Shown here in pieces: positions 1 through 64,000 of a stretch of DNA of 64,000 bases. Position numbers and translations under genes: made by a program. Under the pieces are notes generated by a model. The model did no database searches. It saw nothing but the letters and a program-made list of their open reading frames with translations, and was not told the origin of the DNA. The DNA is from Longimicrobiales bacterium (lineage in GTDB: Bacteria > Gemmatimonadota > Gemmatimonadetes > Longimicrobiales > RSA9): contig DATHUY010000107.1 in assembly GCA_035461765.1 (NCBI GenBank), forward strand, positions 1 to 64,000, given 5' to 3'. Within the stretch, counting starts at the first letter, position 1; each line of letters starts with the position of its first letter.

Positions 1-1
1 G

Positions 2-97
2 CGTTACCTGGTGGTGCTGCACGAGGGCGAGCCGACCGCACCGATGTCGATCGCCACGCGCGAACCGCGTGATGACGACGACGACGAGGAGGAATAG
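2..97 (+). CDS. rpsF: 30S ribosomal protein bS6, C-terminal end (partial)
   Basis: An open frame enters from the left edge and stops with TAG at 95-97, giving about 31 residues. It begins RYLVVLHEGEPTAPM and ends in a run of Asp and Glu. The RYLVV strand is typical of the last beta strand of bS6, and acidic tails are common in that family. The stop lies three bases before the rpsR start, the classical rpsF-rpsR order. Only the tail is visible, so identity rests partly on context. Confidence 0.8.
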   Translation, partial: RYLVVLHEGEPTAPMSIATREPRDDDDDEEE

Positions 98-100
98 GTC

Positions 101-322
101 ATGGCTCGTCCGGCAAAGAACTGCCCGTTCTGTGAAGCGGGCGTAAGGTACGTGAATTACAAGGATGAGAGCACGCTGCGGCGGCTGGTGACGGAACAGG
201 GGAAGCTGCTGCCGCGGCGGATGACGGGCATGTGCGCGCGTCATCAGCGGCAGGTGGGCACGGCAGTGAAGCGTGCGCGCTACCTGGCGTTGCTGCCGTA
301 CGTGAAGGGGTATCAGGACTGA
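101..322 (+). CDS. rpsR: 30S ribosomal protein bS18
   Basis: This small basic protein of 73 residues matches bS18 in length and sequence. It has CPFCEAG near the N-terminus (the zinc-type cysteine form), the NYKD segment, and the conserved R-x-TG-x-C-x-x-HQR block around residues 40-50. bS18 sits with bS6 on the platform of the 30S subunit. It starts three bases after the rpsF stop with GAGGAGGAA just upstream, and the next gene begins one base after its stop, so it is translated within a ribosomal-protein operon. Confidence 0.97.
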   Translation: MARPAKNCPFCEAGVRYVNYKDESTLRRLVTEQGKLLPRRMTGMCARHQRQVGTAVKRARYLALLPYVKGYQD

Positions 323-323
323 A

Positions 324-1262
324 GTGACGGCGGCGCAGCGTGGCCGCGGGTGGGCGGGAGTCGCGGGGCTTGCCCTCGCGACGGCCTTTCTCTCCGTGGT
401 GCAGCCGGCGCTGCTGATGTTCGTGCCGCTGGCACTGCTGTTCATCGCGCTGCCGCCGCGCCGCCCGCTGTTCCTCGCGCTCGGCTTGTTCATCTGCTGG
501 CTGGCATTCGGCGGGTCGACCGGGCACGATGTGCTCTGGTACTTCGAGCGCGGCTGGGCATTGCTGCTCGGCGCGTGGTTTGTGTTAATGGTCGTGGTGA
601 TGCCGCGCTGGACGTTTCTGCCGCGCGCGCTCAGCGCCGTCGGCGCCACGGCGGCGACGGTCACGATCCTGCTCACTGTGAATCGCGGCGGGTTTGCGAT
701 CCTGGAGAGTGCGATCGCGTCTCACCTGCGATCGCGGGCGGCACAGGTGCTCGCGGTCTGGCAGACGTCGAATGCGAGCCAGAGCGTTGGCGTGGACATG
801 CGCGAGATGCTGTTCCAGGTCGCCGATATGCAGGGCCGGCTGTTTCCGGCGCTGCTTGCGCTGGTCTCGCTTGCCGGGCTCGGCGTAGCGTGGTGGGCGT
901 TCGGCAGGGTGGCGCGGGGGATTCCGTACCCGCTGGCGCGGTGGCGCGATTTCCGGTTCCGTGATGAGCTGGTCTGGATCCTGATCGCAGGAGTGGCGTT
1001 GCTGCTGCTGCCGATCGACCAGATCGCGACTCGCGTGGGAGAAAATCTGTTGCTGTTCATGGCCGTGCTCTACGCGTTGCGCGGGGCGGCCGTGTTGCTG
1101 GTGATTGGCGGTGCGTCGGGTCCGGTCGGTGTGGTGATCGGCGCATTGCTGGTGTTGTTTCTGACTCCGTTCGTGATGGCGACCACGTTTCTCGTGGGGC
1201 TGTCCGATACCTGGCTCGACATACGGGCGCGGCGAGAGGCGTCGTCGACCCCCGGCTCCTGA
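324..1262 (+). CDS. DUF2232 (YybS-like) multi-spanning membrane protein
   Basis: The 312-residue product starts with GTG immediately after rpsR and ends 11 bases before rplI. It is almost entirely hydrophobic, with roughly eight predicted membrane segments, including a pair near residues 10-60 and a C-terminal pair around 230-295. Membrane proteins of the DUF2232/YybS family are known between rpsR and rplI in several phyla, so position and topology both support the assignment. The biochemical role is unknown. No catalytic motif is evident. Confidence 0.8.
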   Translation: MTAAQRGRGWAGVAGLALATAFLSVVQPALLMFVPLALLFIALPPRRPLFLALGLFICWLAFGGSTGHDVLWYFERGWALLLGAWFVLMVVVMPRWTFLPRALSAVGATAATVTILLTVNRGGFAILESAIASHLRSRAAQVLAVWQTSNASQSVGVDMREMLFQVADMQGRLFPALLALVSLAGLGVAWWAFGRVARGIPYPLARWRDFRFRDELVWILIAGVALLLLPIDQIATRVGENLLLFMAVLYALRGAAVLLVIGGASGPVGVVIGALLVLFLTPFVMATTFLVGLSDTWLDIRARREASSTPGS

Positions 1263-1273
1263 GGGAGAGTACG

Positions 1274-1738
1274 ATGAAGAATCTGAAAGTCATTCTGCGG
1301 CAGGACATCGACAAGCTTGGCGAGGCGGGCGAGATCGTCACCGTGAAGCCTGGCTTCGCACGCAACTACCTGCTGCCTCGCGGCTACGCCTTCGAGGCGA
1401 CGACGGCGAACCTGCGCGCGATCGAGGACGAGCGTGCGAAGGGCGAGGCGAAGGCGAAGCGTGACTTCCTCGAGGCACGGCGCCGGGCGTCGAAGCTGGA
1501 GGGTGTGTCGCTGACGTTCCACGCGAAGGCGGGCGAGGAGTCGAAGCTGTTCGGCTCGATCACGACGGCGGACATCGCTGACCGCCTGAACACGGAGCAG
1601 GGTCTCGGCTTCGATATCGACCGCCGCTCGATCGAGCTGGAAGAGCCGATCAAGTCGCTGGGTGTATTCCCGGTGGCGGTGAAGCTGCACCCGGAGGTAA
1701 AGCCGGAGATCAAGGTGTGGGTCATCAAGGCGGAATAG
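1274..1738 (+). CDS. rplI: 50S ribosomal protein bL9
   Basis: The protein has 154 residues and starts MKNLKVILRQDIDKLGEAGE, with the bL9 signature G-x-x-V-x-V-K-P-G-F-A-R-N-Y-L-L-P at about residues 20-37. The N-terminal RNA-binding domain is joined by a long charged helix to a C-terminal domain containing KLFGSIT. Length and order are normal for the family. GGGAGAG lies about 8 bases before the ATG. The last base of its TAG stop is also the first base of the left inverted repeat of the following transposase element. Confidence 0.98.
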   Translation: MKNLKVILRQDIDKLGEAGEIVTVKPGFARNYLLPRGYAFEATTANLRAIEDERAKGEAKAKRDFLEARRRASKLEGVSLTFHAKAGEESKLFGSITTADIADRLNTEQGLGFDIDRRSIELEEPIKSLGVFPVAVKLHPEVKPEIKVWVIKAE

Positions 1739-1759
1739 CCCCGGACCTGGCTTCACTTT
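1738..1759 (+). repeat. Left 22-bp inverted repeat of the RAYT element
   Basis: The 22 bases beginning GCCCCGGACCTGG are the exact reverse complement of 2796-2817. The match breaks at 1760/2795 on the inner side and at 1737/2818 on the outer side. The first base is the G of the rplI TAG stop codon. Confidence 0.9.
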
Positions 1760-1767
1760 ACGGTTAT

Positions 1768-1808
1768 GGCCGCTGCGCGCATGCAGTTTAAACCTGCGCT
1801 CAGCGGCC
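1768..1808. repeat. Imperfect hairpin at the 3' end of the transposase gene
   Basis: GGCCGCTG at 1768-1775 pairs with CAGCGGCC at 1801-1808. Further inner pairing brings GCGCATGCAG against CTGCGC. It overlaps the transposase stop codon. It could be a bidirectional transcription stop between convergent rplI and the transposase, or a structure recognised by the transposase. No T-run follows on either strand. Confidence 0.6.
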
Positions 1809-2738
1809 TTCCTGCATGGCGGTGGTGCGTACTGAACTGACGGTGGTCGGCGCGATGTTCAGGAAGCGGGCGATGACGCCGCCTCTATGGCCAGCCCCCA
1901 GCGCGCGTAGAATGAAACGGCGCCGGACCCGCACGACAGCCTTCGTCCTGTAGCCCGCTCGGAGCACCTCGAGCTCCATTTCAGGCGCGAGCTCTGAAAG
2001 GGTGCCGCGTGCTATTTCAGGCAGATCCTGCCGGGGGCGGCTGCCCGCCTCATCGAGGATCCGGATCGATGAATAGTTGCTGTTCCAGTGAGCGTCCCCG
2101 CCTGCCGTACTCGGCCGCACCGGAGGCAGACCCGCATGTAACCCGTTTTCCTCGGCGGCGCGATGCGCATCCGTGGCGCGCCGCCAATCCATGAAAAGCC
2201 GATAGTTGGTCTGGCACCTGATGAGGGTGTCCTCGCCACGTGCCGCGAAAACCCACAATGCCCGTCCCACGGATATACCGTTCCTCGTGCATTCACGCGC
2301 TCCAGGCGCGGCATACGCGGCATGCGAGCACCATTCATACGCATCCGGGCTGAGGCACAGGTTGGCCCTGAGAGCGTTGAGGTGGACGTACACGATGGCG
2401 TTTCTGAAGTATTCCGCGTCCAGGCATGGCGAAGCCCGGAAACGACGTTCGAAGACATGCCCGTCGTGACCGGTACACCGCTGCACCAGCAGCGCCACAC
2501 GCCGCAGCAACGGCTGCATGAACTGGCTGAGAGGCTGCCGTCCCTGCACTACGACCATATGCAGGTGGTTGGGCATTACGGCGTAAGCCAGCAGATCCGC
2601 GTCACTTCGCCGCGGCGCGTGGAGTATCCGACGCACCACCGCCTGTTCGATCTCGGTGAACCACGCGGCCCGTCCCTGGAGGCGGGCAGTCACGTGAAAC
2701 GGCGTACCGGGCAGGTGAGGTCTCAATCGGCGTCCCAT
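1800..2738 (-). CDS. REP-associated tyrosine transposase (Y1_Tnp, RAYT type)
   Basis: The 312-residue protein has the Y1 transposase core. Residues 55-63 read MPNHLHMVV, containing the metal-binding HUH-type pair H58/H60. Tyr117 in the YVHLNALRAN segment is the likely nucleophile. The G-x-x-x-H-V-T-x-R start and the F-E-R-R-F-R block are also typical. The C-terminal third, rich in basic residues and ending in a helix-turn-helix-like stretch (about 265-310), is longer than in minimal IS200 TnpA and fits the RAYT group. The enzyme would nick and rejoin single-stranded hairpin DNA. The frame is intact, so it may be active or domesticated. Confidence 0.9.
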   Translation of the reverse strand: MGRRLRPHLPGTPFHVTARLQGRAAWFTEIEQAVVRRILHAPRRSDADLLAYAVMPNHLHMVVVQGRQPLSQFMQPLLRRVALLVQRCTGHDGHVFERRFRASPCLDAEYFRNAIVYVHLNALRANLCLSPDAYEWCSHAAYAAPGARECTRNGISVGRALWVFAARGEDTLIRCQTNYRLFMDWRRATDAHRAAEENGLHAGLPPVRPSTAGGDAHWNSNYSSIRILDEAGSRPRQDLPEIARGTLSELAPEMELEVLRAGYRTKAVVRVRRRFILRALGAGHRGGVIARFLNIAPTTVSSVRTTAMQEGR

Positions 2739-2745
2739 GGGTCGA

Positions 2746-2785
2746 CGATATCACGGATATCGGGGCGCATCCATGGATGGATGCG
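2746..2785. repeat. Two adjacent hairpins upstream of the transposase start
   Basis: CGATATC (2746-2752) pairs with GATATCG (2756-2762) around a 3-base loop. CGCATCCAT (2766-2774) pairs with ATGGATGCG (2777-2785) around GG. They lie between the transposase start and the right inverted repeat, mirroring the hairpin at the other end. Confidence 0.65.
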
Positions 2786-2795
2786 GCTTTACCTC

Positions 2796-2817
2796 AAAGT
2801 GAAGCCAGGTCCGGGGC
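2796..2817 (+). repeat. Right 22-bp inverted repeat of the RAYT element
   Basis: Exact reverse complement of 1738-1759. It lies about 30 bases upstream of a putative extended -10 element that may serve rsfS. Confidence 0.9.
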
Positions 2818-2845
2818 GTCCCGGTGGCCCTTGCTGGCGCGTTCC

Positions 2846-2854
2846 TGTTATGAT
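2846..2854 (+). promoter_or_regulatory. Candidate extended -10 promoter for rsfS
   Basis: TGTTATGAT contains a TGn extension followed by TATGAT (5 of 6 to TATAAT). The best -35-like hexamer (TTGCTG, 2831-2836) is only 12 bases away, so the site would depend on the extended -10. It lies just outside the transposase element, where the interrupted operon would need a new promoter. Confidence 0.4.
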
Positions 2855-2868
2855 AAGGGGCCCCGATT

Positions 2869-3294
2869 ATGCGGATCCTGCAGAAAATCCGGATCGGCCA
2901 CCCCATACGACCACGGTACATGGCACCTGACGAGACGACTACACAGATAGAAATGACGCCCGTCCTCGAGCGCGCCACGGAGCTGGCCGCCGACCGCAAG
3001 GGCGTCGACATGCTGGTGATGGACCTTCGCGGGATCTCCAATGCAACGGACTTCTTCTTTCTGGTCAGCGGCACGTCCGACATGCACGCCCGTTCCATCG
3101 CGGAGCACATCATCGAGGAGCTGAAGAAGGAGGGCGTCCGGCCGAGCCACGTCGAGGGTCTCCGGTCCGGGCGCTGGGTCCTGATCGATTACATCGATTT
3201 CGTCGTGCACGTTTTCCACCCCGCTGCCCGCGAGTTCTACCAGCTCGAGCGGCTCTGGGGGGACGCACCGGTACAGGCGCTCGAAGAAGAGTAG
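2869..3294 (+). CDS. rsfS: Ribosomal silencing factor RsfS (Iojap/YbeB)
   Basis: RsfS binds uL14 on the 50S subunit and blocks subunit joining under nutrient limitation. The conserved core runs from about residue 32 to 135: DMLVMDLRGISNATDFF, an SGTSDMHARSIA helix, and the hallmark WVLIDYIDFVVHVFH followed by REFYQLERLWGD. The family is usually 105-125 residues. The ATG at 2869 gives 141 and has AAGGGG eight bases upstream. ATGs at 2920 (124 aa) and 2953 (113 aa) fit family length better, and if the -10 at 2849-2854 is used the first ATG would be nearly leaderless. The true start is therefore uncertain. Confidence 0.93.
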   Translation: MRILQKIRIGHPIRPRYMAPDETTTQIEMTPVLERATELAADRKGVDMLVMDLRGISNATDFFFLVSGTSDMHARSIAEHIIEELKKEGVRPSHVEGLRSGRWVLIDYIDFVVHVFHPAAREFYQLERLWGDAPVQALEEE

Positions 3295-3301
3295 GAGGCC
3301 C

Positions 3302-6300
3302 ATGAGGCGAAGTCTGCTGGCGGTATTGATCGCAGCGTGCTGTGCACCGCTGCTTGTGGCGGACTCCGCCCATGCGCAGTACTTCGGCCGCAACAAGGTG
3401 CAGTACCGCGCGTTCGATTTCCAGATCATCCGCACTGAGCACTTCGACGTCTATTACTACCCGCAGGAGCGGGAGGCCGCCCTGGACGCCGCCCGCATGG
3501 TTGAGCGTTCCTACGCCCGGCTGTCGCGCGTGCTCCAGCACGAGTTCGACGAGCGCAAGCCGCTCATCATTTACGCCTCGCACACCGATTTCCAGCAGAC
3601 GAACGCGCTCCCGTGGTTCCTGGACGAGAGCACGGGCGGTGTCACCGAATCGCTGAAGAGCCGCATGATCCTGCCGTTCACCGGGTCCTATGCGGACTTC
3701 GACCACGTGCTCACCCATGAGCTGGTGCACGGCTTCCAGTACGACGTGATCTTCCGTCGCGGCGTCGTCAACGAGGCGTCGCCGTTCACGGCCCGCCTGC
3801 CGCTCTGGTTCATGGAAGGCATGGCGGAATACCTGTCGATCGGCCGCATTGACGCCCACACGGTGAGCTGGCTGCGCGACGCGGTTCTGAAGGGCTACCT
3901 GCGCTCGATCGCGGAGATGTCGCAGCGCGATGACTACCTGTCGTACCGCTTCGGCCAGTCGCTGTGGGCGTTCATCGGCTCGAAGTGGGGCGACGAGGTC
4001 GTCGGAATCCTGCTGCAGAAGGCGCCGCGCATCGGTATCGAGCGCGCGTTCACGTCGACGCTCGGTCTCTCGCTCGACGAGCTGAACCAGGAGTGGCAGG
4101 CGGAAGTGCGGACGACGTACCTGGCGCAGGTCACCGAGTACGATCAGCCGGACGAGTTTGCCGAGCGGCTGACGAAGCACGACAAGCTCTACGACCCCTG
4201 GTATCTCGCTCCGGCCATCTCGCCGGATGGCAACGACTTCGTCTACCTGTCGCAGCATGACGGCTTCGCGTTCGACCTGTGGCTCGCGGACGCGCGCACC
4301 GGCAAGGTGAAGAAGCGGCTGGTCGGCAGTGCCCGCGACGCCGGCCTGGAGTCGCTGCGCTATATGAACTCGGGCGCGTCGTTCTCGCACGACGGTCGCT
4401 ACATCGCGTTCGCCGCGAAGGATGGCGGCCAGGACGCTCTGTACGTATACGACATGCAGCGCAACCGGATGTCGAGGAAGATGAAGTTCGATCTGAACGG
4501 CATCTCCGCGCCGAGCTGGGCGCCCGATGGCAGCCGCATCGTCTTTACTGGCCTGGACGGCGGCATCAGCGACCTGTTCGTCACCGACCTCGACGGCAAT
4601 CTCACGCGGCTGACGAACGACCGCTACGCGGACCTGCTGCCGGCATGGTCGCCGGACGGCTCGCGCATCGCGTTCACGACCGACAGAAGCGGCACCGATC
4701 TCGATCTGCTCGTATACGGCAACACGCGCATCGCGGTCATGGACGCAGCCACGCATCGGATCGACGTGCTGCCGCAGCAGGAGGAGGGCAAGAACATCAA
4801 TCCTGCGTGGTCGCCCGACGGCACGAAGCTGATCTGGGTAAGCGATCGCGACGGCACGAACAATCTCTATCTCTATGACCTGCAGCAGGGCGAGCTGTCG
4901 CAGATCACCGACGTCCTGTCCGGCGTGATCGCGGTCACTCCGCTGAGCCCGGTGATCTCGTGGTCGCGCAGCGGTCGCATGCTGTTCACGTACTTCCACA
5001 ACGCCGGCTACGACACGTACGCGGTGGACGATCCGCTGGCGCTCCCGCGCCGCAGGGTGCTTCCGTCGCTCGTCGCCTCACGCGCCGGCTCTGAGCCGGC
5101 AGCAGCCGATCCCGCGACTGCGGTGCCCGCGAACCGCGCTGCCGACTCAGCGGCTGTTCTGCCCGGCGCGGCGTCCGACTCCACGCTCGCTGCCCCCGCG
5201 GACAGCACCCCGACACCGGCAGTACCGGCCAACGGAGTCGCCGACTCCACCGCGTTGCCAGTGACCGCCGCCGCGGATACCGCGGTTGCGGCGCCGCCGC
5301 TCGGAGCGCGGCCGCCGCAGGCTACGCTCAGCGATTCAGCCGGCACAGCGGTGCTCGCGGGCGGAAAGCCGCTGCAGACGCCCGTCGCACAGCGGCCGGG
5401 ATTTGTGTCGTCGTATTACCGCGATCCGGACGGTGAATTCCGTCGCAGTGCGCTCGAGCTGCCCGGCGATCCGAACGCTCCCGCGCCCGTGTCGGTCATC
5501 GCGCTGCTGGACAGTGCTGCGCTCGCGCTGCCGGATACGAGCGTGTTCGAGCTGCGTGATTACAAGGTGAAGCTCACGCCCGATGTGATCGGTCGTCCGA
5601 GCATCGGCGCGGAGGTCGGCGGCTATTACGGCAATGGCGTATACGGCGGCAGCTACATCTCGCTGTCGGACATGCTCGGCAACCACAACCTCATGGTTTC
5701 GGGCAGCATCAACGGATCGCTGTCCGATGCCAGTTTCTTCAGCGCGTACACATTCCTGAAGCGCCGTATGAACCTGAGCGCTGCGCTCTGGCAGGTGCCG
5801 CTCTATCGCTACGTCGGCGGCGGATATTTCCCGCTCGACATCGGCGGCGAGCAGCGCGAGGTCGCGGCGAACATCTTCCTGCGCGACGTGATCCGCGGTG
5901 GCCAGGTCGGTCTGTCGTATCCGTTCAGCACGTTCCGCCGCGTCGAGCTGAACATGACGGGGGTCAACTACCAGAGCGACATCCTGTATCGCGGCTATGA
6001 CACGCGCACATTCAAGCCGATCGAGATCGACCAGTCGTCGGCGGGCTTCTCGTATGCCCAGCCGGAGGTCGCGATGGTATTCGACAACTCGCTGTTCGGC
6101 TGGACGGGTCCGGTCGTCGGCCGTCGCTACCGTATCCAGCTGTCACGCACGTTCGGTGACATACGGTTCAACGAGGCGCTCGTCGACTTCCGGAACTACG
6201 CGAACTGGAAGCAGAAGGTCGTATTTGCGACGCGTTTCGTCGGGCTGAGCCGGTTCGGCGGTGAGGCAGAGCGCTTCGGGCTCTACTGGGGCAGCCCCTA

Positions 6301-6799
6301 CTACATCCGCGGCTACGACTACAACTCGTTCAAGCCATCGAGCGGTGAGTGCGAGGACTCGCGGCACTGGGGCGAGCGGACGTCGCTCTCGCGCTGTCCC
6401 GTCCGCGACCAGCTGGTCGGCGCGAGCGCAGCGTTCGTCAATGCCGAGGTGCGCTTCCCGATCATCACCGAGCTGCAGATCGGCTTCCTCGGCAGCTTCC
6501 CGCCGGTGGACGCCGTCGCGTTCTTCGATGGCGGCATGGCGTGGGATGGCCGCGTGTGCGCGATCACGGACTACAGCCGTGCTGACAACTGCGCTGCGGG
6601 CGCGAGTCACGACGTCTCTATCACCTGGGACCGTAAGGCGGGCGAGGATCCGTTCCTGGTGCGGGAACCGCTGTTCAGCTACGGACTCGGCCTGCGCATC
6701 AACGTGTTCTACACGGTCCTGCGCCTGGACTACGCCTGGCCTGTGAACCGTGCGGACCGCAGCGGGATGCTCTCGTTCAGCTTCGGCCCGAGCTTCTAG
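3302..6799 (+). CDS. Secreted HExxH peptidase-like, TolB-propeller, Omp85-type barrel protein
   Basis: This 1165-residue protein joins three modules. A Sec signal peptide ends at AHA (residue 25). An N-terminal gluzincin-like domain follows, with HELVH (H139, E140, H143) and a downstream WFMEGMAEYL in which E172 could be the third zinc ligand. Residues about 300-590 hold repeated SPDG/APDGSRI blades with (S/T)D..G turns, typical of TolB/PD40 beta-propellers. An Ala/Pro/Asp-rich linker (about 595-700) leads to a beta-rich region (about 750-1165) ending in Phe, as in Omp85/BamA-type barrels. It most likely sits in the outer membrane with periplasmic propeller and protease-like parts. The zinc ligands look intact, but activity and substrate are unknown. 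It starts 7 bases after rsfS with GGAGG upstream. Confidence 0.88.
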   Translation: MRRSLLAVLIAACCAPLLVADSAHAQYFGRNKVQYRAFDFQIIRTEHFDVYYYPQEREAALDAARMVERSYARLSRVLQHEFDERKPLIIYASHTDFQQTNALPWFLDESTGGVTESLKSRMILPFTGSYADFDHVLTHELVHGFQYDVIFRRGVVNEASPFTARLPLWFMEGMAEYLSIGRIDAHTVSWLRDAVLKGYLRSIAEMSQRDDYLSYRFGQSLWAFIGSKWGDEVVGILLQKAPRIGIERAFTSTLGLSLDELNQEWQAEVRTTYLAQVTEYDQPDEFAERLTKHDKLYDPWYLAPAISPDGNDFVYLSQHDGFAFDLWLADARTGKVKKRLVGSARDAGLESLRYMNSGASFSHDGRYIAFAAKDGGQDALYVYDMQRNRMSRKMKFDLNGISAPSWAPDGSRIVFTGLDGGISDLFVTDLDGNLTRLTNDRYADLLPAWSPDGSRIAFTTDRSGTDLDLLVYGNTRIAVMDAATHRIDVLPQQEEGKNINPAWSPDGTKLIWVSDRDGTNNLYLYDLQQGELSQITDVLSGVIAVTPLSPVISWSRSGRMLFTYFHNAGYDTYAVDDPLALPRRRVLPSLVASRAGSEPAAADPATAVPANRAADSAAVLPGAASDSTLAAPADSTPTPAVPANGVADSTALPVTAAADTAVAAPPLGARPPQATLSDSAGTAVLAGGKPLQTPVAQRPGFVSSYYRDPDGEFRRSALELPGDPNAPAPVSVIALLDSAALALPDTSVFELRDYKVKLTPDVIGRPSIGAEVGGYYGNGVYGGSYISLSDMLGNHNLMVSGSINGSLSDASFFSAYTFLKRRMNLSAALWQVPLYRYVGGGYFPLDIGGEQREVAANIFLRDVIRGGQVGLSYPFSTFRRVELNMTGVNYQSDILYRGYDTRTFKPIEIDQSSAGFSYAQPEVAMVFDNSLFGWTGPVVGRRYRIQLSRTFGDIRFNEALVDFRNYANWKQKVVFATRFVGLSRFGGEAERFGLYWGSPYYIRGYDYNSFKPSSGECEDSRHWGERTSLSRCPVRDQLVGASAAFVNAEVRFPIITELQIGFLGSFPPVDAVAFFDGGMAWDGRVCAITDYSRADNCAAGASHDVSITWDRKAGEDPFLVREPLFSYGLGLRINVFYTVLRLDYAWPVNRADRSGMLSFSFGPSF

Positions 6800-7143
6800 C
6801 CCTGCTTCGCGGCTCCGAGACGCCACGTCACGGGCGCCCAACGGCTTCGAGCATCTGAAACGGCGCGCCTTCGGCGCGGCCGCGAGCGGGCTTCACCGCG
6901 CCATCAGCCTGCCGCCGCGGCGCCTCCGGCGCCGTAGGAGGGGGCGCTGTGGCTCAATAGGGCGCCGTCAGTGGCCGTGGGTGGCGTCAAACCGTGCGCG
7001 GCGGCGTAAGCCTCGAACGACGCGACCCGGGCACGTGCCGGGAACGCACCGCTCCAAAACGTCCTCTCCGACCTCGCGCCGCTCCCCGCCAAAAGCTACA
7101 TTACCCCGTCCCGTAGTTACCCCGACTTTGACCCCGTTTAAGC
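6800..7143. other. 344-bp intergenic region with GC-rich hairpins
   Basis: No gene is supported here. Two short GC hairpins stand out: CGCGCC-TTC-GGCGCG at 6864-6878 and GGCGCC-TCC-GGCGCC within 6918-6934. Neither is followed by a T-run, so they are weak candidates for transcription ends after the outer-membrane protein gene. The last 60 bases are less GC-rich and probably hold the promoter of the next operon, but I see no convincing -35/-10 pair. Confidence 0.6.
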
Positions 7144-9408
7144 TTGGGTTTGTGGCCCGTTGAGGTGCCGTTCCCGTTCGCGGACGGTATCGATTCCCAT
7201 GTGCTCGATGAGCTGATCGGAGGCCCTGCCGCTGCGCTGACCGCAGTCGCGCTGGTGGTGGCCCCCGGCGCACGTGCGTCGGGGTGGGGCGCCCGGGCCG
7301 CGGCGGCGCTGGCTGCCCGGTGGCGCGGCCCGCGACGCGTGCTCCTGGCCGACCTCGACCTGGATCGTCCGACGCTCCACGAGGAGGCGGGGATCGCCAA
7401 TGACGAGGGCGTGATCGACCTCATCGAATACGGCATTTCCGTCAGCCGGGTGATAGGCACAGGAGCCGCGGGGACGTACGACATCCTGCCCGCGGGCAGC
7501 TACACTCCTGATCCAGGGGCCATTCTGCGGCACGACGGCTGGAGTCGTGTGCTGCTGGAAGTCGCCGCGCGGCGTGGTACGCTGCTGGCCTGGGTGCCCT
7601 CGGATGCCGACGGCGTCGAGGCGGTGGTGGAGTGGGCGGGCGCGGTGCTGGTGCTTGCAGAGGCGGGCGAGGGCCGGGACGTGGTGGAACGTCTGCGCCA
7701 CCCCTATGCGGTGCTCGGCATCCTTACACCGGCAGTGGCGCCCGCAGCTGCACCCCTGGCTCCGGAACCACGGCCGACGGAGGACGATCTACCGGCGACG
7801 GAGAGCGCCCCGCCGGAGATGATGGCTGACTTCGACGACGACTCCGCGGTCGTGGCTGGTCCGATTGACGAGCCCACTGATTCCACCATCACCGACCATG
7901 AGGCGGCCGTCGAGACCGCTGCCGAAGGTGTCACTGAGGCGGAGGTCCTGGAATCGCTGGAGATCGGTGCCCGGGAGGCCGAGCAGACGGCCGCACAGGA
8001 CAATGGCGGCATCAGTATCGGCACTCCGCATGCAGCCGAGCCCGCCGCTGGCGACGCAGGCATCGGCACCAGCGCCGCCGATTCGGCCGAGCCCGAAGTT
8101 CCGGTCAGCCGCGGCCCCGCCGATACTGCCGCACCCGAAGCCACCCCCGCCGATAGTGTCGCTGAAGTTGCAGCCCGGGAGGAGGAAGAGCTCGAGGAGC
8201 GGCTCGAGAACGACCCGTCCGCGCGCGACGTCCTTGCCCACGAGATCCAGGAACGCCAGCGCGCTGCCCGCCTCGCCGGCGCCGCACCTGCCGCTCATGG
8301 CATTCCCGGCGTCGCAGCGGCGGCAGCGGCCGACCGGGCGGCCGAGGCCGCCGCTGCCGAAGCATACGGGACAGCCGCCATGACAGAGGGAGCGGCCATT
8401 GCGCACGCGGGCACCGCCCCGGACGAACGCGCCATCGGGGACGCTCCTGCCGCGGACGCTCCCGCCGCCGCGGACGCCACCGCCGCGGACGCTGCCGCCG
8501 CGGACGCTGCCGCCGCGGACGCTGCCGCCGCCCCGCACGCCGCGGACGCAGCCGTCGCCAGCGCGGCGCTCGACGACACCCGCCCGCCGGCTCCCGCCGC
8601 CGCGGATCTCCAACCGACGGAGGCCGCGCCGCGCCAGCCGGCGAAGGCGCCGCCGCCGCGGCAGCCGCGATCGCGCTATCGTCGTCCCGTGCTCTGGACG
8701 GTGGGCGTCGTCTTCCTGGCCAGCCTGCTCGCCGGTGCATGGCATTTCCTGGGCGGCCGTGTGGAAAGCGAGGAGCCGCCGGCTGCCGTGACACCGCCGG
8801 AGCCGGCGGCTCCGGCTGCACCGACGGCCGCGAATGCGTTACCCTTCGTCGTCGCGATCGAGGCGCACCGCGAGCTGCTGGTGGCGCTGAACCGGGTGAC
8901 CGACCTCTCGGAGATCGAGCCGGAGCTGCTGTTTCACGTAGAGCCGCTCGAGCGCGAGGGCACCATGTTCTATCACGTCATGGCGGGTCCGGTGCCGGAT
9001 TCGACGGCCGCGCTCGCCCTGCGCGATACGCTGATCGCGCGTGGTCACAAGACGGGACCGACGCCCACGGATGTACGGGCTACACCGCTCGCGTTCCTGA
9101 TCGGCGACTACGGCACGGTCGAGAGCGCGCAGGAGCAGAACGACATCCTGCGCCGTCTCGACATTCCAGGCTATGTGCTCCAGGGCACGGCCGCGGACAG
9201 CGCACCGCTCTACAGGCTTTACGTCGGCGGTTTCAGCACTGCGGCGGAAGCGGCGATCATCCGGCAGATGCTGCAGTCGGCGGGCATCCGCGACTCGCTG
9301 GTCACGCGCACGGGCAATGTCATGGCAGCAGACTTCATCAGCACGGAGGGGGACAGCGTGACGACAGGCGACTCCCTCGCAACACGAACGGGCAGCAGTA
9401 ATCCATGA
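7144..9408 (+). CDS. SPOR-domain membrane protein with degenerate ParA/CpsD-like N-terminal domain
   Basis: The 754-residue protein starts at a TTG; an in-frame stop lies at 7129-7131 and later TTG/GTG starts are possible. Residues about 35-200 resemble a MinD/CpsD-type fold: a Walker A'-like LLADLDLDRPTLHE (67-80), then IDLIEYG and ILPAG. The P-loop position (39-58) has no GK[ST], so nucleotide binding is doubtful. A long acidic, Ala-rich, disordered region follows (200-510), then one membrane helix (about 516-534). The C-terminus has two SPOR-like repeats (about 606-640 and 650-735) that would bind denuded septal peptidoglycan. The stop overlaps smc by four bases. It is probably a division or envelope protein; the function is unproven. 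Confidence 0.75.
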   Translation: MGLWPVEVPFPFADGIDSHVLDELIGGPAAALTAVALVVAPGARASGWGARAAAALAARWRGPRRVLLADLDLDRPTLHEEAGIANDEGVIDLIEYGISVSRVIGTGAAGTYDILPAGSYTPDPGAILRHDGWSRVLLEVAARRGTLLAWVPSDADGVEAVVEWAGAVLVLAEAGEGRDVVERLRHPYAVLGILTPAVAPAAAPLAPEPRPTEDDLPATESAPPEMMADFDDDSAVVAGPIDEPTDSTITDHEAAVETAAEGVTEAEVLESLEIGAREAEQTAAQDNGGISIGTPHAAEPAAGDAGIGTSAADSAEPEVPVSRGPADTAAPEATPADSVAEVAAREEEELEERLENDPSARDVLAHEIQERQRAARLAGAAPAAHGIPGVAAAAAADRAAEAAAAEAYGTAAMTEGAAIAHAGTAPDERAIGDAPAADAPAAADATAADAAAADAAAADAAAAPHAADAAVASAALDDTRPPAPAAADLQPTEAAPRQPAKAPPPRQPRSRYRRPVLWTVGVVFLASLLAGAWHFLGGRVESEEPPAAVTPPEPAAPAAPTAANALPFVVAIEAHRELLVALNRVTDLSEIEPELLFHVEPLEREGTMFYHVMAGPVPDSTAALALRDTLIARGHKTGPTPTDVRATPLAFLIGDYGTVESAQEQNDILRRLDIPGYVLQGTAADSAPLYRLYVGGFSTAAEAAIIRQMLQSAGIRDSLVTRTGNVMAADFISTEGDSVTTGDSLATRTGSSNP
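8440..8530 (+). repeat. In-frame 15-bp tandem repeats encoding an Ala/Asp tract
   Basis: Near-perfect units of GCTGCCGCCGCGGAC repeat about six times within the linker of the SPOR protein, encoding repeats of four Ala and one Asp. The first copies are degenerate and the last three nearly identical, as expected for slippage-prone low-complexity coding DNA. Confidence 0.8.
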
Positions 9409-12400
9409 AGCTTCGTCGTCTCACCCTGCAGGGGTTCAAATCCTTCGCAGACCGCACCGAGCTGCATTTCCATGACGGCATCACCGCCATCGTGGGGCCG
9501 AACGGCTGCGGCAAGTCGAACATCAGCGACGCGATCCGCTGGGTCCTCGGCGAGCAGCGCGCGTCCGCGATCCGCGGCTCGAAAATGGAAGAGGCGATCT
9601 TCCAGGGCACCACTCAGCGACGCCCGCTCGCGCGCGCCGAGGTCGCGCTCGAGTTCGACAACTCGGAGCAGCGGCTCGCGATGCCGCACAAGGACGTCGA
9701 GATCCGGCGCGTCGTCTTCCGCGAGGGCGGCAGCGATTACCTCCTGAACCGCCAGTCGACCCGCCTGCGCGACATCCTCGACATGTTCCGCGATACGGGC
9801 CTCGGCGCGAACAGCTACACGGTCATCGAGCAGGGCATGGTCGACTCGATCCTGTCCGATCGCGCGGAAGAGCGGCGCCACATGTTCGAGGAGGCCGCCG
9901 GCATCGGCCGCTACAAGGACCGTCGCAAGTCCGCGCAGCGCCGGCTGGAAGGAGCGGAGAACGACCTGTCGCGCCTCGAGGACCTCGTCTCCGAGGTGAC
10001 CACGAAGGTCAGGAGTCTCGCCCGCCAGCGCACGAAGGCCGAGAAATATCAGGAGCTGCGCCGTCGCCGGCTGGACCTGGAGGTGTCCGTCGCCCGCGCC
10101 GAGCTCGAGCGCGTCCGGCGCACGCTCGACGAGACGGCACGCGTACTCGAGGACCTGACGCGCGACGAGCCCGCGGCCCGCGCGGCGCTGTCCACCGCCG
10201 AGGCGGAGCTCGAGCAGCGTCGCATCGAGTCGACGGAAGCAGGACGCGAGCGGAATCTGGTCGCGGAGAGGCACCAGGAGATCTCGCGCATGATAGCCGA
10301 GCGCGAGCGCGAGCTGGCGGTCGCGGCGGAGCGGCGCGCGCATGCCGAGCGTCGCATCGTCCAGATCGGCACGGAACGCGACGAGCTCCATGTGCGCATC
10401 GCCACACTCGAGGCGGAGGTCGAGGAAGTCCGGCACGAACGCGGCGGCCAGGCGGGCGTCGTCGAGTCGCTCGGCCAGCGCGTGCTCGAGGTGCAGGAGC
10501 GCCAGAGCGTGCTGCGCCAGGAAGTCACGGAAGTGCGACGTGCGGACGAGGAGGCGCGCTCCCGCGAGAACGACCTGACGCGCCAGCTCGCGCGCATGGA
10601 GGCGGACGCGGCGGGTGCCGAGGCCCGGGCGCACGACGCCCAGGAGCGCCTCGAGCAGCTCGACGACGAGGAGTCCGAGATCCTCGCGCACCTCGCCCAG
10701 CTCGAGGAGCAGCGCGACCTGTTCGCCGAACAGGCCCGTCAGCTCGAGGAGCGCATCGAGGAGCTGAGCGCGCAGCGCGAGGGTTACGAACAGAACATTG
10801 CCGGCCTGCGCGAGGCCGAGCTCGAAGCGAAGCGCGCGCTCTCGGCCGCCGAGGACCACGCCAACCGGCTGGGCTCGCAGGTGGCCGCCCTCGAAACCAT
10901 CGAGCGCGAATACCAGGGCTTCGCGCCCGCCGTCGCCGCGGCGTTGAACGACCGCGGCAATATCGATGGCCTCGTCGGTCCCGTCGCCGAGTTCCTGAAC
11001 CTGCCGAAGGATCGCGCCGCCGCCGTCGAAGGCGCGCTCGGCTCATTGCTCCAGGCGCTCGTGGTGCGTGACCGCGACGCGGCCGCACAGGTACGCCAAT
11101 GGGTCGCGGCGCATTCGACGAACGAATTCGGGATGGGGAGCGGGAGCGTGTCCGGGCTCGGGATCGGGAAAGGCGCCGCAGTTCCCGCTCCCGCACACGA
11201 ACACGATCCCGCTCCCGCTCCCGCATTCGTTCAGGGCACAGTAGCCCTCATACCGCGGGACGCCCTCCCGAAGCTGGAAGCGCTGATCGAGGTCCTCGAG
11301 TTCGCCGGCACGCCGCCGAGCGAGCCGATGCTCATCGGTCGGCACGAGCGGCTCGAGCGACTGCGCCGTGAGGCCGAACACGCGGCGGAAGAGCGTGATG
11401 CCCGGCTCGCCGCGCGCGACGGGATCGCGGACCGCATCCACGACGCGGATGAAGCGCTCCGCGAGCTGCGCTCCCTGATTCAGTCAACGGACCTGGAGCT
11501 GAAGCGTGCCAACGCCGATGAGGCGACGCGGGCTGGACAGCGCGGCCGCGCCGACAAGGCGCGCGAGGAACTGGAGCGGCGCCGCGCCGACCTGCGTGCG
11601 TTGATCGAACGCGCGCGCGGCGACGCGCAGACCGCGCGCACATCGCGCACGGACCTCGAGCGCGGCCTGGGCGAGCACCGGGTGCAGTGGCAGCAGGCCA
11701 CCGAGTCGCTTGCCGAACGTGAAGCGGCCTGGGAAGAGGTGCGCGACGAGGAAGCGGAGCTGCGCGTGGCGCATGCCCGCGCCGAGGGTACGCTGACCGC
11801 GCTCGACCGGCGGATCGCGCAGGCGAAGCAGGACCTGCACAACGCAACGCACCGTCTCGATCAGCTGAACCTGGAGGAGCAGGAGCACGTCTCCTCCCTC
11901 GACATGCTGGCCGGCGTCAGCACGGGCGCCGGCGACCGGCTCCAGGAGCTGTTCGCACAGCGCGACGAGGTCTCCGTTGAGCTGCGCCGCCTCGACGAGG
12001 CACTCGCGGCGGCGGCGGATGCGGCGATGTCGCTCGAGGCGCAGGTGCGCACGCTGCGTCGCTCCACCGAAGAGCGCAGCGAGCTCCGCCACCGCCTGGA
12101 GATCCAGCGCACGGAGGCCGACGCGGCCGACCGTCGCGTCCGCGAGAGGCTGGAGGCGGAGTGGGCGAAGCCGTATGAGCAGCTGGTCGAGGAGGCGACG
12201 CCGCTCGACATGGATATCGACGTCATGAAGGGCGAGTTCAACGCAGTCACGGCGGACATCGAGCGGCTTGGTCCGATCAACATGCTCGCGATGGATGAGT
12301 ACGCCGAGGAGAGCACGCGGCTGGAGTTCCTGACGACCCAGCGCGACGATCTGGTGAAGGCCCGCGACGATCTGCAGCAGGCCATTCGGGAGATCAACAA

Positions 12401-12899
12401 GACCGCGAAGGACCTCTTCAACGAGACGTTCAACGCGATCCGCGAGAACTTCCAGACGACGTTCCAGACCCTCTTCGAGGGCGGCGAATGCGATATCAGG
12501 CTTGAAGATAGCGAGGATCCACTGGAGTCGCCGATCGACATCAGCGCCTCGCCGCGCGGCAAGCGGACCCAGCGTATCCACCTGCTCTCAGGCGGCGAGC
12601 GCGCGCTCACGGCACTGGCGTTGCTGTTTGCGATCTATCTGGTGAAGCCGAGCCCCTTCTGCGTTCTCGACGAGGTCGACGCGCCGCTGGACGAGGCCAA
12701 CATCGGCCGGTTCATCGGCATGCTCCAGACATTCAAGGAGCGCACGCAGTTCGTCGTCATCACGCACCACCCGCGCACCATGGAAGCCGCCGACTGGCTC
12801 TACGGCGTCACCATGGAGGAGCCGGGCATCAGCTCCATTGTCGGCGTCAAGCTGGACGATGTGCTCGAGGGTGTGAGCGGTAACGGCGCGGCCGTCTGA
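9405..12899 (+). CDS. smc: Chromosome segregation protein SMC
   Basis: The 1164-residue protein has the full SMC layout. The N-terminal Walker A is GPNGCGKSN (31-39). Two coiled-coil arms (about 170-500 and 660-930) flank a hinge (about 505-650). The C-terminal ATPase part carries the signature LSGGER (1061-1066) and a Walker B around FCVLDEVDAPLDEAN. SMC dimers with ScpA/ScpB organise and resolve chromosomes. Length is normal. The hinge carries an unusual Gly/Ser-, Ala/Pro- and His-rich stretch (about 572-609) encoded by a palindromic DNA segment. The ATG overlaps the preceding stop by four bases, so the two genes are translationally coupled. Confidence 0.97.
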   Translation: MKLRRLTLQGFKSFADRTELHFHDGITAIVGPNGCGKSNISDAIRWVLGEQRASAIRGSKMEEAIFQGTTQRRPLARAEVALEFDNSEQRLAMPHKDVEIRRVVFREGGSDYLLNRQSTRLRDILDMFRDTGLGANSYTVIEQGMVDSILSDRAEERRHMFEEAAGIGRYKDRRKSAQRRLEGAENDLSRLEDLVSEVTTKVRSLARQRTKAEKYQELRRRRLDLEVSVARAELERVRRTLDETARVLEDLTRDEPAARAALSTAEAELEQRRIESTEAGRERNLVAERHQEISRMIAERERELAVAAERRAHAERRIVQIGTERDELHVRIATLEAEVEEVRHERGGQAGVVESLGQRVLEVQERQSVLRQEVTEVRRADEEARSRENDLTRQLARMEADAAGAEARAHDAQERLEQLDDEESEILAHLAQLEEQRDLFAEQARQLEERIEELSAQREGYEQNIAGLREAELEAKRALSAAEDHANRLGSQVAALETIEREYQGFAPAVAAALNDRGNIDGLVGPVAEFLNLPKDRAAAVEGALGSLLQALVVRDRDAAAQVRQWVAAHSTNEFGMGSGSVSGLGIGKGAAVPAPAHEHDPAPAPAFVQGTVALIPRDALPKLEALIEVLEFAGTPPSEPMLIGRHERLERLRREAEHAAEERDARLAARDGIADRIHDADEALRELRSLIQSTDLELKRANADEATRAGQRGRADKAREELERRRADLRALIERARGDAQTARTSRTDLERGLGEHRVQWQQATESLAEREAAWEEVRDEEAELRVAHARAEGTLTALDRRIAQAKQDLHNATHRLDQLNLEEQEHVSSLDMLAGVSTGAGDRLQELFAQRDEVSVELRRLDEALAAAADAAMSLEAQVRTLRRSTEERSELRHRLEIQRTEADAADRRVRERLEAEWAKPYEQLVEEATPLDMDIDVMKGEFNAVTADIERLGPINMLAMDEYAEESTRLEFLTTQRDDLVKARDDLQQAIREINKTAKDLFNETFNAIRENFQTTFQTLFEGGECDIRLEDSEDPLESPIDISASPRGKRTQRIHLLSGGERALTALALLFAIYLVKPSPFCVLDEVDAPLDEANIGRFIGMLQTFKERTQFVVITHHPRTMEAADWLYGVTMEEPGISSIVGVKLDDVLEGVSGNGAAV
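11120..11232. repeat. 113-bp imperfect palindrome inside the smc hinge
   Basis: Arms 11120-11171 and 11181-11232 (52 bases each) match as inverted copies at 42 of 52 positions by hand alignment, with a 9-base centre. Both arms consist of CGGGA/GAGCGGG-like units and start with GAACGAAT. The frame stays open, adding a low-complexity stretch between conserved hinge strands. Confidence 0.85.
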
Positions 12900-12932
12900 A
12901 ACGCTGGAAGCATGATAACAAAAGGAACTGAA

Positions 12933-14381
12933 ATGAGCGTCAGCGACGCGGCTGCAATACGATCGCGGGTCATGAAGTCGATCGAGACACGCACCGCCGT
13001 GGCCGGAGTGATCGGTCTCGGGTATGTCGGGCTTCCCCTGGCAGTCGAGATCGGCAGAAGTGGCTACAGAACGATCGGATTTGAGATATCCGAGATCATC
13101 GCGGGGGCCGTGAACGCCGGCACCAGCCATATCCAGGACGTATCGAGTGACAGTGTTGCCGGCCTCGTCAAACAGAAGCGCTTGATGGCCACAACGGATA
13201 TGTCACTGATGTCGCAGTGCGATGTGATCTCCATTTGCGTCCCGACACCGCTCAGCAAGACGAAGGATCCGGATCTGTCCTACATCCTCAGCGCAGCGCG
13301 ACTGACTGCTCAGCACCTGCGGCCCGGCCAGATCGTGATTTTGGAAAGTACCACGTTCCCGGGGACTACACGTGATGTGCTGCTCCCGTTGCTCGAGGAG
13401 GGGGGCCTCAAGGCGGGTGAGGACTTCTTTGTGTGCTTCAGCCCTGAAAGGGTGGACCCCGGCAACCCCGTATGGGGAACCAAGAACACGCCGAAGGTTC
13501 TTGGGGGTGTAACCGAAGCATGCATGCAGGTCGGCTACGCGTTTTACTCGAACGTGTTCGAGCACATGGTTCCGGTCGAGAGTGCGGAAGCCGCCGAGCT
13601 CGTGAAGGTTTACGAGAACACGTTCCGCATGATCAATATTGCGCTGGTCAACGAGCTGGCTCAGGTGTGTGACCGCCTTGGTGTGGACGTCTGGAACGTC
13701 ATCGATGCCGCTGCCACGAAGCCTTTCGGGTTCATGAAGTTTACGCCCGGACCAGGTCTCGGCGGTCACTGCATCCCTCTCGACCCGCACTATCTTTCGT
13801 GGAAGATGCGGACGCTGCATTTCAAGACGCGCATGATCGACCTCGCCAGCGACATCAACTCGGAGATGCCACAGTTCGTAGTCCGCAAGGCCAACGATGC
13901 GCTGAACCAGCGCGGTAAGGCACTGCATGGCGCGCGGGTACTCGTGCTCGGCGTCGCCTACAAAAAGGACCTTGATGATATCCGGGAGAGTCCCGCCCTG
14001 GACGTCATGCGCCTTCTCCAGGAGAAGGGAGCGGACGTCGCGTATCACGATCCGCATTGTTCCGTGATTCTGGATGATGGGTATACGGAGCTTGATCATT
14101 TGCCACTGCACAGCGCCCCGCTTACGAACGAAGTGCTTCAGGCCGCTGACCTCGTCCTCATTACAACCGACCACTCGGAGGTCGATTATCAGCGTGTCGC
14201 TGATCAGGCAGAAGTAGTCCTGGACACACGGGGTGCCATGCGCCGCGTTACCGGGAAGGCGCGAATTATCTCTTTGTCCGGCGCCGTGGCCGATCCGGGG
14301 GAGATGGCGCGTCGACCGCATGGCTGGGCCACCACTGCCGCGAACGGGCACCACCGCGTCGCCGCCGACGCGCAGGGTTGA
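12933..14381 (+). CDS. wbpA: UDP-N-acetyl-hexosamine 6-dehydrogenase (WbpA/WecC/TviB family)
   Basis: This protein (482 residues) oxidises the C6 hydroxyl of a UDP-HexNAc to a uronate in two NAD-dependent steps. It has the N-terminal GLGYVGLPLAV dinucleotide motif, the middle domain with ENTFRMINIALVNEL, and catalytic Cys280 in GGHCIP. The C-terminal UDP-binding domain has GVAYKKDLDDIRESPA. I prefer the ATG at 12933, with AAAGGA about 7 bases upstream, over the in-frame ATG at 12912. Sequence resembles WbpA-type UDP-GlcNAc dehydrogenases more than UDP-glucose dehydrogenases; exact substrate is inferred. It opens the polysaccharide locus, 33 bases after smc. Confidence 0.9.
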   Translation: MSVSDAAAIRSRVMKSIETRTAVAGVIGLGYVGLPLAVEIGRSGYRTIGFEISEIIAGAVNAGTSHIQDVSSDSVAGLVKQKRLMATTDMSLMSQCDVISICVPTPLSKTKDPDLSYILSAARLTAQHLRPGQIVILESTTFPGTTRDVLLPLLEEGGLKAGEDFFVCFSPERVDPGNPVWGTKNTPKVLGGVTEACMQVGYAFYSNVFEHMVPVESAEAAELVKVYENTFRMINIALVNELAQVCDRLGVDVWNVIDAAATKPFGFMKFTPGPGLGGHCIPLDPHYLSWKMRTLHFKTRMIDLASDINSEMPQFVVRKANDALNQRGKALHGARVLVLGVAYKKDLDDIRESPALDVMRLLQEKGADVAYHDPHCSVILDDGYTELDHLPLHSAPLTNEVLQAADLVLITTDHSEVDYQRVADQAEVVLDTRGAMRRVTGKARIISLSGAVADPGEMARRPHGWATTAANGHHRVAADAQG

Positions 14382-14383
14382 GC

Positions 14384-15364
14384 GTGGGTCGGTACATCAT
14401 CACAGGCACTGCCGGGTTCATTGGTTCGAACGTCGCCGCACAGCTGCTCGATGCCGGGCAGGACGTAATCGGCATCGACAATCTGAATGACGCGTACGAT
14501 GTCAGACTCAAGCGGTGGAGGCTGGACCAACTGGAGAGGAGGGAAGGGTTCAGGTTCGAACACCTCGATCTGCTCGACCGTGACCGCCTGGGCCAGCTGT
14601 TCCGTGAAGCGCGAGGGTATGACGCAGTGCTCAACCTTGCTGCGCGTGCCGGGGTTCGTCCGTCGGTCGAGAATCCGTGGATTTACAACGACGCGAACAA
14701 CACGGCGACTCTGAACCTCCTCGACCTGTGTGTTAAGCACGGTGTCGAGAAGTTCGTGCTCTCCTCTACGTCATCGCTCTATGGCGGTGACAACGCACGA
14801 CCCTTCGTGGAGACCGCCAACACGGATCGTCCGCTCTCGCCCTATGCGGCTACCAAGAAGGCAGCCGAAGCGATGTGCTACACGTACCATTACCTCCACG
14901 GTCTGGACGTCACGGTGTTCCGTTACTTCACCGTTTATGGTCCGGCCGGCCGTCCCGACATGGCTCCATTCCGCTTCGTTCAGTGGATCCGGGAAGGTCG
15001 CACGGTGCATGTTTTCGGGGATGGCACTCAGGAACGCGATTTCACGTTTGTGGAGGATGTGGCGCGCGGCACGATTGCCGGGCTCCAGAAAGTGGGCTAC
15101 GAGATCGTGAATCTCGGTTCGGACGAGCCGTCGCTGCTGAGCGAGATGATTGCGTTGATCGAAGAGGCTACCGGACAGCCGGCAAAGCTCGAGTATTCCC
15201 CGGCGCACAAGGCGGACGTGCGCGCGACATGGGCCAACATCGATAAGGCGGCTTCGCTGCTTGGCTGGCGGCCGCGCACGGATTTGAGGGAAGGCCTCCG
15301 CCGCACAGTCGACTGGTACGAGGAGAACCGGGAATGGGCGAAGGACATCGAGACGGGGAAGTAG
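14384..15364 (+). CDS. NAD-dependent epimerase, UDP-glucuronate 4-epimerase type
   Basis: A short-chain dehydrogenase of about 326 residues. The NAD motif is near the start (TGTAGFIG, with T where G is usual), the SSTSSLYG segment follows, and the catalytic pair is in SPYAATKKAAE. RYFTVYGPAGRPDMA is the signature stretch of UDP-glucuronate 4-epimerases (CapI/LpsL). It would interconvert UDP-glucuronate and UDP-galacturonate, though a related uronate substrate made by the preceding dehydrogenase is possible. The GTG at 14384 has AGGG six bases upstream; a TTG at 14378 would instead give a TTGA overlap with the previous stop. Confidence 0.85.
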   Translation: MGRYIITGTAGFIGSNVAAQLLDAGQDVIGIDNLNDAYDVRLKRWRLDQLERREGFRFEHLDLLDRDRLGQLFREARGYDAVLNLAARAGVRPSVENPWIYNDANNTATLNLLDLCVKHGVEKFVLSSTSSLYGGDNARPFVETANTDRPLSPYAATKKAAEAMCYTYHYLHGLDVTVFRYFTVYGPAGRPDMAPFRFVQWIREGRTVHVFGDGTQERDFTFVEDVARGTIAGLQKVGYEIVNLGSDEPSLLSEMIALIEEATGQPAKLEYSPAHKADVRATWANIDKAASLLGWRPRTDLREGLRRTVDWYEENREWAKDIETGK

Positions 15365-15374
15365 AACGAGGATC

Positions 15375-16136
15375 ATGATCCTGACCTGCATTGGTACCGG
15401 TACTGCCGCTCCCGAACCGGACCGTGTCTGCTCCGGCTTCCTGCTGGAGGGCCACGGCCTGCGCATGCTGTTCGACTGCGGGCCGGGCGTGGTCCACAAC
15501 ATGGCCCGGCTCCGACTCGATTGGCAGACGATCACGCATCTCTGCCTCACGCATTTCCATAACGATCATATCGGCGATGTGCCGATGCTGTTCTTCGCGT
15601 GGAAGCATGGCATGCGGCCGCAGCGCACTGCACCGCTGACCGTCTTCGGACCGAAGGGTACGAAGCGCAAGCTGGTGCGGATGGCGAAGCTGTTCGGCGA
15701 CCATATCAGCGAGCCACCGTTCGAGCTCGACATTCAGGAGCTGAGCGACCTGGCGGAAGTGCGCCTGAACGACGTCGCGGAGATCAGCGCTCGCCGCACA
15801 CCGCACACGGACCGGTCGATCGCGTTCCGGCTGGAGGTCTCCGGCCGGTCATTCTGCTACACGGGCGACACCGGCTTCAGTGACGAGGTCGCGGTGTTCG
15901 CGCAGGCGGCCGATGTCCTGCTGACGGAGTGCTCCCTCCCGGAGGACGAGCCGATGGCGAGTCACCTTACGCCTTCGCAGGTGGCGGCAATGGCGCGCGT
16001 CGCGCTGCCGCGTCGGCTGCTGGTGACGCACGTGTATCCGCAGCTCGATCGCGCCGAAGTCCCGATTCTGGTTCGCGAAGGCGGGTGGCCGGCTGAAGTT
16101 CATGTGGTATCGGACGGGGAGCGCATCGAGGTCTGA
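15375..16136 (+). CDS. MBL-fold metallo-hydrolase, RNase Z-like
   Basis: The 253-residue protein has the metallo-beta-lactamase metal motif THFHNDHIGD (H60, H62, D64, H65). It also has a GTGTAAP start, a FDCGPG strand, a CYTGDTGFSD segment (fourth ligand), and a late THVYP histidine. The order matches the RNase Z/arylsulfatase-like branch. It lies between sugar-nucleotide genes with 10 bases of spacing, but no known step of polysaccharide synthesis needs it. It may process a phospho- or sulfate ester, or may be a housekeeping gene caught in the operon. Confidence 0.85.
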   Translation: MILTCIGTGTAAPEPDRVCSGFLLEGHGLRMLFDCGPGVVHNMARLRLDWQTITHLCLTHFHNDHIGDVPMLFFAWKHGMRPQRTAPLTVFGPKGTKRKLVRMAKLFGDHISEPPFELDIQELSDLAEVRLNDVAEISARRTPHTDRSIAFRLEVSGRSFCYTGDTGFSDEVAVFAQAADVLLTECSLPEDEPMASHLTPSQVAAMARVALPRRLLVTHVYPQLDRAEVPILVREGGWPAEVHVVSDGERIEV

Positions 16137-16236
16137 ACAGCCAGTTCCGCATGAGGCTGAAATCCAGACAGTCATCCAGTGTGGCGGGTTCGTCCGACTT
16201 ACACCCTGGGCTGTCAAACGGCAATCGGGAGCGTGG

Positions 16237-16890
16237 GTGTCAACGCAGATTGAGGACCTCGTCATCTGGGGACATGGCGGCTTCGGGAGGGAGGTAGCGT
16301 GGCTGGCGGAGACCATCACGTCACCCAGGTCGGTCGTCACCTGCTTCATCAATGATGATGAGGCTGCCCACGGCGCCCTCGTCAACGAGATCCCTGTTAC
16401 CAGCCTGGATGCGGCTGCCAGCCTGAGCTCCAGCCGAGCGATGGTGGTCGCCGTCGGATCTCCGGCTGTCCGGGAGCGACTGGTAATGAGGGCCGCAGAC
16501 GCCGGGTGGCATTTCCCCGCACTTCTTCACCCGCGCATCGAAACGTCCCGGTGGGTCAGCATCGGCGACGGGGTGATCATCTGTGCGGGATGCATCCTCA
16601 CCACCAACATTCGCCTCGGCGATCACGTCCACATCAATCTGGACTGCACCATTGGGCATGACGTCGTCCTGGAGGACTACGTGACCCTGGCACCAGGCGT
16701 GCACGTATCCGGCAGGGTTCATATACAACGGCGTGCGTACGTCGGCACCGGCGCCACGATCATCAATGGGTCCGCAGAGCAGCCCCTCGTGATCGGTGCG
16801 GACGCCGTCGTGGGTGCGGGGGCGTGTGTGACACGTTCGGTTCCCGAAGGAGCCACCGTGGTAGGGGTTCCAGCGCGCTCGCGCCAGTAA
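16237..16890 (+). CDS. NeuD/PglD-like sugar acyltransferase (left-handed beta-helix)
   Basis: About 217 residues from a GTG with GGGAG five bases upstream; upstream codons in the same frame overlap the MBL gene and add no conserved sequence. The N-terminal Rossmann-like part begins DLVIWGHGGFGREVAWL. The C-terminal half shows hexapeptide repeats (IGDGVIICAGCIL, LGDHVHINLDCTIGHD, IGADAVVGAGACV) and ends GVPAR, typical of NeuD, PglD and related O/N-acetyltransferases. His in TIGHD is the expected catalytic base. It probably acetylates an amino or hydroxyl group on a sugar nucleotide or nonulosonate made by this locus. Confidence 0.88.
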   Translation: MSTQIEDLVIWGHGGFGREVAWLAETITSPRSVVTCFINDDEAAHGALVNEIPVTSLDAAASLSSSRAMVVAVGSPAVRERLVMRAADAGWHFPALLHPRIETSRWVSIGDGVIICAGCILTTNIRLGDHVHINLDCTIGHDVVLEDYVTLAPGVHVSGRVHIQRRAYVGTGATIINGSAEQPLVIGADAVVGAGACVTRSVPEGATVVGVPARSRQ

Positions 16891-17110
16891 GAGCTCCCGA
16901 GGTTGTCCTCGGACGGCAGGACTTGCTCCTCGAAACGAATGAGCTCGTCCAGGCAGAGCCAGGACCCGTGCGGGGGTGGATTGAGTAACGCAATACGCCT
17001 ACAATACAACGTCGTCACAGACAGGTACGGGTGAGCGGACTGGCAGCTCCTCGCGCAAGCCCTGACTGGCCGTGGCCATGACATTCCAGGCGGACCGATG
17101 AGAACGGGAC

Positions 17111-18250
17111 ATGGCAGTACAGAATAGAGTCATGGTGAGCGTGCCTCTGCTGGACCTGAAGGCGCAGTATGGCTCCATCAGAGCCGACATCGACGCGGCT
17201 GTGGCACGGGTAGTCGAGTCGCAGTACTTCATCCTGGGACCCGAGGTCACCGCCTTCGAGCAGGAGGTTGCTGCCCATTGCGACGTGCAGCACGCCGTGG
17301 GCATGTCATCCGGAACGGATGCTCTGCTTGCTGCATTGATGGCTCTGAACGTAGGACCTGGCGACGAGGTCGTGGTACCGAGCTACACCTTCTTCGCGAC
17401 TGCCGGCGTGATCGCGCGGCTCGGGGCCAAGCCGGTTTTCATCGACATCGATCCTGTCACGTTCAACATCGATCCGGATGCGGCTGAGGCCGCGCTGAAC
17501 AGCCGAACGAAGGCCATCATTCCCGTTCACCTGTACGGCCGCATGGCCGATATGCATGCCATTATGGCGGCTGCGCATCGCCGCGATGTCGCCGTCATCG
17601 AGGACGCGGCGCAAGCGATCGGTGCGACCGACGAATACGGCCGGCAGGCGGGCTCGGTCGGCGATATGGGGTGCTATTCGTTCTTCCCGAGCAAGAACCT
17701 GGGCGGTTTTGGTGATGGCGGCATGACCGTCAGCAACAGCGATGAGTACGCTCATGTGCTGCGCATGCTGCGTATGCACGGCATGGAGCCGAAATACTTC
17801 CACTCGATCGTCGGGGGCAACTTCCGGCTGGACGCGCTTCAGGCCGCTGTGCTGCGCGTCAAGCTCCGGCATCTCGACGGCTGGACGAGTGCCCGCCGTC
17901 AGAACGCCGCCCGGTATCGCGACCTCTTCGCAGAATTCGGGCTCGATGGTCGCGTTACGGTGCCGCAGGACGAACCCGGGCATATCTACAACCAGTTCGT
18001 GATTCGTGCTCCGGATCGTGATGCCCTTCAGGCGCATCTGAGGGCGTACGATATCGGCACGGAGATCTACTATCCGGTCCCTCTTCATCTGCAGCAGTGC
18101 TTCGCGGAACTGGGCTATTGCGAAGGCGATCTACCGCATTCCGAAGCGGCTGCACGCGAGACGCTCGCGCTGCCGGTCTATCCAGAGCTCGAGGACGAAC
18201 AGCTGACGCACGTCGTCAGGAGCATCAGCGAATTCTACGGGGGCCGATGA
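17111..18250 (+). CDS. DegT/DnrJ/EryC1/StrS sugar aminotransferase
   Basis: The 379-residue protein is a PLP-dependent aminotransferase acting on keto-sugar nucleotides. It shows VPLLDLKAQY, the SGTDALLAAL cofactor segment, VVPSYTFFATAG, and the IEDAAQAIGA aspartate. The Schiff-base lysine is K195 in FFPSKNLGGFGDGG. WbpE, DesI and similar enzymes share this layout. With WbpA-like, WecB-like and NeuD-like neighbours it could act in a 3-amino-uronate pathway, or aminate the rmlB product. Its stop overlaps the next ATG by four bases. The preceding 220 bases hold no gene. Confidence 0.92.
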   Translation: MAVQNRVMVSVPLLDLKAQYGSIRADIDAAVARVVESQYFILGPEVTAFEQEVAAHCDVQHAVGMSSGTDALLAALMALNVGPGDEVVVPSYTFFATAGVIARLGAKPVFIDIDPVTFNIDPDAAEAALNSRTKAIIPVHLYGRMADMHAIMAAAHRRDVAVIEDAAQAIGATDEYGRQAGSVGDMGCYSFFPSKNLGGFGDGGMTVSNSDEYAHVLRMLRMHGMEPKYFHSIVGGNFRLDALQAAVLRVKLRHLDGWTSARRQNAARYRDLFAEFGLDGRVTVPQDEPGHIYNQFVIRAPDRDALQAHLRAYDIGTEIYYPVPLHLQQCFAELGYCEGDLPHSEAAARETLALPVYPELEDEQLTHVVRSISEFYGGR

Positions 18251-19368
18251 AGGTCATGGTCGTTGCGGGCGCGCGCCCGAACTTCATGAAGATCGCTCCG
18301 GTCGTAGCTGAGCTCGAGAAGCAGAGACATGAGACGGTGCTGGTCCATACCGGGCAGCACTACGACACGAGTATGTCCCAGGCATTCTTCGACGATCTGG
18401 GCATCCGCGCTCCCGACCACTTCCTGGGCGTGGGCGGCGGCAGTCATGCAGTTCAAACCGCGCGCATCATGGAGCGCTTCGAGCCGGTGCTCATAGAGGC
18501 CCGGCCGGACTGGGTAGTCGTCCCGGGCGACGTGAACTCTACGCTGGGCGCTGCGCTCGTCACGGTGAAGCTCAAGCCGGAGCTTGGCACCCGTCTCGCT
18601 CATCTGGAAGCCGGCCTCCGCAGCCACGACTGGCGCATGCCGGAGGAGATCAACCGCGTTCTGACGGACCGGTGCTCCGATCTTCTGCTTACGCCCAGCC
18701 GGGATGCGCATGCGAACCTCGCCGCCGAAGGCATCGAGGAGAGCCGCGTCCGGTTCGTCGGCAACGTCATGATCGATACGCTTCTGCTGCGGGTCGAGGC
18801 CGCACGTGAGCGGAATCACGCGGCAGCGCTTGGGCTGGAGCGGGACGGATATGTCGCGGCGACGCTGCATCGTCCGTCGAACGTGGATGAACCGGATGCG
18901 CTTCGCACGTGCCTGCAGGCACTGGCGCAGATTGCAGAGTGCATGCCCGTAGTGCTGCCGATGCATCCGCGGACGCGGCAGCGGGCCGAGGCGTTCGGCC
19001 TGGGCGACCTGCTCGCACCGCTCACTGCCACCGGGCCGCTCGGATACCTGGAGATGCTCTCCGTAACTGACGGTGCGCGTGTTGTCCTCACAGACTCCGG
19101 CGGGCTGCAGGAGGAGACGACGGTGCTCGGCGTACCATGCGTCACACTGCGTGAGCAGACGGAGCGCCCGATAACGATCGAGCAGGGAACCAACCGTCTC
19201 GCCCCGTGGCCGCTCACCGTAGACGGTCTGATCCGGGCCTTCGAGGAGGCGCTCGCGCGGCCGCGCCGGCCCGTTGGCGATAACTGCCCCGAAGGCTGGG
19301 ACGGAAAGGCCGCCGAGCGCCTGGTGGATGCGCTCGAATCCTTCCGATCCGCACCGGCGACGGTCTGA
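18247..19368 (+). CDS. wecB: UDP-N-acetylglucosamine 2-epimerase, non-hydrolysing (WecB/WbpI family)
   Basis: The 373-residue enzyme has the family start VMVVAGARPNFMKIAPV, TGQHYDTSMS, and GDVNSTLGAAL. The HLEAGLRSHD and MPEEINR blocks and the late TDSGGLQEE(T) and VTLREQTERP motifs are also present. It epimerises C2 of UDP-GlcNAc or a modified relative, giving ManNAc-type precursors; with a uronate-making dehydrogenase and an aminotransferase it could serve a WbpI-like role. Start chosen at the ATG overlapping the aminotransferase stop; codons further upstream lie inside that gene. Confidence 0.93.
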   Translation: MKVMVVAGARPNFMKIAPVVAELEKQRHETVLVHTGQHYDTSMSQAFFDDLGIRAPDHFLGVGGGSHAVQTARIMERFEPVLIEARPDWVVVPGDVNSTLGAALVTVKLKPELGTRLAHLEAGLRSHDWRMPEEINRVLTDRCSDLLLTPSRDAHANLAAEGIEESRVRFVGNVMIDTLLLRVEAARERNHAAALGLERDGYVAATLHRPSNVDEPDALRTCLQALAQIAECMPVVLPMHPRTRQRAEAFGLGDLLAPLTATGPLGYLEMLSVTDGARVVLTDSGGLQEETTVLGVPCVTLREQTERPITIEQGTNRLAPWPLTVDGLIRAFEEALARPRRPVGDNCPEGWDGKAAERLVDALESFRSAPATV

Positions 19369-19413
19369 GCCGATGCGTTCGACGCCACCTCCGGTCTCGG
19401 AATAGCCACAGCG

Positions 19414-20472
19414 ATGGAAGCTCCTATCTTCGTCACTGGCGGCGCGGGGTTCATCGGCTCCGCGCTCGTGAGACGCCTGGTCCGGGACGACCGTCCGGTA
19501 GTGGTCCTCGACAAACTGACGTATGCCGGGAACCTCGATTCCCTCGCCGAGGTCAGCGAGCGGCCCGGCTTCACATTCGAGCAGGTGGACATCTGTGACA
19601 GCCGGACCGTGGCGGCATTGTTCGAGATGCACCGCCCACGTGCCCTCATCCACCTCGCCGCCGAATCGCACGTGGATCGTTCCATTGACGGGCCCGCAGC
19701 ATTCGTCCAGACCAACATCGTCGGCACCTTCACGATGCTCCAGGCGGCGCGCGCCTATCTCGCGACCGCGCCCGATGAGGTGCAGGACGCCTTCCGCTTC
19801 CTGCACGTGTCGACCGACGAGGTCTTTGGAACGCTGGGCGCAAATGGCCGGTTCGACGCGGATACGCCGTACGACCCGAGGTCGCCGTACTCGGCGAGCA
19901 AGGCCGCCTCCGACCACCTTGCCCGTGCCTGGTCCCACACCTACGGTCTGCCGGTGCTGGTCACGAATTGCTCGAACAACTACGGACCGTATCAGTTCCC
20001 GGAGAAGCTGGTCCCGCTCATGATTCTGAACGCGCTCGAAGGAAAGCCGCTGCCAGTCTATGGTCAGGGCGAAAACGTGCGTGACTGGCTCTACGTGGAC
20101 GATCATGTCGATGCGCTCCTCGCCGTGCTCGAACGCGGCCGCAGTGGAGAGACATATCTGGTTGGCGGCCACGGCGAGCGTCGCAACATCGATGTGGTGC
20201 GCGACATCTGCGCTCTGGTCGACGAGCTGGCGCCGCCGCTCGCTCGCCCGCGATCGGAGTTGATCGAGTTCGTCATGGATCGACCCGGCCATGACCACCG
20301 TTATGCGATTGACCCATCGCGGATCGAGGGCGAGCTCGGCTGGCGTCCGCGCCACACCTTCGACGAGGGGCTGCGCAAGACCGTGACCTGGTATCTCGAG
20401 AACCCCGAGTGGGGTGAGCGCGTTCAGTCCGGCGCTTACCGACGCGAGCGGCTCGGCCTGGCGGACGCATGA
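19414..20472 (+). CDS. rmlB: dTDP-glucose 4,6-dehydratase
   Basis: The 352-residue protein has [23 protein letters not shown], and [11 protein letters not shown]. The catalytic STDEVFG and [11 protein letters not shown] follow, and the sugar-binding [15 protein letters not shown] is diagnostic of RmlB. It converts dTDP-glucose to dTDP-4-keto-6-deoxyglucose. The stop overlaps the rmlA start by four bases. Length and motifs are complete. Confidence 0.97.
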
Positions 20473-21356
20473 AGGGGATAATCCTCGCCGGTGGCGCGGG
20501 CACGCGGCTCTATCCGATCACGCGCGTTGTCAGCAAGCAGCTCCTGCCGGTGTTCGACAAGCCCATGATCTACTATCCCCTGTCGACTCTCATGCTCGCG
20601 GGCATCCGCGACATCCTGATCATCTCGACGCCGCGCGATCTGCCGCGGTTCGAGGAGCTGCTGGGAGACGGCGCTGCTCTGGGTATCCGGCTGTCGTACG
20701 CGGAGCAGCCGCGGCCCGAAGGCCTCGCCCAGTCGTTCATCATCGGTGCGGACTTCATCGGCAGCGAGAGCGTTGCTCTCGTGCTCGGCGACAACATCTT
20801 CTACGGTCACGGCCTCTCCGAACTGGTGCAGAGAGCGGCGCGGCGGACCAGCGGCGCAACCGTTTTCGGCTATTACGTGAAGGACCCGGAGCGGTACGGC
20901 GTGGTGGAGTTCGACGACGAGCGGCGCGTCCTGGGCATCGAGGAGAAACCGGCGCGTCCAAAGTCCCATTACGCCGTTACCGGCTTGTACTTCTATGACA
21001 ACGACGTCGTGGCGATCTCCCGGGACCTGGAACCCTCTGCCCGCGGCGAGCTGGAGATCACGGACGTAAACCGCTCCTATCTTCAGCGCGGCGACCTGCA
21101 TCTGGAGCTGATGGGGCGTGGTATGGCCTGGCTCGATACGGGGACCCACGAGTCTCTTCAGGAGGCCGCGTCGTTCGTAGAGACCATCGAGAAGAGGCAG
21201 GGGTTGAAGGTGGCGTGTCCGGAGGAGGTGGCTTACAGAATGGGGTTCATTGATGGTCAGCATCTCCGCGCGCTCGCCGGGCAGATGAAGGGCAGTCGGT
21301 ACAGTGATTACCTGATGATGGTGCTTGAACACTCGGTCGTGCGGCCTGACTCATGA
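20469..21356 (+). CDS. rmlA: Glucose-1-phosphate thymidylyltransferase
   Basis: The 295-residue enzyme has the nucleotidyltransferase motif [14 protein letters not shown], then [18 protein letters not shown] and [11 protein letters not shown]. VEEKPxRPKSHYA follows, seen here as [13 protein letters not shown]. It makes dTDP-glucose, feeding RmlB. Its stop overlaps the neuB-like start by four bases, so the dTDP-sugar genes and the nonulosonate-like cassette are translationally linked. Confidence 0.97.
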
Positions 21357-22408
21357 CGACCTTCCGGATACTCGATCGCGATGTAGGTCCGGGCGCACCG
21401 TGTCTGATCATCGCCGAGGTCGCGCAGGCGCACGATGGCAGCCTGGGCATGGCGCACGCATTTATTGATGCCTCCGCCGACGCGGGCGCCGATGCCGTGA
21501 AGTTCCAGACGCACATTGCCGCAGCCGAGAGTACTCCCTCCGAGCCCTGGCGGGTGAAGTTCAGCCGCCAGGACGAGACGCGCTTCGATTACTGGAGACG
21601 CATGGAGTTCTCGCTCGAGCAGTGGCTTGGTCTGCGTGAGCACGCGGACGAGCGGGGCGTGCTGTTCCTGAGCTCACCGTTCTCATCAGAGGCCGTCGAG
21701 CTGCTCATGCAGGTTGGCGTGCCTGCGTGGAAAGTGGCGTCCGGTGAAGTCGCCAACGAGTCGCTGCTGGCTGACATGATGGCGACTGACCTGCCATTCC
21801 TCATCTCGTCTGGCATGAGCAGCTATGCGGAGCTCGACCGCGCAGTGACTCGGGTGCGCAGCGCCGGCAACCGGTTGGCAGTGCTGCAGTGCACGACTGC
21901 CTATCCGTGTCCACCAGAACGCGTGGGTCTGAACGTTATCGAGGAGCTGCGCCGCCGATACGACTGCCCGGTCGGCCTATCGGACCACTCTGGAACCGTG
22001 TTCCCGTCACTCGCGGCCGTCACACTCGGCGCAAACGTACTTGAGGTGCACGTGACCATGAGCCGCGAGATGTTTGGCCCCGACGTGTCCGCGTCCGTAA
22101 CGACGGCGGAGCTGCGGGAGCTCACGACCGGCGTCCGTTTCATCGAGCGCATGCTCGCCAGTCCTGTCGAAAAGGATGCCGCGGCCGCGGATGCAGCGCC
22201 ACTGCGCGCCATTTTCACGCGCAGCGTCGTCACTCGCACGGACCTCGGTGCGGGAACGGTGCTCGGTCCGGAACACCTCGCGCTCCGCAAGCCGGGTTCG
22301 GGCATTCCCGCCTCACGGCTCGCTGAGCTCACTGGCCGCCGTCTGCGCCGCGATGTCGCAGAAAATACACTCCTCTCGGAGGACGACCTGGAGCCGGACC
22401 AGGCATGA
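21353..22408 (+). CDS. neuB: NeuB-family nonulosonate (sialic/legionaminic-type) synthase
   Basis: The 351-residue protein shows the NeuB TIM barrel with [13 protein letters not shown] (usual form IAEIGxNHxG), ADAVKFQTH, and the K-x-x-S-G-E block. SSGMSS, CTTAYP and VGLSDHSG follow. A C-terminal SAF (antifreeze-like) domain runs from about 285 to 345 ([20 protein letters not shown]). It condenses PEP with a ManNAc-type aldose. The [18 protein letters not shown] segment differs from the commoner EKH-(FT)-x-D-x-x-x-x-GPDH, so the acceptor may differ. It is coupled to rmlA and the next methyltransferase by 4-base overlaps. Confidence 0.9.
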
Positions 22409-23304
22409 GCCGTGCAAGATCGGTCGCCATCCTGTGCGACATCTGTGGCGGCCGGTCCGGCGCCGAAGTTTACAATGGCCCGATCCGGACGGGACGGTTT
22501 GGCAGTTACACCGAAGAGGCGCATCGCGTCCTGAAGTGCACGTCATGCAGTTCAGCCTTTCTTGAGTCCGCTCCGGCAGTGAACTACGAGTCTGTCGAGT
22601 ATCGGAGGCTGGTGGATGGAGGCAGCTCGGTCGCAGCGTTCCGGGAGCTGCATGACGGCGAGCAGGTCGCCAAGCTGAAGTTGCTCGACATTGCCGCCCT
22701 GCGCGGCGCGGTCGTCGCCGACATCGGCAGCGGTGCGGGCGCGCTGCTGGATCTCTTGCGCGGTGTCGCGTCGCGCACGATCGCCATCGAGCCCGCACAG
22801 CACTACCACGAAGCGTTGCGCGCCGGTGGTCACGATGTTTTCCACTACTGCACCGACGTGCCGGACGAACTGCGTGGCCAGGTCGACCTCGCATGCTGCT
22901 TCAGCGTCATCGAACATGTCGAGCACCCCGTCGCCTTCCTGAGGGATGCCAGGAGGATGCTGAAACCGGGCGGGGAGCTCGTGCTCACGACACCGAACGC
23001 GAACGACTGGCTGCTTGAGGTGCAGCCGGAAGCCTACGGCAGGTTCTTCTATCGCGTCGTCCACCGCTGGTACCTGGATGCTGCCGCGGTGCGATCGGTC
23101 GCGGGCTCGGCCGGCTTCGACGTCGTGGACATTGGATTCCTGCACCGATATGATCTCGCGAATATGATCGTGTGGCTGAGGGACGGCCGGCCCAGCGGAC
23201 TGGGGGCGATCCCCGTCGGACGAGCGGCGGATGCCGCCTTCTGCAGCTGGCTCGAGGAGGCGGGCCGGTCCGACTACCTCGTCGCACGCATGAAGACGAA
23301 ATGA
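22405..23304 (+). CDS. Class I SAM-dependent methyltransferase with N-terminal zinc-binding motif
   Basis: The 299-residue protein begins with paired CxxC motifs (CDIC near residue 12, CTSC near 47), a zinc-knuckle start seen in several sugar methyltransferases. The Rossmann core has VVADIGSGAGALLDLL (motif I), an IEHVEHPVAFL post-motif and GGELVLTTPN. It probably methylates a sugar or nonulosonate precursor made by the cassette. The acceptor atom cannot be told from sequence. It overlaps neuB by four bases. Confidence 0.82.
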   Translation: MSRARSVAILCDICGGRSGAEVYNGPIRTGRFGSYTEEAHRVLKCTSCSSAFLESAPAVNYESVEYRRLVDGGSSVAAFRELHDGEQVAKLKLLDIAALRGAVVADIGSGAGALLDLLRGVASRTIAIEPAQHYHEALRAGGHDVFHYCTDVPDELRGQVDLACCFSVIEHVEHPVAFLRDARRMLKPGGELVLTTPNANDWLLEVQPEAYGRFFYRVVHRWYLDAAAVRSVAGSAGFDVVDIGFLHRYDLANMIVWLRDGRPSGLGAIPVGRAADAAFCSWLEEAGRSDYLVARMKTK

Positions 23305-23321
23305 CTGGAGTGAATCGATAA

Positions 23322-24479
23322 ATGAAGCGTAAAGTCTGTGTAGTCGTGACTGCGCGCCCCAGCTACGCCCGTGTAAAGACCGCGCTGCGCGCGATCAACG
23401 AACATCCTGACCTCGAGCTCCAGCTCGTGGTCGCCGCTTCCGCTCTCCTGGAGCGGTATGGCACTGCTGCGGACATCATTGCGCGGGACGGCTTTGAGAT
23501 CGCTGCGAGAGTCTACATGGTCCTGGAGGGCGAGAACCTGACGAGTATGGCGAAGACCACGGGTCTCGGCCTGCTCGAGCTGGCGACAGTACTCGATAAC
23601 CTGCGCCCTGATGTGGTGGTCAGCGTGGCAGATCGATACGAGACGCTGGCCACAGCAGTGGCCGCCTCGTACATGAATATCCCTGTCGCGCACCTCCAGG
23701 GCGGGGAAGTGACAGGCTCGATTGATGAAAAAGTAAGGCATGCAGTGACGAAGCTGGCGGATCTGCACCTCGTCTCGACGGCGAAGGCAGCGGAGCGCGT
23801 CATTCGGATGGGCGAGCGCCCGGAAACCGTGTTCGTAACCGGCTGTCCTTCGGTCGACCTGGCTGCCGAAATCCTGCACCAGCCCGCGCTCGATTTTGAT
23901 CCGTTCGAGAAGTACGGCGGTGTCGGCGCGCCGGTCGACCTCTCATCGAACGGCTTTCTCGTAGTCATGCAGCATCCGGTGACCACGGAGTATGCCGCCG
24001 CGCGCAGTCACGTCCTGGAGACGCTGCACGCCGTACGTGATATTGGTCTGCCGACACTGTGGTTCTGGCCGAACGTCGACGCCGGATCGGATGGCACGTC
24101 GGGCGCCATCCGCTCATTCCGCGAGATCGAGCGCCCGGACAACATTCACTTCTTCAAGAACATGACGCCGACGGACTTCCTGCGGCTCGTCTACAACAGC
24201 CACTGCATTGTCGGCAACTCGAGCGTCGGTATCCGTGAATGCTCCTACCTCGGCGTGCCGACGGTCAACATCGGTACGCGCCAGTTCGGCCGGGAGCGTG
24301 CTTCGAACGTCCAGGATGTCGATTACGACCGCACACAGATCGCGTGCGCCGTCGAAGCGCACATTGCGCGCGGGCGGTTCGAGTCCGATTCGCTGTACGG
24401 CGATGGCACCGCCGGAGTCAAGGTCGCCGACAGTCTCGCCAGTCGACCGCTCACAATCGAAAAGCACCTGACGTACTGA
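23322..24479 (+). CDS. neuC: NeuC-like hydrolysing UDP-sugar 2-epimerase
   Basis: The 385-residue protein has the NeuC/LegG-type start VCVVVTARPSYARVKTAL (related to GTRPE/ARPSY), the VSVADRYETLATAVAA segment, and the diagnostic HLQGGEVTGSIDEKVRHAVTKLADLH. The C-terminal GNSSVGIRECSYLGVPTVNIGTRQ resembles hydrolysing epimerases rather than WecB. It would release a 2-epimerised free sugar (ManNAc or a diamino analogue) for the NeuB-like synthase. A WecB-type paralogue lies 5 kb upstream. The stop overlaps the following ATG. Confidence 0.9.
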   Translation: MKRKVCVVVTARPSYARVKTALRAINEHPDLELQLVVAASALLERYGTAADIIARDGFEIAARVYMVLEGENLTSMAKTTGLGLLELATVLDNLRPDVVVSVADRYETLATAVAASYMNIPVAHLQGGEVTGSIDEKVRHAVTKLADLHLVSTAKAAERVIRMGERPETVFVTGCPSVDLAAEILHQPALDFDPFEKYGGVGAPVDLSSNGFLVVMQHPVTTEYAAARSHVLETLHAVRDIGLPTLWFWPNVDAGSDGTSGAIRSFREIERPDNIHFFKNMTPTDFLRLVYNSHCIVGNSSVGIRECSYLGVPTVNIGTRQFGRERASNVQDVDYDRTQIACAVEAHIARGRFESDSLYGDGTAGVKVADSLASRPLTIEKHLTY

Positions 24480-25429
24480 TGGCCATCTCACCACAGGTAT
24501 TGTTTCTCGGCCCTGGCGACGCGGTCGACACGGTACGGGCGGCCCTGCCGGGATACGACGTCGTGTGGGCGGTCGACGATGCGGCCGTCGACGCGGCGCT
24601 GAAGACGTGCGATGCCGTGCTCGACGCATACATGCGCATTCGCTTCGATGCAGCCCGTGTCGCGCGTGCGGCCCGGCTGAAACTGATCGTCACTGCTACG
24701 ACTGGTGCTGATCACATCGATGCGGCGGCGCTCGAAGCGCGCGGCATCCCGCTGCTCACGCTGCGCGGCGAGCGCGACTTCCTGCGCAACATTACGCCCG
24801 CCGCCGAGCATTCCTGGCTCCTGCTGATGGCTTGCGCACGCGGGCTGCGCGGCGCTGTGGCGGAGGTGCTGGAAGGCGGCTGGGATCGCAACCACCACCC
24901 CGGCATGATGCTGCGCGGCCGGACGCTCGGCCTGGTCGGCTGCGGGCGAATTGGCGGGTGGATGGCCCGCTACGCCACTGCGTTCGGGATGGACTGCCTG
25001 GGGTACGACCCGTTCGTGAAGGATGAGCCCGAGGGCATTCGCCTCGTGGACCTGAACACGGTTCTCACAGAATCGGACTTTCTCAGTATCCATGTGCCGC
25101 TCACCGAGGATACCCGTCACCTGATCGGTCCCGCGGAGCTTGCACGGATGCGGCCGGGCGCCGTCCTGATCAACACGTCGCGCGGAGATGTGGTGGATGA
25201 GGCTGCACTGCTCGCTGCACTGAAGCAGGGCCGTCTCCGCGCTGCCGGTCTGGATGTCCTCACCGCCGAGCCTGACATCGCGCACGATCCGCTGGTGCAG
25301 TACGCGGGAGAGAACACGCACGTGGTCATAACTCCGCACATCGGAGGATTCAGTCCGGATGCACTCGAGACTGTCCTGCGGTTCTCGTGCGAGCGTATCC
25401 GCAGTCATTTCGCGGATGGCACGGCATGA
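24479..25429 (+). CDS. D-isomer-specific 2-hydroxyacid dehydrogenase
   Basis: The 316-residue enzyme has the NAD-binding motif LGLVGCGRIGGWMARYATAFGMDCLGYDP. Catalytic elements are NTSRGDVVDEAALL (Arg), AGLDVLTAEPD (Glu) and ITPHIGGF (His). The family reduces 2-keto acids to D-2-hydroxyacids or the reverse. The ATG overlaps the neuC-like stop (TGATG) and the gene ends in an ATGA overlap with the TPP enzyme. Such a dehydrogenase is not part of standard sialic, legionaminic or pseudaminic acid synthesis. Its substrate is unknown. Confidence 0.88.
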   Translation: MAISPQVLFLGPGDAVDTVRAALPGYDVVWAVDDAAVDAALKTCDAVLDAYMRIRFDAARVARAARLKLIVTATTGADHIDAAALEARGIPLLTLRGERDFLRNITPAAEHSWLLLMACARGLRGAVAEVLEGGWDRNHHPGMMLRGRTLGLVGCGRIGGWMARYATAFGMDCLGYDPFVKDEPEGIRLVDLNTVLTESDFLSIHVPLTEDTRHLIGPAELARMRPGAVLINTSRGDVVDEAALLAALKQGRLRAAGLDVLTAEPDIAHDPLVQYAGENTHVVITPHIGGFSPDALETVLRFSCERIRSHFADGTA

Positions 25430-26979
25430 ATGATATCATCGATGGGCTTGCGGCTGCGATCGCCGGTAACGGTGCCCGCCTGGCGTTCGGCGTAACCGGC
25501 AGCGGTCCATCCTGGAGCCTGATCACGAGGCTCGAAGAGCTCGGCGTGCACTATCTTCCGACGTGCCACGAGGCGGCGGCTGCATTGATGGCCGGCGCTG
25601 CGGCCCGTACTACAGGCGTCGTCACACCGAGCATCTCCATCAAGGGCCCCGGCCTCGCGAACATGCTGCCGGGCATCATCGCGAACGGGTACGAGAACGC
25701 CCCGGCACTCAGCATCTCGGAGGCGTACGGCTCTGACGCTCCTGCATCCCGAATGCATAAACGGCTCGATCATTCGGCGGTGCTGCGCAGCGTCGTAAAG
25801 CAGCACATTGGCGCCGGCCATCTCGACCGCGACTTGAGTACGCTCTTTTGCACGGCGCAGGCGGAGATTCCGGGCCCCGTACATGTCGATCTCGCGGATA
25901 CCGCCGCACCGCCCGCCCTACCGCCGTCGTTGCCCGTGGCACCCTCCGCAGTTGACGTGCAGCGTGTGCTCGATGCGATTGTGTCGGCGGCGCGCCCGGC
26001 AGTCATTGCCGGCAGCCTCGCGCTCCGGCGTGCCTGGCGCACGCAGCTCGCGACGCTGCGTGTGCCCGTGTTCACAACCGCCGCAGGGAAGGGTGCGATT
26101 CCCGAAGATCTGCCGGCCGCTGCAGGCATATTCACGGGCGACGGCCGTGACCTGGCTCCGGAGACGGCCGTCCTCGCTTCTGCCGATCTCATCGTCGGTA
26201 TCGGACTTCGGAACGCGGAGATACTCTCTCTCCAGTTCCAGGGCACGCCGCTTGTAATCGTCGATGAAGTGGATGCGTATGTCGCTGGTATCGAGCCTGA
26301 AGCGCGGCTTGTCGGCGCGGATGCACAGTGCATTGCGAGCGTGCTGGACGCCGTTGCGGAGCACTCGTGGGGCATCGATCTGATTGCGCGTGCGGGATCA
26401 CGCCTGGTCGAGACCCTGAGCCGCGCGGGTTGGCTACCGGCGCGCTGCTTCCACCATGTGGACCGTCTGGAGGACCCGCACGCTCTAGTGCTGGACACGG
26501 GGTCTTTCTGCACGGTCGGTGAGCACGTCTGGACGGCGCGCGCTGGCCGCACGTTCCTCGGCAGCAGCAACGGTCGCTTCATGGGCGTGAGTGTGCCGTC
26601 CGCGATCGGGCTCGCGCTGGCGCGGCCCGGTCTGCCGGTGGTATGCGTTGCGGGCGATGGCGGCATGGTAGCGTACGCGCCAGAGCTGAGGCTCGCCCTG
26701 GCGGAGCGTCTGCCGCTATGCATAGTGTACATGACCGATGGCCGCTACGGCAGCATCGCCGCCGCAATGCCGGCCGGCAGCCGGTCGGAGCGCGCAATCA
26801 CACTGCCTGGCCGGGCATGGTGGCGCACGGTCGAGACGTGGGGCTGGAATGCGCAGCCGGTTGCTGCGGAGCCCGAGTTCGTTGCCGCGCTCGAAGCGTG
26901 GGACCGATCGACACCGCTCTTTCTGGAAGCCGCGTTCGACCCAGCCCGCTACGCTGCCATGACGCAGGATCTGAGGTGA
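25426..26979 (+). CDS. Thiamine-diphosphate-dependent enzyme (acetolactate synthase/benzoylformate decarboxylase-like)
   Basis: The 517-residue protein has the three-domain TPP layout. The PYR domain holds the likely catalytic Glu49 in TCHEAAAALMAG. The central domain runs from about 185 to 330. The PP domain has G410-D411-G412 (VAGDGGMVAYAPEL) followed by YMTDGRYGS, where many relatives have NN. It is shorter than acetolactate synthase (about 550-570). It may carry out a carboligation or decarboxylation; YerE-type TPP enzymes that build branched sugars are a precedent. Which reaction applies here is unknown. It overlaps the preceding dehydrogenase by four bases. Confidence 0.82.
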   Translation: MNDIIDGLAAAIAGNGARLAFGVTGSGPSWSLITRLEELGVHYLPTCHEAAAALMAGAAARTTGVVTPSISIKGPGLANMLPGIIANGYENAPALSISEAYGSDAPASRMHKRLDHSAVLRSVVKQHIGAGHLDRDLSTLFCTAQAEIPGPVHVDLADTAAPPALPPSLPVAPSAVDVQRVLDAIVSAARPAVIAGSLALRRAWRTQLATLRVPVFTTAAGKGAIPEDLPAAAGIFTGDGRDLAPETAVLASADLIVGIGLRNAEILSLQFQGTPLVIVDEVDAYVAGIEPEARLVGADAQCIASVLDAVAEHSWGIDLIARAGSRLVETLSRAGWLPARCFHHVDRLEDPHALVLDTGSFCTVGEHVWTARAGRTFLGSSNGRFMGVSVPSAIGLALARPGLPVVCVAGDGGMVAYAPELRLALAERLPLCIVYMTDGRYGSIAAAMPAGSRSERAITLPGRAWWRTVETWGWNAQPVAAEPEFVAALEAWDRSTPLFLEAAFDPARYAAMTQDLR

Positions 26980-26983
26980 CGTC

Positions 26984-28000
26984 ATGACAACCCCTCATGT
27001 GCTCGTGATCGGAGCCGGATCGGTGGGTCGCCGGCATTTGCGTAACTTCGCAGCGCTCGGATGCCGGGTTGCTGCCATGGATCCACGCGCGGACCGGCTG
27101 GACGAGGCCCACCGGGAGGTCGCTCTCACGCAGGCGGACACCACTCTCGAGGCGGCGCTCGCTCATGCGGTCGGATGCGACGGCGTCGTGGTTGCATCGC
27201 CCCCGTCGTTCCATGTCGCGCAGTGCACCGCGGCGCTCGAGCGCGGCCTGCCCGTGCTGCTGGAAAAGCCGGTCAGCCCCACTCTCGCCGAAGCGTCGCA
27301 CCTCGCGACGGTTGTCCGGCAGAGCGGCCGGCCGCTGCTCCTCGGCTACACCTACCGGTGGTGGCCGCCGCTCCAGCGCTTTCGCGAGCGGCTCCAGCAG
27401 GGCGAGATCGGCAGGGTGCTGCACGTGCGCTGCGTGATGAGCGCGCACCTCGCCGACTGGCATCCGTGGGAACGCTATCAGGACTTCTTCATGGCGAGCG
27501 CCGCCCTCGGCGGAGGAGCGCTGCTCGATGAGAGTCACTTCATTGACCTCATGCTCTGGATCTTCGGCGAGCCTTCATCCGTCTGGGGACACATGAGTCG
27601 GCTCAGCTCGCTCGAGATCGAAACGGATGACAACGTCGATGCAGTAATGCGCTATGGGGCGGGGCCGACCGTGTCGATCCATCTGGACCTGTTCGGTCGA
27701 CCGCACGAGAAACACATCGTCGCCGTCGGCGAGACCGGTACCCTGCACTGGAGCTTCGAACCGAATCAGATCCGCCTCGGGCGCAAGGACTCTCAGCACT
27801 GGCAGGACGAAACATTCGCGCATGAGCGCAACGACATGTTTACCGGCGTCGCGCGGGAATTCATGGACATCATCGCGGGCGACGGGTCACCATCCTGCAC
27901 GATCGAGGATGGCTGCGCGGTCATGCGCGTGATCGAGGCGGTGCGTGAGAGCACGCGCAGAGGACTGGCCATTACACTGGAGGGGCATCATTCTCGGTGA
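26984..28000 (+). CDS. Gfo/Idh/MocA-family NAD(P)-dependent oxidoreductase
   Basis: The 338-residue protein has the GAGSVGRRHLRNF dinucleotide motif, VVVASPPSFHVAQ, and the family signature VLLEKPVSPTLAEA (EKP). GYTYRWWPPL and GGALLDESHFIDLMLWI follow, with a likely catalytic H in the latter. Members act on sugars or sugar nucleotides. Relatives often lie beside CMP-nonulosonate cytidylyltransferase genes, as here. It could also fill a WbpB-like role with the upstream WbpA-like enzyme. Confidence 0.88.
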   Translation: MTTPHVLVIGAGSVGRRHLRNFAALGCRVAAMDPRADRLDEAHREVALTQADTTLEAALAHAVGCDGVVVASPPSFHVAQCTAALERGLPVLLEKPVSPTLAEASHLATVVRQSGRPLLLGYTYRWWPPLQRFRERLQQGEIGRVLHVRCVMSAHLADWHPWERYQDFFMASAALGGGALLDESHFIDLMLWIFGEPSSVWGHMSRLSSLEIETDDNVDAVMRYGAGPTVSIHLDLFGRPHEKHIVAVGETGTLHWSFEPNQIRLGRKDSQHWQDETFAHERNDMFTGVAREFMDIIAGDGSPSCTIEDGCAVMRVIEAVRESTRRGLAITLEGHHSR

Positions 28001-28715
28001 CCGGCGGATTCTGGCGGTCGTCCCCGCGCGCAGCGGGAGCAAGGGCATCCCACACAAGAACATGCGGATCGTGCACGGGATGACGCTGATCGCCCGGGCA
28101 GGCGCCCTCTTGTCGCAGCTCGACTTCATAGATCTCGCGCTGATCAGTACGGATTCGCCCGAGTACGCAGCCGAAGGCCGCCGGCACGGCTTGGTCGCGC
28201 CGGTGCTGAGGCCGCCTGAACTGAGCGGTGATGACGCCGTTGTGGTGGATGCGCTCCAGCACGCGCTGGCCGCGGCCGAGCAGCATTCCGATGCGCGGTT
28301 CGACATCATCCTCGTCATCGAGCCGACGTCACCGCTGCGCACTGCAGATGACCTGCGCGCCGCCACGGAGCTACTCATGTCGTCCGGCGCGGATTCCGTC
28401 GTTACCGTCAGTCCGCTCCAGCCGAAGGCACATCCGCTGAAAATCCTGAATCATGCGAATGGCCGGCTCCGGTTCTTCGCAGAGGAAGGCCGCTCAATCG
28501 CGAACCGGCAGGAGCTGTCGGGCGAATACTTCTGGCGCGATGGCCTGTGCTACGCCCTGACGCGCAGCTGTCTGATCGAGAAGGCCGGAATCTTGACTGA
28601 CAATACCGTTCCGCTCATCACCCGCCGCCCGGTCGTCAACATTGACGAGCCGCTCGAGCTCGTGCTGGCGGAGCATCTGCTGGAGCAGCAGGAGAGCGGA
28701 AAGGTATCTTCGTGA
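27945..28715 (+). CDS. neuA: Acylneuraminate (CMP-nonulosonate) cytidylyltransferase
   Basis: The core begins ILAVVPARSGSKGIPHKNM, the hallmark of CMP-sugar synthetases. ALISTDSPEYA, VIEPTSPLRTADDL and DSVVTVSP follow, with a Q/R-rich acceptor segment. It would activate the NeuB product as a CMP-sugar. The only standard start is GTG at 27945, overlapping the previous gene by 56 bases and adding about 16 unmatched residues. GGAGGGG just before ATC/ATT at 27987-27992 suggests a rare ATT start. The stop overlaps rmlC. Confidence 0.9.
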   Translation: MRARAEDWPLHWRGIILGDRRILAVVPARSGSKGIPHKNMRIVHGMTLIARAGALLSQLDFIDLALISTDSPEYAAEGRRHGLVAPVLRPPELSGDDAVVVDALQHALAAAEQHSDARFDIILVIEPTSPLRTADDLRAATELLMSSGADSVVTVSPLQPKAHPLKILNHANGRLRFFAEEGRSIANRQELSGEYFWRDGLCYALTRSCLIEKAGILTDNTVPLITRRPVVNIDEPLELVLAEHLLEQQESGKVSS

Positions 28716-29275
28716 ACGTGATCGAAACGCCGCTCGCCGGTGTGCAGGTCTTTGAGCCGGACCGCTTCGAGGATGAGCGCGGCTGGTTTATGGAGGTCTG
28801 GAACGAGGAGCGCTACCTGCATGCCGGGCTTCCCGTCCGGTTCGCCCAGACCAATGTCTCCCTGTCCAGCCGCGGCGTGCTCCGTGGCATGCACTACCAG
28901 TCGCCCCAGGAACAGGGCAAGCTGGTCAGTGTCCTGAGCGGCGCGGTCTTCGACGTCCTGGTCGACATCCGGCGCGGGTCCCCCGACTTCGGGCGCTGGT
29001 ACGGCCTGGAGCTGTCGGCGGACAACCGGCGCCAGCTGTGGATCCCCGAGGGTTACGCCCACGGTTTCCTCGCGCTGTCCGCCGCAACGCTGGTCCATTA
29101 CGCCTGCACCGCCCCCTATCACCCGGGATCCGATCGGACCCTGGCGTGGGATGATCCGGATGTCGGCATCGCCTGGCCGCACACTCCGGCCATCATCTCG
29201 GCGAAGGATCGGGCTGCCCCGCCCCTCGCTCGGATCTCCGACGCCGAATTGCCCTCCCTCCGCCCCCTCCGGTGA
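28712..29275 (+). CDS. rmlC: dTDP-4-dehydrorhamnose 3,5-epimerase
   Basis: The 187-residue cupin enzyme has the RmlC signature blocks: DERGWFMEVWNEERY, QTNVSLSSRGVLRGMHYQ (catalytic His), KLVSVLSGAVFDVLVD and WIPEGYAHGFLALS. YACTAPYHPGSDRTLAWDDPDVGIAWP follows. It is separated from rmlB-rmlA by the seven-gene nonulosonate-like cassette. No rmlD reductase is visible anywhere in the window. It ends the first polysaccharide operon. Confidence 0.96.
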   Translation: MNVIETPLAGVQVFEPDRFEDERGWFMEVWNEERYLHAGLPVRFAQTNVSLSSRGVLRGMHYQSPQEQGKLVSVLSGAVFDVLVDIRRGSPDFGRWYGLELSADNRRQLWIPEGYAHGFLALSAATLVHYACTAPYHPGSDRTLAWDDPDVGIAWPHTPAIISAKDRAAPPLARISDAELPSLRPLR

Positions 29276-29793
29276 TTGCACCGCGTCCAACCCTGATTTC
29301 GGGTTGCGTTTGGCCGCTGCGCTGACTACAATTCACGGGCTTCGGGGTCGTCGCTGCGGTCGACCACGGCGAGCGCTCCCGCACAGGCGTATCGCGGGAG
29401 AACAATCGACTTTGGTGCCGTCTTCCTGCCCGTGGATGGTGCCGACGTCAGGGTGCTGTGCGTCCGGGCGTTCCATATGGGTGCTGTGCGGATGACTACG
29501 GTCTGTCGACTCTAGACACGGCCTGCATTACCAGGGCTGAATCTGGTGCGCCGGTCCGCCCGCGGCACGAGTATGGCCGCCGGCATCTTAATTGCAGTCG
29601 GTCGTGAAATTACTATGCCGCAGCAGTTTATCGCCCCAAACGTAGACGCGGACTGCCATCGCCAGACGGCTCCTGCTCGCCGTTGCAGGAGTGCGGCCGG
29701 CGCTGCGTTCGCGTGCAGGGCGGCACGACTTCGGTAAGTGACGGGGCTGGCCGATCTTTCATTCATGAGGCGGAGCAACGGGGGCACGGGAGC
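29276..29793. other. 518-bp intergenic region separating two polysaccharide operons
   Basis: No coding region is convincing. It contains a short hairpin (CAACCC 29288-29293 with GGGTTG 29301-29306) just after rmlC and a candidate promoter (29304-29332). CTCCCGC (29376-29382) pairs with GCGGGAG (29394-29400). Base composition is lower in GC than the neighbouring genes. It probably acts as operon boundary and leader for the next gene. Confidence 0.55.
29304..29332 (+). promoter_or_regulatory. Candidate sigma-70 promoter for the second polysaccharide operon
   Basis: TTGCGT (29304-29309) and TACAAT (29327-29332, 5 of 6 to consensus) are separated by exactly 17 bases in the gap after rmlC. It would give a long leader of about 450 bases before the ATG at 29794. 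The -35 overlaps a small hairpin. Confidence 0.5.
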
Positions 29794-30771
29794 ATGCATT
29801 ACCTGATTACCGGAGGAGCCGGGTTCATCGGCTCACACTTGTCGGATTGTCTGCTGGAACGCGGTGACCAGGTGACGGTGATCGATGATCTTTCTACCGG
29901 ATCGATCAAAAATATCGCGCATCTACGTACGCATCCGCATTTTCATTACCACATTGGCACAATGATGAACGCTCCGCTCCTGGCGGAGCTCGTCGACTCG
30001 GTCGACGGCGTCTTCCATCTGGCAGCGGCTGTCGGTGTGAAGCTGATCGTCGACAGCCCGGTCCGTACCATGGAGACGAATATCCGCTGTACCGAGCTGG
30101 TGCTCGAGGTCGCGGAGAAGAAGAAGAAGAAGGTGTTCGTGGCGTCGACGTCGGAGGTGTACGGCAAGAGCACGGATCTGCCGTTCCGCGAAGACGGCGA
30201 TCTGGTTATGGGTGCAACATCTCGCGGCCGCTGGAGTTATGCCTGCTCGAAGGCGATCGATGAGTTCCTCGCGATCGCGTACTGGCGAGAGCGGCGGCTA
30301 CCGACGGTGATCGCGCGGCTCTTCAATACCGTGGGTCCACGACAGACGGGGCAGTATGGGATGGTGGTTCCCCGGTTCGTCAGCCAGGCGCTGGCGGACC
30401 AGGACATCACGGTGTACGGCGACGGCAGCCAGCAGCGCTGCTTCAGTCACGTGAAGGACGTGGTTCGGGCGATCGCGGATCTGATGGAGTGCGATGAGGC
30501 GGTGGGCGAGGTGTTCAATATCGGCTCGCACGAGGAAACATCCATAATCGGTCTCGCTGAGCGCGTACGCGACAAGGTGGGGTCCAAGTCCAGGATCGTG
30601 CAGGTGCCGTTCGCGGAGGCATACGATACGGACTTCGAGGACATGCCGCGGCGGATTCCTTCCACGGAAAAGATCGAGCGCTTCATCGGCTGGCGGCCTC
30701 TGGCGAACCTGGACGAAATCCTTACCGATGTCGTCCGGGACAAGACCAGAAGCCTGGCCGTCGTAGCCTGA
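29794..30771 (+). CDS. NAD-dependent nucleotide-sugar epimerase/dehydratase
   Basis: About 325 residues from an ATG preceded by CGGGAGC; the frame is open further upstream but shows no family features there. It has [25 protein letters not shown], and ASTSEVYGKS. The catalytic pair is in WSYACSKAIDEF, followed by RLFNTVGPRQTGQYGMVVPRF. This is the extended SDR class acting on UDP- or GDP-sugars. A run of AAG codons encodes five Lys near residue 110. The exact substrate is not evident. It is followed closely by the WecA-type gene. Confidence 0.85.
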   Translation: MHYLITGGAGFIGSHLSDCLLERGDQVTVIDDLSTGSIKNIAHLRTHPHFHYHIGTMMNAPLLAELVDSVDGVFHLAAAVGVKLIVDSPVRTMETNIRCTELVLEVAEKKKKKVFVASTSEVYGKSTDLPFREDGDLVMGATSRGRWSYACSKAIDEFLAIAYWRERRLPTVIARLFNTVGPRQTGQYGMVVPRFVSQALADQDITVYGDGSQQRCFSHVKDVVRAIADLMECDEAVGEVFNIGSHEETSIIGLAERVRDKVGSKSRIVQVPFAEAYDTDFEDMPRRIPSTEKIERFIGWRPLANLDEILTDVVRDKTRSLAVVA

Positions 30772-30778
30772 AAGCGAC

Positions 30779-32698
30779 ATGATGGAGTTTCTGTCCCCGC
30801 TGCTCGCCGCATTCGGTCTAGCGGCGGCCGGGACTTATGCGGTGCGTGGCGTCGCCCGGCGCTTTGGGCTGGTGGTGGCGCCGCGAGCGGACCGCTGGCA
30901 CGCGGCGCCGACGGCCATGTACGGCGGTGTCGCCATCGCGCTGGCTGTCATGGCGACAATGGCCGTGATCGCCGGCAGTGCTTTGTTCGAGCGCTCCATC
31001 TTCGCCGCCATCATGGCCGCGGCCGTAGTCCTCTTCGCGGTCGGTCTCGTCGATGATGCCCGCGGCATAGGGCCGGTCGGCAAGTTCATACTTCAGCTCA
31101 CCGCGGGCACGCTCCTGATCGTTGGCGGCGTGATCTATCCGGTCACGCCATGGAACCCGGTGAACGTGCTGGTCACGCTCTTCTGGTTCGTCGGCATCGT
31201 CAACGCGCTGAATCTGCTCGACAACATGGACGGGGTGACGGCCGGCGTTTCCGCCGTCGCAGCGCTTGCGTTCGCCTCGTTGTTCGCAGCGGCAGGGGAT
31301 GTTGTGCTGACTACACTCGCGCTCGCGACCGCCGGCGCGGCGGTAGGCTTTCTGGTCTTCAATTTCAAGCCCGCATCGATTTTCATGGGCGACGGGGGCA
31401 GTCTCTTCCTCGGCGGCGTCCTGGCTGGGCTGGGTGCGGCGTATCCGCTGGCGGACGGCTCCGTCGGGCCCGCGACGCTGCTGGTGCCGGGACTGATCCT
31501 GCTTGTGCCCGTGCTCGACACCGCGCTCGTGACCGTAACGCGTACTCTGCATAATCGACGGATCTCGGCCGGCGGACGCGACCATTCCACGCACCGTCTG
31601 GTGGCGATGGGATTCTCCGAGTCGGGCGCTGCGCTGTTCCTGTATGCGTTTGGTGTATCCGCGTTCGCTGTGGCCGCTGTGATCGTCAACATGGGGCCCG
31701 GCGCGGGGATGTGGCTCGGCCTGTCTTTCCTGACGGGCGCGCTCGTCTTCACGGCGTATCTCGGCCGGCTGCACCGCTACGACGCTGGGTATGAAGGTGA
31801 GCGCGCCTGGCGTGGTCTCCTGTTCCGCAACATCCTGGTCAAGCGCCGGGGACTGGAACTGCTGCTGGACGTGGTCCTGTTCGGTGTAGCGTGGTACGGT
31901 GCCGCCCTCATTCACCATGACGGCTCGATTCCGGAGCGCATGGGTCCGCTGGTGAACGGTAGCCTGGGCGTCGTCATAGTTCTCAAACTTGCCGTCTTTC
32001 ACTACTTCCGCGTCTACCGCGCTATCTGGGATCGTGCCGGACTCGCGGATGTGCATCGGATCATCAAGGCTGCGCTGGTCGCCGGCGTCGTGGTATTCGG
32101 CGCATCATTGATCCTTGCGCCTGGCAGCGGAATCCCAGGCGGCGTTTTCATTCTCGACACACTACTCACCGGCACGTTGGCCCTGGCGGCGCGCAGCTCG
32201 TTCCGTTCGCTGGAGCGGTTCCGTCAGCGGCTCGGCCCCGTCAACGGCGATGCCGTGCTGATCTGCGGCACTGGAGTAGGCGCCGATCTCATACTCTCAG
32301 CTCTGCCGCACACAGAGCGTGGCCTGCGTGTCATCGGTTACGTCGATGAGCGACAAGACATGACCGGCACGCTGATCCACGGGCTTCCGGTGCTGGGCTC
32401 GCTGCACGAGCTGGGCGCGCTCATCGGTACGCTGCGCCCATCCGCCGTCGTGCTCTCATCCGATATCGTCGATGGTCGCAGCAGCCAACTGGTGTTACAG
32501 ACGTGCCGTGCCTCGGGTATTGAGCTGCTGCAGCTGCACATCGAGCTTACCAGCACGGCCGATGGTATTCCGGGGCGCCGGAACGGGGACCAGACCGAGC
32601 GTGCTCTTCGGGGGACGTCCGACGGCCGCGCACGCTTGGCTCCAGCGCTGCGGATGCGTCCAGCCGAGAACCCCGTGAGCCGCACGGGCGGGCAGTGA
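30779..32698 (+). CDS. WecA/MraY-like sugar-phosphate transferase fused to FlaA1/CapD-like N-terminal region
   Basis: The 639-residue membrane protein begins as a polyprenyl-phosphate GlcNAc-1-phosphate transferase. It has VGLVDDARGI, NALNLLDNMDGVTAG, FMGDGGSLFLGG and DHSTHRLV, the four catalytic blocks of the WecA/TagO/MraY family. After about residue 335 it continues with a second module. Four membrane segments including a FRVYRAIW turn lead to a Rossmann-like domain (AVLICGTGVGADLIL, VIGYVDER, LHELGALI) like the start of FlaA1/WbpM/CapD, but the dehydratase domain is missing. It probably starts glycan assembly on the carrier lipid. The role of the appended part is unclear. Confidence 0.88.
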   Translation: MMEFLSPLLAAFGLAAAGTYAVRGVARRFGLVVAPRADRWHAAPTAMYGGVAIALAVMATMAVIAGSALFERSIFAAIMAAAVVLFAVGLVDDARGIGPVGKFILQLTAGTLLIVGGVIYPVTPWNPVNVLVTLFWFVGIVNALNLLDNMDGVTAGVSAVAALAFASLFAAAGDVVLTTLALATAGAAVGFLVFNFKPASIFMGDGGSLFLGGVLAGLGAAYPLADGSVGPATLLVPGLILLVPVLDTALVTVTRTLHNRRISAGGRDHSTHRLVAMGFSESGAALFLYAFGVSAFAVAAVIVNMGPGAGMWLGLSFLTGALVFTAYLGRLHRYDAGYEGERAWRGLLFRNILVKRRGLELLLDVVLFGVAWYGAALIHHDGSIPERMGPLVNGSLGVVIVLKLAVFHYFRVYRAIWDRAGLADVHRIIKAALVAGVVVFGASLILAPGSGIPGGVFILDTLLTGTLALAARSSFRSLERFRQRLGPVNGDAVLICGTGVGADLILSALPHTERGLRVIGYVDERQDMTGTLIHGLPVLGSLHELGALIGTLRPSAVVLSSDIVDGRSSQLVLQTCRASGIELLQLHIELTSTADGIPGRRNGDQTERALRGTSDGRARLAPALRMRPAENPVSRTGGQ

Positions 32699-32794
32699 CG
32701 ATCGCGCCGGCTGGCCGCACTCGATGCTGCCGGCAGGACATGGACCTCACACTGCCCCCTTACTCCTCAAATGCATCATGCGGGAACGACTTGA

Positions 32795-33844
32795 ATGTTG
32801 CGCAAGGCACTGATTACAGGCATCACCGGTCAGGACGGCTCGTATCTGACCGAGCTGCTTTTGCAGAAGGGGTACGAAGTGCACGGTCTCATTCGTCGCG
32901 CTTCCACATTCAACACCGATCGGATCGACCACCTGTATGTCGATCCGCACGATCCGGACGCGCGGCTGTTCCTCCACTACGGTGATCTGACCGACGGTAC
33001 TGCCCTGCGCCGTGTGCTCGAGCGCGTCTGTCCAGACGAGGTGTACAATCTCGGTGCACAGAGTCACGTGAAGGTCTCATTCGAAGAGCCGGAATACACA
33101 GCCAATGCCGACGCGGTCGGCACGCTACGCCTGCTCGAGTGCATCCGTGATTACGCGCACCGAGTCGATGCGGACGTCCGCTTCTATCAGGCGGGCTCAT
33201 CCGAAATGTACGGTGCCACCGCGCCACCCCAGAACGAGCATACGCCGTTCTACCCGCGCAGCCCGTATGCGGTCAGCAAGGTGGCTGCACACTGGTACTC
33301 CGTGAACTATCGTGAGGCCTACGGTCTGTTCATCTGTAATGGGATTCTGTTCAACCACGAGTCGCCGCGGCGTGGTGAGACGTTCGTTACCCGCAAGATC
33401 ACACGTGCCGTCGGTCGCATTCGCGAGGGCCTTCAGGACACGCTCTACCTCGGCAACCTGGACGCGAAGCGGGACTGGGGGTTCGCCGGCGACTACGTAG
33501 AGGCTATGTGGCGCATGCTTCAGCAGGACGAGCCCGGCGACTATGTCGTCGCCACCGGCGAGAGCCACAGCGTGCGTGAGTTTGTCGAGGCCGCGTTCGG
33601 CCATGCCGGACTCGACTGGACGAAGCACGTCACCATCGATCCGCGCTATTACCGTCCGACTGAGGTAGATCATCTCTGCGGCGATGCAACGTTAGCGCGC
33701 ACGCGCCTCGACTGGACGTGTCACATCGGCTTCGAAGAGCTCGTCCGCATGATGGTTGACGCCGATGTCGAGCTGGCGCGCCAGGAACGTACACTCGCCG
33801 ATGCGGGACATGTCCTGCCGCTGCGCGGCGCGGTCAGCCCATGA
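32795..33844 (+). CDS. gmd: GDP-mannose 4,6-dehydratase
   Basis: The 349-residue enzyme has [35 protein letters not shown], and [13 protein letters not shown]. Catalytic GSSEMYG and [12 protein letters not shown] follow, then [20 protein letters not shown]. These are strong Gmd signatures. It makes GDP-4-keto-6-deoxymannose. The next gene, a GDP-fucose synthase, overlaps it by four bases, so the pair yields GDP-L-fucose. Confidence 0.97.
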
Positions 33845-34797
33845 GACCTGCTGACCGGGTGTTCGTTGCCGGACACGCCGGGCTCGTCGGCTCCGCGATC
33901 GTGCGACGACTCGAGTCGGAGAACTTTTCGCAGCTGCTTCTCCGCTCGCGCGCGGAGCTCGATCTCACTGATGCCATGGCGGTCCGGCGCTTCTTCGACC
34001 AGGAACGCCCGGCCTACGTCTTCCTGGCCGCCGCGAAAGTCGGCGGCATCATGGCGAACGACACCTATCCCGCGGATTTCATCCGGGACAATCTCGCCAT
34101 CGAACTGGCCGTCATTGACGCCGCTCACCGCGCGGGTGTGCGCAGGCTGCTCTTCCTCGGCAGCAGCTGCGTGTACCCGAAGCATGCGCCACAGCCGATG
34201 AAGGAGGAGCATCTGCTGAGCGGCCCGCTCGAGCCCACCAACGAGTGGTACGCTATTGCAAAGATTGCGGGCATCAAGCTCTGTCAGGCGTACCGTCGCC
34301 AGCACGGCGATGATTTCATCAGTGTCATGCCCACGAACCTCTATGGACCGGGCGACAACTTCGACCTTGCCTCGAGTCACGTCCTGCCGGCGCTCATCCG
34401 CAGGTTCCACGAGGCGCGCGAGGCCGGCGCACAGGAAGTTGTGCTCTGGGGTACCGGATCGCCTCGCAGGGAGTTCATGCACGTCGACGATCTCGCCGAC
34501 GCATGCGTATACCTCATGCGGCACTACGACGGTGAGGCGCCTGTAAATGTCGGTGTGGGCAAGGATATCTCCATTGCCGATCTGGCCGCGGTCGTCGCGA
34601 CTGTCGTCGGATACCGCGGTGCAGTCTCGTATGACACATCCAAGCCGGACGGTACCCCACGCAAGCTGCTGGATGTGGAGCGGCTCGCCGCCCTCGGCTG
34701 GTCCCCGCGCATTGGTCTCCGTGAGGGAATCGAGTCGACGTACCAGTGGTACCTGCGACAGCGGGGTGGGACGGCCGTACCGCAGGCGGTCGAGTGA
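33841..34797 (+). CDS. fcl: GDP-L-fucose synthase
   Basis: The 318-residue enzyme shows [38 protein letters not shown] and [41 protein letters not shown] with its Tyr/Lys pair and [18 protein letters not shown] follow. All are diagnostic of Fcl/WcaG, the bifunctional 3,5-epimerase and 4-reductase. It completes the two-step route to GDP-L-fucose with the overlapping gmd gene. Its stop overlaps the next ATG by one base. Confidence 0.97.
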
Positions 34798-35609
34798 TGG
34801 CAGGCATTGCTACAGCCTGCCCCGTCTGTGGCGGCGCGCGGACCTATGTGTTCACGCAGCTCCTCCTCTCGAAGCATCACGTGGACTACTTCTCTTGCGA
34901 CGGGTGCGGGTTACTTCAGACGGAGACACCTCACTGGCTCGATGAGGCATACGGTCGCGCCATCGCGGACTTGGACACGGGCCTGCTCGCGCGAAACCTG
35001 TCGGTCGCGCGGCGCATATCCACCCTGCTTCATCTCTGGTTCGAGCCGCGTGCACGGTTCCTCGACATGGCGGGTGGCTACGGCATCCTCACGCGCCTCA
35101 TGCGTGACGCTGGCTTTCATTTCTATTGGGATGACCCGTACTGCGAGAACCTGTTCGCGCGCGGCTTCGAGGCCGCCGCCGCCGAGTCATTCGCTGCTGT
35201 CACCGCCATCGAGGTTCTCGAGCACGTCCAGGACCCGTATGAGTTTCTCATGCGCGCACTCTCCCGCAGCCGCGAGGGCGTTGTCATCGTGACGACCGAG
35301 TTGTTCAGCGGGAGTCCGCCCGCCCGGGACTGGTGGTACTACACGCCCGATACTGGTCAGCACGTCAGCTTCTATCAGCTGCGGACGCTCCACGCACTCG
35401 CCGACCGCCTGCGGTGTCAGCTTCTGTCATACGGCACGCTGCACGTGTTCACGCGCAGCAGACGCAGCCCCATGCTCGCGGCAGCGGCCACCGGGCGACT
35501 CGGCAGGATGTCGGTCGGCGTCGTGCGGCGGCGGCGCAGCTCGCTGACGTTCGCGGATCACATCACGCTGGCCAAGCGGCTGTCGGCGCCGGGCAGGGTC
35601 GAGTCGTGA
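34797..35609 (+). CDS. Class I methyltransferase with N-terminal zinc-ribbon motif
   Basis: About 270 residues. It opens with CPVCGG (residues 9-14) and CDGCG near residue 36, a zinc-binding pair. The core has ARFLDMAGGYGILTRLM (motif I with G-G-x-G) and TAIEVLEHVQDPYEFL. The start is the ATG that shares one base with the fcl stop. It sits between fcl and a second gmd, so a GDP-6-deoxyhexose or the finished sugar residue is a plausible target. O- or C-methylation cannot be decided. Confidence 0.8.
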   Translation: MAGIATACPVCGGARTYVFTQLLLSKHHVDYFSCDGCGLLQTETPHWLDEAYGRAIADLDTGLLARNLSVARRISTLLHLWFEPRARFLDMAGGYGILTRLMRDAGFHFYWDDPYCENLFARGFEAAAAESFAAVTAIEVLEHVQDPYEFLMRALSRSREGVVIVTTELFSGSPPARDWWYYTPDTGQHVSFYQLRTLHALADRLRCQLLSYGTLHVFTRSRRSPMLAAAATGRLGRMSVGVVRRRRSSLTFADHITLAKRLSAPGRVES

Positions 35610-36607
35610 GCATGCCTCCAGGCGGCGCTCAGCGGCGCGCACTGATCTTTGGCGTTTCCGGTCAGGACGGATCCTATCTGGCGAAGTTCCTGCTGTCGCA
35701 GGGGTACGAGGTCTACGGCGCGTCGCGCGATGCGGAGATTACGGGCTTCGAGAACCTGGTTGCGTTGGGTATTCGCGAGTCCGTTCACGTCGTATCCGTG
35801 AACATGACCGACTTCAGGAGCACGCTCGATGCCGTCCTCCAGTTCCAGCCGGACGAGATCTACAACCTCGCCGGCCAGAGCTCAGTAGGGCTGTCCTTTC
35901 AGCAGCCGATCGAGACGATGGCAAGCATCGTCCTCGGCACGCTCAACCTGCTCGAGGCGGTGCGCTTCGCCGGGCGGCCGATCCGGCTCTACAATGCGGG
36001 CTCCGGGGAGTCGTTCGGCGATGTGGCCGGCCCCGCGAACGAGAGCACACCGTTCCAGCCGAAGAGCCCGTATGCATCAGCCAAGGCCGCGGCGTTCTGG
36101 GAGGTGGCGAACTATCGCGACGCATACGGCATGTACGCGTGTACAGGCATTCTGTTCAACCACGAATCGCCTCTGCGGCCGCGGCGCTTCGTCACTCGCA
36201 AGATCGTGTCGGCGGCATGCCGGATCGCGGCGGGCGAGAACGCCACGCTGAGACTGGGAAACCTCGATATCCGGCGCGACTGGGGCTGGGCGCCAGAGTA
36301 CGTTGAGGCCATGTGGAGCATGCTCCAGCAGGACGAGCCCGACGATTTCGTGATCGCGACGGGCGGCAACCACAGTCTCGAGGAGTTCGTCGCGACGGCA
36401 TTCGCGCACTGCGGGCTCGACTGGCGCGACCACGTCGAGGTGGATCCTTCACTGTTCCGTCCGAGCGAGCTGATGGAGAACAGCGGAGATCCCGGCCGTG
36501 CTGCAGCTCTGCTCGGCTGGCAAGCCAGGATTCGACTGCCGGCGCTCGTGCCACTGCTCGTCGATGCGGAAGCCGCATCGCTCAACCATCCGCCTGCACG
36601 AGCATGA
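35606..36607 (+). CDS. Second GDP-mannose 4,6-dehydratase-like SDR
   Basis: About 333 residues from a GTG overlapping the preceding stop; an ATG six bases later is also possible. It keeps Gmd features: FGVSGQDGSYLAKFLLSQGYEVYG, YNLAGQSSVGLSFQQP, and [37 protein letters not shown] is also kept. The catalytic site reads GSGESFG with SPYASAKAAAFW, differing from the GSSEMYG of the first copy. It is clearly diverged from the first Gmd (35% or more different by eye), so a distinct GDP-hexose product is possible. Confidence 0.88.
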   Translation: MSMPPGGAQRRALIFGVSGQDGSYLAKFLLSQGYEVYGASRDAEITGFENLVALGIRESVHVVSVNMTDFRSTLDAVLQFQPDEIYNLAGQSSVGLSFQQPIETMASIVLGTLNLLEAVRFAGRPIRLYNAGSGESFGDVAGPANESTPFQPKSPYASAKAAAFWEVANYRDAYGMYACTGILFNHESPLRPRRFVTRKIVSAACRIAAGENATLRLGNLDIRRDWGWAPEYVEAMWSMLQQDEPDDFVIATGGNHSLEEFVATAFAHCGLDWRDHVEVDPSLFRPSELMENSGDPGRAAALLGWQARIRLPALVPLLVDAEAASLNHPPARA

Positions 36608-37782
36608 AACCGTACAGGCCGCTGCGCGTTCACTTCGACTTCCAGGTCTTCGCCATCCAGACCTACGGGGGAATCTCCCGATACTTTTCTGAGCTGGTGC
36701 GCCGGCTGGACCGCCACGGGGTCGATGCGCGGATCATTGCGCCGCTGCACATCAACGGATATCTGCGGGATCTGCCAAACGTCTCCGGTGTGTGCGTACC
36801 TCGCGTGAGGCGCACGGGCCGGCTGCGCCAGTTCGCGAACGCAATTGCATCGCGCACACTGCCACAACATGCTGACATCGTTCACGAGACCTATTACTCA
36901 TCGTCGGCGTTCCTGCGAGCACGTACTGCCCGTGTCATCACGGTCTATGACATGATTCATGAGCGGTTCAGTGCGGAGCTCGCGCACGATCCGCTGTCGG
37001 CGCGCAAGCGAGACGCCGTGCAGCGCGCTGATCACGTGATCTGTATCTCCGAAACGACGCGTCGCGACCTGATCGAGATTCTCGGAGTCGCTCCCGACCG
37101 GACGTCCGTCGTGCATCTCGCGGCGTCCCTCCCGGAGCCCGCCGGGCGGTCCGTTATCCCCGACGGCGATCCCTTTCTGCTGCATGTGGGGGAACGCGGC
37201 GGCTACAAGAATTTCGATCGCCTCCTGACGGTGTTCGCGCAGACACCCGGATTCGCACGCTCGTTCCGCCTCGTGTGCTTCGGCGGCCCGGCGTTCACCG
37301 CTGCCGAGCTGGAGCGGCAGCGGGCGATCGGTGTGGAGCCGGGACGCGTGCTGCACGTGGGCGGTGATGACACCGTTCTTGCTGCACTCTACGCGCGCGC
37401 GACCGCGCTGGTGTACCCGTCGCTGTACGAGGGATTCGGCATCCCGCCGCTCGAGGCGATGGTGGCGGGGTGTCCGGTGATATGCAGCACTGGCGGCTCG
37501 ATACCGGAGATAGTGGCTGATGCCGGCGAATACTTCGATCCGCGGGATGAGGACAGCCTCGCGCGCGCGATCACGCGGGTGATCGAGTCGCCCGAGCGCA
37601 CGCGCGAGCTGCAGCAGCTGGGTGCCCGGCGCAGCAGCCTGTTCACGTGGGAGCGCTGTGCTCGTCAAACCGCCCGCGTGTACGAGACGCTTGCGGCCAG
37701 GACCGGTAGAGCTGCCCCCGCAATCGACGCCATGCCGACGCATGCGCATGACACATTGGCGCGGCCGCCCGCTTCCGCGTAG
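36604..37782 (+). CDS. Family-4-type glycosyltransferase
   Basis: The 392-residue GT-B enzyme opens with VHFDFQVFAIQTYGGISRYFSEL, a donor/acceptor loop common in mannosyl- and rhamnosyl-type GT4 proteins. It has VITVYDMIHERF, ICISETTRRDL, and FLLHVGERGGYKNF. The C-terminal E-x7-E motif lies in YPSLYEGFGIPPLEAMVAGCP. It likely adds one hexose in repeat-unit assembly on the inner membrane. The start overlaps the second gmd stop by four bases. Confidence 0.92.
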   Translation: MKPYRPLRVHFDFQVFAIQTYGGISRYFSELVRRLDRHGVDARIIAPLHINGYLRDLPNVSGVCVPRVRRTGRLRQFANAIASRTLPQHADIVHETYYSSSAFLRARTARVITVYDMIHERFSAELAHDPLSARKRDAVQRADHVICISETTRRDLIEILGVAPDRTSVVHLAASLPEPAGRSVIPDGDPFLLHVGERGGYKNFDRLLTVFAQTPGFARSFRLVCFGGPAFTAAELERQRAIGVEPGRVLHVGGDDTVLAALYARATALVYPSLYEGFGIPPLEAMVAGCPVICSTGGSIPEIVADAGEYFDPRDEDSLARAITRVIESPERTRELQQLGARRSSLFTWERCARQTARVYETLAARTGRAAPAIDAMPTHAHDTLARPPASA

Positions 37783-37817
37783 TGTGTCGTGCATACGGAG
37801 AGATCGCTCGAGCGTCA

Positions 37818-39443
37818 ATGAGTGAAATGATGAAGGACGTACATATCGGGTCCGGGCACCGGCTGCTTCCGCTTGTGCTGGCAGTCGCGCTCTCGCTGAC
37901 ACCCTATCCCGGCGCGGACCTGGCGGCACAGGTACAGCCGCCCCCATCGCGGCCAGCTGCCGATACCACGGCGCGCGAGCCCGCTCCGCCGGAGCTGACG
38001 GCCCCGCTGCTCGATCTGCCGATCGACCGGACCACGTACCGACTTGGTCCGGACGATGTGATCGATGTGTCGATCTTCGGAGAGGTCAATCGACAATTCT
38101 CGGTGCGGGTGACGCCTGAAGGCACGCTGATTCTGCCCGGCATTGGATTTGTGAGCGTGCTGGATCTGAACCTGGACGAAGCCGAAGCGCAGTTGCGGCG
38201 GCTCATCAACCGCAACTATCGCAACGTTGAAGTATATGCGACGCTGTCGCGCGTGCGGCGCTTCAACGTGTTCCTCGTTGGCTCCGTTCCCGAGCCGGGC
38301 GTGCGTGCGGCATCGGCCGTAATGCGCGTGAGCGAGCTGCTCCCGCCCGGAGACAGCATCATCCGCAGGAACGTGCTCATCCGGCGTGCCAGCGGCGACA
38401 CGCTGCGCGTAGATCCCGCGCGCTTCCGTCAGCTCGGGGACGTCAACTCCAATCCGCTGCTGCGCCAGGGAGACGTGGTGCTCGTGCCGGCTCTCGATCG
38501 TACCGTGATGGTGCTCGGGCGGATGGATTTTCCTGGCACGTACGAGTATCGTCCCGGCGAGTCGCTCGCTGATCTGCTCATTGTGGCGAACGGCGGCGAC
38601 CAGTTCCCATCGAACGCCGCTGACACGGTGCGCATTGCGCGCTTCACAGCGCCGGAGGAGCGCACGGTCGTGCTGATGTCGCGTGCGGAAGCGCTCGGCG
38701 CGCGCGGTCGCGCAATGATCATCGAACCGTTCGACGCCGTTTACTTGCCAGAACGCGCTAATTTCATGCAGCCGAAGTCTGCGATGATCACCGGTCAGGT
38801 CGTGCGGCCGGGCACGTATCCTGTCTACCCCGGGGTGACGACGGCGCGGGGGCTGATCGAAATGGCGGGTGGTTTCACCGACGAAGCGTCACTCGTAATG
38901 GCCACGCTGCGGCGCGAGCCCGTCAAGCGCGATGACCTGGCACTCGACCTCCAGGGGATACCGCCGGAGCTGTTGACGCCGCACGAGCGCGGAATTCTAC
39001 TCATCCGCACGCAGGGCGATGAGAGCAATGTCGTGCTCGATTTCCAGGACCTGTTCGCGGGCGGGACGAACGCCCTTGACCAGCCGATCGAGGCGGGCGA
39101 CTCGCTGCACGTGCCCCGGCGCCGTGATGAGGTGACGGTGCTGGGCGCGGTGCGTCAGCCCGGCGTGGTGCGACACGCGCCCATGCGCCCGCCATCGTTC
39201 TTCCTGGATCAGGCGGGTGGCCTTACGCGGCGCGCAGACCGAGGCGAGGTCGTGGTGCTGAAGGCGAAGCTCGGCACGCGGCTTCAGGCATCGGAGGTGG
39301 ATCAGCTGGATCCCGGCGACACGATTATCGCGCCGTTCAAGGAGACGCGCACGTTCATGGATTTCGTGCGCGACGTCAGTGCAGTCGCAACTCCGCTCTC
39401 CGCGCTGATCCTGACCTGGCTGGCGATCCGCAATGCAAACTGA
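37818..39443 (+). CDS. Wza-type polysaccharide export protein (SLBB domains)
   Basis: About 541 residues. A hydrophobic N-terminal signal (LLPLVLAVALSLTPYPG) ends near AAQ; no lipobox is obvious. The polysaccharide-export domain begins YRLGPDDVIDVSIFGEVN and continues VRVTPEGTLILPGIGFV. Three SLBB-like repeats follow, each with a V-x-G-x-V-x-x-P-G-x-Y pattern (FLVGSVPEPG, ITGQVVRPGTYPV, VLGAVRQPGVVR). A C-terminal hydrophobic helix (TPLSALILTWLAI) could insert in a membrane. It probably forms the outer-membrane channel. The ATG at 37818 gives a normal signal peptide; the frame is open 36 bases further upstream. Confidence 0.9.
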   Translation: MSEMMKDVHIGSGHRLLPLVLAVALSLTPYPGADLAAQVQPPPSRPAADTTAREPAPPELTAPLLDLPIDRTTYRLGPDDVIDVSIFGEVNRQFSVRVTPEGTLILPGIGFVSVLDLNLDEAEAQLRRLINRNYRNVEVYATLSRVRRFNVFLVGSVPEPGVRAASAVMRVSELLPPGDSIIRRNVLIRRASGDTLRVDPARFRQLGDVNSNPLLRQGDVVLVPALDRTVMVLGRMDFPGTYEYRPGESLADLLIVANGGDQFPSNAADTVRIARFTAPEERTVVLMSRAEALGARGRAMIIEPFDAVYLPERANFMQPKSAMITGQVVRPGTYPVYPGVTTARGLIEMAGGFTDEASLVMATLRREPVKRDDLALDLQGIPPELLTPHERGILLIRTQGDESNVVLDFQDLFAGGTNALDQPIEAGDSLHVPRRRDEVTVLGAVRQPGVVRHAPMRPPSFFLDQAGGLTRRADRGEVVVLKAKLGTRLQASEVDQLDPGDTIIAPFKETRTFMDFVRDVSAVATPLSALILTWLAIRNAN

Positions 39444-40626
39444 GCACCCGCAGCCAGCCGGCGACCGTCGTGTGAATCTGCTGGTCGTCGCCGCGATCTT
39501 CCTGCGCCGCTGGAGACTGGTGGCGCTGGGTGTCCTCGGCGGCCTCGCGCTGTTCATCATGTTCCTGGTTTTGAAGCCGACCATGTATACGGCCAATGCC
39601 GTGCTGGTCCCGTCGACCGAAGAAAAGGGCAACAGTCTGCTGGCCGGTCAGTTGCCGACCGGCCTGCTCGGGCTGGCCGGGGGCGCGAATCAGGATCGCC
39701 AGAAGCTCATCATTTCGATTCTCCGCAGCAGGACGCTCGCGGATTCGATCTACAGCCAGCTCTACCCATCGAGCACGGATTCGGCGGCTCGCGAGTTCTT
39801 CATCCGCCAGCTGCCGAAGCGTCGCAAAATCGATATTACGGCGGAGGGCGCGTATGTAATCTCCATCAGGGACCGGGAGGCGGAGCAGGCGGCGCGGATC
39901 GCCAACGAGCATGCGGCACTGACTAACCGCATTACGGCGGAGATCGGCCGCCAGGCATTGAGCGTCAAGCGTGAGTTTCTGGAGCGGCAGCTGGTCGAAG
40001 CTCGCGAGCAGCTCGTGGCCTCCGAGAATGCGCTTCTGCAGTACCAGGAGCAGACCGATGCGCCGGACATTCAGGAGCAGTCGCGTCAGACCGTTGAGGC
40101 CGCGGCCGAGCTCCAGCGGATGATCTTTCAGAAGGAGCTCGAGGTTATCCAGCTGCGCCGCGTCGCGACGCCGAACAATCCCGAGCTCCAGGCGGCCGTC
40201 GCAGAGCTGAACACCATGCGCGACCAGATACGGCGTCTTACCGGCGGTGTCGGCAGCGCCGGCCAGGTGTTCGTTCCGCTCGGTGCGTCACCGGAGCTGA
40301 AAGTGGGATCGCTACGGCTGCTCCGCGAGTTCACGAAGGATGAGCAGATCTATCTGTCGCTCACCGCCTCACTCTCCGAGACGCAGCTCGACGTGCAGAA
40401 CAATCTGCCGGCCGTGGCCCTGCTCGATCCCGCGCCAGTGCCGACTGAGCCTTCAGGGATCTCGCGTCCCGTCGCGTTCTTCCTGATCATGTGGCTGGGT
40501 TTCCTCGGTGGACTAGCCCTCGCGCTCGCGGCCGAATACTTCGACGCACTCCGCCGCGACCCGGCCAGCCAGTCGTTCCATGATGCCTGGAGCATGCTTC
40601 GCGCCGGCCGCCGCCGACCGGCGTAG
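39433..40626 (+). CDS. Wzz-type chain-length/polysaccharide co-polymerase
   Basis: The 397-residue protein has an N-terminal membrane helix (VALGVLGGLALFIMFLVL), a periplasmic region with long helices (about 170-270, Glu/Gln/Arg-rich), and a second helix near the C-terminus (PVAFFLIMWLGFLGGLALALA). The P-x-x-P-x-x-P-like segment PAPVPTEPSGISRP precedes it. This is the Wzz layout. No C-terminal tyrosine kinase is attached and none lies nearby. It overlaps the export gene by 11 bases, consistent with joint function in export and length control. Confidence 0.9.
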   Translation: MQTEHPQPAGDRRVNLLVVAAIFLRRWRLVALGVLGGLALFIMFLVLKPTMYTANAVLVPSTEEKGNSLLAGQLPTGLLGLAGGANQDRQKLIISILRSRTLADSIYSQLYPSSTDSAAREFFIRQLPKRRKIDITAEGAYVISIRDREAEQAARIANEHAALTNRITAEIGRQALSVKREFLERQLVEAREQLVASENALLQYQEQTDAPDIQEQSRQTVEAAAELQRMIFQKELEVIQLRRVATPNNPELQAAVAELNTMRDQIRRLTGGVGSAGQVFVPLGASPELKVGSLRLLREFTKDEQIYLSLTASLSETQLDVQNNLPAVALLDPAPVPTEPSGISRPVAFFLIMWLGFLGGLALALAAEYFDALRRDPASQSFHDAWSMLRAGRRRPA

Positions 40627-40668
40627 CGTCGGAGTCACCGCCATCCACGAAGCACTTGACATCTGGCG

Positions 40669-42018
40669 ATGAGCATCGCGCGAAACGGCATCCGCATCTT
40701 CGCGACGAACTGGGCTGCGTTCCCGCTCCAACTCGCTACCGGCATTGTGGTCATCCGTGTGCTCGGCGCGGAGGGCAAGGGCCTGCTCGTGCTGCTCACC
40801 TCGGTCGCCGGCATCCTGGCCATGCTCGCGCAACTCGGAATGCCGGCTTCCAGCGTTTTCCTGCTTCGGTCGGGGCGCTGCGACGCGCGCACGCTGCTGG
40901 CCCATTTCGCCATCTGGTCGGCTGCGGCCACGGTGGTCATCGCCGGTGCTGGCGCGCTCGGCATGCGTGCGTTCGCTGCGCTGTTCCTCGATGACGCCAG
41001 CGTGTCTGCGCTGGTCGCCCTGTTCGTGCTGCTCTCGTTCGTGTCCCAACTCCTGATAGCCTTCACCACCAACCTGCTCCTCGCACAGGCGGCTGTGCAG
41101 CAGTACGCGCAGCTGACGGCTGTCATGCACGTGGGCACTCTCGCCCTGACCCTCGTCCTCACGCTCGCCCTGCCGTTGGGCGTCCCCGGTGCACTGGCGG
41201 CGGTTGTCATGCCACAACTCGCCGCCGCCGCGTGGGGCGCGGCCCGCCTGGCGGGATCGGCGCGCACGCAACCGACGCGGATCAGCAGGGCCGTTTTCCG
41301 TGATATGCTCCGCATCGGTATCGGCCATTACGCGGGCACGGTCGGCTCGCAGATGTTCAAGCGCCTCGACAGCTTCCTCGTCGCGTATTTTCTCGGCACC
41401 GGACCGGTCGGCTATTACGCGGTCGCGATGACTGCGTATGAGGGCATGTTGAGCATTCCCCGCGCCCTCTCCGCGATCCTCGGCGGCGAGGCATCCGCGC
41501 GCGGCGCGGACCGGGGCGGTGCGATGGTCGCGCGTGCGTCTCGTGTGGTCCTCTGCGTCATGCTGCTCACCGGTGCAGCCGTGGCCGTGGCGAGCCCGTG
41601 GATCGTGCCCCTCATTTACGGAGCGGATTTCATTCTGGCCGTCGCGCCGCTCCAGATCCTGCTCGCGGCCGCAGCCTGCGTGGGCATGACCATCGCCGTT
41701 CAGGCGTACTTCCTGGGCATCGGCCGCCCGGGCATCGGCGGCATGTTGACCCTGCTCGCGGGTGCGCTTAACCTCATACTCAGCTTGTGGTTGATACCGA
41801 CGCGGGGGATCGTCGGCAACGCCCTCGCCACGCTGCTCGCAGGCACCGTTTCGCTCGGCCTGCATCTGGCTTTCTTCCGCAAACACTCCGGGAGGTCCAT
41901 GGCAGCAATGCTGGTCTGTAATGCAAATGATCTGGCGGCTTTGCTCGCCGGCCTGCGCAGTGCCGGCTTCCGGCGCGGCGCCCGCTCGCTGAGCCGGCCG
42001 CTTAATGAGGCTGATTGA
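40669..42018 (+). CDS. wzx: Wzx-type oligosaccharide flippase (MATE-like fold)
   Basis: The 449-residue protein is very hydrophobic, with about 12-14 membrane segments. It has the family-typical start in which a first helix carries FATNWAAFPLQLATGIVVIRVLGAEGKG, and a mid-protein basic loop FKRLDSFLVAYFLGTGPVGYYAVA. These are common in polysaccharide synthesis and MATE-type transporters. It would move the lipid-linked repeat unit across the inner membrane. The stop shares one base with the next ATG. Confidence 0.9.
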   Translation: MSIARNGIRIFATNWAAFPLQLATGIVVIRVLGAEGKGLLVLLTSVAGILAMLAQLGMPASSVFLLRSGRCDARTLLAHFAIWSAAATVVIAGAGALGMRAFAALFLDDASVSALVALFVLLSFVSQLLIAFTTNLLLAQAAVQQYAQLTAVMHVGTLALTLVLTLALPLGVPGALAAVVMPQLAAAAWGAARLAGSARTQPTRISRAVFRDMLRIGIGHYAGTVGSQMFKRLDSFLVAYFLGTGPVGYYAVAMTAYEGMLSIPRALSAILGGEASARGADRGGAMVARASRVVLCVMLLTGAAVAVASPWIVPLIYGADFILAVAPLQILLAAAACVGMTIAVQAYFLGIGRPGIGGMLTLLAGALNLILSLWLIPTRGIVGNALATLLAGTVSLGLHLAFFRKHSGRSMAAMLVCNANDLAALLAGLRSAGFRRGARSLSRPLNEAD

Positions 42019-43805
42019 TGCGTGATGTGACCGGGAGTGACGTTCTTAAATCGGTGAAGGCGGAGGTCGCCGCTCACGTGAAGCCGCCGATCCGCCGGCT
42101 CGGCGGCGCCGTGCGCGTTCTAGTCAACGACTGTTCCGCGGCGATCGGCGCGGCGACGCGGTACGAAGAGCCCGTCGGGCGTCAGTGGCAGCGCGTCCTT
42201 GGCAGCGGCGGCGGCATACCGCCGTGCGGCGAGGCCGACGGCCTGCGCGTCCTGATCGCTGCGGGCTACGGCCTGAGTGCCGCCAAACTGGCGATGGAGA
42301 CGACGCTCGCCGCCGCCCTGCTCCTGCGCGGCGCACAGCCCCTGGTGCTCAGCTGTGATGCGGCGCTCGCCGCGTGCGAGTTCAACCCCTTCGGCTCTTA
42401 CCAGCCCGATCCCGGCGACCTCGCGCCCCCACTTGGCCCGCGCGGCCGCATGGCCCTCTGCGACCGCTGCCGCCATGACCTCGCGGACGCCTTCGCGCCG
42501 CTCGGCCTGGCGCCCTCCAGCCTGCGCGCTTTCCGCCACGCCGATGACCGGCAGCGGCTTCAGTCGCTCGTCGATTCATGGGATGTCTCCACTTACCGGT
42601 CAGCAGAATACCGCTCGATCCGCGTCGGTGAGCACGCGTTTTCGTCGATGCTGCGCGCCACGCTCCGCGGCACGCTCGAGGACGATGACCGCACCCAGCA
42701 GCTGTTCCGACGGTATCTTGTGTCCGCCATGGAGTACGTGGACCTCATCGAGCGGCTGTTCGAGGCCGAGAGACCCCAGCGCGTCGTCGCGGTGCACGGC
42801 GTCTACCTGGTGCACGGCGTGCTGTGCGAGGTCGCCCGCAAGCATCGCATTCCCGTCATCGTCTGGGGATTCCCGTACCGCAAGGGCACCGTCTGGCTGT
42901 CGCACGACGATTCCTATCACCGTACGCTCGTGAGCGAGTCGGCCGCGGCGTGGGAGCACCGAGCGCTTAGCCCCACGGAGGCAGCTCAGCTGGACGAGTA
43001 CTTCGACTCCAAGCGCGGCGGCGGTCGCGATTATGTCAACTATCATCCCCGTCCGGAGGAGGATCGCGCGCGCATCGTGGAGGCGCTGGCGCTGGATCCC
43101 GACAAGCCGGTCGTCAGCCTGTACACGAACGTGATCTGGGATGCGCAGATCTATTACGACTTCAATGTGTTCGACAGCATGCTCGAGTGGCTCACCAGAA
43201 CCATCGAGTATTTCGCGCACCGAACGGACGTACAGCTGGTCATTCGCGTGCATCCCGCCGAGGTCAAGGGCGGCATGCCCACGAATCAGCCGCTGGTGCC
43301 GGAGATCGAAGCCCGGTTCCCCGAGCTGCCGCCGAACGTGCGCGTGGTGCCGCCGGAAAGCGACATTAGCTCTTATACTCTCGCGGAGATGAGCTGCGCG
43401 AGTCTCATCTACGGCACGAAGATGGGGCTGGAGATCGCCGTCCGCGGCGTACCGGTGATCGTCGCGGGCGAGACGTTCAATCGCGGCAAGGGCTTCACCT
43501 ACGATGTCGAATCGCAGGAGCACTACCGGAAGCTGCTCGACCGGATAACTTCGCTGCCCCGCAACTCGCCCGAAATGATCGAGCGAGCGCGACGTTATGC
43601 GCATTATCTCTTCTTCCGGCGCATGATCGATTTTCCGCTCGTCCAGGTCGAGGAGCCGCAGGCCTCGATCGGGGTGCGGCTCGGTTTTGCCACCGTGGCG
43701 GACCTCGCACCGGGAGCCGATCGCGCCCTGGACTGCGTCTGCGACGGAATTGTGCACGGCACGTCTTTCGTCATCGATGACGCGCTGAAGCCGGAGGCGG
43801 CCTGA
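42018..43805 (+). CDS. Capsule polysaccharide synthesis-like protein (KpsS/KpsC-like GT-B)
   Basis: The 595-residue soluble protein has paired Rossmann-like parts. The second half contains VSLYTNVIWDAQIYYD, VQLVIRVHPAEVKG, and SYTLAEMSCASLIYGTKMGLEIAVRGVPVIVAGETF. That is the pattern of capsule-synthesis and CDP-glycerol/Kdo-transferase GT-B folds. A Cys pair CDRC lies near residue 155. It probably transfers a sugar or acidic group. The donor is unknown, though the CMP-nonulosonate made by this locus is one possibility. It has an intact frame and a TGATG junction with the flippase. Confidence 0.75.
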   Translation: MRDVTGSDVLKSVKAEVAAHVKPPIRRLGGAVRVLVNDCSAAIGAATRYEEPVGRQWQRVLGSGGGIPPCGEADGLRVLIAAGYGLSAAKLAMETTLAAALLLRGAQPLVLSCDAALAACEFNPFGSYQPDPGDLAPPLGPRGRMALCDRCRHDLADAFAPLGLAPSSLRAFRHADDRQRLQSLVDSWDVSTYRSAEYRSIRVGEHAFSSMLRATLRGTLEDDDRTQQLFRRYLVSAMEYVDLIERLFEAERPQRVVAVHGVYLVHGVLCEVARKHRIPVIVWGFPYRKGTVWLSHDDSYHRTLVSESAAAWEHRALSPTEAAQLDEYFDSKRGGGRDYVNYHPRPEEDRARIVEALALDPDKPVVSLYTNVIWDAQIYYDFNVFDSMLEWLTRTIEYFAHRTDVQLVIRVHPAEVKGGMPTNQPLVPEIEARFPELPPNVRVVPPESDISSYTLAEMSCASLIYGTKMGLEIAVRGVPVIVAGETFNRGKGFTYDVESQEHYRKLLDRITSLPRNSPEMIERARRYAHYLFFRRMIDFPLVQVEEPQASIGVRLGFATVADLAPGADRALDCVCDGIVHGTSFVIDDALKPEAA

Positions 43806-43822
43806 ACGCGCTGCGGGTAGCC

Positions 43823-45043
43823 GTGTTTCAGCACACGGCCGACGGTCACCACATGGTCCTCTACCTGAGACACCTGGTGCGCGCGGCCGCCGAGCGCGGC
43901 TGGCGCGTCGATCTCGTTACGACGCGCGCCGCGCTCGCGCACCCCGCGTACGCCGTGGTGCGCGCCGAGGCGGGAGACGTGCTCGACACATTCATGATGG
44001 ACGATATCACGTTTCCAGCGCGGCCGAATGCGGTCAGGCTGCTACTCCATCAGCTGAAGCTGCATCGCATATATGCGCGCGCGTTTCGCCGCTACCAGGC
44101 ACAGCGATCGTGTGACGTTGTGTATGTCGGCAACATGGACCACTGCGACCGCGCAATCGCGCTGCTCGGCTCGCCCTTCGGCGCTGTTCCGTTCGTGGGC
44201 ATGTCCATCTCCATCCGCCACCATCATCGCGCGATGGGCGTGCGCGGCCCGGGCACTCGGCACGACGCCCTGTATGCGCGCCTCTTCGAGCGGCTGCTCC
44301 GCGTCAAGACGCTCCGTGCGCTCGCGACCATCGATGAGACCCTGCCCCGGTACGCACGGCAGCAGCGCATCTCCGGCTGCCGCAAGGTGCACCACGTCGC
44401 GGACGTGGCGCGGCTGCATGGCACGGCCGATCGGGCAGCGGTGCGCACGTCCCTCGGGATCGCGCCCGACGACATCGTGGTCCTCGCCTACGGCGCGCTC
44501 GATCCGCGCAAGGGCATTGCCGAGCTGATTGCGGCTGCGGCATCTCCCGCGTGCTCCACGCGCGTCGTCGTACTTCTGGCTGGGCGCCAGAACGCGTTCG
44601 TTCGTGATCTCCTCAAAGGTGCGGATGCGCAGCAGCTACGCACCGCGCACCGGCTGGTGGAAGTTTCCGGATTTCTCGGAGACCAGCGGGAAGTGGACGT
44701 GTTCAGTGCGACGGACATCGTGTGGGTCGCATATCGCCGATTCTACGGCGCGAGCGGCGTGCTGATCCAGGCCGGCGCCATGCGGCTTCCCGTCGTCGCT
44801 TGCGAGGACGGACTGATAGGCTGGACCACTCATCGCCACGGCCTGGGCGAGATCGTGGATCCGGGGAGTCGCGAGTCTGTAACCGCCGCGATCAACCGGC
44901 TTGCGGGCGACGACGCTCTGCGCCGCACCTATGGCGCAAACGGAGCACAGCTGGCGGCGGCGCACACACCCGAGGCGTTCGGCACGCGTCTGTGCAACGT
45001 GATCGCCTCGGCCGCAACGCTGCCGGAGCCCTTGCATCCATGA
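43823..45043 (+). CDS. Glycosyltransferase, GT4-like
   Basis: About 406 residues by the GTG at 43823. That start truncates the first beta strand: in-frame codons before it read LNALRVAV, so initiation at CTG 43802 (a CTGA overlap with the previous stop) or CTG 43811 fits the GT-B fold better. Later parts include VVLAYGALDPRKGIAELI (second Rossmann start) and VSGFLGDQREVDVF. FYGASGVLIQAGAMRLPVVAC lies where GT4 enzymes have E-x7-E, but the first Glu is replaced. It is probably a repeat-unit glycosyltransferase. Confidence 0.8.
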   Translation: MFQHTADGHHMVLYLRHLVRAAAERGWRVDLVTTRAALAHPAYAVVRAEAGDVLDTFMMDDITFPARPNAVRLLLHQLKLHRIYARAFRRYQAQRSCDVVYVGNMDHCDRAIALLGSPFGAVPFVGMSISIRHHHRAMGVRGPGTRHDALYARLFERLLRVKTLRALATIDETLPRYARQQRISGCRKVHHVADVARLHGTADRAAVRTSLGIAPDDIVVLAYGALDPRKGIAELIAAAASPACSTRVVVLLAGRQNAFVRDLLKGADAQQLRTAHRLVEVSGFLGDQREVDVFSATDIVWVAYRRFYGASGVLIQAGAMRLPVVACEDGLIGWTTHRHGLGEIVDPGSRESVTAAINRLAGDDALRRTYGANGAQLAAAHTPEAFGTRLCNVIASAATLPEPLHP

Positions 45044-46323
45044 TCGTCGAACCATGGAGCCGGCGCGCGGTTGCGCTGCTGTACGCAGCCGTGATCGCCG
45101 GATACCCGCTCGTCTCCGGGCTGCCCCTCGTGCTCGGTGTCGACAGCCGCGTCGCATCGGTGCCGTTCCGCGCGTTCGTACTGCTGTACAGCATCGCGCT
45201 GTTTGTCGGCGTGTCTATCGTGCATCGCCGCGCCTACCGAGGCCTGTACTGGATCCCGTTCATTCTGTTCTGGGTGCTGTACATTGTGCGGCTGTTCCTG
45301 GACATCGTGTTTCTGCCGGTCACGCTGCGACTCACACCAGCAGAGTACTTCGCGTACAGCCTCGGCATGTGCATGATCACCGGGATTGTGATGTTGATGC
45401 GCGTAGACGATGACACGCTGCGTCTCGCGTTCCGCGCCACGTTCGGGGCCGTGGTAATCTCGTGCCTGACGGCGCTCTACCTGAATGTTGCAGCCATCCT
45501 GTCGGGCGACCTGTCGAGTCTGCAGAACATGCGGCTCCAGAGCGAGACGCTGAATCCGGTCGGTCTCGGCAACCTGGGCGTGTCGCTGATGCTGCTGTCC
45601 ATGTTCATGCTGCTGCACCGCCTGCCACGATCCGTGCTTGCAACGCTCGCGCTGCTCGCCCTGGTGCTGATCGGTCTGGCCACTACCGGTATGGCCGCAT
45701 CGCGCGGACCCGTACTCGCGTTCGTTCTTGCGCTGCCTGTGCTTGTATGGCTCGGCATCCGCCGTGGCGCATGGGTGCGCGCGCTCGCGCTCGCGGGCGC
45801 CGTCATCGTGACCGGAATCTCCGCCGCAGTCTACATCCAGCAGACGCTCGGATTCGGCATCATCTCCAGGATCTCGTCCGCCCTTGATTTCGGTTCGGAT
45901 GAGTCCAGCAACGTGCGTGTGGCCCTGTATCGCGGAGCCTGGGACCAGTTCGTGCACAACCCGATCCTCGGCAGTTCGCTCGACGAGCGCATCAGCACGT
46001 TCCACCCGCACAATCCCTGGATTGAAAGCTTCATGGCTACAGGCTTCCTCGGCGGCACGGCCTTTTCGCTGCTGCTCCTGGCCGCGTTCATCGGTGCGTT
46101 GCGCATCTTGCGCGACATGCCTGAGCATGGCTGGTTACCCCTGCTGTTCGGTCAGTACACCCTTCACGGACTGCTGTCCGGAGCGCTCTACCTGAGTGCG
46201 GACATGTGGGGGCTGATGTCCGCGATGGTCGCCATCGGATTCGCGTCCAGCCGCGCACCAGCCACACCCGGCAGCCCCTCAGCAGGCCCGCCGGCTCCGC
46301 TACAGACTCAGGGTGCGCAGTGA
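45040..46323 (+). CDS. wzy: Wzy-type O-antigen/exopolysaccharide polymerase
   Basis: The 427-residue protein has about 10-12 membrane helices and a large periplasmic loop containing SSNVRVALYRGAWDQFVHNPILGSS followed by HPHNPWIESFMATGFLGG. The R-x(n)-W-x-x-F-x-x-x-P-x-x-G-x-G and H-N-x-x-x-E patterns are typical of O-antigen ligase/polymerase (Wzy/WaaL) proteins. Presence with wzx, wzz and wza types supports polymerase rather than ligase. The ATG overlaps the previous stop by four bases. Confidence 0.87.
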   Translation: MIVEPWSRRAVALLYAAVIAGYPLVSGLPLVLGVDSRVASVPFRAFVLLYSIALFVGVSIVHRRAYRGLYWIPFILFWVLYIVRLFLDIVFLPVTLRLTPAEYFAYSLGMCMITGIVMLMRVDDDTLRLAFRATFGAVVISCLTALYLNVAAILSGDLSSLQNMRLQSETLNPVGLGNLGVSLMLLSMFMLLHRLPRSVLATLALLALVLIGLATTGMAASRGPVLAFVLALPVLVWLGIRRGAWVRALALAGAVIVTGISAAVYIQQTLGFGIISRISSALDFGSDESSNVRVALYRGAWDQFVHNPILGSSLDERISTFHPHNPWIESFMATGFLGGTAFSLLLLAAFIGALRILRDMPEHGWLPLLFGQYTLHGLLSGALYLSADMWGLMSAMVAIGFASSRAPATPGSPSAGPPAPLQTQGAQ

Positions 46324-47474
46324 AGGTAGCGCTCGTGGCGGCAATGGCCGCCCCCTACCGTCTCCCCGTCTGGGAGGCGCTCGGCCAGCGTCTTGAGCAG
46401 CTTGATGTGCTGCTGTGCTCGGAGAGGGAGTCGAACCGTATCTGGAGGGACACTCGAGATGCTGCCGCGAGCTATTCGCGCACCGTTCTTCCAGGCTTCC
46501 ACCGTTATGTTCTGGGCTTGGAATGGGGCTTCCACTGGAATCCGACTCTGCTCCGGCACCTGCGGCGCGTTGCGCCGGATGCAATTATCGTCAATGGGTA
46601 CGATTCACCGAGCTACCTTACGGCTATGGCGTACGCTCGTGTGCAAGGAGTGCCGCTGGTGCTGTCTGTCGAAGGCCATGCGGAAAGCAGCCGCTTCACC
46701 ACGGGCCCGATCGCCGCTGCCCGACGGCGCCTGGTTCGTGCCGCCGACGCATGTCTCGCTCACGGCCGCGCGAGTGCGGATTACGTGGCTGCGCAGGGCA
46801 TGCCACGCGATCGGATCGTGACCGGAATTCTGCCAGTCGATGTTGAACGTGTTGGCCGCCTCGCGGATGCGATTGCCGCCCGCTCCGACCGGAAGGTTCC
46901 GCCCGTGCAATTCATCTCCGTGGGCCGTCTCACCGGGCGCAAGAGGGTCATCGATCTGGTCGATGCATTCCGGACTGTTGACCCGTGTGATGCCTGTCTG
47001 ACGATCGTCGGACACGGTCCGCTCCAGCAGAGAATCGAGGCGATGCTCGCGGAGCCGGGGCTGGAGCATGTGCGCTTCGCTGGCGCGTCCAGCACACTCG
47101 ATGAGACGGTGGCCCACCTGGGACGTGCGGATGTGCTCGTCATGCCTTCCGTACGCGAGGTGTGGGGTCTTGTGGTGAATGAGGCGCTCGCCGCCGGACT
47201 CTATGTCATCGCCTCCCGTACGTCCGGCGCTACGCCGGACCTGATCGAGGATGCGCCGTTTGAAGTCGGCATGGCTATTGACCCGGCCAAGCCTGCTGCT
47301 CTGGCTGCGGCCATCACCGCGGCGGCGGCTCGCGTCAAGGCGGGCTGCGTGGATCGCGACCGCATTGCGCAATGGGGGCGCACGCATACGCCGGAGAGAC
47401 ACGCGGAGAACATGGTAGAAGCCATCGGCATCGCCATTGGCAGACGATCAAGACTGCGCGGCAAGGAATCGTGA
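46320..47474 (+). CDS. Family-4 glycosyltransferase
   Basis: The 384-residue GT-B protein starts at a GTG overlapping the wzy stop. It opens VALVAAMAAPYRLPVWEAL, a start common in GT4 enzymes. It has QFISVGRLTGRKRVIDLVDAF, LTIVGHGPLQQRIEAM and VRFAGASS, then MPSVREVWGLVVNEALAAGL, carrying the E-x7-E motif. It probably adds one sugar of the repeat unit, and ends the second polysaccharide block. Confidence 0.92.
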   Translation: MKVALVAAMAAPYRLPVWEALGQRLEQLDVLLCSERESNRIWRDTRDAAASYSRTVLPGFHRYVLGLEWGFHWNPTLLRHLRRVAPDAIIVNGYDSPSYLTAMAYARVQGVPLVLSVEGHAESSRFTTGPIAAARRRLVRAADACLAHGRASADYVAAQGMPRDRIVTGILPVDVERVGRLADAIAARSDRKVPPVQFISVGRLTGRKRVIDLVDAFRTVDPCDACLTIVGHGPLQQRIEAMLAEPGLEHVRFAGASSTLDETVAHLGRADVLVMPSVREVWGLVVNEALAAGLYVIASRTSGATPDLIEDAPFEVGMAIDPAKPAALAAAITAAAARVKAGCVDRDRIAQWGRTHTPERHAENMVEAIGIAIGRRSRLRGKES

Positions 47475-47912
47475 CAGCGATCAGCCGGAGCGTGGAGATC
47501 CACACAAGTCTGCTCAAGTCGGAACGCGCGGGCTGCCACGACGTTCAGCACCGCGGTCGGTTGGAGAGCGACGTACAGTGGGGTGTACGTGTGTGCGGCG
47601 ATTCGCGTCATCAGCTGGTACCCACGGAACGCGCGGCGTTCTGGGAACCGGGAGAGAGATCCAACCATGAGCGTACACCATCAACGGTTACATGGATGCA
47701 TGTTTTCATATTCACGTGGCCGAGGGGCCGGGACAGTGATGGATGTACGCTCTGCAGTGGCACGAGTTCGCGCCCGACGGGGTAGCACGAGTTCCTGTTC
47801 GCAGGGTTTTTCGGAGTGGGCGCAGCGTGGCGAGCGCGCACCCCCAGATGCTGGCCCGTAAAATGGTGAGAATCTCGGCGGTGGCCAGCGCAACCAGATC
47901 GCATTCGAGGAA
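47475..47912. other. 438-bp intergenic region with hairpin and direct repeat
   Basis: No gene is supported. A 7-bp perfect stem ACGTACA (47571-47577) / TGTACGT (47584-47590) encloses a 6-base loop. GCACGAGTTC occurs twice, at 47760-47769 and 47785-47794. AT content is higher around 47690-47720. The region divides two polysaccharide gene blocks and probably holds the promoter of the next one, but no clear -35/-10 pair stands out. Confidence 0.5.
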
Positions 47913-48917
47913 ATGAGTAGACAAATCTGTGTAACCGGCGGAGCCGGCATGATCGGTTCGCGACTCGTGCGCGCGCTCCTCGAGGCCGGCCATGACGTTA
48001 CCGTCATCGATAACCTGTGGCGCGGTCAGCTAAACTACCTCACCTCGCTGGATGGCTTCGATGCCGGCACAATGTTCCACCGCATCGACCTGTCCGATCC
48101 GGAGAATGCGGCGCGCACCCGTCATGTCCTGAACGGCTGCGATTCCGTCGTTCACCTGGCCGATATTGTCGCCGGAATCGGGTACGTGTTCAACAACCAG
48201 TACGAGATCTTCCGGGTCAACAACCTCATTAACACTCATGTCCTGCGCGCCTGCGCCGACACCGGCGTGCCGCGGGTGCTTTACGCAGGCACCGCGTGCA
48301 GTTTCCCCAAACACCTGCAAATGAGCCTGGGCTCGGTGTTACGCGAGAGTCAGCTGTTTCCCGCCGAGCCGGAGTCGGCCTACGGCTGGAGCAAGCTGAT
48401 GGGTACACTCGAGCTGCAGTTCATGGCCGAACAGCATGGCATCACTGCGTCAACGCTCATGCTGCACAACGTTTATGGTCCGAACTGCGATGTCGAGCCT
48501 GCCCGTTCACAGGTGATTCCATCTCTCATTCGCAGGATGATCGAGTTGGAAGAGGGCGCCACACTGTCGGTATGGGGTTCCGGGAAACAGGGCCGGGCGT
48601 TCGTCCATGTAGATGATATCGCGCGCGCATTTGTCTCTGCACTGGACTGCTCGTCCGACGAGCTACCGCCTGTCGTGCAGATCGGTCCCGGCCACTGCAC
48701 ATCGATTCGCGAGCTGGTGGAGACCCTCCGGGATCGGGTGATCCGCAAGGACCTGCTCATCGAGTATGACCGATCAAAGCCTGAAGGCGACATTGGCCGG
48801 TGCGCCGATTTCTCGCTTGCGCAGCGCGTCCTTGGCTGGTCTCCCCAGGTGGACCTGGAAGCTGGTCTCACGGAGACGTACAACTGGATAGAAGCGGAGC
48901 TGCGGGCGCGTATATGA
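47913..48917 (+). CDS. NAD-dependent epimerase resembling GDP-mannose 3,5-epimerase
   Basis: The 334-residue SDR has ICVTGGAGMIGSRLVRALL, HLADIVAGIGYVFNNQ, and then VLYAGTACSFPKHLQ. ESQLFPAEPESAYGWSKLM and HNVYGPNCDVEP follow, then WGSGKQGRAFVHVDD. The Cys in TACSFP and the PAEP-x-x-AYG-x-x-KL block closely parallel the catalytic Cys and Tyr/Lys segment of GDP-mannose 3,5-epimerases. I infer a GDP- or UDP-hexose epimerase; the product is uncertain. The ATG has GAGGAA just upstream. Confidence 0.83.
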   Translation: MSRQICVTGGAGMIGSRLVRALLEAGHDVTVIDNLWRGQLNYLTSLDGFDAGTMFHRIDLSDPENAARTRHVLNGCDSVVHLADIVAGIGYVFNNQYEIFRVNNLINTHVLRACADTGVPRVLYAGTACSFPKHLQMSLGSVLRESQLFPAEPESAYGWSKLMGTLELQFMAEQHGITASTLMLHNVYGPNCDVEPARSQVIPSLIRRMIELEEGATLSVWGSGKQGRAFVHVDDIARAFVSALDCSSDELPPVVQIGPGHCTSIRELVETLRDRVIRKDLLIEYDRSKPEGDIGRCADFSLAQRVLGWSPQVDLEAGLTETYNWIEAELRARI

Positions 48918-49669
48918 AGATCACCGTTGTGATTCCGAACTTTAACGATATTAGAATCGAGCGCGCTCTTCGTTCCGTTGAGGCCCAGACCCTGGCTCCG
49001 CACGAAATCCTGATCGTGGATGGCGGCTCCACGAACGCTGAGGTCCTGGAGTTCTACCGACGCTGCCGGGCGGACGTGGTCAGTGAAAAGGACGGGGGTA
49101 TCTTCGACGCCTTGAACAAAGGCGTGCGCCGTTCGTCCGGTGACGTGGTGTACCTGATGGGAGCAGATGATGAGCTATCGGATTCCCGCGTGTTCGAGGG
49201 TGTGGCCGCCCAGTTCGCCCATCAGCCTTCACTCGATGGAGTGTCGATCGGCTGCGAGTTCGTAATTGCGAGCGGCCACGTCATACGCAAATGGTATCCG
49301 CGCACCGTCACAGCAGCCCGGATGAGGAGAGGACTGCTGCCTCCGCACTTTTCACTGTTCCTCCGGCGGGAGATCTACGATCTGGTGGGGCCGTTCAAAT
49401 ATCGCGAGTGGGGGAATGTCGCGTGCGACATTCTCTGGCTGATGGATCTGGCAATCATGAAGCCGGACCTGCGTATCGCAATGACGTCCGAGCACCATCT
49501 GCGCATGGAGTACGGTGGCGCAAGTACGGGCTCGTTTTCCGCCGTGATGAACCAGTTCGTGGTGGTGCACCGCTACGCGAAGGCGAACGCTCGTCACCTG
49601 CGGCAGTGGTATCTGTACTCGCCCGTCAGGACTTTGTCGAAGCTCCTGCAGTTCAGGATGGGCAACTGA
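48914..49669 (+). CDS. Family-2 glycosyltransferase
   Basis: The 251-residue GT-A protein begins ITVVIPNFNDIRIERALRS and has EILIVDGGSTN and SEKDGGIFDALNKGVRRSSGD. YLMGADDEL provides the metal-binding D-x-D equivalent. The KDGGIFDALNKG string is typical of WcaA/WbbN-like GT2 transferases. It overlaps the epimerase stop by four bases. It probably adds one residue to the repeat unit. The following 270 bases to the next gene contain no clear feature. Confidence 0.92.
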   Translation: MKITVVIPNFNDIRIERALRSVEAQTLAPHEILIVDGGSTNAEVLEFYRRCRADVVSEKDGGIFDALNKGVRRSSGDVVYLMGADDELSDSRVFEGVAAQFAHQPSLDGVSIGCEFVIASGHVIRKWYPRTVTAARMRRGLLPPHFSLFLRREIYDLVGPFKYREWGNVACDILWLMDLAIMKPDLRIAMTSEHHLRMEYGGASTGSFSAVMNQFVVVHRYAKANARHLRQWYLYSPVRTLSKLLQFRMGN

Positions 49670-49943
49670 GGCCGGCTGCAGTCGGTCCTACGGCACTGTA
49701 CCCGACGACGCGCTGGGCACCGGATTTCAACGGGTTGTTTGGAACCGGACGCCGGCTGGCCGGCACGCTGGATCCCCTTGGGCTAGTGGTTCGAATCCGG
49801 GCGTGTATCGCCGGGTTCATGCTCGTGGTCCCTGCGTTTCACATGTCGATCCCGAACACGGCGGCTATGCCAAGAAATCGTGTCGCCCCTGGGGGTGCCC
49901 CTTGGCCACCCTGGGGCTCAGCAGTGTGCGGTGTGCGTGCAGT

Positions 49944-52004
49944 ATGACCCGCTCGTCCGCGGCGTCGGCGTCCATGGCTGACACACGTGCCATGCACGTC
50001 GAGTCGTCGGCACAGGTGGGCAGCCGCTCGTTGCTTGAGCCGGCGATCACTATCGCACTGATCACTACGGCGGCTCAGGGCGTAGTGACGGCCACGGCGC
50101 CACTGATCCCCACGGACGTCCGGGCAGTCGTGCTGGTGCTGGTGCTACTGGCATGGGTATGCTCCACGCTCGCGGCAGGCGGCTGGGTGCTTGGACGACT
50201 CGGTGCGACCGTGCTGCGCGGGGAGGATCGCGCCCTTCCGGCGCTCGTGGGATTGCTCGGCATTGGGGTCTCCGTCCTCGCGATGTCGCAGCTTGCGCTC
50301 GTGCGTTCGCTTCTGAGCCGGCCGGCGCTCACGTGGAGCGTCGATTGGCGTTTTAGCTGGAACCATGCGGAGGCCATCGCGCGCACGGGCGGCGCGCAGC
50401 ACGCGCTCGACTACAGTGGCCAGCCGCTGGACTATCACGTCGGCCCCGCATGGAGCGCCGGTGCTGTGGATCAACTGCTCGGATCCGGTGCGCCCGAGGT
50501 GCTCTTCGGAGTTATTCCGGCCGTGTGTGTGCTCGCGATTGCGCTGGCGTGCCTTCGTGTGCTGCGACACGCAGGCATTAATGATGCGCATGCCGCCCCC
50601 GCTGTCGGTCTGGCGTTCTCTGTCCCCGGCCTGCTGCTCGCGTACGCGCCACTGGCACCGACCACAGTCCTCCAGGTCATGCTGAATCCCGCAAGCGCGC
50701 ACTTATGGTTGTTCTCACCCGCATTCATCCTGAATGGGCTGCTCGGTCTGACGGTCGGCATGGCGATCGTCGCGCTGATCTTCCAAGAGACGTACGACCG
50801 CCGGTCGCTGCTCGCTACCCTCGTCGCTGCCGCCGCACTCGGCGGCCTAGTCAGCATCAAGCCGCAGTATTTCGCTGCATTCGGCCTGATGGTCGGACTG
50901 ATCGGACTCATGCGCCTGCGCCGGGTCTGGCGGTCTCGTCCTTTCCCGCCGCCCATCATACTAGTAGTCGCGGTTGCGGCGTTCGGCGTTGCCGTGCTGC
51001 TGATGTTCGCCATGGGATCGGGAGAAGGACTCCTGGGGGTGCCACGCTGGGCGCCCGGTCGTACCAATTTCTCGCCCATGCATGCCGTTCGCGAACTGGT
51101 CAGCCTCCACATGCTAATTGCGATCGCGGCTGGGGCGACGTTGCTGCGTGGCGAGCGGTTTGCCGCGCTCCGCGAGGTGAGCCTTGCGGCGGTGCTCGCC
51201 ATGGTCCTGATCGGTGCGGTCCTGATGTCAGTGCAATTTAGTCTCCCGGCGGACGTTCTCGACCGAGCCGATACGCTGGGTATGCCGGACGTGCGCACAG
51301 ATGTCGGCGCAAATCTCGTACAGGCACTCATCCCGCTACGCGTCGTGATCATCCTGTGCACCGCCGCCATAATGGTCTCGGCGCTTGGCACTTCTGAGCG
51401 ACGCCGGGTGTGGCTCTTGCTCGCTCTTCTCATCGGCGCATTGCGCAGCCCACTGCTCATCCTGGGCTTCGCCCGCCCCGCTGACGCATACGAAGCCGCA
51501 GAGGATCCGGGGCTGCACGCCGTGCTCGCCACCGTCCCGGTCGAAGGTATACGCCTGATTTCGAGCGATATCGCCGACCCGGCGGAAGACTACGGCCGCT
51601 CGCAGCGTGGGTTCCTCCTGTCCGCGTATCACGGCCATGAGATCTATCTGGCAAATGTGCGGTATTATCGATATGCTGAGGCCGATGTGGTTGAGCGAAT
51701 CACGCATCTGCGCGTCTTTTTCGGCTCCTCCTGGTCTGGCTGGCACGATGGCTGGCTGCGTCGTGAGAGCATTACCCATATTCTGGTGCACGACCGCTGC
51801 CCACCCGCTTGGCGGGCCTCCGTCAACTCTACCGGCGCACCGCTCATGGTAGTCGCGCGTGCCGGCGAGTGGACGGTTTACAGTACGAGAGACCCGGCCA
51901 ATTCAATGCCCACGGAACTTCCGCGATGGCGCGACATACGGCCGGAATACGGAAGCGGTGCATGCATCACGTCCGCCGCGCCCTTTGTGACTGAATCGCC
52001 ATGA
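49944..52004 (+). CDS. Large polytopic membrane protein, unknown (possible GT-C-like)
   Basis: About 686 residues from the ATG at 49944; ATGs at 49977 and 49992 are also possible, and the frame is open upstream from 49803 without family features. Roughly 12 membrane helices fill residues 30-500. A soluble C-terminal domain of about 180 residues follows. An early periplasmic-type loop has SVDWRFSWNHAEAIARTGG and LDYHVGPAW with several acidic and His residues, as in some GT-C glycosyltransferases. No named family is recognised. It overlaps the next gene by four bases, a GtrB-like glycosyltransferase, and a polyprenyl-phosphate-sugar-dependent partner would fit. Confidence 0.7.
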   Translation: MTRSSAASASMADTRAMHVESSAQVGSRSLLEPAITIALITTAAQGVVTATAPLIPTDVRAVVLVLVLLAWVCSTLAAGGWVLGRLGATVLRGEDRALPALVGLLGIGVSVLAMSQLALVRSLLSRPALTWSVDWRFSWNHAEAIARTGGAQHALDYSGQPLDYHVGPAWSAGAVDQLLGSGAPEVLFGVIPAVCVLAIALACLRVLRHAGINDAHAAPAVGLAFSVPGLLLAYAPLAPTTVLQVMLNPASAHLWLFSPAFILNGLLGLTVGMAIVALIFQETYDRRSLLATLVAAAALGGLVSIKPQYFAAFGLMVGLIGLMRLRRVWRSRPFPPPIILVVAVAAFGVAVLLMFAMGSGEGLLGVPRWAPGRTNFSPMHAVRELVSLHMLIAIAAGATLLRGERFAALREVSLAAVLAMVLIGAVLMSVQFSLPADVLDRADTLGMPDVRTDVGANLVQALIPLRVVIILCTAAIMVSALGTSERRRVWLLLALLIGALRSPLLILGFARPADAYEAAEDPGLHAVLATVPVEGIRLISSDIADPAEDYGRSQRGFLLSAYHGHEIYLANVRYYRYAEADVVERITHLRVFFGSSWSGWHDGWLRRESITHILVHDRCPPAWRASVNSTGAPLMVVARAGEWTVYSTRDPANSMPTELPRWRDIRPEYGSGACITSAAPFVTESP

Positions 52005-53020
52005 ACCTGAGACCACCCGATTCCGGTATGGTATCCGCTGAACTATCCGTTGTGCTCCCCTGCTATAACGAGCGCGACAACATTCAGGCCGTCCACGGTC
52101 GACTGAAAGCTGTCATGGATCAACTTGCGAGACGGCACGAGATCATCTATGTGAATGACGGCAGCAGCGACGGCTCGGACCGCATCCTTGAACGCCTCCA
52201 CGCCGAGGATCCGACCGTAAAGGTGATACATCTCTCGCGCAACTTCGGGCATCAGGCTGCGCTCTCCGCGGGTATGGCGGCGGCGCAGGGCCAGGCCGTC
52301 ATCCTGATGGATTGCGACCTGCAGGACCCCCCGGAGGTCATCCCGGATTTCATCGCGGCGTGGGAGAGCGGTGCGGAGGTTGTGTTTGCGGTGCGGAGAA
52401 ATCGGAAGGAGGGGTGGCTCAAGCGTATCGCATACAGCACCTTCTATCGATCCATGCGCTGGATTTCGAAAATCGACACACCGCTAGATGCCGGCGACTT
52501 CTGCCTGATGGACCATGTCGTCGTGGTTGCAATGCTGCGTCTTCCCGAGCGAAATCGATTCCTCCGAGGGTTGCGCGCGTGGGTTGGATTTCGCCAAGTC
52601 GGCGTGCCGTTTGACCGGGGCATGCGCGAGGCAGGCGAGAGTAAGTACAGCCTCCGAAAGCTCGCTGGGCTCGCCCTGTCAGGTTACGTCGGGTTCTCGG
52701 CCATGCCGCTCCGGCTGGCCGGGGTGCTGGGCGTGGTCAGCGCATTTGCGGGTTTTGCCCTCGGCACCTGGATAGTGATCCTGAAGCTGAGCGGCACAAG
52801 TGCGCCGCAGGGGTGGGCAAGCCTGTTTTCGCTGGTGCTGTTCGTGTGCGGCGTCCAACTGCTCGTGCTCGGTACACTCGGCGAGTATCTGGGGCGGGTG
52901 TATGATGAGGTTCGTCAGCGTCCAACGTACATTGTACGTGAGCGGCTTGGCTGGAGCGATTCAATCCCAGCACGACCTCCTGAAGAATGCGTGAGTGATG
53001 GCAGAGTTCGATCGGTTTAG
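52001..53020 (+). CDS. GtrB/ArnC/DPM1-like polyprenyl-phosphate glycosyltransferase
   Basis: The 339-residue GT2 protein has LSVVLPCYNERDNIQAV, IIYVNDGSSDGSD and VKVIHLSRNFGHQAALSAGM. ILMDCDLQDPPEVIPDFI carries the metal-binding aspartates. Two C-terminal membrane helices lie at about 240-265 and 278-300. This layout is that of enzymes that load a sugar onto undecaprenyl phosphate. The product would be used by a GT-C partner, for which the overlapping upstream membrane protein is a candidate. Confidence 0.92.
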   Translation: MNLRPPDSGMVSAELSVVLPCYNERDNIQAVHGRLKAVMDQLARRHEIIYVNDGSSDGSDRILERLHAEDPTVKVIHLSRNFGHQAALSAGMAAAQGQAVILMDCDLQDPPEVIPDFIAAWESGAEVVFAVRRNRKEGWLKRIAYSTFYRSMRWISKIDTPLDAGDFCLMDHVVVVAMLRLPERNRFLRGLRAWVGFRQVGVPFDRGMREAGESKYSLRKLAGLALSGYVGFSAMPLRLAGVLGVVSAFAGFALGTWIVILKLSGTSAPQGWASLFSLVLFVCGVQLLVLGTLGEYLGRVYDEVRQRPTYIVRERLGWSDSIPARPPEECVSDGRVRSV

Positions 53021-53672
53021 CAGTAACTACGAGCAGGTTCTCAGTGAGAGCCTCGTCATCGGCGGCGGTGAGCCAGAGTTCTTCCACCGAGGGAAAGCGC
53101 TCCTAATCCGCAACGTGCTGGGGAGCGATTTCAGCGGGGACCTGCTGGACTTCGGCTGCGGGACCGGCGGTCTCCTACGCAAGCTCGCAGAATTCCTGCC
53201 AGCTGCCGCGCTGTACGGGTACGACCCCTCTGAGCCGTGCATTCAGCGCGCCGCTTCGATCCCCGGTGTGCGGCAGGCCACGTCATCCGAAACAGCGCTA
53301 TCAGCTGCGTCCGCCGACGTAGTACTCATTGCGAACGTGTTGCACCATATCGTACCAGAGGAGCGGAACGATGTGCTGCGCCGCGTATGGAACTATCTCC
53401 GGCCCGGCGGAAAAGTGATCGTCTTCGAGCACAATCCATACAACCCATTGACGCGTGATGTAGTGCGGAGGTGTCCGTTCGACGAGGGCGTTGTGCTTCT
53501 CAGGCCCGCCGAGGTGAAGCGGCGCCTACGTGCAACCGGCGCGGTGAGAGTAGAGCAGCGTTACACCACGTTCTTTCCAAGCTGGGTTCGCGCCCTGCAG
53601 CCCCTTGAAAGGCACATGGGCTGGCTGCCGCTTGGTGCACAGACGTGTTCGGTCGGTCACAAGCGGAGGTGA
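52998..53672 (+). CDS. Class I SAM-dependent methyltransferase
   Basis: About 224 residues. It starts MAEFDRFSSNYEQVLSES and has LLDFGCGTGGLLRKLAEF (motif I), YGYDPSEPCI, ADVVLIANVLHHIVPEE, and LRPGGKVIVFEHNPYNPLT. The FEHNPYNP segment is common in sugar or small-molecule methyltransferases of surface-polysaccharide loci. It overlaps the end of the GT2 gene by 23 bases and closes the locus. Confidence 0.88.
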   Translation: MAEFDRFSSNYEQVLSESLVIGGGEPEFFHRGKALLIRNVLGSDFSGDLLDFGCGTGGLLRKLAEFLPAAALYGYDPSEPCIQRAASIPGVRQATSSETALSAASADVVLIANVLHHIVPEERNDVLRRVWNYLRPGGKVIVFEHNPYNPLTRDVVRRCPFDEGVVLLRPAEVKRRLRATGAVRVEQRYTTFFPSWVRALQPLERHMGWLPLGAQTCSVGHKRR

Positions 53673-54055
53673 TAGACTTCAGATGTTCTCCCGCAGTTCA
53701 CTCAACCGTTTCTTCGCGGATCCCCGTGGCGGTTGAGGCCGCTTAGACCGATGCCTACGCGTGACTGGAGCCGCCAATACGGGCCCGACGGCTCGGTGAC
53801 GTCAAACGTCTCACGACCGTTAGCGGTTGATTACTCAGAGGCATGGCTTGCACCTGCCGCATGTGTTGCGGTATCGAATTCTGCAGGCCGTTTCAACGGG
53901 GCGGAGATCCGCCCACGCCGAGATCCGCGGGTTCAGGAGCGATGCGCGCATGCTCCGGCCCCTGCTGAACGCAGCCCGTTCCCTTGCAGGGCACGGCGTT
54001 CTACATTCCACCATCCTCCGCACCCCGTCGGAGCAGCTTCAAACGAGACGGAGCC
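53673..54055. other. 383-bp leader upstream of DAHP synthase with alternative hairpins
   Basis: No gene is supported. CTCAACCG (53701-53708) can pair with CGGTTGAG (53730-53737) or, exclusively, with CGGTTGA (53824-53830). GAGATCCGC occurs twice near 53905-53930. The layout could be a leader that controls the aromatic-pathway gene, or chance in GC-rich DNA. No leader peptide rich in Phe, Tyr or Trp is seen. Confidence 0.45.
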
Positions 54056-55093
54056 ATGCTCGTCGTAATGAATCACACCGCGACCGCCCCCGAGGTGGAT
54101 CGCGTCATCCATACGATCCGCGAGATGGGCTACGAGGCCCGGCCCATACCCGGAAAGCAGCGTACCGCCATCGGCCTCGTAGGCAATGATGGCAAGGTCG
54201 ACAGCGCCCAGCTCGAAGCCTTGCCGGGCGTGCTTCAGGTCATCCACGTCACCCAGCCCTACAAGCAGGTCTCGCGGGAATGGAAGGCGGACTCGACGAT
54301 TGTCGAGCTGCCCAACGGGACCCGCATCGGCGGCGACGACGTGGTCCTCATGGCCGGGCCGTGCTCCGTCGAATCGCGCGAGCAGATCCTGGGCATAGCC
54401 CACCGGCTCAAGGCGTCCGGCGCGACCGTCCTCCGGGGCGGCGCCTACAAGCCGCGCACCTCCCCCTACGCCTTTCAGGGCCTGGGCCTGAAGGGCCTCG
54501 AGCTGCTCGCCGAAGCCCGCGCGCAGACCGGCCTTGCGATTGTGACCGAGGCCATCGAGACGGACACGCTGTCCGCCGTCGCCGAGTACGCTGACATCAT
54601 CCAGATCGGCGCGCGCAACATGCAGAACTACCCGCTGCTGCGCAGGGCGGGGCAGACGGGCAAGCCGATCCTGCTCAAGCGCGGCCTGTCCGCCACGATC
54701 AAGGAGCTGCTCCTGAGCGCCGAGTACATCCTGGCCGAGGGAAATCCGAATGTCATCCTCTGCGAGCGCGGCATCCGCAGCTTCGACGACCAGACCCGAA
54801 ACCTGCTGGACCTTACGGCCATCCCGGTCGTGAAGGCGCTGTCGCACCTGCCGATCATTGCCGACCCGTCGCACGGCACCGGCATTCGCGCCAAGGTGAT
54901 GCCTATGGCCCGCGCGGCTGTGGCCGCCGGCGCAGACGGCCTCATGATCGAGGTCCATCCAGACCCGGACCACGCGAAGTCCGACGGCGCACAGTCGCTC
55001 TGGCCGGATCAGTTCGATGAGCTGGTCACCCAGGTGTCCCTGATCGCGGAAGCCATCGGCCGCCGCATCCTGCCGGCCGCACTCCAGGTCTGA
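54056..55093 (+). CDS. aroF: 3-deoxy-7-phosphoheptulonate (DAHP) synthase, type I-beta
   Basis: The 345-residue enzyme catalyses the first step of the shikimate pathway. It has an N-terminal ferredoxin-like regulatory domain of about 75 residues, then [36 protein letters not shown], and [30 protein letters not shown] and [10 protein letters not shown] follow. The domain order is that of the Thermotoga-like I-beta class regulated by aromatic amino acids. Start taken at the ATG with GGAG just upstream; the open frame before it carries no conserved sequence. Confidence 0.95.
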
Positions 55094-55101
55094 CCCCGGC
55101 C

Positions 55102-56358
55102 GTGGCTGCGTCCGTCCGGCTGCTCGTCGGCGGAGCCGCCATCATCCTCCTCGCCGCCTGCGAGAACGGGAGTGGCAACACTCCGGTCCCGCCCGCGGCC
55201 GAGCGGACGGCGAAAGCAGCCGCCGCCCCCGCGATGCCAGGCGCACCGGCAGCCGTCGAGAGCCAGCCACCCGCCTCGCCCGAGCTCTTCGGCATGCACT
55301 ACGTCGCCGCCTGGGCCAGCCCTGCGGCCTTCCCGCAGGCGGCCGGCATCTACCGCATGCACGACGCGACACCCCGCTGGGACGCGCTGCACACCGGACC
55401 GGGCCGCTGGTATACCGACCCGCCGCCCGTCGGCAGAGGACTCGGTCGTATCGATGCTGTGCTGCTGTTCCGCGACCGTCACGCTCCGGACATCCCCGTG
55501 ATCTACGTGCTCGGCGGCGGCGGCACCGGCGGCAGGGGCTATCCGTCATGGACACGCCGCAGCACCGTCCTCGACGCCTGGCGCGAACACGTGCGGCACA
55601 TCGCCCATCGCTACAAAGGCCGGATCCAGTATTACGAGGTGTGGAACGAGCCGAACGCCGGCAACTGGTACACGGGATCCACGGCTCTCCTCGCGGACCT
55701 CACGCGCATCGCGGCGGAGGAGATCCGTGCGGCGGATCCCGCCGCACTCGTCATCGGCCCCTCGTTCACGCAGGAGGGCCACGCGATGATGGACGACTTC
55801 TACGGCCGTGACGTCGCCGCGCACATCGACATCGTCGGCTGGCACCACGGCATAGAGAACCCCGAAGCGGACACCGCACACATCGTGGACGCGCACCGCA
55901 TTCTCCGCCGCCACGGAGTCGATCGCCCACTCTGGGCGACCGAGATCAACATCCGCGGCGGCTCTGCGGAGCTTGCGCGCGCATACCTCCTCCACTGGCT
56001 GCATGGTGTGGGGATGGTCGGATTCTACTCGTGGGAGATGTGGACGTACTACGGCGGGGACGACGGCTACGTGCACACCACCGACAGGGCAGGGAATCCC
56101 ACCGCAGCCGGAGTCGCGTTTGGGGTCCTGCGGTCCTGGATCGAGGGACGGAGCGCGACGAGTGTCGAGATCGATGGGGAAACCTGGTTTGTGACTCTCG
56201 ACAACGGCGACATCATCACGTGGGCGGCCGGTGCCCCTTCGGACAGGCATATGTTGCCGGGCACGCTTCGCCGTCTGGACGGGTCCAGTGCCACCTGGCC
56301 TGGAGGAGTTTACACGCCCACGTCGCACCCGGTGCTGTTCACAGTCCGCACGCCCTGA
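55102..56358 (+). CDS. Glycoside-hydrolase-like lipoprotein (clan A TIM barrel, GH39-like)
   Basis: The 418-residue protein starts at GTG. A signal sequence ends in LLAAC, a lipobox with the modified Cys near residue 20, followed by an Ala/Pro-rich linker. The TIM-barrel part has YYEVWNEPN (E183, expected acid/base) and LWATEIN (E281, expected nucleophile) 98 residues apart, the clan GH-A pattern. GFYSWEMWTYYGG follows near the end. It likely sits on a membrane and cleaves a polysaccharide; specificity is unknown. It follows DAHP synthase by only 8 bases but is functionally closer to the polysaccharide locus. Confidence 0.82.
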   Translation: MAASVRLLVGGAAIILLAACENGSGNTPVPPAAERTAKAAAAPAMPGAPAAVESQPPASPELFGMHYVAAWASPAAFPQAAGIYRMHDATPRWDALHTGPGRWYTDPPPVGRGLGRIDAVLLFRDRHAPDIPVIYVLGGGGTGGRGYPSWTRRSTVLDAWREHVRHIAHRYKGRIQYYEVWNEPNAGNWYTGSTALLADLTRIAAEEIRAADPAALVIGPSFTQEGHAMMDDFYGRDVAAHIDIVGWHHGIENPEADTAHIVDAHRILRRHGVDRPLWATEINIRGGSAELARAYLLHWLHGVGMVGFYSWEMWTYYGGDDGYVHTTDRAGNPTAAGVAFGVLRSWIEGRSATSVEIDGETWFVTLDNGDIITWAAGAPSDRHMLPGTLRRLDGSSATWPGGVYTPTSHPVLFTVRTP

Positions 56359-56424
56359 CGCAGAACTCGGTCGAGCTCGCGGAGTTCGCGCACGCAGTGG
56401 AGTCCCGGCGCCACTGACGGGGGC

Positions 56425-57468
56425 TTACCCCTCCGCCGTCACCCGCACCCGTTGCGCCACATTGTTCGCATACCCGAGCTCGTTCCAGACCGGCTCCAGC
56501 GGTTGAGACTCGCCCGTGGTATCCGTCGCCCGTGCGACGAGCTCGTACTCACCCGGTGCGGGCGGCGTCCACTCGGATTCCCACATCGTTGGGTTCGACA
56601 CCGACGCCGTAAGCAGCCGCGCATCCTGCCAGGTCGCTCCGCCATCCGCGCTGAACGCCACAGCTGTCACCGCACCGTAGCCCGACCACGCCATACCGCG
56701 CACCATGACGGTCCCACGCACGATGTCACCGGCTTCAGGCGTTGCGATCAGCGACCGCACGTGCATGCGCGTCACCGACTCCTCTTCCGCGTGCCGCGGG
56801 TGCCCGCGATAGACGTAGCGGTCCGTCTGGAAATGCCCGGAGAAGAGCGTATCGACCACAGTAATCCGCTCCAGCCATTTCACTGACGCGACGCCGTAGT
56901 TGCCGGGTACGAACAGCCGCACGGGATGGCCGTGCTCCGGCCGGAGCGGTTCGTCGTTCATCGCCCACACCAGCAGCGTGGACGCATCCATCGCCCGCGC
57001 GACAGGCAGGCTGCGCTCGAAGTGCACGACGCGGCCTCCGTCGATGGCCCCCGAATCCGCCCCGCGAAACACGACCTCGACGCCGCGCGGGTCTACCTCG
57101 CACAGCTCCAGCAGCCGACGCAGCGGCACGCCCGTGAACGTGCCGGCACTCACGGCGCCCAGTTCCCATGGCGTCCCCTCGGGCACGGGCGACATCAGGC
57201 GCCGTCCGTTGCCGGCGCATTCCATGACGGATGCGATCGTCGTCTCGCCGAGCGACTTGAGCTCCCGCAGCCCGATGGTCCGCGGCCGCCTGACCAGACC
57301 TGCGACGCCAAGAGTCCAGCCCGCCGCGTCGATCTGCGGGACCGCGAAGTTCGAGCGCACGAAAAACGACTCCAGCGGCGTCACCGCACCGGCCAGGGCA
57401 CGGAGCGGCGTCTCCGCGTTCAGCGGCTCGGCCTGGACCACGCGCAGATCAATGGATGAAGGATTCAT
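56425..57468 (-). CDS. Sulfite oxidase-family molybdopterin enzyme
   Basis: About 347 residues from the ATG at 57468; the frame is open further upstream but gives an Arg-rich stretch unlike the family. It has FFVRSNFAVPQID, the Moco-ligand Cys84 in SVMECAGNGRR, and FTGVPLRRLLEL. HPVRLFVPGNYGVASVKWL and a C-terminal Mo-co dimerisation domain (AVTAVAFSADGGATW, NELGYANN) follow. No Tat signal or heme domain is visible, so it resembles cytosolic sulfite-oxidase-like or SorA-type proteins. It is transcribed divergently from dnaX with 92 bases between starts. Confidence 0.92.
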   Translation of the reverse strand: MNPSSIDLRVVQAEPLNAETPLRALAGAVTPLESFFVRSNFAVPQIDAAGWTLGVAGLVRRPRTIGLRELKSLGETTIASVMECAGNGRRLMSPVPEGTPWELGAVSAGTFTGVPLRRLLELCEVDPRGVEVVFRGADSGAIDGGRVVHFERSLPVARAMDASTLLVWAMNDEPLRPEHGHPVRLFVPGNYGVASVKWLERITVVDTLFSGHFQTDRYVYRGHPRHAEEESVTRMHVRSLIATPEAGDIVRGTVMVRGMAWSGYGAVTAVAFSADGGATWQDARLLTASVSNPTMWESEWTPPAPGEYELVARATDTTGESQPLEPVWNELGYANNVAQRVRVTAEG

Positions 57469-57560
57469 GGTCAGGATCGTAGACGGCGGGAGCCGCACCG
57501 GCAATGTCCCACCCGCCGCAAGCCCTTGAGCGGCGCGCTCCAAACCCCCACCTTTCAGTA

Positions 57561-59570
57561 ATGGCCGAACACACGCAGAACCGCACCGCCCTCGCGCGCA
57601 CCTGGCGTCCCCGCAAGTTCGCGGAGATGGCCACGCAGGAGCACGTTTCCGACACGCTCCGCGCCGCTGTCGCGCGCGGCCGTACGGCGCACGCATACCT
57701 GTTCTGCGGACCGCGCGGAGTAGGGAAGACCACCGCCGCGCGTGTGCTCGCCATGGCGCTCAACTGCCCGAACCGCGCCGAGGATGGCGAGCCATGCGGA
57801 CAGTGCGAGTCGTGCGAGAAGATCTGGGCGGGCAAGACGTCGCTCGACGTCATCGAGATCGACGCGGCGTCCAACCGCGGTGTGGACGATGCCCGCGACC
57901 TGCGCGAGCGGGCGATGTACGCCCCGACCGACGAGCATCGCTACAAGGTCTACATCATCGACGAAGCGCATATGCTCACGCGCGAGGCGTGGAACGCACT
58001 CCTCAAGATTCTCGAGGAGCCGCCGCCGCGTGTCATCTTCGTGTTTGCCACCACCGAGCCTCAGAAGATTCAGCAGGCGGCACCGCCGATCCTGTCGCGC
58101 TGCCAGCGCTTCGATTTCCGGCGGATAAGCACGCAGGGTATCGTCGATCGCCTGCGCACCGTGCTCGAGGGTGAGGGCGTCGCTGCCGATGACGACGCGC
58201 TGACACCCATCGCACGTCGCGCGGAAGGTGGCATGCGCGACGCCCTGTCGCTCATGGACCAGGTGCTCTCGTTCGCGGACGGTCGCGTCACGGGCGAGGA
58301 TGTGCGCCGCGTGCTCGGCCTGGTCGGTGATGAGCTGTATCTCGAGCTGTTCGCGATCGTCGCAGAGAAGCGCTACGCCGATGTCTTCCACTTCGTGCAG
58401 CGCGTCATCGACGAGGGCTACGACCTGGCCGAGTTCTACAAGGGCCTCGCCGATGCGCTGCGCGTGCTCATGGTCACGAAGCTCGAAGGTGCCGACGCCG
58501 CCGACGTACGCGAGGACCTGCGCGGCGATTATGCGCAGGCCGCGGAAATGTTTGGCCGCGGCGACCTGCTCCGCATGCTTTCCATGGTCGCCGAGCTCGA
58601 TACGGAAGGGAAGTTCCGCAAGAGCGCCAATCCACGCACCATGCTCGAGGCGCTGCTGCTGCGTTGGGCGTTTCTCGAGAGCACCGTGGATGTCGAAACA
58701 CTCATTCGCGCCGCAGGGGGCGATGCCCCCGTCCCTTTAGGCGACCGCGCGACTGACCCCGCGCGCCGTACGGCCCGACCGACCCCCGACAGCTCGCCCA
58801 CAGGACGCCCGGCCAGTGGCTCGGCACAGACCAGCGAGGCCGCACCCACGCCCGGCGGCGATTCGCCGGCCAGCGACACGATCGGGCCCGGGCAGGCGAG
58901 CGCTCGATCTATTCTGCGCGACATTGCGGCTGATGCCGCGCCGCGGCCGAATGGGACGACGCGTGCCGCGGCTACGTCGCGCACAGCGCCAGCGGCAGCC
59001 GCTCCGCCTTCCGGAGCTGGTCCGTCTGGCGCCGCAGCTGCACCCGCCGCTTCGCGTGAGGCAGCTGTCACTGCAGCGACACCCGCGCCCGACTCCGAAA
59101 CCGCGCCCGCACGTGCACCTTCAACCGCCCCCGCGGACGCCCTCGAAGCCGTCTCTGCGACCCGTGCCATTTCCCTGAAGGACGCCGAGCGCGCGCTTCG
59201 TAAGATGCTCGAGCAGCGGCGCGCGCCACACGGCCTCGGCATCTTTCTCAAGGCGGCGACGATCGGCGAAATCTCCGGGAACCAGGTAGTGCTGGAGGTC
59301 CCCGCCGGCCCCGGACTCGAGCGGCTCTCCGGCGAGTCCACGTCGCGCGTCGCCGTGCGCGACGTCTTGAGTGAGTTGCTGGGGGCCACCATCGATCTCA
59401 CCGTTCGTCCCGCCGGCTACGCTGACCCCGACGCCGGCGACTCCGCTCCCGAGCCGCCCCGTCGCATCACCCCCGAGCGCGTCAAGGCGGAACGCCTCGC
59501 CGCCCTCTCCCGTGACGACCCGGCTTTCCGCGCAGCCATACAGAGCTGGGACCTGGAACTGTTCGACTGA
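57561..59570 (+). CDS. dnaX: DNA polymerase III subunit gamma/tau
   Basis: About 669 residues. The clamp-loader ATPase has Walker A GPRGVGKTT (50-58), a zinc module (CPNRAEDGEPCGQCESC), IDAASNRGVDDARDL, Walker B VYIIDEAHML and sensor-1 FATTEPQKI. LSRCQRFDFRRI follows. After about residue 390 comes a long Ala/Pro/Thr-rich linker (to about 540), then a short C-terminal domain. No A-rich slippery site was seen in the linker, so a programmed gamma frameshift as in E. coli is unlikely. An in-frame start exists upstream (57504), but the family begins near the chosen ATG. Confidence 0.96.
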   Translation: MAEHTQNRTALARTWRPRKFAEMATQEHVSDTLRAAVARGRTAHAYLFCGPRGVGKTTAARVLAMALNCPNRAEDGEPCGQCESCEKIWAGKTSLDVIEIDAASNRGVDDARDLRERAMYAPTDEHRYKVYIIDEAHMLTREAWNALLKILEEPPPRVIFVFATTEPQKIQQAAPPILSRCQRFDFRRISTQGIVDRLRTVLEGEGVAADDDALTPIARRAEGGMRDALSLMDQVLSFADGRVTGEDVRRVLGLVGDELYLELFAIVAEKRYADVFHFVQRVIDEGYDLAEFYKGLADALRVLMVTKLEGADAADVREDLRGDYAQAAEMFGRGDLLRMLSMVAELDTEGKFRKSANPRTMLEALLLRWAFLESTVDVETLIRAAGGDAPVPLGDRATDPARRTARPTPDSSPTGRPASGSAQTSEAAPTPGGDSPASDTIGPGQASARSILRDIAADAAPRPNGTTRAAATSRTAPAAAAPPSGAGPSGAAAAPAASREAAVTAATPAPDSETAPARAPSTAPADALEAVSATRAISLKDAERALRKMLEQRRAPHGLGIFLKAATIGEISGNQVVLEVPAGPGLERLSGESTSRVAVRDVLSELLGATIDLTVRPAGYADPDAGDSAPEPPRRITPERVKAERLAALSRDDPAFRAAIQSWDLELFD

Positions 59571-59856
59571 CCGCGCTCCCTCGACCGAAGGCCGACAGCA
59601 GTCCCGATTATCGCAGTTCCTGCCGTACATCTGTTGCGCTGTCGCAGCGCCTCCGTTCCTCCCTCGTCGAGCCTGCCCGCCAATGCGCCTGGCGGTGCGC
59701 CTCCGGGCAGCGCTTCGTAAGTGATACCCACGCAAAGACTTGCCCGAAGGCTTTCGCGCCATCCGAAAGGTGGCCGGATCCAGGCAACACGCCCGCACAG
59801 TCCGGCGCCGCACTTGCATTTGGTGCGCGTGCCCCGGATTTACCTGGAGAGACGTG

Positions 59857-60108
59857 ATGAGTGCCATTCTACGCTGGTTCCACGATGGCGATGTCCGCTA
59901 CCGCGCCTATTTCCGCGAATCGCCGGATTCACCCGCGGTCCGTCAGCTGATCATCGCATCCGCAGATGGCGAGGCGGTGGATATTGTCGAGGGGGAACGT
60001 CGTCTCGAGGACTACACGTACACCGAGCTGCTCGCGTACGCCAAGCGGCTCCGCCTGCACATGCAGGAGCGCGCGGATTTCACCGCAATGGATGCCGCTG
60101 CCGATTGA
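59857..60108 (+). CDS. Small hypothetical protein (83 aa)
   Basis: An 83-residue acidic protein starting MSAILRWFHDGDVRYRAYF, with GGAGAG about 7 bases before the ATG. It has no signal peptide, membrane helix or recognised motif. The open frame upstream lacks protein-like sequence. Its stop codon lies within the -35 element of the SRP RNA promoter. The 286 bases between dnaX and this gene show nothing convincing. Confidence 0.6.
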   Translation: MSAILRWFHDGDVRYRAYFRESPDSPAVRQLIIASADGEAVDIVEGERRLEDYTYTELLAYAKRLRLHMQERADFTAMDAAAD

Positions 60109-60133
60109 CCGATGCCGCACGAGCGGCTATATT
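60105..60133 (+). promoter_or_regulatory. Sigma-70-type promoter of SRP RNA
   Basis: TTGACC (60105-60110) and TATATT (60128-60133) are separated by exactly 17 bases, and the RNA 5' end at about 60140 is 7 bases downstream. Both hexamers match consensus at 5 of 6 positions, the best promoter in the window. The -35 overlaps the stop of the preceding small gene. Confidence 0.85.
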
Positions 60134-60139
60134 TCGGAG

Positions 60140-60241
60140 GTGCCCCAGGAACCACCGGGCGCGAGCTTACGAAACCCGTCAGGGCCCCGCAGGCAGCAGC
60201 GGTAAGTATAGCGAGCGTCGCGCGTGATCTTCCTGGGGCAC
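60140..60241 (+). ncRNA. ffs: Signal recognition particle RNA (4.5S type)
   Basis: About 102 nt. The ends pair: GTGCCCCAGGA (60140-60150) with TCCTGGGGCAC (60231-60241). Inside, GCGCGA pairs with TCGCGC and CTTAC with GTAAG. CCG then pairs with CGG next to the diagnostic domain-IV internal loop, 5' side TCAGG and 3' side AGCAG. Above this loop a GCC/GGC stem carries an apical loop read as CCGCA instead of the usual GGAA/GNRA. It lacks an Alu domain, as in Gram-negative 4.5S RNA. The RNA binds Ffh and guides membrane proteins to SecYEG. Confidence 0.93.
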
Positions 60242-60246
60242 TTTTT
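60231..60246 (+). terminator. Intrinsic terminator of SRP RNA
   Basis: The closing stem of the RNA (11 bp with 60140-60150) is followed at once by five T residues (60242-60246). Confidence 0.7.
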
Positions 60247-60281
60247 CATACCTGCCCCAAACTCGCCCCATCCGCCGATCG

Positions 60282-60716
60282 TCAGACCATCCGGTGCTCG
60301 ACCATGGTGCATCGGTCCTGCACGACGTCGATTCCCGCTTCCGCAAACCGCTCCGCCGCCGCGTCGTTCGAGATCCCCAGCTGCATCCAGACCACGCGCG
60401 GTTTCTTTGCGATGATGTCATCAACGTGGCCTGTCACATCGTTCGGCTTGCGGAACACGACGACCATGTCGACCTCCCCCGGTACGGCTGCGACCGTACG
60501 ATACACCTGCTCGCCCAGGATCTCGGTTACGTCCGGGTAGTACACCGGGACCGGCACGATCTCGTAGCCATTGCGCTGGAGGTACGCCGGGACGTAATGC
60601 GCGGGCCGCGAATCACGCGACTCCGGCTTTATACCGAGAACGGCCAGCCGTTTCGAGCTCCGCAGGGCCTCGGCCACATCCTCGTCCTGCTCCAGTATCC
60701 TGCCCCGTTCCGCCAT
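60282..60716 (-). CDS. CoA-binding-domain protein (YccU-like)
   Basis: About 144 residues from the ATG at 60716; ATGs at 60731 and 60752 are possible, the last overlapping yraN. It has SSKRLAVLGIKPESRDSRPAHYVPAYLQRNGYEIVPV, VVFRKPNDVTGHVDDII and VVWMQLGISNDAAAERFAEAGIDVVQDRCTMVEH. These are the conserved blocks of the small CoA-binding Rossmann family (YccU), whose function is poorly known. It is convergent with SRP RNA and divergent from yraN. Confidence 0.9.
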   Translation of the reverse strand: MAERGRILEQDEDVAEALRSSKRLAVLGIKPESRDSRPAHYVPAYLQRNGYEIVPVPVYYPDVTEILGEQVYRTVAAVPGEVDMVVVFRKPNDVTGHVDDIIAKKPRVVWMQLGISNDAAAERFAEAGIDVVQDRCTMVEHRMV

Positions 60717-60750
60717 TCCTTCGCCCCGCATTTCGTTGATACTCTCCGTC

Positions 60751-61140
60751 ATGGCAGCCCATAACGATTTCGGCGCGCACGCGGAGCGCCTGGCCGCCGC
60801 GTACCTCGAACGCAACGGCTGGACCATCCTGGAGCGCAACTGGCGCTTCGGCCGCCGCGAGATCGATCTGATCGCACGCAGCGGGTGCACCATCGCGTTC
60901 GTGGAAGTGAAGGCGCGGGCGAGCGTAAGGCACGGTCATCCGCTGGAGAGCATCGACTGGCGCAAGCGACGCGATATCGCGATCGCGGCGAGCGGCTGGA
61001 TCGAGCGGCACGGCAGCCGTGCGTGGGAATACCGGTTCGACGCAGTCCATGTCATTGCACCGCAGACTCTGCGCGGACGCACGGAGTGCATCGACGCCAC
61101 CCCCGCCGTGCACCACATGGAGAATGCGTGGTCGATGTGA
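60751..61140 (+). CDS. yraN: YraN-family (UPF0102) nuclease-like protein
   Basis: The 129-residue protein has GAHAERLAAAYLERNGWTILERNWRFGRREIDLIA followed by IAFVEVKARAS. This is the E-x(n)-G-E-I-D-L-(I/V)-A...F-V-E-V-K pattern of the PD-(D/E)xK-like UPF0102 family. Here the motif reads RREIDL, and the catalytic D and EVK are kept. It lies divergently from the CoA-binding gene with overlapping start regions. The start is the ATG at 60751. Confidence 0.93.
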   Translation: MAAHNDFGAHAERLAAAYLERNGWTILERNWRFGRREIDLIARSGCTIAFVEVKARASVRHGHPLESIDWRKRRDIAIAASGWIERHGSRAWEYRFDAVHVIAPQTLRGRTECIDATPAVHHMENAWSM

Positions 61141-61218
61141 CCGCGCGCACGTCTGGCTCGTCCATTCCGGGAAGGCGGCTCCGGCCGCAACGCAGAACAG
61201 AAGAGATTGAGGAGAACC

Positions 61219-62154
61219 ATGCGACCTGTTTTCAAGCGACTTCTTCCGCTGTTCGTATTGCCGCTGACGTTCGCTGCCTGTGAGGACAGCAGCTTCGACC
61301 CCGCCGGTGAGACCGGCACCATGTCCATCATGCTGACGGATGCACCCGGCGATTTCGCGAACGCGATCGTCACCATAGAGAGCATTGAGCTGCTGGGCGA
61401 TAACGGGGATGGTCAGCGCGTTATCCTGCGCGAGGACCCTGTAACGGTGGATCTGCTCGACCTGCAGAACGAAGTGATGACGCTGGTGGGCGCGACGCCG
61501 GTGCCCGGTGGCACGTACTCGGAGCTCCGCCTCGTCATCAGCGAGGGCCTGATCACGGTCGAGCAGGATGACGGCTCGCTGCTCGTTTACGCTTCGTCCG
61601 ACGAGTTTGCCGCCAGCGAGGGCTTCACGGCGGACGGCGACCTCCAGATGCCGAGCTTCGCCCAGAGGGGTCTCAAGATCAAGCTGCCCGCCCAGGAGGC
61701 GATCGTCGATGGCGATGAGAATGCCGTCCTGATCGACTTCAACGTCGCGGAGAGCTTCGGTCACCAGGCCGGCAATTCCGGAAAGTGGGTCCTGCACCCG
61801 GTCATTCACGCGACTGGCTTCACCACGACCGGCTCGCTCACACTCAATGTCGTGCTCGCCGACACCGTCACACTGCCGGTCATCGACGCCACCCAGGTCA
61901 CGCTCGGCATGCTCAGCGCCGTGCTCGACCGCGATGGCGACATGATTCCCGTCATGCTGACCGACGCCGACGCCGATGGCACGTGGCAGGCGACGTTCCG
62001 CTTCCTGCCGCCCGGTGACTGGAGCGTGGGCCTCGGCCTGGTTAACAAGCTCCTGCTGACGACGGATCCAGCCCTGCCGCTCACGTTCACGGTCGCGTCA
62101 GGCCAGAACGTAAGCCAGACACTGACGATCACGAGCGCCGGGATACAGCCGTAA
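61219..62154 (+). CDS. DUF4382 lipoprotein
   Basis: The 311-residue protein has a signal sequence ending in a lipobox (LTFAAC, Cys near residue 22), then GTMSIMLTDAPGDFANAIVTIESIEL, the typical DUF4382 opening. A beta-rich domain follows to about residue 195, then a second beta-sandwich-like region with a TDADADGTW turn. It is probably exposed on the cell envelope; the role is unknown. GAGGAGA lies about 6 bases before the ATG. A strong hairpin follows the stop. Confidence 0.85.
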   Translation: MRPVFKRLLPLFVLPLTFAACEDSSFDPAGETGTMSIMLTDAPGDFANAIVTIESIELLGDNGDGQRVILREDPVTVDLLDLQNEVMTLVGATPVPGGTYSELRLVISEGLITVEQDDGSLLVYASSDEFAASEGFTADGDLQMPSFAQRGLKIKLPAQEAIVDGDENAVLIDFNVAESFGHQAGNSGKWVLHPVIHATGFTTTGSLTLNVVLADTVTLPVIDATQVTLGMLSAVLDRDGDMIPVMLTDADADGTWQATFRFLPPGDWSVGLGLVNKLLLTTDPALPLTFTVASGQNVSQTLTITSAGIQP

Positions 62155-62178
62155 TCGCTGGCCTGGCCCGGATATAGC

Positions 62179-62214
62179 GACCGGCACCGTCCTCTGGAGA
62201 GGGCGGTGCCGGTC
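62179..62214 (+). terminator. Strong hairpin after the DUF4382 gene
   Basis: GACCGGCACCG at 62179-62189 pairs with CGGTGCCGGTC at 62204-62214. Five more inner pairs (TCCTC with GAGGG, one of them T-G) make a 16-bp stem around TGGA, 25 bases after the stop. No T-run follows, so it may need Rho or act as an mRNA 3' protector. Confidence 0.65.
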
Positions 62215-62220
62215 GTCTAG

Positions 62221-62327
62221 GACCCCCCGCCCGCGCCCGGGTGCGCGCCCGCGCCCGTCCGGACGTCTTTTCCCCGGAACGGAGCGCTTTCGGGCCCGCG
62301 CACGCACGCGGGCGCGGGCTGGGGTTC
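62221..62327. repeat. GC-rich imperfect palindrome between DUF4382 gene and ybaB
   Basis: The left arm (62221-62248) and right arm (62298-62327) are inverted copies with a few mismatches, built from CCCGCGCCCG-like units and a roughly 50-base centre containing TCTTTTCC. Its unit structure resembles the palindrome found inside smc. The rest of this 355-bp gap holds no gene. Confidence 0.6.
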
Positions 62328-62509
62328 TTATCCGAGACCCATCCCGCACCCTCCCCCATACCCGGCAACATTCCCTGTCCCGGCGGGTATCCACGACAGC
62401 GCGCAGGGAGGCCCTTCAACCGACCTCCTGACCCGGCCTTCTACTTGCAATCGACGGCCGGCGCGCCCATGTTTCGCCTCCATTTTACCGGGTTGTTCGG
62501 ACGAATCCC

Positions 62510-62833
62510 ATGACGAACTTCCAGCAGCTTTTCCAGCTGGGCCAGCAGGTGCAGGCGCAGCTTTCCCAGCTCCAGACGGAGCTCGGCAACCGCACCGTCA
62601 CGTCCACCGCCGGCGGCGGGATGGTGACGGTCACAGCGGACGGCAAGGGCCGCGTGCGCGAGATCCGCATCGATCCCTCGGTCGTCGATCCGGGCGACGT
62701 GGAGATGCTCGAGGATCTGGTGATCGCCGCCGTAAACGAGGCGCAGCAGCGCGCCGAGAAGATCTACGAAGAGGAGATGAAGAAGGTCGCGGGTGGGTTC
62801 CCGCTGCCGTTCAATTTTCCTAATCTTCCGTGA
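62510..62833 (+). CDS. ybaB: YbaB/EbfC nucleoid-associated protein
   Basis: The 107-residue protein has an N-terminal Gln-rich helix (FQQLFQLGQQVQAQLSQLQ) and the VTSTAGGGMVTVTADGKGRVREIRIDPSVV sheet typical of YbaB. A C-terminal helix reads LVIAAVNEAQQRAEKIYEEEM. Dimers bind DNA. The gene overlaps recR by four bases, the usual dnaX-ybaB-recR neighbourhood, although here several genes intervene after dnaX. Confidence 0.95.
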   Translation: MTNFQQLFQLGQQVQAQLSQLQTELGNRTVTSTAGGGMVTVTADGKGRVREIRIDPSVVDPGDVEMLEDLVIAAVNEAQQRAEKIYEEEMKKVAGGFPLPFNFPNLP

Positions 62834-63486
62834 GCGTAATCGACGAGCTGACATCCGAGCTCGCGCGACTGCCCGGGATCGGGCGCAAGACGGCGCTCCG
62901 ACTCACCTATCACCTGTTGAAGCGGCCGCCGGAGGATATCCGGCGGCTTGCGCGCTCGCTCGACGATGTCGCGGAGCGGGTGCGCGCGTGTTCGTGCTGC
63001 GGCAATCTGACGGAGCGGGACCCGTGCGACCTGTGCACGAGCCCGCGTCGTGATGCCTCCTCGATCTGCGTGGTCGAAGAGGCGTCCGACATCATGGCTA
63101 TCGAGCGGACCGGCGAGTACGGCGGTATGTACCACGTGCTGGGCGGTCGACTCTCCCCGCTCGACGGCATCGGCCCCGATGAGCTGAACGTTGCCGCGCT
63201 CCTGCGTCGCATCGGTGTGCCGGCGCAGACCGCGGGGCGGGCGGGCGCTGAAGACGCCGGCCCGGCGGCCGGTAACGCGGCGGACGCCTCCGTCGTGCGC
63301 GAGGTCATCGTGGCGACCAATCCCAGTGTGGAAGGGGAGGCCACGGCGTTGTACCTTCAGAGGGTCCTGCAGCCGCTGGGCGTGAGCGTGACACGCCTCG
63401 CCCGCGGTCTGCCGATGGGCGGTGACCTGGAGTACGCGGACGGCGTCACGATTGCGCAGGCATTTGCGGGGCGGCGGGAACTCTAA
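62830..63486 (+). CDS. recR: Recombination mediator RecR
   Basis: The 218-residue protein starts at GTG overlapping ybaB. It has LPGIGRKTALRLTYHLL (helix-hairpin-helix), a four-Cys zinc finger (CSCCGNLTERDPCDLC), and a Toprim domain with ICVVEEASDIMAIERTGEYGGMYHVLGG. EVIVATNPSVEGEATALYL, LARGLPMGGDLEYAD and a final R-x-x-L follow. A Gly/Ala-rich stretch of about 20 residues (about 137-156) is inserted before the second Toprim part. It acts with RecF/RecO in loading RecA. Confidence 0.96.
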   Translation: MSVIDELTSELARLPGIGRKTALRLTYHLLKRPPEDIRRLARSLDDVAERVRACSCCGNLTERDPCDLCTSPRRDASSICVVEEASDIMAIERTGEYGGMYHVLGGRLSPLDGIGPDELNVAALLRRIGVPAQTAGRAGAEDAGPAAGNAADASVVREVIVATNPSVEGEATALYLQRVLQPLGVSVTRLARGLPMGGDLEYADGVTIAQAFAGRREL

Positions 63487-63501
63487 GCGGGAAGTGCGGT
63501 C

Positions 63502-63825
63502 ATGCGTCGTAGCAGCATTCTCAGGACGGCAGGAATCGTGTTGCTCAGCGTCGGCGGTGCAGCGGGCCTGGGCATGCTCGTGGTGCGCGACCAGATTTCA
63601 CGGCATCAGCGCGACCTGTTCAGCACCCAGGCCCTGAAGCGCTTCGCGGCACTCGGCTATCTGTCGGGGACGCCCGCTTCGGTCGAGCTCGTGCAGCTGC
63701 TTCGCGACTTCTGCGCGTGGGAGCCGAACGCCATCCTGCGCCGGCGCGCCAACCAGATTCTGGAGCGCATGGAGGACCAGCTCGAACGACAGGCGGGCGC
63801 CGTCCCCGCGGGGATTGCCGGGTGA
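63502..63825 (+). CDS. Small membrane-anchored protein, unknown
   Basis: The 107-residue protein has one N-terminal membrane helix (TAGIVLLSVGGAAGLGMLVV) preceded by basic residues. A helical soluble part follows with WEPNAILRRRANQILERMEDQLERQ. No family is recognised. It starts 15 bases after recR with GGGAAG upstream and overlaps the next gene by four bases, so it is probably co-expressed with the roadblock-like protein. Confidence 0.7.
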   Translation: MRRSSILRTAGIVLLSVGGAAGLGMLVVRDQISRHQRDLFSTQALKRFAALGYLSGTPASVELVQLLRDFCAWEPNAILRRRANQILERMEDQLERQAGAVPAGIAG

Positions 63826-64000
63826 AGGTGACCCCGGACAGTCTGAAGTCCCTCGGCGCCGATGATGTCGCTGCGTTCGAGGAGCTCCTGCGTGAATTCG
63901 TTACGGACACCGGCGCGCTGTGCACCATGCTTGTGGATCGCACCGGTCGTCTGCTCGCTCAGGCCGGTGATACATCGGGTCTGGACGGTGTCGCCTTCGC
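63822..64000 (+). CDS. Roadblock/LC7-domain protein, N-terminal part (partial)
   Basis: A GTG overlapping the preceding stop opens a frame that runs off the window (about 59 residues). FEELLREFVTDTGALCTMLVDRTGRLLAQAGDTSGLD matches the first helix and strands of roadblock/LC7 proteins such as MglB, which regulate Ras-like GTPases (MglA) in polarity and motility. A GTPase partner may lie beyond the window; this is inference. Confidence 0.75.
   Translation, partial: MKVTPDSLKSLGADDVAAFEELLREFVTDTGALCTMLVDRTGRLLAQAGDTSGLDGVAF

Follow-up and report, generated by a model that had tools for sequence, protein, structure and literature searches.

What is a long inverted repeat doing inside the reading frame of a chromosome segregation protein, and how did it come to be there? 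The window, which is the whole 64,000-nucleotide stretch of DNA analysed here, contains an open reading frame at 9405-12899 on the forward strand, 1164 codons long, that matches TIGR02168, the chromosome segregation protein SMC, with 904 bits. The Pfam matches in its product are SMC_N and SMC_hinge, and the hinge match ends at residue 568, directly before the element that concerns us. This element occupies 11120-11232, is in frame without a stop, and is read as TNEFGMGSGSVSGLGIGKGAAVPAPAHEHDPAPAPAFVQ, at about residues 572-610. Its left arm (11120-11171, forward strand; 49.5 bits with the nhmmer arm model) is a G-rich hexamer array with its GAACGAA end outside and encodes approximately TNEFGMGSGSVSGLGIGK. 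A loop at 11172-11180 lies between it and the right arm (11181-11232, reverse strand; 56.0 bits), an inverted copy of the arm that encodes approximately VPAPAHEHDPAPAPAFV in the smc frame. The first-pass annotation of this DNA had described two 52-bp arms matching at 42 of 52 positions, set in frame in the SMC hinge. Our recount gave the identical figure, and the frame is open throughout. Extended arms of 56 nt, 11120-11175 and 11177-11232, have a complementarity of 80% and a spacer of 1 nt. For 52-nt arms with a spacer of at most 20 nt, the best inverted match in 200 codon shuffles of smc reached a maximum of 35 positions (mean 30), and the best elsewhere in the window (positions 1-11000 and 11401-62000) was 32.

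Is this segment simply a loop that SMC proteins have? Eleven other genomes of the same family were compared, nine of which gave SMC matches. In seven of these nine the alignment runs from residue 1 to about 570 and picks up again at 610, the two parts being a few bases apart; in the genome G002 the first part covers residues 1-571, and six bases separate it from the second, which starts at 610. In a hinge alignment of 51 rows the segment is present only in the protein from the window, and the absence from relatives that had been expected is thus borne out. As judged from these alignments, the segment is an insertion relative to the SMCs of the relatives. One other row carries an insert, VGGKGQGPGAKRQEGGREKGEDST, in the same hinge loop. 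It belongs to G011, which is of another genus of the family and whose SMC is 61% identical. The DNA of that insert (L068:736-807) is a GCCAAGG heptamer repeat, unrelated to the hexamers of our element, and this repeat has 44 matches in G011, many of them as inverted pairs. In the SMC tree the protein from the window, G002 and G011 form a trio whose branching order is not resolved, which fits a single hinge insertion as well as two. No SMC match was found in the drafts of G001, a congeneric genome, or G004, both more than 90% complete; both are rich in such palindromes, and their smc may have been lost at assembly. The hinge was also modelled with AlphaFold2 (mean pLDDT 89), and the modelled fold matches the solved SMC hinges 5h69 and 1gxl. 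In the model the insert is a low-confidence coil (pLDDT 54-61) on an intact hinge, between helix 72-86 and strand 130-132 in the numbering of the modelled piece.

The smc stretch belongs to a dispersed family of palindromic repeats built from short units. A search of the genome from which the window comes (hereafter the host genome, a draft of 171 contigs) with the smc element returned 91 rows at about 40 places, and a search with the arm model found at least 93 arms. A profile scan, which covered about 390 kb around the copies, or 8.3% of the genome, resolved about 60 elements, comprising 34 full palindromes and about 30 single arms. All 34 palindromes have one arm order, with the GAACGAA ends outside and a loop of 0-78 nt between the arms. 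The units of the arms are hexamers, CGGGAK/CGTGTK, with the variable positions six apart and an autocorrelation of 0.65 at lag 6; the peaks fall at lags 6 and 12 in the host genome and in G001, and at 7 and 14 in G011. The outcome that the first-pass annotation had set against its own reading, a segment found in all relatives and without another genomic copy, did not occur, and an ordinary SMC loop is ruled out by the dispersed copies together with the relatives that lack the segment. A palindrome with almost no spacer could also be thought to have arisen by fold-back duplication in place within smc. However, both arms match the roughly 60 copies elsewhere, and arms of the same element are no more alike (0.655) than arms of different elements (0.673; permutation p 0.94). 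The complementarity therefore follows from common membership of the family; duplication in place is refuted by the dispersed copies, and we give it practically no weight.

The element had also been proposed to form an RNA hairpin. As RNA it is predicted to fold with -77 kcal/mol (z -6.5), so that a strong hairpin is indeed possible, but the permutation test gives no indication of selection for pairing between the two arms of an element. This bears on the idea that a hairpin or G-quadruplex in the mRNA, or else the hinge loop itself, regulates SMC. The great predicted stability of the hairpin, the G-richness of the arms and the insert at the same hinge position in a second genus would suit such a role. 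Most relatives, however, have no hinge insert at all, the two arms give no sign of being maintained together, and only 2 of 83 arms contain a strict G-quadruplex pattern with loops of at most 7. We therefore consider a regulatory function improbable.

Where, then, do the copies reside? The 55 other copies lie in the intergenic parts of a sequence of which 91.5% is coding, and they are placed with a strong preference for the ends of genes. Facing 3′ ends lie within -5 to +10 bp of an element in 47 of 65 cases, versus 5 of 43 for facing 5′ ends (p = 3e-10). In the commonest junction the stop codon and the start of the element overlap, (TGA)ACGAATTCGGG, with the stop in parentheses. At several sites G001 uses the same stop codon, and thus the element stands at the end of an unchanged gene, with no truncation. 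Mycobacterial MIRUs, which are short tandem direct repeats at stop-start overlaps, are similar in being short repeats lodged at stop codons; here, by contrast, the repeats are palindromes at gene 3′ ends. An element behind a stop codon would give the transcript a strong 3′ hairpin, and these intergenic hairpins may act on transcript ends. Intrinsic terminators are not in excess in a 19-kb part of the window, where 5 were counted compared with 7.5 in shuffles, and a T tract after the elements is absent. Two intergenic arrangements may be recorded separately. At L055 (C62:37769-37897) the reading frame of a gene continues into the element as far as a TAG derived from a mutated hexamer, so that its protein ends in a tail, EGNRERERDR, which the G001 ortholog lacks. 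L042 and L054 are a duplicated convergent gene pair, probably adenosylhomocysteinase and a nitrilase-like hydrolase, and each copy has an element between its two stops.

The proposal that the element is of a kind that enters genes is supported, with a qualification: six of the roughly 60 copies, counting smc, lie in frame in coding genes, but most abut stop codons instead. Gene calls outside the window were made with a simple home-made dicodon scorer. Full palindromes are found in smc and in an MsbA-like ABC transporter gene, and single arms in leuS, mfd, dnaE2 and metH, the mfd copy being weak (19.7 bits). The consensus arm is open in all six frames, as are 66 of 83 arms, compared with 8% of composition-preserving shuffles, and arm lengths often differ by six. 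With six open frames and length differences of this size, residence in frame within genes is easy. In leuS, relatives lack 11 residues at the element site, with a clean gap; since this net gain is smaller than the 16 amino acids of the element, some host residues were replaced there. From the known layout of LeuRS we take this copy to lie within the region of the editing domain. The end of the leuS contig in G001 (L220, end of G001:C173) coincides with this site, as if the assembly had broken on a repeat. The metH copy lies in a linker in mid-protein, and that of the ABC transporter between the membrane and nucleotide-binding parts; the element linker in metH, dnaE2 and the ABC gene varies among relatives. 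The dnaE2 copy is common to G001, which reads HSHSHS where the host genome reads PAPAPG. Another in-frame insert is present in dnaE2 (L063) at about residues 870-965, NHRAHRAHRA ... QQQQQQQ ... SSVCSVCSVV, and resembles the in-frame translation of a further palindromic repeat, unrelated to the main family.

We propose that the smc segment is a copy of a dispersed palindromic repeat that persists there as a tolerated, translated insertion, a reading to which we assign a probability of roughly three in four. The repeat, non-coding in itself and made of two inverted G-rich hexamer arms, would be copied around the genome by some machinery and would usually settle immediately downstream of a stop codon, the place at which it is least harmful. 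As the hexamers form no stop codon in six frames, a copy that falls in a gene and whose net length is divisible by three would be translated, adding to the protein a flexible run of residues rich in Gly/Ser or Ala/Pro. Copies of this sort would survive where the protein tolerates a loop, which in SMC would be the hinge turn that joins a helix to the following strand. In smc the copy is most likely tolerated and serves no function of its own, and its loop is probably neutral.

What has happened to the repeats since they were placed? G001 carries its own palindromes, with the hexamer GTGGGA, in about 36 copies as counted from BLAST places (a profile search from a single arm gave only 6). The flanks of 16 of the 36 fall in the 8.3% of the host genome that was read (p 8e-9), and 13 of the 36 are at the positions of host-genome elements (p about 1e-15 versus random gene 3′ ends). 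One common site is between ftsA and ftsZ (L040; gene names assigned from sequence). The matching flanks are mostly 80-90% identical, yet the elements at these orthologous positions score 0.129, versus 0.140 for random cross-species pairs and 0.417 and 0.345 for paralogous elements within each species. A query that gives 58 matches in G001 found no G001-type copy in the host genome. G001 itself retains a dozen arms of the host-genome type, some of them at common positions, and several element sites of the host genome are empty in G001. Between these two congeneric genomes, positions have been kept and the sequence has been turned over, and the copies within each genome have probably been homogenised.

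It is tempting to suppose that each lineage in this family carries genome-wide palindromes at inherited positions, the unit sequence being rewritten in concert and the copies in genes included. We offer this generalisation only tentatively. It would need a system of copying or gene conversion that is guided by structure or position and not by a fixed sequence. Alternatively, different repeat families may have entered one small set of permissive sites, such as stop-codon junctions, linkers between domains and the SMC hinge loop, independently of one another, with old copies never rewritten in place, which we regard as a serious possibility, if not the one we would choose. Sites common to two species yet different in sequence fit insertion hot spots, as do the sites that are empty in G001. 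So do the SMC trio, in which the hinge of G011 has an unrelated heptamer element and that of G002 has none, and the metH linker, which in G004, G002 and G007 consists of other short-unit palindromes. On the other hand, 13 of 36 exact co-locations in congeneric genomes would require a very strong site preference, and the host genome is free of G001-type copies. For the intergenic sites, concerted rewriting of whole sets is somewhat more likely than repeated hits, and for the SMC loop and the metH linker repeated hits by different families are somewhat more likely. Common positions with unlike sequences in congeneric genomes make repeat homogenisation and recurrent site hits directly testable.

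Which enzyme might move such repeats? REP, BIME and REPIN elements are inverted doublets with a diverse spacer, also found as single copies, that are extragenic and hairpin forming and are associated with RAYT transposases (PMC8049555). The elements described here are similar in many respects, with 34 doublets in one order, about 30 singlets and a loop of variable length, and could therefore be inverted REP doublets moved by RAYT, a Y1 transposase. The host genome has two Y1_Tnp genes, both on the contig of the window. However, the arms here are tandem hexamers, and repeat arms flank neither Y1_Tnp gene; one of the two is flanked by a different inverted repeat. Nor was a Y1_Tnp match found in G004, which has 58 arms (draft 91% complete), or in G011, which has its own repeat family at about 40 places (draft 85% complete). 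A REPIN-like origin thus seems unlikely. Among the copies read, none appeared to be an autonomous parent transposon with the same ends. No target-site duplication was found, the flanks in the host genome and G001 differing by about 20%, with no near-identical empty site for comparison. That neither a carrier enzyme nor a target-site duplication was found weakens the case for transposition itself; the copies have probably spread by a transposition-like copying.

Among known systems, the closest kind is the repeat of Xanthomonas, where each genome has about 185 scattered G-rich short-unit repeats made of GGGAATC heptamers; these occur singly or in pairs, inverted with respect to each other on opposite strands, and are not associated with transposable elements (PMC4692102). 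They are mostly intergenic, near or overlapping stop codons, with few in genes, and 83% are at the same place in two species, which share one unit; a counterpart in Nostoc has the unit GGGGAYT (PMC4692102). Our family shares the tandem G-rich units, the single or inverted arrays, the intergenic location near stop codons and the conserved places. It differs in its 6-nt unit, CGGGAK/CGTGTK and not GGGAATC, in its occurrence in another phylum, in its documented in-frame copies in conserved genes, and in a unit that is wholly different between congeneric species at common positions. The repeat found here also behaves like the Rickettsia palindromic elements (RPEs), palindromes that measure about 100-150 bp and occur in frame in conserved genes that have no relation to one another, with one conserved peptide and nearly half of their copies in genes (PMC10969869). 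The likeness to RPEs suggested by the first-pass annotation therefore holds for behaviour, a palindrome inserted in frame in protein genes, but probably not for family. Here the sequence is different and hexamer-based, with arms open in six frames, only about 10% of the copies are in genes, most of the others being at stop-codon junctions, their main habitat, and the host is not Rickettsia, its SMC relatives at about 44-60% identity being Gemmatimonadota. Titles in the literature on palindromic repeats and Gemmatimonadetes revealed nothing on such elements. Palindromes that code for protein have been described as peculiar to Rickettsia (Ogata 2002, as cited in PMC10969869); a hexamer palindrome of an unrelated phylum also enters conserved genes in frame, the SMC hinge among them, and shows which loops tolerate it.

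The window contains two further structures of related interest. At 1740-2816 on the reverse strand, between two genes, the RAYT-like Y1_Tnp gene and its 21-bp inverted repeat (ccccggacctggcttcacttt / aaagtgaagccaggtccgggg) seem to form a self-contained unit. At 62213-62335 there is a second, G+C-rich palindrome (CCCGCGCCCG) with 45-nt arms that are 80% complementary; its relatives at L176:3000-3036 and L170:3047-3081 stand beside copies of the main family and represent a second repeat family.
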